From a virus: a stretch of DNA of 29,702 nt. The DNA lies in the IMG/VR virus record IMGVR_UViG_3300011258_000185, positions 1 through 29,702 of that record; one strand, 5' to 3'. Below, one piece after another: positions 1 to 29,702 of the stretch. Position 1 is the first letter of the stretch, and every line of letters starts with the position of its first letter. Made by a program: the position numbers and the translations under genes. The notes beneath the pieces are model-generated. The model was not told where the DNA came from. It searched no databases and saw only the letters and a program-made list of their open reading frames with translations.

Positions 1-18
1 GCAATAGCTTTAGGATAA
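1..18 (+). CDS. C-terminal end of an upstream gene (partial)
   Basis: Frame 1 reads five codons (AIALG) and then a TAA stop, immediately before the strong Shine-Dalgarno sequence of the next gene. It is probably the last codons of a gene cut by the window edge. Too short to identify. Confidence 0.3.
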   Translation, partial: AIALG

Positions 19-27
19 GGAGAACAC

Positions 28-378
28 ATGGCTAACACTTTTAAAGTAAAAACAAATGGGGCAATGCCCACTAGTGCTGGAACTCCTTTAACACTTTACA
101 CAGTTCCAAATTCTACAACTACAGTAATTATTGGCTTAACACTTTGTAATATCCACACAACAACTGTTACAGCAGATGTTCAATTAGTTTCAGATACTTC
201 AGATACAGAAACAAACGAAACAGTTTTATTAATTAAAGATGTGTCTATTCCAGCTGGTGCATCATTAGAACTTTTAACAGGTGGTAAAGTTGTTGTTCAA
301 GCAACTGATATTATTAAAATAGATTGTTCAGTTACAGCAAAGATAGATGCAACATTATCAATATTAGAAATTACATAG
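28..378 (+). CDS. Small virion-associated (tail/neck type) protein
   Basis: 116 residues, Thr/Val/Ile-rich, with regularly alternating hydrophobic residues that suggest an all-beta fold. The ending resembles small tail or virion proteins found next to fibre genes in marine phages: an antiparallel-looking stretch, then a loop with PAGASLELL near residue 77. The start is well supported by AAGGAG about seven bases upstream. No signal peptide or membrane segment. It opens the fibre block and ends nine bases before the first fibre gene. A role as a fibre attachment or head/tail decoration protein is inferred from position and composition, not from a recognised domain. Confidence 0.6.
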   Translation: MANTFKVKTNGAMPTSAGTPLTLYTVPNSTTTVIIGLTLCNIHTTTVTADVQLVSDTSDTETNETVLLIKDVSIPAGASLELLTGGKVVVQATDIIKIDCSVTAKIDATLSILEIT

Positions 379-387
379 GAGTTTTAA

Positions 388-1143
388 TTGTCTTACATAG
401 GAAAAACACCTACACCAGCACCTTTAACAAGTTCTGATATAACTGATGGAATAATATCTACTTCAAAACTTGCAGATACATCTGTTACAAATGCAAAACT
501 AAACGCAGATTTAATTTCAGCAGAAACAGAATTAGCAACTGCACCAGCAGATACAGATGAGTTATTGATTAGTGATGCTGGAGTTTTAAAAAGAATAGAT
601 GCAAGTTTAGTTGGTGGTAGTGGTGGTATGGCTTTATTGGATTCAGGTAGTGTATCAAGCACAACTTCTCAATTAAGTTTCAACACAACTTATGTAACAA
701 CAACATACCGACATTATAGATTGCTTATGTCAGGAAAAGTCACAACCGATAACACAGGAATTCAAGCAAGATATAGAACAACTGATGGCTCATCAACTGT
801 AAATTCAGGTTATGCTTTTAGTTGTCATGAAATAGGTACTAATAGTAATTCTACGAGGCAAGGTAGTGTAGGTTACGTAAATATTACCAATCAGTATTAT
901 TTAGGTAATGGTGCCAATGAGGGTTTTAATATGGTTTTAGATTTTATGTCGCCTTTAAGTAATACAGTTCCTACACAAATGATGTGGAATATTGTAAGTG
1001 CTGATAATGGCGATAGCTTTAGACATCAAATAGGTGCATCAAGAAGAAATGATGGAACAGAACAACATGGTGGATTAGTTCTTTATATGACATCAGGAGA
1101 CTTTGCAGAATACACTTATGAATTTTATGGATACAATAAATAG
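388..1143 (+). CDS. Tail fibre protein 1
   Basis: 251 residues, start codon TTG with TAGGAG upstream. The N-terminus MSYIGKTP is nearly the same as that of the fibre at 1449 (MSYIGKSP), so it is probably the docking segment to the virion. Residues 18-40 carry the ITDGIISTSKLAD...SVTNAKL stalk motif common in phage fibres, and residues 48-71 a second stalk motif (ELATAPADTDELLISD). From about residue 95 a beta-rich C-terminal domain (YRHYRLLMSG) is the likely receptor-binding head. It is followed eight bases later by a chaperone-like gene, a pairing repeated three times here. Fibre assignment is confident; the receptor is unknown. Confidence 0.8.
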   Translation: MSYIGKTPTPAPLTSSDITDGIISTSKLADTSVTNAKLNADLISAETELATAPADTDELLISDAGVLKRIDASLVGGSGGMALLDSGSVSSTTSQLSFNTTYVTTTYRHYRLLMSGKVTTDNTGIQARYRTTDGSSTVNSGYAFSCHEIGTNSNSTRQGSVGYVNITNQYYLGNGANEGFNMVLDFMSPLSNTVPTQMMWNIVSADNGDSFRHQIGASRRNDGTEQHGGLVLYMTSGDFAEYTYEFYGYNK

Positions 1144-1151
1144 GATAAATT

Positions 1152-1448
1152 ATGCCAAGATATAAAATAGAAAATGGAATAAAAATACAATTTACAGCAG
1201 AAGAAGAAGCACAAAGAGATATTGAAGAACAAGAATGGAATGATGGTGCTTTTGATAGAGCATTAGAAAATTTAAGAAATAAAAGAAATAATTTATTAAA
1301 AGAAACTGATTATTTTGCTTTATCAGATGTTTCAATGTCAGATGACATGACACAATACAGAAAAGATTTAAGAGATTTAACAAATAATTTAGATACAGTA
1401 GAAAAAGTTGAATCTGTAGAATTTCCAACAAAACCAAGTGGAGTATAG
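1152..1448 (+). CDS. Tail fibre assembly chaperone-like protein (Phage_tail_APC type)
   Basis: 98 residues, highly charged. The segment RNNLLKETDYFALSDV, followed by MTQYRKDLRDLTNN and a final PTKP, is the hallmark of the phage tail assembly chaperone family (PF16778-like), whose members are encoded directly after fibre genes. It lies between two fibre genes with minimal spacing (stop at 1448, next ATG at 1449). Its likely job is folding or trimerisation of the adjacent fibre. Function is inferred from family and position. Confidence 0.72.
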   Translation: MPRYKIENGIKIQFTAEEEAQRDIEEQEWNDGAFDRALENLRNKRNNLLKETDYFALSDVSMSDDMTQYRKDLRDLTNNLDTVEKVESVEFPTKPSGV

Positions 1449-2429
1449 ATGAGTTATATAGGAAAATCCCCAGCAGTAGGAAACTTTGTTAAGCTAGATG
1501 CTATAACAACTTCATCTACAAATACATATAACCTAACTGTAGATTCTGTTGCATTTGTACCTGAATCTGCAAATCATATGCTGGTATCACTCAATGGGGT
1601 AATTCAAGCACCTCTTTCATCTTTCTCAGTATCAGGCTCAACAATTACTTTTTTACCATCATCAGGAACTTTATCTTCATCAGACGTCATTGACTTTATC
1701 ATGGTCTATGGAAATGTACTTGATATTGGAACACCATCAGATTCTACTGTTACAAATGCTAAAACAAATTTCGTATCAACATCATCATCTGCTGGATTAC
1801 AAATCAAAGGCGATAACACTACTGCTGGAACTTTACAGCTTAACTGTGAACAAAATAGTCATGGAATTAAATTGCGTAGCCCTAGTCATAGTGCAAGTGC
1901 TTCATACACTTTAACTTTCCCTACAACAGATGGAAACGCAGATGAATTTTTAAAAACTGATGGCTCTGGTGCTTTATCTTGGGCTAGTGCTGGTGGTAGT
2001 AATACGCCATACTTTCATGCTAATTCAGGTTCAGCAACAAGTATATCTAATAATTCTATGACAAAAGTAGCATTTACAAATGAAGTTTATGATTCAGCAA
2101 ATAATTTTGCCTCAAGTAGATTTACTCCAACAACAGCTGGTAAATATGTTCTTCATTTTAGTGTAGCAATAAACACAGGTGGAAGTGGTAGTGCAGTTTA
2201 TCCAATACTTTTTATAAATGGTGCTGAAAATGGTAATGCAACAAGAATAAGAAAATATCATAATGGGAGTGGTGGTGCTATACAAACTTATCATACAACA
2301 GCAATAGTTTCGGCAAATGGAACTGGAGATTATTATGAAGTTTATTTTTATCAAAATACTGGAGGATCAGTAGACACTTATAACTCGACAAATGATACAT
2401 TTTTTTTTGGATACAAATTAATAGAATAG
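1449..2429 (+). CDS. Tail fibre protein 2 with C-terminal C1q/TNF-like domain
   Basis: 326 residues. The N-terminus MSYIGKSPAVGN matches the docking segment of the 388 fibre. Residues about 27-55 (YNLTVDSVAFVP, then LVSLNGVIQAP) are a common phage fibre neck motif. A Ser/Thr/Gly-rich stalk runs to about residue 185. The last 140 residues read as a C1q-like jelly roll: TPYFHANSG, then VAFTNEVYDSANNF, RFTPTTAGKYVLHFSV, and a final beta strand FFFGYKLIE. C1q/TNF folds trimerise, which fits a fibre tip. No RBS spacing: the ATG abuts the previous stop, so translation is probably coupled. Confidence 0.82.
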   Translation: MSYIGKSPAVGNFVKLDAITTSSTNTYNLTVDSVAFVPESANHMLVSLNGVIQAPLSSFSVSGSTITFLPSSGTLSSSDVIDFIMVYGNVLDIGTPSDSTVTNAKTNFVSTSSSAGLQIKGDNTTAGTLQLNCEQNSHGIKLRSPSHSASASYTLTFPTTDGNADEFLKTDGSGALSWASAGGSNTPYFHANSGSATSISNNSMTKVAFTNEVYDSANNFASSRFTPTTAGKYVLHFSVAINTGGSGSAVYPILFINGAENGNATRIRKYHNGSGGAIQTYHTTAIVSANGTGDYYEVYFYQNTGGSVDTYNSTNDTFFFGYKLIE

Positions 2430-2438
2430 GACAAAAAT

Positions 2439-2768
2439 ATGGCTACACTTTTTACAAAAACAAAACTTTATTTAGAAGCTAACTCTAAAACTTGGGAAGC
2501 TGAACAAGAAAACATTAGATTACAAAATGATGGAGATGGAGATTATATTCATACATGGTCAGTAGATGGATTAGCAAAGCCTACAGATGAACAATTAGCA
2601 ACTTATGAAACTGCTGGAAACACAGAAGAAAGTAATAATACAGTTATTGCTACAAGAAAAAAATTATACGGAACATGGGAATCACAACTTGAAGAAATTT
2701 ATGATGATGGTATTGATAGTTGGAAAGCTAGAATACAACAAATAAAAACAGATAATCCTAAAGGTTAA
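2439..2768 (+). CDS. Fibre-associated chaperone-like protein (XkdW-like)
   Basis: 109 residues, acidic and helical. The segment KPTDEQLATYE near residue 47 and the C-terminus with W-ESQLEEIYDDGIDSWKARIQQIK and a final PKG resemble small XkdW-type proteins encoded after phage tail fibres. It follows fibre 2 by nine bases and precedes fibre 3 by two. Proposed role: assembly partner of fibre 2. Medium confidence, because the motif is short and family functions are mostly predicted. Confidence 0.65.
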   Translation: MATLFTKTKLYLEANSKTWEAEQENIRLQNDGDGDYIHTWSVDGLAKPTDEQLATYETAGNTEESNNTVIATRKKLYGTWESQLEEIYDDGIDSWKARIQQIKTDNPKG

Positions 2769-2770
2769 TT

Positions 2771-3328
2771 ATGGCATTAGTAAAATTAAACGCAACACAA
2801 GGACTTACAGGAACATTACCAGCAGTTAGTGGTGCGAACTTAACAGGGGTTAGTGCAGGAAAAATTTTGCAAGTTGTGAGTTCCGAAAATAGTTATTCAG
2901 CAGGTTACACAAGCACAAGTGCAACAGACTTTCTAAGTGCTAGTGGTGTAACTTGGGAAACAGCAATTACGCCAAGTGCAACTAGTTCAAAAATATTATT
3001 ACTTGAAAAACTTACTTTATATCAAGCAGATCACAATGATAGTACAGCACAAGAAAAAAGGTGGTTTTTACATCTTTACAGAAAAATTGGTAGTGGTTCT
3101 TATAGTGCAATTCGATCAGCAAATTGGATGGGTCATTATTATTATAATGGTACATCAAGAGTAGATTTACAAGCCTATCCATTTCACGAAAGCAAATATG
3201 ATACACCTAACACAACCTCAACAGTTACATATAAATATATGATAGGTATGCACGGTAGTGACAGAAAAGCTAATGCCAATGGGGACGGCAAAACATCAGT
3301 ATTAAATTTATTAGAGGTAGCAGGATAA
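2771..3328 (+). CDS. Tail fibre protein 3
   Basis: 185 residues. The N-terminal LTGTLPAVSGANLTGVSAGKI motif is the short collagen-like or neck segment widely used at the start of small phage fibre or tip proteins. The rest is beta-rich with aromatic clusters (for example MGHYYYNGTSR) typical of a binding head. Unlike the fibres at 388 and 1449 it lacks the MSYIGK docking segment, so it may attach elsewhere on the tail. It overlaps the next gene by a TAATG junction. Confidence 0.72.
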   Translation: MALVKLNATQGLTGTLPAVSGANLTGVSAGKILQVVSSENSYSAGYTSTSATDFLSASGVTWETAITPSATSSKILLLEKLTLYQADHNDSTAQEKRWFLHLYRKIGSGSYSAIRSANWMGHYYYNGTSRVDLQAYPFHESKYDTPNTTSTVTYKYMIGMHGSDRKANANGDGKTSVLNLLEVAG

Positions 3329-3633
3329 TGACAAACGATACAATATTAAGAGCAATATTTAAAATTAATCCAAATGCTCAATGTGTAGTTGGTGGAAATA
3401 GTTTAGATGAAATTAAATGGCTTGACGGAACAACACCTATTCCTAAAGCTGACATAGAAGCTAAGATGAATGAATTACAAGCTGAGTATGATGCTGAAGA
3501 ATGGAAAAGAAATAGACAAGCAGAATATCCAACACATGAAGATTGTATTCACGCACTATTAGATGGTGGCGATACACTTACTGAACTACAAGAAAAAAGA
3601 CAGACAGTTAAAACAAAATATCCTAAACCATAA
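3328..3633 (+). CDS. Fibre-associated chaperone-like protein (XkdW-like) 2
   Basis: 101 residues. The N-terminal half (ILRAIFKINPNAQCVV, then DEIKWLDGTTPIPKADI) and the C-terminal HALLDGGDTLTELQEKRQ with a final YPKP are recurrent in small proteins downstream of phage fibres. Its start overlaps the stop of fibre 3 (TAATG), implying coupled translation. It is the third member of the alternating fibre/chaperone series. Function inferred. Confidence 0.68.
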   Translation: MTNDTILRAIFKINPNAQCVVGGNSLDEIKWLDGTTPIPKADIEAKMNELQAEYDAEEWKRNRQAEYPTHEDCIHALLDGGDTLTELQEKRQTVKTKYPKP

Positions 3634-3642
3634 GGAGTTTAG

Positions 3643-4122
3643 ATGAATCTTTCAAAACATTTTACATTAGAAGAATTTGAGAAATCTCAAACAGCTACAA
3701 GAAAAGGTATTAAAAATAAAGCTGGTAGTGGAGAGATTAAAAATTTAGGAGATCTTTGTTATGAAGTGCTAGAGCCTGTAAGAGCAAAGTTTGACAGGCC
3801 TGTTACTATCACTTCTGGCTATCGTTCAGAAGCGTTATGTGAAGCAATAGGAAGTAAAAAAACTTCACAGCACACTACTGGGAATGCGTGTGATTTTGAG
3901 ATAGCTGGAATTTCTAATTTAGCTGTCGCACTTTGGATCGAAAATAATGTTGATTTTGACCAGCTGATTTTAGAGTTCTATACAGGAGAGCCTAATAGTG
4001 GTTGGATACATGTATCGTATAAAGATGGCTCTAACAGAAAACAAGTATTAACATTCGATGGAAAATCATATATCAATGGATTACCTGAAGCTAAATGGTC
4101 AGGTGGAAAATTAACCAACTAA
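3643..4122 (+). CDS. Endolysin, peptidase M15 (D-Ala-D-Ala carboxypeptidase/L-Ala-D-Glu type)
   Basis: 159 residues, the usual length of single-domain Peptidase_M15_3 proteins. Zinc-site motifs are present: SQHTTGNACDFE (His77, Asp84) and GWIHVSY (His123), preceded by the conserved TSGYRS at 58-62. There is no signal peptide, so it needs a holin to reach the wall; holin-like genes follow at 4412 and 5743. It cuts peptide cross-bridges in peptidoglycan during lysis. RBS AAGGAG lies just before the ATG. An alternative role as a virion wall hydrolase is possible given the neighbouring fibre genes, but the downstream lysis context favours endolysin. Confidence 0.88.
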   Translation: MNLSKHFTLEEFEKSQTATRKGIKNKAGSGEIKNLGDLCYEVLEPVRAKFDRPVTITSGYRSEALCEAIGSKKTSQHTTGNACDFEIAGISNLAVALWIENNVDFDQLILEFYTGEPNSGWIHVSYKDGSNRKQVLTFDGKSYINGLPEAKWSGGKLTN

Positions 4123-4134
4123 TAGGAGAAAGCT

Positions 4135-4215
4135 ATGCCAAGAGGAATGGGAACTTACGGAAGTAAAAAAGGACGACCACCAAAAAAGAAAAAAAATAAA
4201 AAGAAGAAGAAATAG
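4135..4215 (+). CDS. Very small Lys-rich protein
   Basis: 26 residues: MPRGMGTYGSKKGRPPKK followed by an almost pure lysine tail. TAGGAG sits about seven bases upstream of the ATG. The MP-G-GTYGSK-GRPPKK pattern recurs in marine phage genomes, so it is probably real despite its size. The AT-hook-like GRPP and poly-Lys tail suggest nucleic-acid binding, perhaps packaging-related. Function unknown. Confidence 0.65.
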   Translation: MPRGMGTYGSKKGRPPKKKKNKKKKK

Positions 4216-4217
4216 TA

Positions 4218-4412
4218 ATGAGAAAAAAAGCTGTATGGAATAGAACTAGGCCAAAGAAATTAGGAAAGCCAAAAGCATTCAACAAAAAATCTAAAGCCTA
4301 CAAAAGTGCAAAAGCTAAGGCTGATCGAAGATTCGGTAGTGGTGTTAGTTTAGTTAAGAATATGTTTATTTCACAAGCTATAAAAAAATACAAACCTAGA
4401 AAGAAAAAATAA
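4218..4412 (+). CDS. Small highly basic protein
   Basis: 64 residues, more than a third Lys/Arg, containing KAKADRRFGSGVSLVKNMF, then a basic C-terminus. It starts just after the 26-residue gene and overlaps the next start (TAATG), so it is in a coupled cluster. The composition suggests nucleic-acid or virion interior binding. No domain recognised. Confidence 0.65.
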   Translation: MRKKAVWNRTRPKKLGKPKAFNKKSKAYKSAKAKADRRFGSGVSLVKNMFISQAIKKYKPRKKK

Positions 4413-4606
4413 TGCCTAAACAAAACGCATTACAAAAAATCGAATCACACGAAAAGCTATGTCGTATTATGCAAAAGCTAACACATGATAAAATTCATGT
4501 TATTGAAGAAAGAGTAAAAAGATTAGAAAAAATTTTATTAGTTTGCACAGGCTCATTAATTAGTGCTATGGGTTATGTGATTATGGTATTAGCAGATAAA
4601 GTCTAA
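4412..4606 (+). CDS. Small coiled-coil membrane protein, holin/XhlA-like
   Basis: 64 residues. Residues 5-40 are a charged amphipathic helix (HVIEERVKRLEKI) followed by one hydrophobic segment at about 41-60 (LLVCTGSLISAMGYVIMVLA) and a short tail. This order is typical of XhlA-type haemolysin/holin-associated proteins. It lies two genes after the endolysin, which supports a role in membrane permeabilisation. Alternative: a generic membrane anchor. Starts within the stop of the previous gene. Confidence 0.55.
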   Translation: MPKQNALQKIESHEKLCRIMQKLTHDKIHVIEERVKRLEKILLVCTGSLISAMGYVIMVLADKV

Positions 4607-4648
4607 ACCTTTACAAAACAATAAAAAGAAAGTACAAGCTGTAAGTGT

Positions 4649-5347
4649 ATGAACAAACGTATTCTTGTAATTAGTGATATGCATATCCCTTACCATCACA
4701 AGGATAGTATAAAATTTCTAAAAGAAATAAAAAAAGAATTTAAACCTGACACCATCGTCAATATTGGAGATAGTTTGGACTTTCACGCTATCAGTATGCA
4801 TGACAGTAATCCTGATTTATATTCAGCTGGTTATGAACTAAAAGAAGCTAGAAGATACATAAAAGAGTTAGAAGAAGTCTTTCCTGAAGTTACAGAAGTA
4901 GATAGTAATCATTCTAGTTTAGTTTATCGTAGAGCATTAAAGCATGGAATGAGTAAAGAATTTTTAAGAGATTATGGAGAATTTTTAGGTACTAAAAAAT
5001 GGAAATGGATAGACGATTTAACTTTAACAATGTCAAATGGTCAAAGATGTTTTTTTACGCATGGCCGTAGTGCAGATGTTTTAAAGACAAGTCAAACAAT
5101 GGGTATGAGTTGTGTACAAGGACACTATCATACTAAATTTGTAATAAGCTGGTGGGCTAATCCTGACAATCTATTCTTTGGTATGAATGTTGGTTGTTTA
5201 ATTAATCAAAAATCAATGGCCTTTGCATATGCTAAAAACTTCAAAACAAGATTTATTTTAGGTTGTGGTATAATCTTAAATGGTGTACCTAGATTACTAC
5301 CGATGGTGCTAGATAAAAATGGAAATTGGATAAAACAGATAGTATGA
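4649..5347 (+). CDS. Calcineurin-like metallophosphoesterase
   Basis: 232 residues. Metal-binding motifs are in order: DMH (Asp10, His12), GDSLDFH (Asp41), the usual GNHE motif in the variant form DSNH (Asn87, His88), THG (His138) and GHYH (His159, His161). The fold is therefore a binuclear metallophosphoesterase acting on a phosphodiester or phosphomonoester; the substrate cannot be told from sequence. Phage relatives are often called DNA repair or nucleotide phosphoesterases. Its stop overlaps the next gene (ATGA). It sits among lysis genes, an odd position for nucleic-acid metabolism. Confidence 0.8.
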   Translation: MNKRILVISDMHIPYHHKDSIKFLKEIKKEFKPDTIVNIGDSLDFHAISMHDSNPDLYSAGYELKEARRYIKELEEVFPEVTEVDSNHSSLVYRRALKHGMSKEFLRDYGEFLGTKKWKWIDDLTLTMSNGQRCFFTHGRSADVLKTSQTMGMSCVQGHYHTKFVISWWANPDNLFFGMNVGCLINQKSMAFAYAKNFKTRFILGCGIILNGVPRLLPMVLDKNGNWIKQIV

Positions 5348-5628
5348 GTTCAAATACACTAAAAAAGACCCTTTTAAAGAGCCATAGAGCCACGCAGACG
5401 AACAATTCAGCATTTTCCGAACAAGTATCAGGAAATCACTATAAGAGCCTTAAAATTCAGCCTTTAGAGTATTGTATGGCTAATGGGCTTAATGCTTGTC
5501 AAACTCATGTTATTAAATATGTTTCTAGATACGATAAGAAATGGAAAGATAAAAAAGATCAAATTAAAGATTTGAAAAAAGCAAAGCATGTAATCGACAT
5601 GCAAATTGAATTATTAGAGAAAGAATAA
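5344..5628 (+). CDS. DUF3310 protein
   Basis: 94 residues from the ATG that overlaps the previous stop (ATGA); a TTG 18 bases upstream would give 100 residues but lacks the coupling geometry. The core GNHYKSLKIQPLEYC, then HVIKYVSRYD-K-KDQIKDLKKAKHVID, is the DUF3310 signature found in many phages, sometimes linked to nucleotide-kinase-like proteins. Cytosolic. Function not established. Confidence 0.75.
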   Translation: MSSNTLKKTLLKSHRATQTNNSAFSEQVSGNHYKSLKIQPLEYCMANGLNACQTHVIKYVSRYDKKWKDKKDQIKDLKKAKHVIDMQIELLEKE

Positions 5629-5662
5629 TTGAAAAATAAAAAAAAAGGAATAATAGGAATGA

Positions 5663-5746
5663 ATGAAATTCACTTATTTAATTTATTCGATTCTTCTGGT
5701 ATATTGGACAACATTATTAATTTTAACAAGTAATACTTATTTATGA
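5663..5746 (+). CDS. 27-residue hydrophobic peptide
   Basis: Starts MKFTYLIYSILLVYW and continues TTLLILTSNTYL, so it is essentially one transmembrane segment. AGGA lies four bases upstream of the ATG, and the TGA stop overlaps the ATG of the holin-like gene at 5743 (ATGA). An alternative overlapping reading frame from ATG 5659 (24 residues) lacks this coupling. It could be a small holin partner, antiholin or coupling leader. The call rests on hydrophobicity, RBS and overlap only. Confidence 0.5.
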   Translation: MKFTYLIYSILLVYWTTLLILTSNTYL

Positions 5747-6108
5747 TATTTAGTTTATTAAACAATCCTCTAACAAAATTAGCAGTTAGTAAAGTTACTG
5801 ATCATCTAAAACACAAAGCAGAAAAAGTAAAAACTATTAGAGAAGCTGAAATTCAGGCTTGTAAAGAAGTAGATGTGCAAAGAATTAAAAGCCAAGATAA
5901 AAGTTGGAAAGATGAAATTTTAATGCTATGGCTAGTAGGAATGTTAAGTACAGGCTGGTTTGATAGTACAAGAGATAATTTTGAAGAGTGGGTAAGAATC
6001 ATCAATGACCTCCCTGATAGCGTATGGTATCTCGTAATTATTGTTTTCACTGCAACATTCTCAACCAAGATGACAGATAAGGTTTTAAACCGAAACAAAA
6101 AGAAGTAA
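5743..6108 (+). CDS. Holin-like membrane protein (3TM GTA-holin type)
   Basis: 121 residues. A short hydrophobic N-terminus, a charged helix (residues 20-56), the motif SWKDEILMLWLVGML (54-68), a loop ending NDLPDSVWY, and a second hydrophobic segment (94-107) followed by a basic tail. The W-KDE helix / LP-W / final helix pattern resembles the 3-TM holin family described for gene transfer agents and marine phages (PF11351-like). It would form the inner-membrane lesion that lets the M15 endolysin out. Starts within the stop of the preceding hydrophobic peptide. Confidence 0.62.
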   Translation: MIFSLLNNPLTKLAVSKVTDHLKHKAEKVKTIREAEIQACKEVDVQRIKSQDKSWKDEILMLWLVGMLSTGWFDSTRDNFEEWVRIINDLPDSVWYLVIIVFTATFSTKMTDKVLNRNKKK

Positions 6109-6117
6109 TATGTCCTA

Positions 6118-6363
6118 ATGGACAAGTTAAAAGTTGACGCTGTAATCACAGATTTAGAACTACAATTAGAAACACAAAACAGCCCTTATGGTAGCTTTGT
6201 TAATTTTAGATTCATTGATGTATTTCCATATTTTACAAAAGTTAATGAGATGGTAAATGAGATTAAGAATAGGAGTGATGTGGAATTAATTAATTATGAA
6301 TATTCTTATACAGGAATCCACGAAGATACAGATTTAAAACATTTTGATGTTACAATAAACTAG
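6118..6363 (+). CDS. Hypothetical protein
   Basis: 81 residues, acidic, mixed alpha/beta by appearance (KLKVDAVITDLELQLET at the start, YEYSYTGIHED near the end). No motif recognised. It is the last rightward gene before the convergent junction; its TAG stop lies inside a hairpin (6360-6392). No strong Shine-Dalgarno sequence is seen before the ATG. Confidence 0.55.
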   Translation: MDKLKVDAVITDLELQLETQNSPYGSFVNFRFIDVFPYFTKVNEMVNEIKNRSDVELINYEYSYTGIHEDTDLKHFDVTIN

Positions 6364-6392
6364 GGCAGTTTTGATCCAAAAAACCACCCTAG
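6360..6392. terminator. Hairpin at convergent gene junction
   Basis: CTAGGG (6360-6365) pairs with CCCTAG (6387-6392). After a two-base mismatch, GTTTT (6368-6372) pairs with AAAAC (6380-6384), leaving a seven-base loop. It sits exactly where the rightward and leftward blocks meet. No strong U-tract on either strand, so terminator function is moderate inference. Confidence 0.45.
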
Positions 6393-6422
6393 CCAAACTA
6401 CTCACTCTCGCTCATAGTTCTA

Positions 6423-6449
6423 TTTACTAACGCAAGGATTGTTAGTAAA
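6423..6449 (+). terminator. Perfect 9-bp hairpin, probable bidirectional terminator
   Basis: TTTACTAAC (6423-6431) and GTTAGTAAA (6441-6449) form a perfect inverted repeat with a nine-base loop. On the plus strand a T-rich run (TTCTTTTATC) follows, as expected of a weak intrinsic terminator. It lies between the convergent stop codons at 6363 and 6460. Confidence 0.55.
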
Positions 6450-6459
6450 ATTCTTTTAT

Positions 6460-6831
6460 CTATTTCATCAACTTTTCAGTTGCAATAGTATTAATAGATT
6501 GTTGCTTCAAGTTTTCGCAATACGAATGAGCCAACTTAGATTGTATTTTATAATACAAATATGCTTTATGAGATTTTAAGAAATCAACTTTGACATCTTT
6601 ATATCTCTTATCGTTACTTGCTTTAACTTTTGCTAAAGATACAGATATTTTTTCATTATCCATTCTTTCACTAACAACAAAATCAAAAACTTCTTGTACC
6701 TGATCTTTGAAATTATGATATTCTATTTCAGCGTCAGCAAATAGCTTATCTACTTTATCTAAATATATTAATATCTGATCAGGGTTAAAAGTCTTTGGCC
6801 TTAACTCTATGTACTTTGGTTGCTCGGCCAT
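6460..6831 (-). CDS. Hypothetical helical protein of recombination block
   Basis: 123 residues, charged and predominantly helical (for example ILIYLDKVDKLFADAEIEYH and VSLAKVKASNDKRYKDVKVD), with HSYCENLKQQSINTI near the C-terminus. Its ATG overlaps the stop of the SSB-like gene (TAATG), so the two are co-translated, and an exonuclease gene lies one further upstream. That context suggests a DNA recombination or repair accessory protein, but no domain is recognised. Confidence 0.65.
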   Translation of the reverse strand: MAEQPKYIELRPKTFNPDQILIYLDKVDKLFADAEIEYHNFKDQVQEVFDFVVSERMDNEKISVSLAKVKASNDKRYKDVKVDFLKSHKAYLYYKIQSKLAHSYCENLKQQSINTIATEKLMK

Positions 6832-7334
6832 TAACCAAGTTCTCTTTCATACATATCAGGGTTGAAATCAGTTGGATTTTCTTTTGTCCAATCAATTTCC
6901 TCTCTAGGACTTTCAGGCAACTTGTCGTCAGTAAGCTGTACACCTTGTTTAGCTTGTTGATAGCTTTGTTGAGGTTGTTGCATTACAGGTTGTTGCATGT
7001 TCGGTTGAGGATTATAACCAGCTTTACTAAATGGTTTAACGAAATAATAAGTTATTTCTAACTCTAAACCATTATTCCATTGATTAGCTTCTGATTGTAC
7101 TGTTTTAGCACCCCATTTAAGAACGTATCCTGATCGAACATATTCTTGTACTTTAGGAGTGTTTAACCAACCTTGTATGTTATTTAAATCAAACATAGCT
7201 TTAGTTAAAGTACATTTGAATTGAGCCTTATTAGATGAAGCTTGATACTCCATTTTTGGGGCTTGTTTTCCTGTGCTATACATTTTTAATGTTAAACCAC
7301 AGAACGGCAGTTGTGCTTGTTGCATTTGTGTCAT
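6831..7334 (-). CDS. SSB-like / candidate recombination DNA-binding protein
   Basis: 167 residues with single-strand-binding-protein architecture: an N-terminal domain of about 100 residues with beta-like strands (KAQFKCTLTKAMFDL, LELEITYYFVKPF), a Gln/Pro-rich flexible linker (about 108-130, NPQPNMQQPVMQQPQQ) and a charged tail. The canonical acidic DDDIPF tip is absent. It lies next to the exonuclease gene (stop of that gene eight bases upstream) with AAGGA before the start. It could be an SSB or an annealing partner for the nuclease. Inference from architecture and neighbours. Confidence 0.5.
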   Translation of the reverse strand: MTQMQQAQLPFCGLTLKMYSTGKQAPKMEYQASSNKAQFKCTLTKAMFDLNNIQGWLNTPKVQEYVRSGYVLKWGAKTVQSEANQWNNGLELEITYYFVKPFSKAGYNPQPNMQQPVMQQPQQSYQQAKQGVQLTDDKLPESPREEIDWTKENPTDFNPDMYERELG

Positions 7335-7342
7335 GTTTTTCC

Positions 7343-8113
7343 TTATTTTTGTTTCTGTTTTTGTGTTTTCTGTCTAGGGCTTTCCATTGCTAACATTAAA
7401 TTTTTAGCACCTATAAAAGCATTAAACATTTCTTTATTTAAAGGAAGTTCCTTAACTTCAATATTACTATCTTTTTTGGGTAATCTTATAATCAACCCTT
7501 TAGTAATTTTTTGTTTAGTTTCTTCCTCGTAGGCTACCTTATAAGCATTTAACTGTAATGTGTAGTCAAATGATATATGGTTACTTGTTTTAATATCTCC
7601 TAAAACAAGGTTACCTTTCTTATCTTTTAGGATAAGATCAAGAGTACCAGCGTAGTTATGTTTTTTAGAAAAAACTTTTTTCTCTAATTCAACTACCTCG
7701 TATTCTTGGGTTTTCCACCAATCTAAAAAGATGTTCCAACAATTAATAACTGCTGGATCAGATTGGTTAGGAATTTTTTTATCTTGAAGAAAATCCTCAA
7801 TCATGCCGTGAACTACTGAACCAACTAAACCAGCGTCATCTTTGATTTTGTCAGTTTTGTGTTTCGCTTCATGAACGATTCTTTCAAGTTGTACTCTATC
7901 TAAAGTTTTTCCATCGTCCATTATTTGGTTGATAGAATCTTTAATATGACGAATAGGTGTAGAAACTAACCAATTAACTAATTGGGGTTTCGGACAACCT
8001 TTGCCACATATTCCTGTCACACTTTCGACAACATTATCATCATGATAATATAAGTGTCTTTCGTCATCGAATGTTAACTCTAGACCATTTTTTAACTTAT
8101 GTTTTATGTACAT
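7343..8113 (-). CDS. PD-(D/E)XK exonuclease (RecB/RecE-like)
   Basis: 256 residues. The RecB-family nuclease motifs appear in order: GSVVHG (His102), AGTLDLIL (Asp159), LGDIKTS (Asp173, Lys175) and LQLNAY (Gln187, Tyr191). The N-terminus (LTFDDERHLYYHDDNVVESVTGI) resembles other phage exonucleases of this superfamily. Probable role: 5'-3' resection for phage recombination, working with the SSB-like protein downstream. RBS AAAGGA precedes the ATG, which overlaps the HTH gene upstream by 17 bases. The C-terminus is a Lys/Gln-rich tail. Confidence 0.82.
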   Translation of the reverse strand: MYIKHKLKNGLELTFDDERHLYYHDDNVVESVTGICGKGCPKPQLVNWLVSTPIRHIKDSINQIMDDGKTLDRVQLERIVHEAKHKTDKIKDDAGLVGSVVHGMIEDFLQDKKIPNQSDPAVINCWNIFLDWWKTQEYEVVELEKKVFSKKHNYAGTLDLILKDKKGNLVLGDIKTSNHISFDYTLQLNAYKVAYEEETKQKITKGLIIRLPKKDSNIEVKELPLNKEMFNAFIGAKNLMLAMESPRQKTQKQKQK

Positions 8114-8417
8114 GTTTTTCCTTTTTAGTTAAGACACTATCTAAAAAATCTGGTAAATCAAAACCATAATACTTGGAAAGATTCCATAATTTAGAAGCGT
8201 CTGATTTAATACCTTTCTCGAATTTATATAAATCATAAACCGAGTTAAAGTATGGTTTGTTATCTTCTACTACTGCGTCAACAGTTAGCTTACATTTGAG
8301 CCTAAGACTTTTAAATTTTAGGCCTATTAACTGATTAAATAATTTACCAGATGGTTTCTTTTTTATCTCTACAATCATACCATCAATTAAGTAATCAGTT
8401 TTTCTTTCTTTATCCAT
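8097..8417 (-). CDS. HTH (Xre/Cro-like) DNA-binding protein
   Basis: 106 residues. Residues about 33-90 look like a degenerate Xre-type helix-turn-helix domain: LKFKSLRLKCKLTVDAVVE, then SVYDLYKFEKGIKSD and ASKLWNLSKYYGFDL, with the typical kinase-like spacing of Cro/CI proteins. The first 30 residues are basic beta strands. Preceded by the AACTAGAAAGG leader found at other early genes (8423-8433), five bases from the ATG. Likely a transcriptional regulator of the early block. Confidence 0.62.
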   Translation of the reverse strand: MDKERKTDYLIDGMIVEIKKKPSGKLFNQLIGLKFKSLRLKCKLTVDAVVEDNKPYFNSVYDLYKFEKGIKSDASKLWNLSKYYGFDLPDFLDSVLTKKEKHVHKT

Positions 8418-8422
8418 AATAA

Positions 8423-8433
8423 CCTTTCTAGTT
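8423..8433 (-). promoter_or_regulatory. Early leader/RBS motif AACTAGAAAGG
   Basis: Five bases upstream of the HTH gene start at 8417. Identical to the sites at 10710 and 11133. The AAGG end can act as Shine-Dalgarno; the constant AACTAG prefix is not needed for that and may mark the transcript start. Confidence 0.55.
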
Positions 8434-8700
8434 TAAGATGGAATGTCCACGATTGTTTAAACACTTTCTAACGAGTGCTTCATACTTGGTATCCATCGTA
8501 GGACTAACAGACCAATACAAAATATTGCTAACAAAGTTTGTATTTTCTTTTCCAATAGTCTTACAATGTTGAAGATCATTAGTAAGTTCAACTGCTTTAG
8601 CCTCATCGAAAGTACCACTACGTCCAGCAGTATCAACAAGAGGCCTATAAGCACAATTATTTAAACTTATTAAAATGAGAAATAATCCTATCCCTTTCAT
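8428..8700 (-). CDS. Small lipoprotein
   Basis: 90 residues with a lipoprotein signal: MKGIGLFLILISLNNC, lipobox LNN-Cys16. The mature part has YRPLVDTAGRSG followed by AVELTNDLQHCKTI and a Cys-containing C-terminus, a pattern also seen in small lipoproteins of marine bacteria and phages. It would be anchored in the outer membrane or periplasm. Possible roles are superinfection exclusion or a spanin-like partner, though it lies in the early block rather than by the endolysin. AAGGA repeats precede the ATG. Its start overlaps the 3' end of the gene at 8657 by 44 bases. Confidence 0.72.
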   Translation of the reverse strand: MKGIGLFLILISLNNCAYRPLVDTAGRSGTFDEAKAVELTNDLQHCKTIGKENTNFVSNILYWSVSPTMDTKYEALVRKCLNNRGHSILN

Positions 8701-8875
8701 TTTTTTTCCTTTCCTTTAATTTACGCTTATATATTCTTAATGTCTTTGCTTCTATTTTGTCCATGTGATTAAACACTTCATCAAAATAAGGGTTTCCATC
8801 TCCAAAATCCCATCTCTTTTTTTTAGAAATTTTAGTAATGAAATTTATCCTTTGTTCTTTTACTTCATTAATCAT
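8657..8875 (-). CDS. Small basic hypothetical protein
   Basis: 72 residues beginning MINEVKEQRINFITK. This start is chosen because GGAG lies seven bases upstream and the ATG overlaps the stop of the membrane protein gene at 8872 (ATGA); a start 54 bases further upstream is also open but has neither. Helical and highly charged (IEAKTLRIYKRKLKERKK). No domain recognised. Confidence 0.62.
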   Translation of the reverse strand: MINEVKEQRINFITKISKKKRWDFGDGNPYFDEVFNHMDKIEAKTLRIYKRKLKERKKNERDRIISHFNKFK

Positions 8876-8991
8876 AATATAACTCCGATTATTGTTCCTA
8901 TTATTAAACCAGCAACAAAACTTAACCACTCACGTCTGTAATAAAGTTCTAATGCTTTCCAATCATTTTTGCTTTTGCCAAATATAAGCAT
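8872..8991 (-). CDS. 39-residue single-pass membrane protein
   Basis: MLIFGKSKNDWKALELYYRR then a hydrophobic C-terminal segment, FVAGLIIGTIIGVIL, with glycine-zipper spacing. A strong Shine-Dalgarno sequence (GAGGAG, spacing seven) precedes the ATG and the stop overlaps the next start (ATGA). Easily missed because of its size. Topology predicts a cytosolic N-terminus and a membrane-embedded C-terminus. Function unknown. Confidence 0.7.
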   Translation of the reverse strand: MLIFGKSKNDWKALELYYRREWLSFVAGLIIGTIIGVIL

Positions 8992-8993
8992 AA

Positions 8994-9179
8994 TCAACTC
9001 CTCTCTATAAGTTCTTTAAGTTTTTTTGTTGATATATTTAACATTGCCCATGTAATTAATTGTTCATGTATTTCATATCCATCAAAAATTGGATTTTCAG
9101 AAGTTTTATCTTTTAAATTTTCTGAAACTAATTTTTGATGTTTATTGAACTTTTCAAGATTATATAATTTTTTTTTCAT
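8994..9179 (-). CDS. Small hypothetical protein
   Basis: 61 residues starting MKKKLYNLEKFNKHQKL. This ATG has AAGGTGG about nine bases upstream; the longer open frame to 9275 covers the separate membrane ORF in another frame and is not favoured. Charged, helical (NPIFDGYEIHEQLITWAML near the middle). No domain recognised. Confidence 0.58.
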   Translation of the reverse strand: MKKKLYNLEKFNKHQKLVSENLKDKTSENPIFDGYEIHEQLITWAMLNISTKKLKELIERS

Positions 9180-9181
9180 AA

Positions 9182-9289
9182 TTATATACCACCTTGTATA
9201 GCCCATTGATGTAAAGCAAACATAGTAAGTGATACAAAACAAATTACTGTAACTGTACCAAATATTATTTGCCATTTCAGATCGTTCAT
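9182..9289 (-). CDS. 35-residue single-pass membrane protein
   Basis: MNDLKWQIIFGTVTVICFVS continuing LTMFALHQWAIQGGI. One hydrophobic segment from about residue 8 to 26. Preceded by the AGCTAGAAAGG leader four bases from the ATG, which strongly supports translation. The stop is two bases from the next start region. Probably an early membrane protein that alters the host envelope or excludes other phages; that role is inference. Confidence 0.68.
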   Translation of the reverse strand: MNDLKWQIIFGTVTVICFVSLTMFALHQWAIQGGI

Positions 9290-9293
9290 ATTT

Positions 9294-9304
9294 CCTTTCT
9301 AGCT
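9294..9304 (-). promoter_or_regulatory. Early leader/RBS motif AGCTAGAAAGG
   Basis: Four bases upstream of the ATG at 9289; one base different from the AACTAGAAAGG sites. Directly downstream of the 9302-9322 hairpin, with which it shares three bases. Confidence 0.5.
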
Positions 9305-9322
9305 GTGCCTGTCACACACAGC
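9302..9322 (-). promoter_or_regulatory. Hairpin between DUF932 gene and small membrane gene
   Basis: GCTGTG (9302-9307) and CACAGC (9317-9322) form a perfect 6-bp stem with a nine-base loop. No U-run follows on the minus strand, so it is more likely an mRNA processing or stabilising structure or an operator than a terminator. Confidence 0.4.
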
Positions 9323-9334
9323 ATTATGATTGAT

Positions 9335-10378
9335 TTATATTCTTGCACTTATTGGATTGTTTGAAAAAATAACCAAGCCACCAAGTTCTTGTAAGAATCT
9401 TGCTCTTTCATCTGACTTACTTTCGTCATTAGCAATATTCGTAATCGCATTGGCAACATCGTATTTAGAAGTAACAAAAGTTTCTCCTACATAGTGGTTA
9501 AGTCTTTCAAAAACTCCTGCTCTTTCATCATCTGAAAGACCATGTTTTTTTGCAAGAACTTCTACTTGATGTGAGTTGATTTTTTGTTCAGTAGCTTGTT
9601 TTAACTTTTCAACATTTTCCTGAAACAATTCAGGGTTGCTAACAAGTTCTAACTGCTGACCCATTTTATCAACGATTGTTTTCCATTGTTCATCTTGTTC
9701 AACATCTATAATCATTTTACCAACGTGCTTTGCGTAAAACTGATTTAGATATTCAGGTGCAACCATACCATTAGTACAAACTAATCTGTAAATGAATGGC
9801 TTAACAATTAAAGAGCCACCACCTATTTCAGAATTTGTAATAGTGATACCACCTTGAACAACATCACCCTCTACTACTTCTCCCTCTAACTTTGGAAGTA
9901 CAGCAGTAATATTTAAAGTATCTCTGTCGTAATGAGCGTACTTTAATTCTGCATTCATATCCATAAGTTTGTCGAGAGTAGAGTTTGCAACAACATCATT
10001 ATCAATTCTTTTGTAACGATTTGACATTATTGCTCTTACCTCGTTGATAGGTTGCATGTCGTAAGTTCTTAACATCAACTCTTTCTCTTTACTGTTGTTA
10101 ATCCAAAAGTTAAGATTGTGAGTTACAAGTTCTTGACTTACAGGCAAACATTTAGAAATATATCTTGTACCGATTTCTAATCTGTTGCATAGATGACTTA
10201 AAGAAGTATCAGTTAATTGATATTCTCCTGTCGTCAAATGATCAACCTCTATACTAGGATAAACGTAATCATTTGTATTTACTTTCATGCCTTTCAAATC
10301 AACAAGATAATCTCTTTTGTTAGAAGTATCGTCATTAATTTTTTTAAGCATTTCTTTTATGTCTTGACCTTTTTTCAT
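9335..10378 (-). CDS. DUF932 protein
   Basis: 347 residues, close to the normal length for the DUF932 (phage/plasmid-like) family. Family motifs: RAIMSNRYKRIDND (115-128), GDVVQGGITITNSEIGGGSL (171-190) and YRLVCTNGM (197-205). The C-terminal third is helical and charged. The biochemical role of the family is not firmly known; members are abundant in phages and plasmids and are expressed early. It has its own promoter/operator region (10407-10430) and an AACTAGAAAAAGG leader seven bases before the ATG. Probably a DNA-transaction protein; inference only. Confidence 0.82.
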   Translation of the reverse strand: MKKGQDIKEMLKKINDDTSNKRDYLVDLKGMKVNTNDYVYPSIEVDHLTTGEYQLTDTSLSHLCNRLEIGTRYISKCLPVSQELVTHNLNFWINNSKEKELMLRTYDMQPINEVRAIMSNRYKRIDNDVVANSTLDKLMDMNAELKYAHYDRDTLNITAVLPKLEGEVVEGDVVQGGITITNSEIGGGSLIVKPFIYRLVCTNGMVAPEYLNQFYAKHVGKMIIDVEQDEQWKTIVDKMGQQLELVSNPELFQENVEKLKQATEQKINSHQVEVLAKKHGLSDDERAGVFERLNHYVGETFVTSKYDVANAITNIANDESKSDERARFLQELGGLVIFSNNPISARI

Positions 10379-10385
10379 TGTGTTT

Positions 10386-10398
10386 CCTTTTTCTAGTT
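10386..10398 (-). promoter_or_regulatory. Early leader/RBS motif AACTAGAAAAAGG
   Basis: Seven bases before the DUF932 start at 10378. Same as the other leaders but with two additional A residues. Confidence 0.5.
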
Positions 10399-10406
10399 AT
10401 TTAATG

Positions 10407-10430
10407 TAGCTGACATCATCAGTACCTACT
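10407..10430 (-). promoter_or_regulatory. Operator-like repeat copy 1 with overlapping promoter (DUF932 gene)
   Basis: The minus strand reads ACTGATGATGTCAGCTA (10423 to 10407); its core CTGA-TGATG-TCAG is a perfect inverted repeat. The same 17-mer with one change occurs at 10737-10753 ahead of the zinc-ribbon gene. Placed the same way, it would lie between a weak -35 (AGGTAC) and a -10 (TTAAAT, 10400-10405 region). A short hairpin CTACT/AGTAG lies just upstream. Promoter boxes are weak; the repeat itself is seen directly. Confidence 0.55.
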
Positions 10431-10443
10431 AGCAACAGTAGAT

Positions 10444-10469
10444 AGAGGGGAAGAAATGATTTCCCCTTT
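10444..10469 (-). terminator. 9-bp hairpin after zinc-ribbon gene
   Basis: AGGGGAA (10446-10452) pairs with TTCCCCT (10461-10467), extended by two further pairs including a G-T. It begins eight bases after the stop of the leftward zinc-ribbon gene and separates it from the DUF932 promoter. Only a mixed T/C sequence follows on the minus strand, so termination efficiency is uncertain. Confidence 0.5.
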
Positions 10470-10476
10470 CGTCTTA

Positions 10477-10704
10477 TTAAATTCTTACCCAAGTGTTAGT
10501 GTTTGGGTACATAGTTAAATGAACTCCAGATTTAACTCCGATTGTTTTGTTTTTTTTTATTTCAAACCAAGATTGTGCATCTTTATTATTTTTTATAATG
10601 TTACAATCATAACATTTAACAACTGTATCGTTTGTAATTTTAACACCCTCATCATTACAACTTTTACATTTATGTATAACTGTTATTGTTTGTTGTTTAG
10701 TCAT
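10477..10704 (-). CDS. Small zinc-ribbon protein
   Basis: 75 residues with two CxxC knuckles, CKSC at 13-16 and CYDC at 31-34, a classical zinc-ribbon spacing. The remainder is beta-like and basic. It is the first gene of the leftward early region, with its own operator/promoter (10729-10757) and AACTAGAAAGG leader, and appears monocistronic because a hairpin follows. A role in transcription control or host takeover is plausible from its leading position. Target unknown. Confidence 0.7.
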   Translation of the reverse strand: MTKQQTITVIHKCKSCNDEGVKITNDTVVKCYDCNIIKNNKDAQSWFEIKKNKTIGVKSGVHLTMYPNTNTWVRI

Positions 10705-10709
10705 TTTTA

Positions 10710-10720
10710 CCTTTCTAGTT
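10710..10720 (-). promoter_or_regulatory. Early leader/RBS motif AACTAGAAAGG
   Basis: Five bases before the zinc-ribbon gene start at 10704. Exact match to the copies at 8423 and 11133. Confidence 0.55.
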
Positions 10721-10728
10721 TTTCGTAT

Positions 10729-10757
10729 TTATTATTTAGCTAACATCATCAGTGCAA
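10729..10757 (-). promoter_or_regulatory. Operator-like repeat copy 2 with overlapping promoter (zinc-ribbon gene)
   Basis: The minus strand has TTGCAC (10757-10752), a 17-base spacer TGATGATGTTAGCTAAA and TAATAA (10734-10729): a weak sigma70-like promoter. The repeat ACTGATGATGTTAGCTA (10753 to 10737) fills the spacer, the usual place for a repressor operator. An upstream hairpin TGCAAC/GTTGCA (10773-10753) overlaps the -35. Confidence 0.55.
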
Positions 10758-10774
10758 CTTGCTAAAGGTTGCAG

Positions 10775-11040
10775 AAACTAATTTATAACAATCTAGATCG
10801 TAGGTCTGAACACACACTCTCTGAGGATCTCCGTTGATTAATGCTCTATCTTAGTGCAAGGTCAAAACTTAGAATTAACGCCAACGGCTCTGAATCAGTT
10901 TTTATGCGATTAAAGTCGAGTACCGATTTAACATAGACTTAATACAAAGACTATGACTGATTTGCCAAAAAAAGCAAACTTGTTTCTTTTCAGCAATTAA
11001 GAGGGTTTTAAGCAAATAACATCTTTTTTTTCAAACTTTT
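10775..11040. other. Divergent intergenic control region
   Basis: No gene is seen here. It holds a dispersed inverted repeat CCGTTG (10831-10836) / CAACGG (10882-10887), a TTTGC (10971-10975) / GCAAA (10984-10988) hairpin around an A-run, and an ACCGATTT octamer near 10922. That octamer recurs inverted near 11087 and directly near 11162. Long A and T runs precede the rightward promoter. Consistent with a phage switch or replication control region, but no clear iteron array is visible. Confidence 0.45.
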
Positions 11041-11068
11041 TTGACAGCTTTGACACTCGTAATAAGAT
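11041..11068 (+). promoter_or_regulatory. Rightward early promoter
   Basis: TTGACA (11041-11046), 16-base spacer, TAAGAT (11063-11068): a perfect -35 and a 4/6 -10. It reads into the HTH regulator gene and the replication operon. A second, weaker TTGTTC-17-TATTAA pair lies at 11072-11100. The inverted AAATCGGT octamer just downstream could be an operator. Confidence 0.6.
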
Positions 11069-11132
11069 ATGTTGTTCTTAATGTTCAAATCGGTTATTAA
11101 TAAAGATGAGTTAGTTATTTTTTCATTAACTC

Positions 11133-11143
11133 CCTTTCTAGTT
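11133..11143 (-). promoter_or_regulatory. Early leader/RBS motif AACTAGAAAGG ahead of a three-codon frame
   Basis: Exact leader copy followed six bases later by ATG AAA AAA TAA (11126 to 11115, minus strand), i.e. only Met-Lys-Lys. No gene follows in this direction before the control region. Confidence 0.45.
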
Positions 11144-11198
11144 ATAAATGGGGAAAGTTTTTACCGATTTCTTTCCCCACAACTCACAGGAAAAAATC

Positions 11199-11558
11199 AT
11201 GAATCTTAAATTACAAATAGCTTCAATGCTAGTTGCACATCGTTACGCAAATAAAAAAAGTCAAAAACAAATTGCAGAACTTTTAGGCGTTACATTTCAA
11301 CAAGTTCAAAAATATGAACACATGAGTAATAAAATATCAGGAGAAAAACTTTTACAATTTTGTAATAAATTAAAAGTTCCTTTAGCAAGTTTTCAAATCG
11401 GAGATGCTTATCAAGTTTTAGATGGTGCTGATATTTCTATTATTGAAAAAGAAAAAGCTATGCAACGTGTTGAGAAATTAACTTACGAAGCAGATTTAAA
11501 ACCCTTACTATTAACAAAAGAGATGGAGGTAACTAATGATCAAAGTTCAAGTAGATAA
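11199..11558 (+). CDS. Xre-family HTH transcriptional regulator
   Basis: 119 residues from the ATG preceded by ACAGGAAA; an in-frame ATG at 11148 would add 17 residues but has no Shine-Dalgarno. Residues 20-62 form a standard HTH_3: KKSQKQIAELLGVTFQQVQK, then YEHMSNKISGEKLLQFCNKL. The C-terminal half is helical and may dimerise. It is the first gene of the rightward replication operon and faces the divergent leftward genes, so it is the obvious candidate to bind the operator repeats near 10407 and 10737. Confidence 0.8.
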   Translation: MNLKLQIASMLVAHRYANKKSQKQIAELLGVTFQQVQKYEHMSNKISGEKLLQFCNKLKVPLASFQIGDAYQVLDGADISIIEKEKAMQRVEKLTYEADLKPLLLTKEMEVTNDQSSSR

Positions 11559-11802
11559 AGTCTGGTTAGGAAAAGTTAGCGTAAGAGATTATATTTATAA
11601 AAAAGCATTAAGACAAAAAACTTCTTTAGGTATAACTCATGGTAAGGAATATATGTTTATACCTTACGAAAAATTAAAATCTGCTAAATCTTATACCGAT
11701 GAATCTTTCACAAGTAAGTTTAATGGCAAAAAATATAGACTTGTAGATTTTGATTGGAAGCCGTATAAAGAAGATAACACAAAACAGGAGAAACTTTTAT
11801 GA
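11536..11802 (+). CDS. Hypothetical protein
   Basis: 88 residues, basic, with GKVSVRDYIYKKALRQK near the start and FNGKKYRLVDFDWKPY near the end. Strong GGAGG seven bases before the ATG, inside the end of the HTH gene; overlaps the next gene by an ATGA. No domain recognised; small cytosolic protein of the early operon. Confidence 0.65.
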   Translation: MIKVQVDKVWLGKVSVRDYIYKKALRQKTSLGITHGKEYMFIPYEKLKSAKSYTDESFTSKFNGKKYRLVDFDWKPYKEDNTKQEKLL

Positions 11803-12083
11803 GTGAAGATTTTTTAGATTTACCTAAAACAGATGAAACTCAACAAGCTACGCCTGAAGAATATTATTTTTCAAAATCAAAACAAGAATGGATTATGGTT
11901 TCTGATATGTCAGACATGCACGTCAGAAGAGCATTCAAAAGAATTTTGAGAATGATAAGACTTGGCCAACTGATTGAACTTTCTGATTATAACGGAACTG
12001 ATAAAGATTCGATAGTTAATGAAATTGAATCTATTGAAAGTCATTGTGCAAAACTCAAAGAAAAAATACTTTCGGATAGTTAG
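11799..12083 (+). CDS. Hypothetical protein, possibly truncated by a 4-bp duplication
   Basis: 94 residues, acidic N-terminus (SEDFLDLPKTDETQQ), then QEWIMVSDMSDMHVRRAFKR, and a helical C-terminus with ESIESHCAKLKEKIL. AGGAGAAA precedes the ATG. The stop lies within a tandem TAGTTAGT (12077-12084). If one TAGT is removed, the frame runs on through a coding-looking stretch into the Ref-like nuclease. So this may be the N-terminal part of a longer ancestral protein. No known domain. Confidence 0.62.
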   Translation: MSEDFLDLPKTDETQQATPEEYYFSKSKQEWIMVSDMSDMHVRRAFKRILRMIRLGQLIELSDYNGTDKDSIVNEIESIESHCAKLKEKILSDS

Positions 12084-12180
12084 TTATCTTGAATTTAAAC
12101 TTAATAAAGAACTTGCACATCAGGACACTTTTGGCAAAGATAATATTATTAGAAACGAGTATCAACAATATGTAAATAAA

Positions 12181-12561
12181 ATGGCTGAACTTAAAGAAGA
12201 ACACTTTGAAGTTATAGATAGAAATAGAGCGAGGGAATATGAAAAAATGAAAAAACAAGATAAAGAAAGATTTGATAAGTTAAGACAGATCGGCTGTATA
12301 GCTTGTGCGAAAAAAGGATTATATCAAATTCCTGTAATACATCACATAAGAAAAAATACAGGCTTATCAATTAGGCCACCACACACAGACACAATTCCTT
12401 TATGCCCTGAACATCACAATATGGGAAATGAATCTGTGCATTTAAATAAAAAAGTATTCATTGATCTGTTCGGTACAGAACATGAATTGTTAGAAGAAAC
12501 AAACCAAAAAATCAAACAACTAGAAAAGGAAGATATATTTTATGACAAAGGAAACAAATAA
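12181..12561 (+). CDS. Ref-like HNH nuclease (RecA-dependent nuclease family)
   Basis: 126 residues from the first ATG after the upstream stop; the same frame is open back to 12019 and includes coding-looking codons from 12084. Motifs: GCIACAKKG (Cys pair), VIHHIR, HTDTIPLCPEHHNMG and ESVHLNKKVF, then FGTEHELLEE. These match the Ref/DUF968 HNH family, whose P1 member is a RecA-dependent DNA nuclease. Zinc is probably held by the Cys residues and catalysis is at the HH motif. No good Shine-Dalgarno precedes the chosen start, which is uncertain. The 3' end overlaps the replication gene by 20 bases. Confidence 0.75.
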   Translation: MAELKEEHFEVIDRNRAREYEKMKKQDKERFDKLRQIGCIACAKKGLYQIPVIHHIRKNTGLSIRPPHTDTIPLCPEHHNMGNESVHLNKKVFIDLFGTEHELLEETNQKIKQLEKEDIFYDKGNK

Positions 12562-13330
12562 ATTTCATGCATTACAATTATTCACAGATACATTTACTGC
12601 TGAAACAGTACACTTAACAAACGTAGCAGTAGGAATCTATATTAGATTGTTATCGTTTGCTTGGACAAAAAATACTAAACCTTTCACGTCTGAATCAGCT
12701 TATAGAATATGCCAATGCATAGACGATACTTGCAAAAAACAAGTTGATTATATTTTACAAGAATTTTTTAGATGTGAAGAAAATAAAGACGCATGGACAC
12801 ACAAAAGATTAGTTCAAGAACACGCATATCTTATAAATAAATATCAAAGAAGATCAGAAGCTGGTAAAAAAGGTGGTCTAGCAAAGAGAGATAATGCTAC
12901 AAGCAAAAACGTAGCACCTATACCTAGTCCTAGTCCTATACCTACTAATAGTATATATGATCAAGACTTTGAATATCTTTGGAGTTTATTAAATAAAAAA
13001 AAAGGCTCAAAATATAAAGCCTACGGATATTGGTTAAAATTAGATAATTCTATTAATTTATCTATTAAAGATGTTGCTAAAATTTACAATAAGCAAATAC
13101 AAGGAATAGAAGATAATAAATTTATACCTCATTTTGCTACTTGGCTATCTCAAAGAAGATGGGAAATAGAAGATGATAATAATCCAATTCCTGATTTAAT
13201 TGATAGACTTGTTAATCTAGGTTATATTCATAATGGTACAGATGGAAACTTTGAATTATTTGAAAAAGATGGTAAAAAATACAAGATGGATATATTTGAC
13301 GAAAAACATCAAATACAACTTATTCAATGA
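12542..13330 (+). CDS. DUF1376 replication initiation-type protein
   Basis: 262 residues. Residues about 7-60 are a DUF1376 domain (KFHALQLFTDTF, AVGIYIRLLSFAW). A basic/proline linker follows at about 102-137 (EAGKKGGLAKRD, then PIPSPSPIPTNS). The C-terminal part (DFEYLWSLLNKKKGSKYKAY, IPHFATWLSQRRWE) resembles the helicase-loader/replication protein O type C-terminus. It probably binds the origin and recruits the host helicase, since no phage helicase or polymerase is seen. The RBS, GGAAG, is inside the Ref gene. Confidence 0.78.
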   Translation: MTKETNKFHALQLFTDTFTAETVHLTNVAVGIYIRLLSFAWTKNTKPFTSESAYRICQCIDDTCKKQVDYILQEFFRCEENKDAWTHKRLVQEHAYLINKYQRRSEAGKKGGLAKRDNATSKNVAPIPSPSPIPTNSIYDQDFEYLWSLLNKKKGSKYKAYGYWLKLDNSINLSIKDVAKIYNKQIQGIEDNKFIPHFATWLSQRRWEIEDDNNPIPDLIDRLVNLGYIHNGTDGNFELFEKDGKKYKMDIFDEKHQIQLIQ

Positions 13331-13599
13331 AAAAACCAAATAGCATTATAGTTAATAAACAAAAATACTATTTATACAAAATCGAATGGGTCGATATTTT
13401 TGGAGATGCTGGACATAGAAGCTATGATGGATTAGCCAATATGCAACCAGCCTCTAAAACAACATTTGCATTTATCTTCAAAAAGAGTAAAAAGTTTATA
13501 CATACGTTTAGTACATATGATAATAATGAAGAAGAATTTTCAGATTGTAATGTTTTTCCTATCGGTGTAATAGTTTCAATGAATAAAATAGAAATATGA
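13327..13599 (+). CDS. Hypothetical protein
   Basis: 90 residues, beta-rich with YYLYKIEWVDIFGDAGHRSY near the start and an acidic C-terminal region (NNEEEFSDC). ATGA overlap with the replication gene upstream and with the ParB-like gene downstream, so it is translated as part of the same operon. No domain recognised. It may belong to replication or to the DNA-modification cassette that follows. Confidence 0.62.
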   Translation: MKKPNSIIVNKQKYYLYKIEWVDIFGDAGHRSYDGLANMQPASKTTFAFIFKKSKKFIHTFSTYDNNEEEFSDCNVFPIGVIVSMNKIEI

Positions 13600-14225
13600 A
13601 ATTAGAAGAAATAGATATTAATCTAATTGTTCCATATAAAAACAATCCTAGAGAGATACCAATAGAATCTGTAAAAAAAGTAGCAGATTCAATTAGAGAA
13701 TTTGGCAACAATCAACCTATTGTAGTAGATAACGAAAATATTATTGTAGTTGGCCATACTAGGTGGAAAGCCCTTAAACAATTAGGCAGAAAAAAGGCAT
13801 ACATAGTTAAAAAAGATTTTACAGAAAATGAAGCTATGGCCTACCGTATCATGGATAATCGTAGTGGAGAAGAATCTAAATGGGAAAAAGAACTTTTAAA
13901 GAACGAACTTAACATATTAAGAGATAAAGATTTTAACCTTGATCTGACAGGCCTTACTTTTGACGAAATTGAAAAATTCACAGATACACAGCCTGTCTTT
14001 GAGCCAACTAACGACATTATAGCTGATATAAATACAGAACAAATAACTGCACCTATTTCTACAGTTAAAATGGTACAACTATTTTTCAACGATGAAACAG
14101 AAAAAAAATTTAGGGCTATGGTTAAAGAATTAGAATCTGAATACAATAAAGATAATATCACAGATACAGTTTTTGCTATCGTAGAAAGAGAATACAAAAA
14201 TTACAAAGACGAAACAGCTAGATGA
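13596..14225 (+). CDS. ParB/Srx-fold DNA-binding or nuclease-like protein
   Basis: 209 residues. The N-terminal ParB-like domain covers about 5-90: VPYKNNPREIP, SVKKVADSIREFGNNQPIVV, VVGHTRWKALKQLG (GHTRW at 53-57, the nucleotide-binding box region). The C-terminal part (about 150-209) has VQLFFNDETEKKF and a helical end. In phages this domain often comes with DNA methyltransferases or other base-modifying enzymes. Here it is joined by ATGA overlap to a TET/JBP dioxygenase, so a role in target recognition or processing for base modification is proposed. Partition function is unlikely without ParA. Confidence 0.78.
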   Translation: MKLEEIDINLIVPYKNNPREIPIESVKKVADSIREFGNNQPIVVDNENIIVVGHTRWKALKQLGRKKAYIVKKDFTENEAMAYRIMDNRSGEESKWEKELLKNELNILRDKDFNLDLTGLTFDEIEKFTDTQPVFEPTNDIIADINTEQITAPISTVKMVQLFFNDETEKKFRAMVKELESEYNKDNITDTVFAIVEREYKNYKDETAR

Positions 14226-15130
14226 AAACGCTTCACGTGAAACCTAAACTATCTGAAGAAGAAATAAAAAAGTTAGAGGGTACTTTTCTTGATGAATCTT
14301 ATATTGACCATTTAGTTAATGATGACACAATAGTTTATAATGAAAAAAATGAGCCATTAGTAGTTTTCAGAAAAAACTGTATTCCTAGCAATCATATTAA
14401 ACTTGCTTATCCTGTATTAAAAAAAGCAATAGGAAAAACAAGTAATAGAGGCAAAGCTGGTGGAAATTTTAATTTTAAAGTTGGCGACATAGTAGATGGG
14501 TCTGTTGTTGGTAAAGTATTAAGTGGAAATAGATTCATACCATTAAAAAAAGATGGAACTTTGTCTAACTCTCCTAAATCTAAAAACGTAGATTCTAGCA
14601 TTATTGGTTATGCTGATAGATACCCTAGAATACCTTATTGCAGACAGACAGCTTTCACAGAAAAAAATTTTGATATTTATAAAAACGCATTACCTTATAT
14701 ACAAAGTATTTCTAAAGTATTTGAAGAAGCACTACCTGAAAGATTTGCTAATCAAAAAGCATATTGGGATAAAACAAGTAAAGATTTTAGAATACACGAC
14801 ACAGTATTTACAACTATAACTGTAAATAAGAATTTCCGTACTGCTTCTCATTATGACAAAGGCGATCTAAAAGAGGGTTTCGGAAATTTAGCAGTATTAC
14901 AAACAGGAGAATATACAGGAGGATATACAGTTATTCCTAAATATGGCGTAGCAGTAGATGTGAGAACTTGCGATGTCGCTTTGTTTGATGTACACGAATT
15001 ACATGGTAATACTGAAATTAAATCAACAAAACCATACGAAAGAATATCAGTCATTTGTTATTACAGAGAAAAGATGATTGATTGTGGTACAGCAGAGGAA
15101 GAACTAAATAGGATTAAATATGCTCGATAA
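14222..15130 (+). CDS. TET/JBP-family 2-oxoglutarate/Fe(II) dioxygenase
   Basis: 302 residues. The catalytic double-stranded beta helix lies in the C-terminal half: FTTITVNKNFRTASHYDKGD (His210-x-Asp212 metal pair), EGFGNLAVLQTGEYTGGYTV, then DVHELHGN (His258/His261, distal metal ligand) and ERISVICYYREKM (Arg274, 2OG salt bridge). The wording of these motifs is that of the TET/JBP family, which hydroxylates the 5-methyl group of thymine or 5-methylcytosine in DNA. An N-terminal region of about 125 residues precedes it. Overlaps the ParB-like gene (ATGA) and the FkbM gene (11 bases). A predicted phage DNA base oxidase; the substrate base is not determined. Confidence 0.85.
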   Translation: MKTLHVKPKLSEEEIKKLEGTFLDESYIDHLVNDDTIVYNEKNEPLVVFRKNCIPSNHIKLAYPVLKKAIGKTSNRGKAGGNFNFKVGDIVDGSVVGKVLSGNRFIPLKKDGTLSNSPKSKNVDSSIIGYADRYPRIPYCRQTAFTEKNFDIYKNALPYIQSISKVFEEALPERFANQKAYWDKTSKDFRIHDTVFTTITVNKNFRTASHYDKGDLKEGFGNLAVLQTGEYTGGYTVIPKYGVAVDVRTCDVALFDVHELHGNTEIKSTKPYERISVICYYREKMIDCGTAEEELNRIKYAR

Positions 15131-15818
15131 TTTTATATACAGAAAAAACACAACTGACGAGAACGTAATTAAAGAAATAATTACAAAAGAAGCATACAGA
15201 AAAAAAAAATTGAATTTTGGCGTTGAAGCTAATGACGTTTGGTTAGATGGTGGGTCGCATATAGGTGTATTTGGCCTTTATGTAGCTTCTAAAGGTGGTA
15301 AAAAAGTTTATTGTTATGAGCCTGAAACAGAAAACTTTCAAATTTTACAACAAAACGCTACAATGATAAATTCTAAATATCCTACTAATTTAGAATGTTT
15401 CCAATATGCAATTAATCAAAATGGTGGAACAGGACAGTTCACGATAGCACCTAACACTTGGCGACACTCTTTAGTTTCACATTATAAAAAAAAACTACCG
15501 ACAGTAGAAATACAATGTATGAAACTTGACGAAATATTGACAAGACACCCTGATATAAATGCTATAAAATTAGATATAGAGGGATCAGAGTTAGAAATAT
15601 TCGATCACGAACACAATTTTGCCAACATTAATAAACTTGTGTTTGAATATTCTTTTACAAAAGATAGATTAATGGATAACTTCTTTAAAAGAATGGACAG
15701 GCTATCTAAATATTTTTTTGTAGATATACAACCTAGTTACTATAATCAAAAACATCAGGGCAAAGAGGGTTATTGGGGTGGCTTTATAGACACAATCATA
15801 TATTGTGTAAGAAAGTAA
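15120..15818 (+). CDS. FkbM-family SAM-dependent methyltransferase
   Basis: 232 residues. SAM-binding motif I is VWLDGGSHIGVFGLY (DGGSHIG at 43-49), the acidic loop CYEPE follows at 65-69, and the FkbM hallmark IKLDIEGSELEIF at 149-161. FkbM enzymes usually O-methylate hydroxyl groups. The gene starts inside the dioxygenase gene, so the two are co-translated, which suggests it methylates the hydroxymethyl base made by that enzyme. The alternative is methylation of a surface glycan or small molecule. Start at the ATG that overlaps the upstream gene; the longer context gives no better one. Confidence 0.8.
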   Translation: MLDNFIYRKNTTDENVIKEIITKEAYRKKKLNFGVEANDVWLDGGSHIGVFGLYVASKGGKKVYCYEPETENFQILQQNATMINSKYPTNLECFQYAINQNGGTGQFTIAPNTWRHSLVSHYKKKLPTVEIQCMKLDEILTRHPDINAIKLDIEGSELEIFDHEHNFANINKLVFEYSFTKDRLMDNFFKRMDRLSKYFFVDIQPSYYNQKHQGKEGYWGGFIDTIIYCVRK

Positions 15819-15828
15819 AAAGGACATA

Positions 15829-16158
15829 ATGGCAAGACCACTTAAAAAAGTAGATACAGAGGCTATCAAGAAATTAGCCCAATTACATTGTACTTATGAC
15901 GAGATTGCAGAGTTTTCTGGCGTTTCGACAAAGACATTACAGCGTAATTATGTCCACCTTATAAAAAAGGGTCGAGAGATGGGCAAAATAAGTTTAAGAC
16001 GTGCACAATTTGAAAAAGCATTAGGTGGTAATGTTGTTATGCAGATATGGTTAGGAAAACAGCATTTAGACCAACGAGATAAAATAGAACAAACAACGTA
16101 CAACGAGCCATTACCATTAATAATAGAAGCAAAGAATGTCACAGAAAAAAAAGGGTAA
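15829..16158 (+). CDS. terS: Terminase small subunit
   Basis: 109 residues. An N-terminal HTH (residues about 11-46: AIKKLAQLHCTYDEIAEFSG, then VSTKTLQRNYVHLI) and the segment GKISLRRAQFEKALGGNVVM with QIWLGKQHLDQRD are typical of small terminases that recognise the packaging site. AAAGGA before the ATG. The large subunit lies 2 kb downstream, with a run of micro-genes between. Recognises phage DNA and feeds it to the motor subunit. Confidence 0.8.
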   Translation: MARPLKKVDTEAIKKLAQLHCTYDEIAEFSGVSTKTLQRNYVHLIKKGREMGKISLRRAQFEKALGGNVVMQIWLGKQHLDQRDKIEQTTYNEPLPLIIEAKNVTEKKG

Positions 16159-16294
16159 CGTATATGGGGCAGTTGTTCTCTATTCAAAAACTTTCAAAGG
16201 TACATCTATTGGTAGAAAACCAATCACTTCAACTATGAATAAAAACAAACGCAGACAAAAGGGTAAGGGTAAATATCGTGGACAAGGAAGATAG
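16136..16294 (+). CDS. Small basic protein
   Basis: 52 residues: MSQKKKGNVYGAVVLYSKTF, then KGTSIGRKP, ending KGKGKYRGQGR. It starts inside the terminase small subunit gene in another frame. The SIG-KP and KYRGQGR endings recur in small phage proteins near terminase genes, which supports it. Highly basic, so probably nucleic-acid binding. No distinct Shine-Dalgarno. Confidence 0.62.
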   Translation: MSQKKKGNVYGAVVLYSKTFKGTSIGRKPITSTMNKNKRRQKGKGKYRGQGR

Positions 16295-16421
16295 AGAAAA
16301 AGCACAGATAAAAGAAGAACTAGAGTTAGTAAAAAAACAAAGAGATATTGCTTTGCGTAAATTAAATAAAGCATTACAGATAGCAAAAGATTTAAGAAAG
16401 TTGGTGGAGAGTGGACAATAA
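16278..16421 (+). CDS. Small coiled-coil protein
   Basis: 47 residues from a GTG start: MDKEDREKAQIKEELELVKK followed by QRDIALRKLNKALQIAKDLR, one long amphipathic helix with a leucine heptad. Overlaps both neighbours (the next gene begins with a GTG inside its end). Function unknown; likely an oligomerising accessory protein. Confidence 0.5.
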   Translation: MDKEDREKAQIKEELELVKKQRDIALRKLNKALQIAKDLRKLVESGQ

Positions 16422-16620
16422 AAGATCAAACTTTTATCCTAATGGAGAAATTATAGATTATTCTCTACCACAATCATTTACTAAAGCACTCAAGGGTGCT
16501 AGTTGTGGAGATTGTGGGTTATACTCTAACAAAAGATCATTCTGTGGTCGTTGGGGTGCTAAAGGTGTTAAAGATACTTATGTTTGTCACGAATGGAGAA
16601 AAAGACACTTTCAAAGATAA
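16411..16620 (+). CDS. Small Cys-rich protein
   Basis: 69 residues, GTG start (GTGGAC). Four cysteines in the pattern C-GD-C-x(8)-C-x(13)-C (ASCGDCGLYSNKRSFCGRWG, then VCHEW) suggest a zinc or iron-sulphur site. Basic at both ends. Its stop overlaps the next start (TAATG). Function unknown; the arrangement resembles small metal-binding phage proteins. Confidence 0.58.
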   Translation: MDNKRSNFYPNGEIIDYSLPQSFTKALKGASCGDCGLYSNKRSFCGRWGAKGVKDTYVCHEWRKRHFQR

Positions 16621-16829
16621 TGGAATTAATTATTTCATCTGATGGCGTGTTGTCGCTAGTTCCTGTTACTAAAGCTATGCTAGAGCATATGAAGATTCTT
16701 TCAGAGGTAGATTGTTTTTCATTATGCGATATTATCAGATTAGAATTTACAGAATATTTAGATTATCCTCACAACTTACATATGATGAAAGATGGGTCTG
16801 GTTATTTTTATGGGTGCATTTGCAGATAA
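16620..16829 (+). CDS. Hypothetical protein
   Basis: 69 residues from the ATG overlapping the previous stop (TAATG); open frame extends 36 bases upstream. Contains SLVPVTKAMLEHMKILSEVD and several Cys and Met residues (SLCDIIRLEF, final FYGCICR). No recognised domain. Confidence 0.5.
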   Translation: MELIISSDGVLSLVPVTKAMLEHMKILSEVDCFSLCDIIRLEFTEYLDYPHNLHMMKDGSGYFYGCICR

Positions 16830-16848
16830 ATAATGTTATTTACCTTGT

Positions 16849-17106
16849 ATGGCAAAATACAAGGGCAGAACTGTAAAACTAAATAAGATACAAAGAGGCG
16901 ATGTAAAGAAGTTTAAAGTTTTCGTCAAAGACAAACGTACAGGCAGAGTTAAGAAAGTAAATTTTGGCTCAAAAGAAATGTCTATAAAAAAACACATACC
17001 AGCTAGAAAGAGATCGTTCATGGCTCGTATGGGTGGAGTTCTGAAAAAAGTAAAAGGCCAAAAGAATTTAAGTCCAGCATATTGGAGTATAAGATCGTGG
17101 AGATAG
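16849..17106 (+). CDS. DUF5754-like basic protein
   Basis: 85 residues. The block RVKKVNFGSKEMSIKKHIPA followed by RKRSFMAR and, at the end, LSPAYWSIRSW resembles DUF5754-type phage proteins, in which the section after RSF usually carries cysteines. Those cysteines are missing here (MARMGGVLKKVKGQKN), suggesting loss of a metal site. Very basic. No Shine-Dalgarno is visible before the ATG. Function unknown. Confidence 0.65.
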   Translation: MAKYKGRTVKLNKIQRGDVKKFKVFVKDKRTGRVKKVNFGSKEMSIKKHIPARKRSFMARMGGVLKKVKGQKNLSPAYWSIRSWR

Positions 17107-17108
17107 TT

Positions 17109-17273
17109 ATGAGAGATACAAAAGTTTTAGAATCTTTTAAAAAACACGCTGAAAAGAAATTGAAAGAGATGAATATATTTAAACATCTTAAAAAAGAAGT
17201 TAATCACGGTGCTAATGGTACACAAGATTATGTGATTAAAAAAGGAATTAACAAAGGCAAGATAGCAAAATAA
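17109..17273 (+). CDS. Small basic hypothetical protein
   Basis: 54 residues from ATG with GGAG six bases upstream. MRDTKVLESFKKHAEKKLKE, then VNHGANGTQDYVIKKGI. Charged and helical at the start. No domain recognised; one of the micro-genes between the terminase subunits. Confidence 0.6.
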   Translation: MRDTKVLESFKKHAEKKLKEMNIFKHLKKEVNHGANGTQDYVIKKGINKGKIAK

Positions 17274-17275
17274 TT

Positions 17276-17359
17276 ATGGGTAGGACAATGAATTATTATT
17301 TTACAGGAATGTTGATCTTAGGTTTTGTGTTTCTTGCTTTTTGTGTGAGGCCTTTATGA
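17276..17359 (+). CDS. 27-residue single-pass membrane protein
   Basis: MGRTMNYYFTGMLILGFVFL then AFCVRPL, essentially one transmembrane helix. The stop TGA overlaps the ATG of the next membrane protein (ATGA), implying coupling. A start at the internal ATG 17288 (23 residues) is also possible. Function unknown. Confidence 0.52.
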   Translation: MGRTMNYYFTGMLILGFVFLAFCVRPL

Positions 17360-17730
17360 AAGATAAACCATTAAACATCGGAGAAGAAGCTAGAGTTCAA
17401 ATGCCTATGAAAACAGTTGCTAGTCTAATCGTTCTAGTAGCAATGGGTGTGTTTGCATATACTGAACTTACTGCAAGATTAGTATCGTTAGAAACTTCAC
17501 GTGAATTATTTGAAAATGATTTGTTAAAAAAATCTGAACAAGTACCTACTGATCAAGAGCAACATTTTTTAATTGAGGATTTATATAAGTCAGTAGAGAA
17601 AATGGAAGAAACTCAAGAAATGAATATGACGAACAAAGTCAATATAGAATTTTTAAGAGAACAATTAGATAAAGCACTAGCAGATATTGAAGTGTTAAAA
17701 GATAAAGTAAGACAAAACGGAGGTCATTAA
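17356..17730 (+). CDS. Membrane-anchored coiled-coil protein
   Basis: 124 residues from the ATG overlapping the previous stop; a longer frame begins 15 bases upstream without support. Residues 19-36 (KTVASLIVLVAMGVFAYT) are a single transmembrane helix, followed by about 85 residues of coiled coil in heptads (SLETSRELFENDLLKK, NIEFLREQLDKALADI). This is the architecture of an inner-membrane spanin or membrane tether. It is followed directly by two probable secreted proteins. Lysis or envelope function is proposed from architecture. Confidence 0.65.
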   Translation: MKDKPLNIGEEARVQMPMKTVASLIVLVAMGVFAYTELTARLVSLETSRELFENDLLKKSEQVPTDQEQHFLIEDLYKSVEKMEETQEMNMTNKVNIEFLREQLDKALADIEVLKDKVRQNGGH

Positions 17731-17942
17731 TGGAGTTAATTATAGCCTTACTTATGATTGTTAATGGAGAGATCAAAGAACATAGAATACAAGAAACTAT
17801 GTCTGATTGTTTAAAAGGTAAGAGGGTCGCAATGAGATCGAATAAAAATAATAATATTCAGTATCAGTGTATAAAATCGATGGCAGAATTAGAAAGTAAT
17901 ATAGATGGCAGTAAAAGTATCAAAAAGTTGATACTAGAATGA
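17730..17942 (+). CDS. Small protein, possibly exported
   Basis: 70 residues. Hydrophobic start MELIIALLMIVNGEIKEHRI, two cysteines (Cys27, Cys47) and a final SKSIKKLILE. The ATG overlaps the previous stop (TAATG). The short hydrophobic N-terminus may be a weak export signal, and the two Cys could form a disulphide in the periplasm. Similar small proteins occur near terminases in marine phages. Function unknown. Confidence 0.6.
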   Translation: MELIIALLMIVNGEIKEHRIQETMSDCLKGKRVAMRSNKNNNIQYQCIKSMAELESNIDGSKSIKKLILE

Positions 17943-18181
17943 AGTTTATATTAACTATGATTATTTGTAGTGCGACAGCTGGAAAATGCTTACCTCCCTA
18001 TAATATAGATAAAGTTTATAACGATGGTTATGATTGCATGTTAGATGGATATAAATTAGCATTAGACAAAACAATAGAAATTGGTAGAGAAGATATAAAC
18101 GAAAATAGAATTTATATAAAATTTGGTTGCAATGAAGATAAATCTAACAAAGCCACAGTATCAAGTAAGCAAATCAAATAA
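17939..18181 (+). CDS. Small Cys-containing secreted-type protein
   Basis: 80 residues with a signal-like N-terminus (MKFILTMIICSATAGKCLPP) and four cysteines (Cys10, 17, 33, 64), consistent with periplasmic disulphides. GYDCMLDGYKLALDK in the middle. Overlaps its upstream neighbour (ATGA) and runs 50 bases into the large terminase gene. Function unknown; it belongs with the preceding membrane/coiled-coil protein as a possible envelope module. Confidence 0.62.
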   Translation: MKFILTMIICSATAGKCLPPYNIDKVYNDGYDCMLDGYKLALDKTIEIGREDINENRIYIKFGCNEDKSNKATVSSKQIK

Positions 18182-19370
18182 AAGATTCAGAGTATTAGTA
18201 TCAGGTAGAAGATTTGGAAAAACTTATTTGTGTATTACTGAAATGATGAAGTACGCAACACAAGTTAATAAAAAGATTTGGTATGTTGCACCTACGTTCA
18301 AGATGGCAAAAGAAATCGTATGGTCTAAACTAAAAGAAATGTTATCAGAGTTTAATTGGATTGAAGATATTAATGAATCTAATATGACAATCACTATAAA
18401 AAAAACAGGAAGCAAAATTAGTTTAAAAGGTTGTGATGCTTACGATAGTTTGAGGGGTGTTGGGTTAGACTTTTTAATTTTAGATGAATTTGCTGACATA
18501 GATGAAAAAGCGTGGACAGAAGTATTGAGAGCGTCTGTATCTGATACGGAGGGAGATGTACTAATGTGTGGGTCACCAAAGGGTTATGGAAATTGGTCTT
18601 ACCGTATGTATCTTAAAGGGCAAAACCAAGATAAAGAATGGGAAAGTTTTCAATTTACTACTTTAGATGGTGGTATGGTTTCTAAAGATGAAATAGAACA
18701 AGCGAAACAAGATATTGATATAAGAACATTCAGACAGGAATTTGAGGGTACGTTTGAAAACTATGCTGGTAGTGTTTATTATAATTTCCACCCTGTTGAA
18801 AGCGTAGTAGATAAACAGATAGATTGGAATAGACCATTACATATAGGCATGGACTTTAACGTAGATCCAATGTCAGCTTGTGTAGGCCAAATAGAAAAAG
18901 ATAAAATATTTTTATTAGATGAAATAGTTATATATTCATCAAACACAGATGAAATGGTAGAAGAAATCAAAAATAGATACGGTACAAAGATACCTATATT
19001 CATTTATCCTGACCCAGCTTCAAGACAAAGAAAAACATCTGCTGGAGGAAAGACAGATTTAAGTATTCTGCAAAACGCTGGTTTCAAAGTTAAATGTAAA
19101 ATAAAACACCCAGCAGTTAGAGATAGGATAAACGCTGTAAATAGCAAACTCAAAGATTCTAATGGCAATAGGCATATTTTTGTTTCCAAAACTTGCAAAA
19201 CTATTGTAAAAGGATTACAAAGACAAATATACAAGGAGAATACTAATATTCCTGACAAGGAAGATGGTTTTGATCACATGAATGACGCTATAGGCTACAT
19301 GGTAGATTTTTTAAGACCACTAACTACACAGGCACAGTTTTCTCGACCAACAAGATGGACTATGAAATAG
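18132..19370 (+). CDS. terL: Terminase large subunit
   Basis: 412 residues from ATG 18132 (an in-frame TTG lies nine bases upstream). ATPase motifs: Walker A SGRRFGKT (24-31), Walker B FLILDE (114-119), coupling motif CGSPKG (146-151). Nuclease acidic residues: GMDFNVDP (Asp241), YPDPAS (Asp294) and DHMNDAIGY (Asp381, Asp385). This is a complete ATPase plus RNase H-like nuclease packaging motor that translocates DNA into proheads and cuts it. Short for the family but with all motifs. Followed two bases later by the portal gene. Confidence 0.95.
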   Translation: MKINLTKPQYQVSKSNKRFRVLVSGRRFGKTYLCITEMMKYATQVNKKIWYVAPTFKMAKEIVWSKLKEMLSEFNWIEDINESNMTITIKKTGSKISLKGCDAYDSLRGVGLDFLILDEFADIDEKAWTEVLRASVSDTEGDVLMCGSPKGYGNWSYRMYLKGQNQDKEWESFQFTTLDGGMVSKDEIEQAKQDIDIRTFRQEFEGTFENYAGSVYYNFHPVESVVDKQIDWNRPLHIGMDFNVDPMSACVGQIEKDKIFLLDEIVIYSSNTDEMVEEIKNRYGTKIPIFIYPDPASRQRKTSAGGKTDLSILQNAGFKVKCKIKHPAVRDRINAVNSKLKDSNGNRHIFVSKTCKTIVKGLQRQIYKENTNIPDKEDGFDHMNDAIGYMVDFLRPLTTQAQFSRPTRWTMK

Positions 19371-19371
19371 T

Positions 19372-20784
19372 ATGGCATACACTAGAGATCAAGCAATAGA
19401 AACTCATAAAGACTATTCAGAAACTTTAAATAATTGGGAATATTACATCAGATCGTACAATGGTGGATATGACTATATGATAGGACAATACCTATCTAGA
19501 TATAATTTAGAATTAGATAACGAGTTTAATCAAAGACTTGCTAACACTCCTTGTGATAATCATTGTAGAAATATTATACAAATTTATTCTTCATTTTTAT
19601 TTAGAGTAAGACCTAGTAGAGATTTTGGCAGTATGGAAGATGAGCCTAGTTTAGAATCATTCTTAAAAGACGCTGACCTAGATGGAAACAATTTAAACTC
19701 TGTTATCAAACAAGCACAAAATTATTCATCAATCTATGGTCATTGTTTTATGATTTTAGATAAACCAAATATTCAAACAGAAACAAAAGCAGAAGAACTT
19801 AATCAAGATATAAGACCTTACGTTTCAATCGTTACACCTGAAAATGTTTTAGATTGGAATTTTGAAAGACAACTCAATGGTAAGTATGAACTAAATTATT
19901 TAAAAATAAGAGAAGAAGTTGATAGAGAAAATGGGCAATATTTAAGAATGTGGTATCCTGATAGAATAGATACAGTTTATATGCCTGATCGAGAAGAGCC
20001 TCAACTAGTAGATACTGTTCCTAATATGATTGGTAAAATACCAGCAGTTATTTTGTACAATTCTAAATCTCATAAAAGAGGAATTGGCCAATCAGACCTT
20101 ACCGATATTGCTGATTTACAAAAATCTATTTACAACGAATATTCTGAAATGGAACAGTTAATCAGATTAACAAACCACCCATCATTAGTTAAAACTCCAA
20201 GCGTTAATGCTAGTGCTGGTGCTGGTGCAGTAATTGAAATGCCTGACGAAATGGAGCCTAATTTAAAACCTTATTTATTACAGCCATCAGGTGCGAGTTT
20301 AACAGCAATCATGGATTCAATTAATAACAAAGTAGAATCTATTAACAGAATAGCACACACAGGGGCAGTTAGAACAACTAAAACACAAGTTTCATCAGGA
20401 GTTGCTTTACAAACTGAATTTGAATTACTTAATGCAAGACTTTCAGAAAAAGCTGACAACTTACAATTAGCAGAAGAACAATTATTTAATTTATATGCTA
20501 TGTTTCAAAATACTACATTTGATGGAGAAATTAATTATCCTGACAGTTTTAATATTAGAGATTATGCAAGTGATTTATTATTCTATCAACAAGCAAAAGC
20601 AGTAGGCGTAGAATCTGCAACTCTATCAAAAGAAATTGACAAAGAGATCGCTAGAGCAGTTGTTGATGATGATAGTAAATTAAATATTATTTTTGACGAG
20701 ATAGATGTTAAATCTGAAGTAGGAGAATTTACACAAGACGAAGTAGTAGAAGAAGATCAAGAAGTAGAACAAGAAGAAATTTAA
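19372..20784 (+). CDS. Portal protein
   Basis: 470 residues, the usual size. N-terminal helices, a conserved central block (SSIYGHCFMILDKP, YVSIVTPENVLDW, IPAVILYNSKSH, RGIGQSDLTDIADLQKSIYN, NHPSLVKTP), a stem helix region around IMDSINNKVESINRIAHTG, and an acidic Glu/Gln-rich C-terminus. This order resembles DUF4055-type portals. It forms the dodecameric ring at the packaging vertex, docking TerL and later the connector. Located directly after terL, as in most tailed phages. Confidence 0.9.
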   Translation: MAYTRDQAIETHKDYSETLNNWEYYIRSYNGGYDYMIGQYLSRYNLELDNEFNQRLANTPCDNHCRNIIQIYSSFLFRVRPSRDFGSMEDEPSLESFLKDADLDGNNLNSVIKQAQNYSSIYGHCFMILDKPNIQTETKAEELNQDIRPYVSIVTPENVLDWNFERQLNGKYELNYLKIREEVDRENGQYLRMWYPDRIDTVYMPDREEPQLVDTVPNMIGKIPAVILYNSKSHKRGIGQSDLTDIADLQKSIYNEYSEMEQLIRLTNHPSLVKTPSVNASAGAGAVIEMPDEMEPNLKPYLLQPSGASLTAIMDSINNKVESINRIAHTGAVRTTKTQVSSGVALQTEFELLNARLSEKADNLQLAEEQLFNLYAMFQNTTFDGEINYPDSFNIRDYASDLLFYQQAKAVGVESATLSKEIDKEIARAVVDDDSKLNIIFDEIDVKSEVGEFTQDEVVEEDQEVEQEEI

Positions 20785-20787
20785 TGA

Positions 20788-21777
20788 ATGTCCGATATAG
20801 TCAAAGACGCTACATTTTACAGGATTAAGCAAATCGAACTTGCTGAAGCAGAATATTATAAAACTTTAGTTAAAACTTTAGACAAAATTGAAAGAGAAGT
20901 CGTTTCACTTATTAGTACTTTACCTTTAACTGATGGAAAGTTAGTAGAACTACAATCAGCTATCGCAATCAGACCTCAAATAAAAGCAATACTTGAAAGA
21001 GAATATTTAGCATGGTCAGATACGGTAGTTAGACAAGGTTTTAACAAACAGGCTAAAAGAATTGAAAAAGCATTTAAAAGAATAGGCAATATACCACCAG
21101 CTTTCCAAGAATTAACTAAAGGAGATTTAGCTTTAATTCAAAATCTTAAACAACAATTTTTTACACAGTTTAAAGACGTATCAAATACATTCACTAGAAG
21201 ATTAGCAGAAAAAGTTTATACAAATACTTTAGTAGGCTCTAACTTTACTGTTTTAGAAAAAGAATTAAGACAAACTATTAATGGTATTTATGCAAGTGCA
21301 GATGACGTTGAGGCACAAAAGTTAATCGCTTACATAAACAGGAATAAATTTAATAAATCGAAAAAAGCACAAGTTGATAAATCAATACAAACTCTACAAT
21401 CTAAATTTGCTAGAGATCGTGCTGGAGAAAACATGAAAAGATATGCTGGACAAATACTAAACGATTCATTAAGAGATTTTGACGCTACCTTAAATTTTAA
21501 TAAATCACAGGACGCTGGTCTAACATTTGTTAAATATTATGGAGATATTATACCAACTACTAGAAGAATTTGCAGAAATGTGATTAGTGGAGTATATAAC
21601 AAGCGTAAAAATGGCCTTTTTACTATTGACGAAGTAAATAAACTTTGGTCTAGTACAAGTTGGAAAGGTAAAAAAAGTGGTAATCCTCTAATAGTTCGTG
21701 GGGGTTATAACTGCAGACACCAATGGAGTTATGTCAATCCTGATTGGTATGACGAAGCTGGAGAACTAATAATATAA
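20788..21777 (+). CDS. Head morphogenesis protein (Mu gpF / SPP1 gp7-like)
   Basis: 329 residues. The first two thirds are helical. The C-terminal 75 residues carry the family signature: KYYGDIIPTTRRICRNVISG, GLFTIDEVNKLW, and NPLIVRGGYNCRHQW followed by NPDWYDE, with Cys and His that may bind metal. It is a minor capsid protein, ejected or involved in early head assembly. Sits between portal and scaffold as expected. The ATG lies three bases after the portal stop. Confidence 0.85.
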   Translation: MSDIVKDATFYRIKQIELAEAEYYKTLVKTLDKIEREVVSLISTLPLTDGKLVELQSAIAIRPQIKAILEREYLAWSDTVVRQGFNKQAKRIEKAFKRIGNIPPAFQELTKGDLALIQNLKQQFFTQFKDVSNTFTRRLAEKVYTNTLVGSNFTVLEKELRQTINGIYASADDVEAQKLIAYINRNKFNKSKKAQVDKSIQTLQSKFARDRAGENMKRYAGQILNDSLRDFDATLNFNKSQDAGLTFVKYYGDIIPTTRRICRNVISGVYNKRKNGLFTIDEVNKLWSSTSWKGKKSGNPLIVRGGYNCRHQWSYVNPDWYDEAGELII

Positions 21778-21788
21778 ATAGGAGACTT

Positions 21789-22490
21789 ATGTCGCAAGAT
21801 ACAGAGGTTGTTCAACCGAAAAATGAACAAGTAGAAACAAAAGAAGAAGTAAAAACAGAAGCACCGAAAGAACAAACTTTCACACAAGAACAATTAGACA
21901 ACATAATTAAAACTAGACTAGAGGCAGAAAAAACAAAAGCCCAAAAAATGCTAGAAGAAGAAGCAAGAAAAAAAGAAGAACTTTTGAAAGAGCAACAAGT
22001 CAAAGAAGCTAAATCAAAAGCAGAAATCGAAAAAATTATGCAAGATAGATTGTCTGAAAAAGAACAAGAACTAGAAAGATACAAAGAACAAATCAAAAAA
22101 GAAAAAGTTGATAATTCTATTTTATCTATTGCAAATAAAGAACAATCTATTAACGCACAACAAGTAGTATCTTTGTTAAAAAATGAAGTTAAGTACAACG
22201 ACGATGGAAGAATAGAAATAGTTGATAATCATTCTAATGTACGATATAACGCAAAAGGAGAACTATTAACTATTGAAGATCGAGTTAAAGAGTTTTTAGA
22301 TGCTAACCCACATTTCCGTCAAGGGTCTAAGTCTGGATCAGGAAGCCAGAGTAGTATCGGTGGTAATACTGTTAAACCTTTTAATCTACAGGACTTGGAC
22401 TTAACAAAACCAGAAGATCGTAAAGCCTACGCAGAATATAGGAAGAAACGAGATTCAGGTGCTGTTGAGATTAATTTAAACAATAAATAA
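21789..22490 (+). CDS. Scaffolding protein
   Basis: 233 residues. An acidic, Glu/Lys/Gln-rich N-terminus and a long coiled coil (about 30-115, for example EEEARKKEELLKEQQVKEAK), then a Gly/Ser linker (SKSGSGSQSSIGGN) and a short C-terminal capsid-binding tail. This composition and the position directly before the capsid gene are characteristic of GP20-like scaffolds. It shapes the procapsid and leaves before maturation. No protease motif is seen here. GGAG precedes the ATG. Confidence 0.88.
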   Translation: MSQDTEVVQPKNEQVETKEEVKTEAPKEQTFTQEQLDNIIKTRLEAEKTKAQKMLEEEARKKEELLKEQQVKEAKSKAEIEKIMQDRLSEKEQELERYKEQIKKEKVDNSILSIANKEQSINAQQVVSLLKNEVKYNDDGRIEIVDNHSNVRYNAKGELLTIEDRVKEFLDANPHFRQGSKSGSGSQSSIGGNTVKPFNLQDLDLTKPEDRKAYAEYRKKRDSGAVEINLNNK

Positions 22491-22507
22491 ACTTAATAGG
22501 TAATAAC

Positions 22508-23353
22508 ATGGCAAACGAAAGCACAAGTTCAACGCTCTCGGAACTATACACAGAGATCGTTGCAGAAGCACAATTCGTAGCTTCTGAAAAATCCATTATG
22601 AGAAACCTAGTTAAAAACTACACTATCTCAGGTGGTGGAAAAGCAGTTGAAGTTCCTATTTACGCTAATGTTTCAGCATCAGCAGTAAGTGAAGCAACTG
22701 ATTTATCTAACACAGCAATCAACCCTAGTTCAGTAACTATTACTGCATCAGAGGTTGGTGTTATGACAACTCTTACAGATTTAGCAAGAAATTCAGCACC
22801 AAGAAATGTAGCTGGAGATATTGGTAAATTGTTTGGAGAAGCATTAGCAAGAAAACAAGACGCAGATTTGACTGCATTGTTTGATGGCTTCTCAACTGTA
22901 ATAGGAGATGGCACTGCAGTTGTTTCATCTGCAATAATCTTCCAAGCACTTTCAACTTTAAGAGAAAATGCTCTTAACATTGATGACTGTGCAGTTGTTC
23001 TACACCCTAAAATCGCTTATGACTTAAAAGCTGGTTTGACTAATACTTTTGCAAACGCAAACGCAAACGATTTATCAAACGAAGCATTAAGATCAGGATT
23101 TGTTGGTAGATTAGCTGGTATGCCTGTATTTGAAACTTCAAATATAGCAAACACAGGTACTGCTGGTGATTATAAAGGTGGTGTTTTCCATAAAGACGCA
23201 TTAGCAATCGCTATGATGCAAGATGTGAAAATCGAAACACAAAGAGATGCCTCTTTAAGAGCAGACGAGATTGTAGCAACTTCAGTATATGGTGTTGGAG
23301 AAATCCATGATTCATATGGTGTTGAGTTACATTCAGATTCATCAATCCAATAA
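22508..23353 (+). CDS. Major capsid protein (HK97 fold)
   Basis: 281 residues, at the small end for HK97-fold capsids. Long N-terminal helix (ELYTEIVAEAQFVASEKSIM), the E-loop region with VSEATDLSNTAINPS, the A-domain block (ALARKQDADLTALFDGF, CAVVLHPKIAYDLKAG), GMPVFETSNIA, and a C-terminal RADEIVATSVYGVGEIHDSYGVEL. No delta domain appears to be fused upstream; a separate scaffold gene precedes it. TAATAGGT before the ATG. Confidence 0.93.
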   Translation: MANESTSSTLSELYTEIVAEAQFVASEKSIMRNLVKNYTISGGGKAVEVPIYANVSASAVSEATDLSNTAINPSSVTITASEVGVMTTLTDLARNSAPRNVAGDIGKLFGEALARKQDADLTALFDGFSTVIGDGTAVVSSAIIFQALSTLRENALNIDDCAVVLHPKIAYDLKAGLTNTFANANANDLSNEALRSGFVGRLAGMPVFETSNIANTGTAGDYKGGVFHKDALAIAMMQDVKIETQRDASLRADEIVATSVYGVGEIHDSYGVELHSDSSIQ

Positions 23354-23365
23354 TAATTGGATACT

Positions 23366-23393
23366 TTGTGAGGGTGGGAAACTGCCCTCGCAA
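23366..23393 (+). terminator. Hairpin after the capsid gene
   Basis: TTGTGAGGG (23366-23374) pairs with CCCTCGCAA (23385-23393), nine pairs with one T-G, ten-base loop. No U-run follows. Most likely attenuates read-through or protects the abundant capsid mRNA 3' end. Confidence 0.5.
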
Positions 23394-23412
23394 TTAATAT
23401 AGGAGAATATAA

Positions 23413-23640
23413 ATGGTTAAATTAGTGTTATCAAATCAAACAATGGTTACTCTTAAACGAGGAAACAAAACAATTACAAGAACTAAATTAGATTACGAAA
23501 CTAATAAAAACATGTACGATTTTAGAGGTTTCAAAGTTGCGTCAGATGTTGTAAAAGAAGTAAAAGAAACTACTGAAAATGTAGTACCTCTAAAAAAGAA
23601 AAGAAAAACACGAAAGAAAAAAGATGAACAAACTAATTAA
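23413..23640 (+). CDS. Small basic structural-type protein
   Basis: 75 residues. Beta-like N-terminus (MVKLVLSNQTMVTLKRGNKT), a TRTKLDYETNKNMYDFRGFK core and a Lys/Arg-rich tail (KKKRKTRKKKDEQTN). AGGAG upstream. It follows the capsid gene; possibly a capsid decoration or head-joining accessory. No domain recognised. Confidence 0.6.
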   Translation: MVKLVLSNQTMVTLKRGNKTITRTKLDYETNKNMYDFRGFKVASDVVKEVKETTENVVPLKKKRKTRKKKDEQTN

Positions 23641-23746
23641 ACTTAAAGTAAGAAAATGGTCAAAATGGGTTTGGATTAAATGTAAAAATAATCCAATGTA
23701 TTCTATTCCATTAGCTTTATTGATAATTTATTTAATCTGGAAATAA
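23624..23746 (+). CDS. 40-residue single-pass membrane protein
   Basis: MNKLIKLKVRKWSKWVWIKC then NNPMYSIPLALLIIYLIWK. Basic Trp-rich N-terminus and a C-terminal hydrophobic helix (about residues 26-39). Starts inside the preceding gene and ends three bases before the connector gene. A membrane protein among head genes is unusual; it could be a late lysis or entry factor. Evidence is hydrophobicity, codon continuity and exact fit of the gap. Confidence 0.58.
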   Translation: MNKLIKLKVRKWSKWVWIKCKNNPMYSIPLALLIIYLIWK

Positions 23747-23749
23747 CAA

Positions 23750-24235
23750 ATGGCTAATTATACAGGGGCAGATGTTATTACTACGTCAGACGTTTTAAAA
23801 TACCAACCTGATGCGTTCGATTTTGGTATATCTACAACTGCGACAGAAACAGTTAATTTTTTAGCACAAACTACTAACGATATTTTTAGACAGTTAAGAG
23901 TAGAGTGGTGGCCTGTATATAAAACAAATATATTCACAGATATTACAGTACTTAACACAGCAGAAATGGTTAATACAAAAGTTAACCTAGATCAATTTGA
24001 ACGTGCTGGTGTTTATTTATTTCTTGGAAGATTTTATTTACCAGCTTTAACTAAATTTAGACCTGAAACAGAAAAAGACAGATTTGAAAGAATGGCAGAA
24101 TATTATATGTCGCAATACAATGTCGAATGGAGAATGATATTAGAAGATGGCGTAGAATATGACGTAGATGCAGATGGAACTATCGTATCAAACGAAAGAG
24201 AGCCTTTACATGGGTTTAGAAGATTAGTTAGATAA
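23750..24235 (+). CDS. Head-tail connector (adaptor) protein
   Basis: 161 residues, helical. VNFLAQTTNDIFRQLRVEWW, FERAGVYLFLGRFYLPALTK, and RFERMAEYYMSQYNVEWRMI are reminiscent of head-completion adaptors that sit below the portal. Its place between capsid and tail-completion genes supports this. The ATG follows a short gap, and the stop overlaps the next gene. Family not recognised precisely. Confidence 0.68.
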   Translation: MANYTGADVITTSDVLKYQPDAFDFGISTTATETVNFLAQTTNDIFRQLRVEWWPVYKTNIFTDITVLNTAEMVNTKVNLDQFERAGVYLFLGRFYLPALTKFRPETEKDRFERMAEYYMSQYNVEWRMILEDGVEYDVDADGTIVSNEREPLHGFRRLVR

Positions 24236-24849
24236 TGGCCGTACCTCTAATACTAAAAAGAGTTGCAACAGGAATAGGTATTAGAAAATTAATTTCTAAA
24301 GACATCGACAAAGCAGAAATACCACAAAGTGAAGTTAATAAAATAAAAAGAGGTTTAGGTAACTTTGCTAAAGGTATAGTTGTTAAAACAAAAACAAATT
24401 CTAAAGAAGTAATCAGAAAAGTTAATAAATTTGAAAGTGCATTAGAAAGAGCAATCGACAAAGGTGTCAAACAAGCTGGTTTTCAGTTGCTAGAAATCAT
24501 TAGAACAAAAACAAAAAAAGGAATTGATTTTAATAGCAAACCCTTTGCACCTTATAGTGAGGGCTATTTAAAAAGATTACAAAAAGAGGGAAAAGAAACA
24601 AATGTAGATTTATGGTATTCAGGAAAGATGTTAGGTGCTTTAACGCCAAATCAAGCAATAACCAAAACAGGAAAACATAAAATTACTTTAGGATTTGCAA
24701 GAGCAGAGGAAAGAAATAAAGCATTATGGAATCAAGTATTGAACACTCCTAAAAGAGAATTTTTTGGCTTTAATAATAGAACAGAAAAGATTATAAATAA
24801 AACATTCAATAAGTTTATTGAAAAAGAATTAAAAAGAGCAAGAATATGA
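24235..24849 (+). CDS. Tail completion / virion morphogenesis protein (Mu gpG / HK97 gp10-like)
   Basis: 204 residues. Highly basic. The segment GIDFNSKPFAPYSEGYLKRL, with NVDLWYSGKMLGALTP after it, matches the F-PY/L-TG-M motif of phage neck and tail-completion proteins. Basic helical N-terminus with VIRKVNKFESALERAID. Located between the adaptor and the tail terminator. It overlaps both neighbours by ATGA/TAATG-like junctions. Confidence 0.75.
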   Translation: MAVPLILKRVATGIGIRKLISKDIDKAEIPQSEVNKIKRGLGNFAKGIVVKTKTNSKEVIRKVNKFESALERAIDKGVKQAGFQLLEIIRTKTKKGIDFNSKPFAPYSEGYLKRLQKEGKETNVDLWYSGKMLGALTPNQAITKTGKHKITLGFARAEERNKALWNQVLNTPKREFFGFNNRTEKIINKTFNKFIEKELKRARI

Positions 24850-25286
24850 GTATAAGAGAAAACATTGCAAGTAATTTATTATCTACTATTTCAGGTATCT
24901 CTAGCCCTATCACAATTAGAAAAGCTACAAGACAACCTTTTATTATCGACGAACTTTCTGCACAGCAATATCCAGCAGTCATAGTTCAAACGTCTGAGGA
25001 AAATAGAGATGATTCAGAGATGGGTAGTGGTGCTAAAACAAGAATAGGTACGATTGATTTTGTTGTGTTAGGTTTTGTTAAAGGTGCAGAATCTAATATT
25101 GATACAGCAAGAAATCAATTAATCACAGCTATTGAAACAGCTTTAGAAACAGACCCTACAAGAAGTAACAACGCATTAGATACAGAAGTCATTCAAGTAG
25201 AAACTGACGAGGGTAGTTTATTTCCTGTCGGTGGAATAAGAATGACTATAAGATGTATGTATGAATATCAATCAGGTACACCATAA
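24846..25286 (+). CDS. Tail terminator-like protein
   Basis: 146 residues. SIRENIASNLLSTISGISSP, EQ-type repeat-free beta core (TRIGTIDFVVLGFVKG), a helical ARNQLITAIETALETDP and a final MTIRCMYEYQSG are like minor tail protein U/terminators that cap the tail tube. Position between neck and tail tube genes supports it. ATGA overlap upstream, TAATG downstream. Confidence 0.72.
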   Translation: MSIRENIASNLLSTISGISSPITIRKATRQPFIIDELSAQQYPAVIVQTSEENRDDSEMGSGAKTRIGTIDFVVLGFVKGAESNIDTARNQLITAIETALETDPTRSNNALDTEVIQVETDEGSLFPVGGIRMTIRCMYEYQSGTP

Positions 25287-25477
25287 TGGCTAAAGCAGAT
25301 AAAGTAATAGATCAGGTAGAAAGTAAATTAGATAATATCGAAAAGTTAGTAGATGAAATATCTCTATTATGTATGGACGCTAGAAAGAAAATAGACAACT
25401 ACAAAGAAGATGAACATATAGAAGATTTTCCTGAACTTGACGAGTTCAATGATCTTGACGAAGAAGAAGAAAACTAA
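25286..25477 (+). CDS. Small acidic coiled-coil protein
   Basis: 63 residues: MAKADKVIDQVESKLDNIEK coiled coil followed by a very acidic tail (EDEHIEDFPELDEFNDL, then DEEEEN). Could be a chaperone for tail tube monomers or a virion accessory. TAATG coupling to the terminator-like gene. No domain recognised. Confidence 0.6.
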   Translation: MAKADKVIDQVESKLDNIEKLVDEISLLCMDARKKIDNYKEDEHIEDFPELDEFNDLDEEEEN

Positions 25478-25488
25478 TAAAAGGACTT

Positions 25489-25656
25489 ATGGCTAAAGAT
25501 ATTAAATTATATAAAGGTAATTCAGAGATTGTTATCAATGAATCTAATCTTGAACATTTTTTAACTTTAGGCTATAAGCAAGAAAAAGAAACTAAACAAA
25601 CTAAACCAAATAAGGATAAGAAATGGCAACACATCACGGAAAAGAAGGAGTTGTAA
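25489..25656 (+). CDS. Small hypothetical protein overlapping the tail tube gene
   Basis: 55 residues: MAKDIKLYKGNSEIVINESN, then LEHFLTLGYKQEKETKQ. AAAAGGA precedes the ATG. Its end runs 34 bases into the tail tube gene in another frame. The LYKGN and LGYK pattern recurs in small tail-region proteins. Function unknown. Confidence 0.62.
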   Translation: MAKDIKLYKGNSEIVINESNLEHFLTLGYKQEKETKQTKPNKDKKWQHITEKKEL

Positions 25657-26009
25657 CTGCTGGTGGAACTGGTGTTGGGGAACTAACAGGCTTTACACTA
25701 GAAACAACAGGAGATGTAGTAGAAGATACAGCTTTAACTGACGCAACTAAATCATTTTTAGCTGGAAGAACTTCATTCTCAGGAACTTTAGAAATGAACT
25801 TTGACGAAACAGATACTGCACAAACAACTTTAGTTGCTGGTGCTTCAATCTCATTTGTTTTATTACCAGAGGGTAATGCAAGTGGTGACAGAAGTTTTTC
25901 TGGTACAGGAATTGTTACAGGAATGTCAGTTACGAACTCAATGGACGCAGTAATTTCTAGAAATGTTACTTTTCAAGGCACAGGGGCATTAACAATAGGA
26001 ACTGTATAA
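25623..26009 (+). CDS. Major tail tube protein
   Basis: 128 residues, short but with the beta-sandwich texture of tail tube proteins: ELTGFTLETTGDVVEDTALT, SFLAGRTSFSGTLEMNFDET, VAGASISFVLLPEG and a final SRNVTFQGTGALTIG. It lies between the terminator-like genes and the frameshifting chaperone, the normal siphovirus order. Forms stacked hexamers around the tape measure. GATAAG-type RBS upstream. Confidence 0.85.
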   Translation: MATHHGKEGVVTAGGTGVGELTGFTLETTGDVVEDTALTDATKSFLAGRTSFSGTLEMNFDETDTAQTTLVAGASISFVLLPEGNASGDRSFSGTGIVTGMSVTNSMDAVISRNVTFQGTGALTIGTV

Positions 26010-26017
26010 TCTAATTT

Positions 26018-26371
26018 ATGTCAGTTATTGATATTGCGAAATCGCACTTTGAATCTTTAGGTGTTCAATCTATTGAAGTACCTGAATGGAAAGATGAACA
26101 TGGCAATCCAACTGTACTATATTGGAATCCTATAAACCTATCTGAAAAAAATATATTGTTTAAGAAATCAGACAATCTTAACGATGTCAGTATTCTTGCA
26201 GATATTGTGGTCATGAAATCTTTAGACAAAGATGGCAACAAAGTATTCAAACCTGAAGATAAACTAGCATTGATGTATAAAGTAGATTCTGATGTTCTCT
26301 CAAGAATATCGACAGAAATGGTATCAGCCATCACTCCAGACCAAGTAAAAAAAAACTCAAAAATAACATAG
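26018..26371 (+). CDS. Tail assembly chaperone, gpG-like
   Basis: 117 residues. EWKDEHGNPTVLYWNPINLS, then SILADIVVMKSLDKDGNKVF, EDKLALMYKVDSDVLSRIS and AITPDQVKKNSKIT at the C-terminus. The last codons contain the heptamer A AAA AAC in phase (26350-26356). A fraction of ribosomes shifting -1 there would append the domain at 26356-26526. This matches lambda G/GT, where both products bind the tape measure and tail tube. Next gene is the tape measure. Confidence 0.82.
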   Translation: MSVIDIAKSHFESLGVQSIEVPEWKDEHGNPTVLYWNPINLSEKNILFKKSDNLNDVSILADIVVMKSLDKDGNKVFKPEDKLALMYKVDSDVLSRISTEMVSAITPDQVKKNSKIT

Positions 26372-26526
26372 AATTAAAAAATTTACTTATTGTTGCTGAT
26401 AGGTTAAAAATAACTTTATCTGAACTTCTCAAAATGGAAGTTTGGGAGTATAATCATTGGTTAGGATTTATGCTGTTAGAACAAGACGATCATGAATCTG
26501 AAATGAGGAAAGCAAGACACAAATAA
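26018..26526 (+). CDS. Frameshifted tail assembly chaperone, gpGT-like (-1 at 26350-26356)
   Basis: Predicted product of about 169 residues: the first 113 from frame 0, then 56 from the -1 frame read from 26356 to 26523 with TAA at 26524. The extension reads LKNNIELKNLLIVADRLK, ITLSELLKMEVWEYNHWLG, then FMLLEQDDHESEMRKARHK, helical, with the W-EYNHW motif typical of GT-type extensions. The frame has no credible start of its own apart from an internal ATG, and its stop abuts the tape measure ATG at 26526. Confidence 0.72.
26350..26356 (+). promoter_or_regulatory. -1 ribosomal frameshift slippery site A AAA AAC
   Basis: Canonical X XXY YYZ heptamer in the right phase (frame-0 codons AAA at 26351, AAC at 26354) inside a nine-A run. 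The frame-0 stop follows at 26369. Confidence 0.8.
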
Positions 26527-28172
26527 TGGCAAATTTAAAAATAAACATACTAGCACAAGATAAGACTAAAGGTGCTTTACGATCTGTTAAAGGTGGACTT
26601 GCTTCAATTAAAAATGCTGTATTTAGTTTAAAAGGTGCTTTTATTACTTTGGGGGGTGCTGTTGCTTTAAGAGGAATAGCAAACGTAGGATCAAACTTTG
26701 AAGATTTAAGAGATTCACTTGCTTCAGTAACAGGAGGCGTTAAACAAGGTGCAGAAGCATTTGACTTTGTAAATAGATTTGCACTTAAATCACAATTTAG
26801 CGTAGAACAATTAACAACTTCATTCATAACATTAAAAGCGTCAGGTATAGAGCCTACTGAAAAACTTTTAAGAATGTTCACTGATACATCTGCTGTTACA
26901 ACAGATCAATTAGGAACACTAGACGCAATGACTAGAGTTTTCTCTAGAGGTATTCAAGGTGGTTTAGGTTTAGAAGAACTTAACCAAATAGCTGATAGAG
27001 GTGTTCCTGTATTTAAAATTTTAGAAGAACAGTTAGGAATTACTAGATTAGAAATTGCTAAATATGGTCAAACAACAGATGGTGCTTTAAAAATACTAAA
27101 CGCTTTAGAAAAAGGTTTTGGAGATGCTTTCGGTGGTGCTACTCAACAAAAATTAGATAACTTATCTACCTCATCTTCTAACTTAGGTATTGCGTTTAGA
27201 AATCAATTAGACGTTATTGGACAAGCTGGTTTTAGTGGTGCTTTAACTAAAATGAATAATACACTTGCTGAAACATTAAACTTATTAGAGCCTGTAATAA
27301 AAGCGTTAGGAGTTGGATTAGGAAAAGTTGTAGATAAATTGACTTTAGCTTTAGAAACTTTAAATTTAGCAATAGATAAATCATTTGAACAATATAAAAA
27401 ATTTAGAGAATTTTTAGGAATACCTTTACCAGAGCCAATCACTATATCAAAAGCACCAGCATTTAATATTCATGCTGGAATGAAAATACCTGACACTCGA
27501 ACAGGATTAGACAAAATAAAAGAACAACTTGATAAATTAGTAAATAAAGAAATACAAAGTGCTAAAGATCAATTTGCAAAAATTCATGAGATTGTTGCTA
27601 AAGGAATAGTACAAGGAATCAAACAAACATCTAGAGGCCTTGCAGAAATGGTAGTATTAGGTAAAAGTTTTGGCGAAACTTTGAAAAAGATTGCACAGAA
27701 TGTTTTGATTAACATTATTGCAAAACAAATAGAATATATTGCATTACTTGGAATACAAAAAATATTAGGAAAAGAAGATGAAACACAACAAGCTAAAAAA
27801 GATAACTTAATTAGAAAACAAAATACAAATCTTAAAAGACAAATTGCTTTACAATTATTCTTAAACGCTATCGGTGGTGGTGGAGGTGTTGGTAGTGGCA
27901 ACCCACTTAAAATGTTTTCTAGTGGAGGCTCTGTAAGAAAAGGACAGCCATCAATAGTTGGAGAGCGTGGTGCAGAATTATTCATTCCTAATTCAACAGG
28001 GCAAATACAACAAAATGCTAGAGGAACTCAATCAAAAGACACAACAGTTAATTTTAATATCAATACAGTTGACGCTTCAGGCTTCGAAGAATTATTAGTT
28101 AGATCAAGAGGTGCAATAACACAACTAATTAATAACGCAGTTAACGAAAGAGGTAGGGAGAGTTTAATATAA
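26526..28172 (+). CDS. Tail tape measure protein
   Basis: 548 residues. Contains a hydrophobic segment at about 31-55 (KNAVFSLKGAFITLGGAVAL), a TMP domain with FEDLRDSLASVTGGVKQGAE, LNQIADRGVPVFKILEEQLG, a second hydrophobic stretch at about 391-415, and the common C-terminal motif GGSVRKGQPSIVGERGAELF ending in IPNS. Its length implies a short siphovirus tail: using the usual 0.15 nm per residue rule, about 80 nm. Starts right after the frameshift extension. Confidence 0.92.
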   Translation: MANLKINILAQDKTKGALRSVKGGLASIKNAVFSLKGAFITLGGAVALRGIANVGSNFEDLRDSLASVTGGVKQGAEAFDFVNRFALKSQFSVEQLTTSFITLKASGIEPTEKLLRMFTDTSAVTTDQLGTLDAMTRVFSRGIQGGLGLEELNQIADRGVPVFKILEEQLGITRLEIAKYGQTTDGALKILNALEKGFGDAFGGATQQKLDNLSTSSSNLGIAFRNQLDVIGQAGFSGALTKMNNTLAETLNLLEPVIKALGVGLGKVVDKLTLALETLNLAIDKSFEQYKKFREFLGIPLPEPITISKAPAFNIHAGMKIPDTRTGLDKIKEQLDKLVNKEIQSAKDQFAKIHEIVAKGIVQGIKQTSRGLAEMVVLGKSFGETLKKIAQNVLINIIAKQIEYIALLGIQKILGKEDETQQAKKDNLIRKQNTNLKRQIALQLFLNAIGGGGGVGSGNPLKMFSSGGSVRKGQPSIVGERGAELFIPNSTGQIQQNARGTQSKDTTVNFNINTVDASGFEELLVRSRGAITQLINNAVNERGRESLI

Positions 28173-28792
28173 TGGCTGGTGCGTTTCCAATATCAACTTC
28201 AAAATTTCAAACTTTAGGAATAAAGTCTATTCAAAATACTATTATTTCAAAAACAGTATCAGGAAAAAAACTTGCTAGACAAATAGACAATCAAAGATTT
28301 GCTTTTACTGTTAGAATTATTACAGGAACTAGAGCAGATGTTTATGGACAGCTTATGGCTTTTATAATTAAACAAAGATCAGGAAAAGAAAATTTTACAA
28401 TTATCCCACCTGAAATTGAAGACACTAGAGGTAATGAAACAAATACAGTATTAGTTAATGGCTCTCACGCAGTAGGAGATACAACGATTGCTATGGACAA
28501 TCATCATAACGATAATCCACACGCATTTAAGTCAGGAGATTTTATAAAATTTGCTTCACACAATAAAGTTTATATGGTTGTAGCAGATGTTCAGGCTTCT
28601 AGTAACGCTTCAACAGTAACTATTGAGCCACCTCTATTACAAACAGTAGCAGATAATTCAGTAGTAACTTATGATAATGTTCCTTTTACTGTTCATCTAA
28701 CAAACGACATACAAGAGTTTGGAGTTGTTGGAACTGCTAAAGATGGTGCATTGTTGTATCAATTTGAATTTGATGTAGAAGAAACATTGTAG
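28172..28792 (+). CDS. Distal tail protein-like
   Basis: 206 residues, beta-rich: FPISTSKFQTLGIKSIQNTI, FAFTVRIITGTRADVYGQLM, then KSGDFIKFASHNKVYMVVAD and a final LLYQFEFDVEETL. It directly follows the tape measure gene (TAATG), the position of the distal tail (Dit) protein that joins tube and baseplate. Family recognition is by position and general texture. Confidence 0.68.
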   Translation: MAGAFPISTSKFQTLGIKSIQNTIISKTVSGKKLARQIDNQRFAFTVRIITGTRADVYGQLMAFIIKQRSGKENFTIIPPEIEDTRGNETNTVLVNGSHAVGDTTIAMDNHHNDNPHAFKSGDFIKFASHNKVYMVVADVQASSNASTVTIEPPLLQTVADNSVVTYDNVPFTVHLTNDIQEFGVVGTAKDGALLYQFEFDVEETL

Positions 28793-29023
28793 ATGACAAA
28801 ATATTTGGTAAGGCATCACGTAACTGCCGACTTCATCGCTGAAAAAGTAGTTGATGAAAGCGAAATAGATACAGTGAAAAACAATCTAAAACAAAATGCT
28901 ATTCCAGATGGAACTTTTAGCTTTATTATGATAGAACGAAGCGAAAAGTTAATAAGAACAACATACGAGAAATATGACGAGAGCCTTAACAACAGCAGTA
29001 AAGAACGAAATAGCGACCAATGA
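28793..29023 (+). CDS. Small tail-region hypothetical protein
   Basis: 76 residues: MTKYLVRHHVTADFIAEKVV, then IPDGTFSFIMIERSEKLIRT. The ATG follows the previous stop directly. Overlaps the next gene by 50 bases, so the downstream start could lie later. No domain recognised. Confidence 0.55.
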   Translation: MTKYLVRHHVTADFIAEKVVDESEIDTVKNNLKQNAIPDGTFSFIMIERSEKLIRTTYEKYDESLNNSSKERNSDQ

Positions 29024-29540
29024 TATTAGGCCTATTCATCTTATAACTATTGGCTTTTCTACTCCTATTCATTTTACAGATTGCTCTTTTCCTTTAACAT
29101 CATCAGTATCAGGCTCATCAATAACATATTCAGCTTCTAGTCATTTATTGGGTATATCTGATTTTTCTGAACAAACAGATGTAAGTAAATCTAGTATTAC
29201 ATTAACTCTATCAGGTGCAGATCAAACTTTTATTTCAACAGTATTAAACGAAAGTGTTATTAACGATACTGTAACTATTCATAGAGGATTACTAGATGAT
29301 GATAATACAATATTTGCTGACCCTTTTTTACTTTATAAAGGAAGTATAGAAAATTTTGAGATAGCTGAAAGAGATACGACAAGCACACTATCATTATCTA
29401 TTGTATCTCATTGGGCAGATTTTAATAAAAAAAATGGTAGAAAAACAAACAATACATCACAACAAAGATTTTTTAGTACAGATGTTGGTATGGATTTTGC
29501 TTCACAAACAGTACAAGATATTAAATGGGGTAGAGAGTAA
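28974..29540 (+). CDS. Baseplate/tail hub protein, DUF2163-like
   Basis: 188 residues. MTRALTTAVKNEIATNDIRP and the following IHLITIGFSTPIHFTDC, SITYSASSHLLGISDFSEQT and DVSKSSITLTLSGAD match the N-terminal texture of DUF2163 (phiJL001 Gp84-like) proteins found in GTA and alphaproteobacterial phage baseplates. Only the N-terminal domain is present; the C-terminal domain often seen is absent. Followed by an overlapping start (TAATG). Confidence 0.72.
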   Translation: MTRALTTAVKNEIATNDIRPIHLITIGFSTPIHFTDCSFPLTSSVSGSSITYSASSHLLGISDFSEQTDVSKSSITLTLSGADQTFISTVLNESVINDTVTIHRGLLDDDNTIFADPFLLYKGSIENFEIAERDTTSTLSLSIVSHWADFNKKNGRKTNNTSQQRFFSTDVGMDFASQTVQDIKWGRE

Positions 29541-29702
29541 TGCAAGATATTATCTCACTATATAGAAATTATCCTAAATATGATAAACTACACGATCTTG
29601 ATTTACAACATCATATCAAGCCAAGTATATTTTTAAATCAGTATAAAAAACATTATCATAATGATAAATTAATTGGCTTTACTAATTGGGCATATCTATC
29701 TG
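29540..29702 (+). CDS. HlyC-like toxin-activating lysine acyltransferase domain protein (partial, C-terminus beyond window)
   Basis: 54 residues visible: SLYRNYPKY early, then KPSIFLNQYKKHYHNDKLIG and FTNWAYLS at the edge. The NQY...WA-LS arrangement parallels the HlyC family (for example NQYALL...SWANLS in E. coli HlyC). The position equivalent to the HlyC catalytic His23 appears to be Tyr14, though His18 lies nearby. HlyC enzymes transfer acyl groups from acyl-ACP to lysines of RTX toxins. In a phage tail cluster it might acylate a tail protein, or be a structural derivative. Truncated at the window end, so tentative. Confidence 0.45.
   Translation, partial: MQDIISLYRNYPKYDKLHDLDLQHHIKPSIFLNQYKKHYHNDKLIGFTNWAYLS

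Follow-up and report, generated by a model that had tools for sequence, protein, structure and literature searches.

Phage TET proteins are said to act as hypermodification enzymes, and the locus studied here raised the question of what such an enzyme does between a ParB-fold protein and an FkbM-family methyltransferase. Do the three proteins modify DNA together and, if so, which base is altered and what is placed on it? The DNA that we analyzed, referred to here as the window, was the whole IMG/VR record IMGVR_UViG_3300011258_000185 (29,702 bases), a contig that is not itself complete. Its closest isolate was Pelagibacter phage HTVC112P, in which the trio corresponded to gp17-19 and the TET protein was 94% identical to that of the window. 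The GenBank label on the HTVC112P TET, "DnaJ chaperone/SNF2 repair protein," was unsupported by the family and fold results.

The cassette and its three proteins

Table 1. Genes of the cassette and its flanks in the window
Feature	Position	Strand	Evidence
DUF1376 / primosomal-type replication protein, upstream flank	12542..13330	+	PF07120 E 8e-11; phrog_9327 E 1.6e-23
90-aa ORF, ATGA overlap with ParB gene	13327..13599	+	ORF list
ParB_N-domain protein, 209 aa	13596..14225	+	PF02195 E 4e-11
TET/JBP-type Fe(II)/2-oxoglutarate dioxygenase, 302 aa	14222..15130	+	PF12851 E 2.7e-27
FkbM-family SAM methyltransferase, 232 aa	15120..15818	+	PF05050 E 8e-14; TIGR01444 E 2.7e-19
Probable terminase small subunit	15829..16158	+	phrog_309 E 1.5e-7

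The sequence-only reading had described three overlapping genes of the ParB, TET/JBP and FkbM families. The coordinates, the strand and the overlaps of 4 and 11 nt were matched exactly in our open reading frame check, and each family assignment scored above its curated cutoff: 43.2 bits versus 26.3 for ParB_N (PF02195), 95.4 bits versus 34.9 for Tet_JBP (PF12851) and 52.6 bits versus 22.7 for FkbM (PF05050). The NCBIfam FkbM model, TIGR01444, gave 70 bits versus a cutoff of 37.7. The TET motifs singled out in that reading were located at residues 210 to 212 (HYD), 256 to 263 (DVHELHGN) and 273 to 276 (ERIS), and its FkbM motif DGGSHIG was present and conserved.

The ParB and TET genes shared an ATGA (4 nt, positions 14222 to 14225), and the TET and FkbM genes overlapped at positions 15120 to 15130; this 11-nt overlap was retained in 25 of the 26 distinct relatives that could be scored. 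When compared with relatives, dN/dS was 0.06 to 0.09 for ParB, 0.07 to 0.11 for TET and 0.04 to 0.09 for FkbM. Values in this range (0.04 to 0.11) indicated strong purifying selection on all three genes, the products of which are thus maintained. The terminase flank fixes the position of the cassette ahead of the packaging genes. Immediately 5' of ParB, most FkbM-type loci carried a homologue of the 90-aa ORF, which had no Pfam or PHROG match and which may or may not be a member of the system. The cassette is real, maintained and widespread among marine phages.

The ParB protein contained the motifs NPR, GHxR and DN, with GHxR invariant in 23 relatives. It resembled the N-terminal region of type II methyltransferases (phrog_498, E 1e-35; PADLOC MTase_II, E 2.8e-22), and in PADLOC, phrog_498 and isolates, many of the DNA methyltransferases of phages began with a ParB_N domain. 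The model of full-length partition ParB (TIGR00180) scored 38.4 bits, under its cutoff of 58.45, and no Pfam domain besides ParB_N was found in the protein. We also considered ParB as a kinase, given a weak similarity to SerK (E 7e-5), and set this idea aside: the loci with an amino-acid:DNA transferase (ADDT), described below, already have a P-loop kinase of their own, which leaves no need for ParB to be one there.

In the case of TET, the catalytic set consisted of the HxD at residues 210 to 212, the distal H261 and the 2-oxoglutarate-binding R274, and H210, D212, H261 and R274 were invariant among 46 diverse relatives. A sequence search of solved structures found no TET chain. The top structural match of an AlphaFold2 model (pLDDT 93) was TET2-DNA (Z 20.2, 3.4 A, 255 residues), followed by NgTET1 (Z 18.7), CMD1 (Z 18.2) and CcTet (Z 17.0); the AlkB family came a clear gap below these TET structures (Z 13.4). 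The family score, the full-length double-stranded beta-helix fold and the HxD...H/Arg set placed the protein among the TET/JBP dioxygenases, and we propose that it would hydroxylate a 5-methylpyrimidine in DNA.

The FkbM protein had conserved DGGSHIG (SAM motif I) and IKLDIEGSE (acidic residues) motifs. Its AlphaFold2 model (pLDDT 83) matched the solved FkbM structure 2py6 (Z 13.1, 2.9 A) and the tRNA methyltransferase Trm5a (Z 13.2), a tie that reflects the fold shared by class-I methyltransferases. Sugar or polyketide hydroxyls are the usual targets of known FkbM enzymes.

Exchange of tailoring genes beside TET

More than 200 related loci were compared in total. IMG/VR relatives were gathered with three queries, namely, the window TET, the window FkbM and a TET adjacent to a C5-methyltransferase, and the neighboring genes of TET loci were scored by profile HMMs. 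Among 147 distinct loci, the gene directly upstream of TET was a ParB in 88, a C5-cytosine methyltransferase in 48 and both in none, although the ParB-TET and C5MT-TET sets came from separate searches and the mutual exclusion is thus a contrast between clades. On a TET tree of 70 rows, the upstream partner split the tree with a single change, and the window TET lay outside the clade found beside C5-methyltransferases. The tailoring gene, in contrast, required at least 17 changes inside the ParB clade. Specifically, the third slot of the ParB group held FkbM (22 loci), the TET-associated glycosyltransferase TAGT (20), ADDT plus P-loop kinase (23), kinase (8) or mixtures of these, and the tailoring genes of representatives were confirmed by Pfam (TAGT, PF20691; ADDT, PF18724; and kinase). 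Because FkbM exchanges with TAGT and with ADDT/kinase in one slot, it holds the place of enzymes that act on a TET-made hydroxymethyl group.

The FkbM gene of the window was 93% identical in product to that of locus L014, whose TET was 84% identical, and only 79 to 81% identical to those of L007 and L010, though their TETs were 95% identical. This mismatch indicated that FkbM itself moves between phages. Sister isolates showed that the genomic slot between the replication gene and the terminase gene is variable. In HTVC112P, the slot contained the ParB-TET-FkbM trio; in HTVC111P, which infects the same host, it was taken by a gene that bears the annotation "putative DNA cytosine methyltransferase" and for which we found no Pfam match; and in HTVC026P, it contained small ORFs only.

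Searching with FkbM by tblastn brought up the Prochlorococcus phages MED4-117 and MED4-184/P-HS2, in which the gene order was ParB-FkbM-TET followed by terminase. The ParB of these cyanophages was annotated "DNA methylase." Their TET was divergent: it scored below the cutoff for PF12851 (E 3.5e-6) and matched the window-type TET with an hhalign E of 5.8e-6 and a probability of 85%. The FkbM profiles of the two types matched with an E of 5e-27. The full trio was present in 60 of 80 IMG/VR cyanophage loci, TAGT occupied the FkbM position in five cyanophage-type loci, and the slot held ADDT and kinase in actinophages whose TET belongs to this divergent lineage. Judged by gene content, FkbM is interchangeable with hydroxymethyl-decorating enzymes in both TET lineages, and this interchangeability is the strongest evidence for FkbM acting on the TET product. 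The sequence-only reading had suggested looking for the same trio in marine phages, and it was indeed found in HTVC112P, in pelagiphage relatives and, with the order ParB-FkbM-TET, in these 60 cyanophage loci.

That reading had also joined the three genes into one hypermodification pathway. The operon idea was strengthened by the exchange of FkbM, TAGT and ADDT/kinase in one slot and by the TET2-DNA structural match; the product, the direct action of FkbM and the role of ParB are parts of the pathway that we infer. The trio is almost certainly a DNA-modification operon, and it is reasonably likely that FkbM O-methylates the TET-made hydroxymethyl group directly.

Base, product and competing readings

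The gene content of these phages bore on the choice of base. C5-cytosine methyltransferase (PF00145) was absent from 22 ParB-TET records, including the window and the complete HTVC112P genome, with control genomes positive as expected; among cyanophage-type records, it was absent from 12 of 14. The thymidylate-synthase-type hydroxymethylase (PF00303) was absent from 16 records, again including complete HTVC112P, and hydroxymethyluracil would therefore have to come from TET rather than from a dUMP hydroxymethylase of this type. ADDT belongs to thymidine hypermodification (a related aG/PT-PPlase pathway has been described [PMC9599517]), and it was found with 24 of the 88 ParB-TETs versus none of the 48 C5MT-TETs. 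The lack of C5-methyltransferase and dUMP-hydroxymethylase genes, together with the alternation with ADDT, favored thymine, which is quite probably the TET substrate. The earlier reading had left the pyrimidine open; C5-methyltransferase absence and the ADDT alternation narrow it toward thymine, and the product is what we still infer.

Residue equivalences in the base pocket were taken from motif spacing and published alignments. Base-contact residue D215, common to the ParB-TET and C5MT-TET clades, had its counterparts in NgTet1 (Asp234) and CMD1 (Asp350), and R282 had its own in CMD1 (Arg418) and CcTet (Arg393); all of these enzymes act on 5-methylcytosine (5mC) (PMC7854593, PMC11040006). 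Position 282 was Arg in 88 of 88 ParB-TETs and Asp (44) or Gly (3) in C5MT-TETs. R282 was considered as a thymine-specificity residue and dropped because the CcTet and CMD1 arginines occupy the same position in 5mC-acting enzymes. Since D215 and R282 also occur in such enzymes, the pocket would suit 5mC too, and on these alignments the pocket residues do not discriminate between thymine and 5mC.

The account that we favor has three steps. First, the ParB_N domain would bind phage DNA and bring or position the dioxygenase, replacing a C5-cytosine methyltransferase guide. A guide or clamp for TET is the natural reading of ParB, which stands at the position of the C5-cytosine methyltransferase that would supply sequence specificity in other TET operons. 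Second, TET, which has the fold and catalytic residues of its family, would hydroxylate the 5-methyl group of thymine in polymerized DNA to give 5-hydroxymethyluracil; thymine already bears the methyl group, so a methyltransferase would be unnecessary for this step. Third, FkbM, given its slot equivalence with hydroxymethyl-decorating enzymes, would methylate the new hydroxyl with SAM as the donor, which makes 5-(methoxymethyl)uracil the most likely predicted product. The capped base would protect phage DNA against host nucleases, and restriction protection by the modified base is plausible. On balance, we just lean toward the whole of this predicted sequence of events, with ParB targeting, TET acting on thymine and FkbM capping to 5-(methoxymethyl)uracil.

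The best placed of the alternatives is that the same cassette works on 5mC, which the host or an unrecognized methyltransferase would provide, and that FkbM yields 5-(methoxymethyl)cytosine. Phage TETs adjoining a C5-methyltransferase are common (48 of 147 loci) and reportedly act on 5mC, and the same slot of HTVC111P carries the annotated cytosine methyltransferase. Pocket residues D215, Y280 and R282 match Asp350, Phe416 and Arg418 of the 5mC-acting CMD1 (PMC7854593). However, PF00145 was found in none of the 22 ParB-TET records, the HTVC111P gene had no Pfam match and ADDT tailoring occurred in the ParB-TET clade but not in the C5MT-TET clade; we therefore consider this alternative unlikely.

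FkbM might instead methylate a sugar that an unlinked glycosyltransferase had placed on the base. Sugar O-methylation is known for FkbM enzymes, and both TAGT and FkbM were present in four ParB-TET loci (L027, L074, L079 and L089). The FkbMs that accompany TAGT in L027, L074 and L079, however, formed a separate branch that was 24 to 27% identical to the window FkbM, and the L089 FkbM grouped with them by sequence. These TAGT-partner FkbMs may methylate sugar. The stand-alone FkbMs of pelagiphages and cyanophages had in common a W-R pair close to the conserved residues N112 and S117 (NTWRHS in the window and VWRNS in cyanophages), where TAGT partners had NKGNFS or a similar sequence. In window-type loci, FkbM was alone in the slot, without TAGT, and no TAGT or family 2 glycosyltransferase (GT2) was found in eight FkbM-type records. 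One GT9-like gene, gp49, lies elsewhere in the HTVC112P genome, a point that is weakened by its absence from the records of seven other relatives, most of them incomplete. Methylation of a sugar is thus distinctly unlikely.

Still less probable is further oxidation of thymine by TET to 5-carboxyuracil, with FkbM forming the methyl ester, 5-(methoxycarbonyl)uracil. Stepwise TET oxidation up to the carboxylate has been described (PMC10415333), and the acceptor oxygen of an O-methyltransferase such as FkbM could be that of a carboxylate. But TAGT and kinase/ADDT, which replace FkbM, act on hydroxymethyl groups, and the common intermediate should therefore be a hydroxymethyl base.

FkbM genes are frequent in phages and giant viruses, and FkbM could be an ordinary passenger behind TET, serving, for example, in surface-sugar methylation, with bare 5hmU or 5hmC as the TET product. 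The fixed overlap with TET, the strong purifying selection on FkbM, the independent ParB-FkbM-TET trio in cyanophages and the exchange of FkbM with TAGT in one slot make such a passenger a shade more improbable than the methyl ester. Finally, modification of RNA (e.g., tRNA) by the oxygenase and methyltransferase, as hinted by the name of phrog_6059 ("queuine tRNA-ribosyltransferase") and the Trm5a match, is scarcely credible: by its fold, the oxygenase is a TET rather than a ribosyltransferase; the resemblance to Trm5a is one of shared fold only, tied with 2py6; and DNA is indicated both by the alternation with ADDT and TAGT and by the co-occurrence with C5 DNA methyltransferases.

Relation to known systems

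Operons of the ParB-TET-tailoring kind have already been published, and the FkbM version is apparently new: a search of the open-license full-text literature yielded no paper dealing with the ParB-TET-FkbM trio, HTVC112P or 5-(methoxymethyl) pyrimidines in phage DNA. It also seems that nobody has so far tested a methyltransferase of the FkbM type on DNA. Our tentative proposal, which we rate somewhat below even, is that 5-(methoxymethyl)-2'-deoxyuridine occurs naturally in the DNA of Pelagibacter and Prochlorococcus phages and is made post-replicatively by TET acting on thymine and an FkbM cap, with ParB guiding TET instead of a sequence-specific methyltransferase. If this is true, the glycosyl and amino-acid decorations known from DNA would be joined by a very small, uncharged one, a methyl ether, whose synthesis would take no more than three small proteins in phages that infect two of the ocean's most abundant bacteria. 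A testable rule also follows from the comparison: the base on which a phage TET acts is predicted by the gene before it (a C5-methyltransferase for cytosine and ParB for thymine), and the decoration by the gene after it. An isolate with the cassette (HTVC112P) and sister isolates without it in the slot (HTVC026P and HTVC111P) exist, and thymine-specific TETs would serve as reagents for DNA mapping and labeling.

The closest published layout is that of Gordonia phage CaiB, which has a ParB-TET/JBP-pyrophosphorylase-kinase operon before the terminase gene and for which the authors suggested restriction evasion (PMC9302106). Like CaiB and Mycobacterium phage LilMcDreamy (DR-cluster actinophages), the window has overlapping genes with ParB directly 5' of TET, an adjoining tailoring enzyme and the terminase next. 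Unlike the window, the CaiB type uses ADDT and a P-loop kinase (PF18724 and PF18751) for tailoring, has no FkbM and has a much more divergent TET. The window would share with ViI, M6 and HTVC023P-type pelagiphages a likely hydroxymethyluracil intermediate, post-replicative tailoring and protection from restriction (PMC9599517). In those phages, however, a thymidylate-synthase homologue supplies hydroxymethyl-dUMP ahead of replication, and no such homologue was found in the 16 records searched.

Clusters that pair a C5-methyltransferase with TET, such as that of Methylophilales phage Melnitz, are reportedly devoted to cytosine hypermodification. They have the same TET family as the window and carry TAGT, kinase or other tailoring genes behind it, but the C5-methyltransferase takes the ParB position, the TET belongs to another clade and no ADDT or FkbM was found there. 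Nonlabens phage P12024L has a related TET (39% identical) with an adjoining tailoring enzyme and no C5-methyltransferase annotated in the stretch; it differs from the window in having TAGT instead of FkbM and no ParB beside TET. In kinetoplastids, JBP1 and JBP2 hydroxylate thymine in DNA, and the base J glucosyltransferase then decorates the hydroxyl. The window would share with base J synthesis a TET/JBP hydroxylation followed by a second enzyme acting on the hydroxyl, and it would differ in adding methyl instead of glucose, in its ParB partner and in belonging to a phage.

A marker residue and the start of the operon

Residue 282 in the numbering of the window TET, a predicted base-contact position, was Arg in all 88 of the TETs with a ParB gene directly upstream (ParB-TETs), and was Asp (44) or Gly (3) in the TETs preceded by a C5-cytosine methyltransferase (C5MT-TETs). 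Judged from these sequences, residue 282 is a clean marker separating the two clades. Upstream of the trio, the 90-aa ORF that overlaps the ParB gene was kept in most FkbM-type relatives and had no family match in Pfam or PHROG.

Genes elsewhere in the window and sister phages

The GT9-like gp49 of HTVC112P was missing in seven other FkbM-type records, most of which were incomplete. HTVC111P gp17, which is located in the genomic slot of the trio, had no Pfam match despite its annotation. The metallophosphoesterase of the window had a counterpart in HTVC112P gp55.

Locations of the features discussed (L numbers are collected loci or records)
Feature	Location	Strand	Remarks
90-aa ORF	window 13327-13599	+	ATGA overlap with ParB gene
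Calcineurin-like metallophosphoesterase	window 4649-5347		phrog_221; lysis region
TET dioxygenase, HTVC112P gp18	L001 7599-8507		
GT9-like glycosyltransferase, HTVC112P gp49	L205 2439-3320		behind tail fibre gene
HTVC111P gp17	L287 2354-2971		annotated 'putative DNA cytosine methyltransferase'
TET domain with C-terminal P-loop kinase-like region	L133 7545-10565		single 1006-aa protein; Gammaproteobacteria MAG contig PLET01000113
Cytidylyltransferase genes or HAD/kinase-like plus cytidylyltransferase pairs	L028 1587-2366; L033 10509-11952; L166 8285-9707		adjoining TET-associated glycosyltransferase or TET

Unusual cassettes and database names

The TET/kinase-like fusion is the cassette in a one-gene version; an ORF resembling amino-acid:DNA transferases was also present on that contig. 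The cytidylyltransferase-bearing cassettes give the impression that an activated sugar or polyol donor is produced by the phage itself. In one of them, the cytidylyltransferase was fused to a mannose-6-phosphate-isomerase-type cupin.

In public records, HTVC112P gp18 and the TETs of Caulobacter phage Cr30, Stenotrophomonas phage DLP_6, and Synechococcus phage S-CBWM1 were named 'DnaJ chaperone/putative SNF2 DNA repair protein', and the TET label in RefSeq MED4-117 and PHROG 6059 was 'queuine tRNA-ribosyltransferase'. Both names look wrong for TET dioxygenases.
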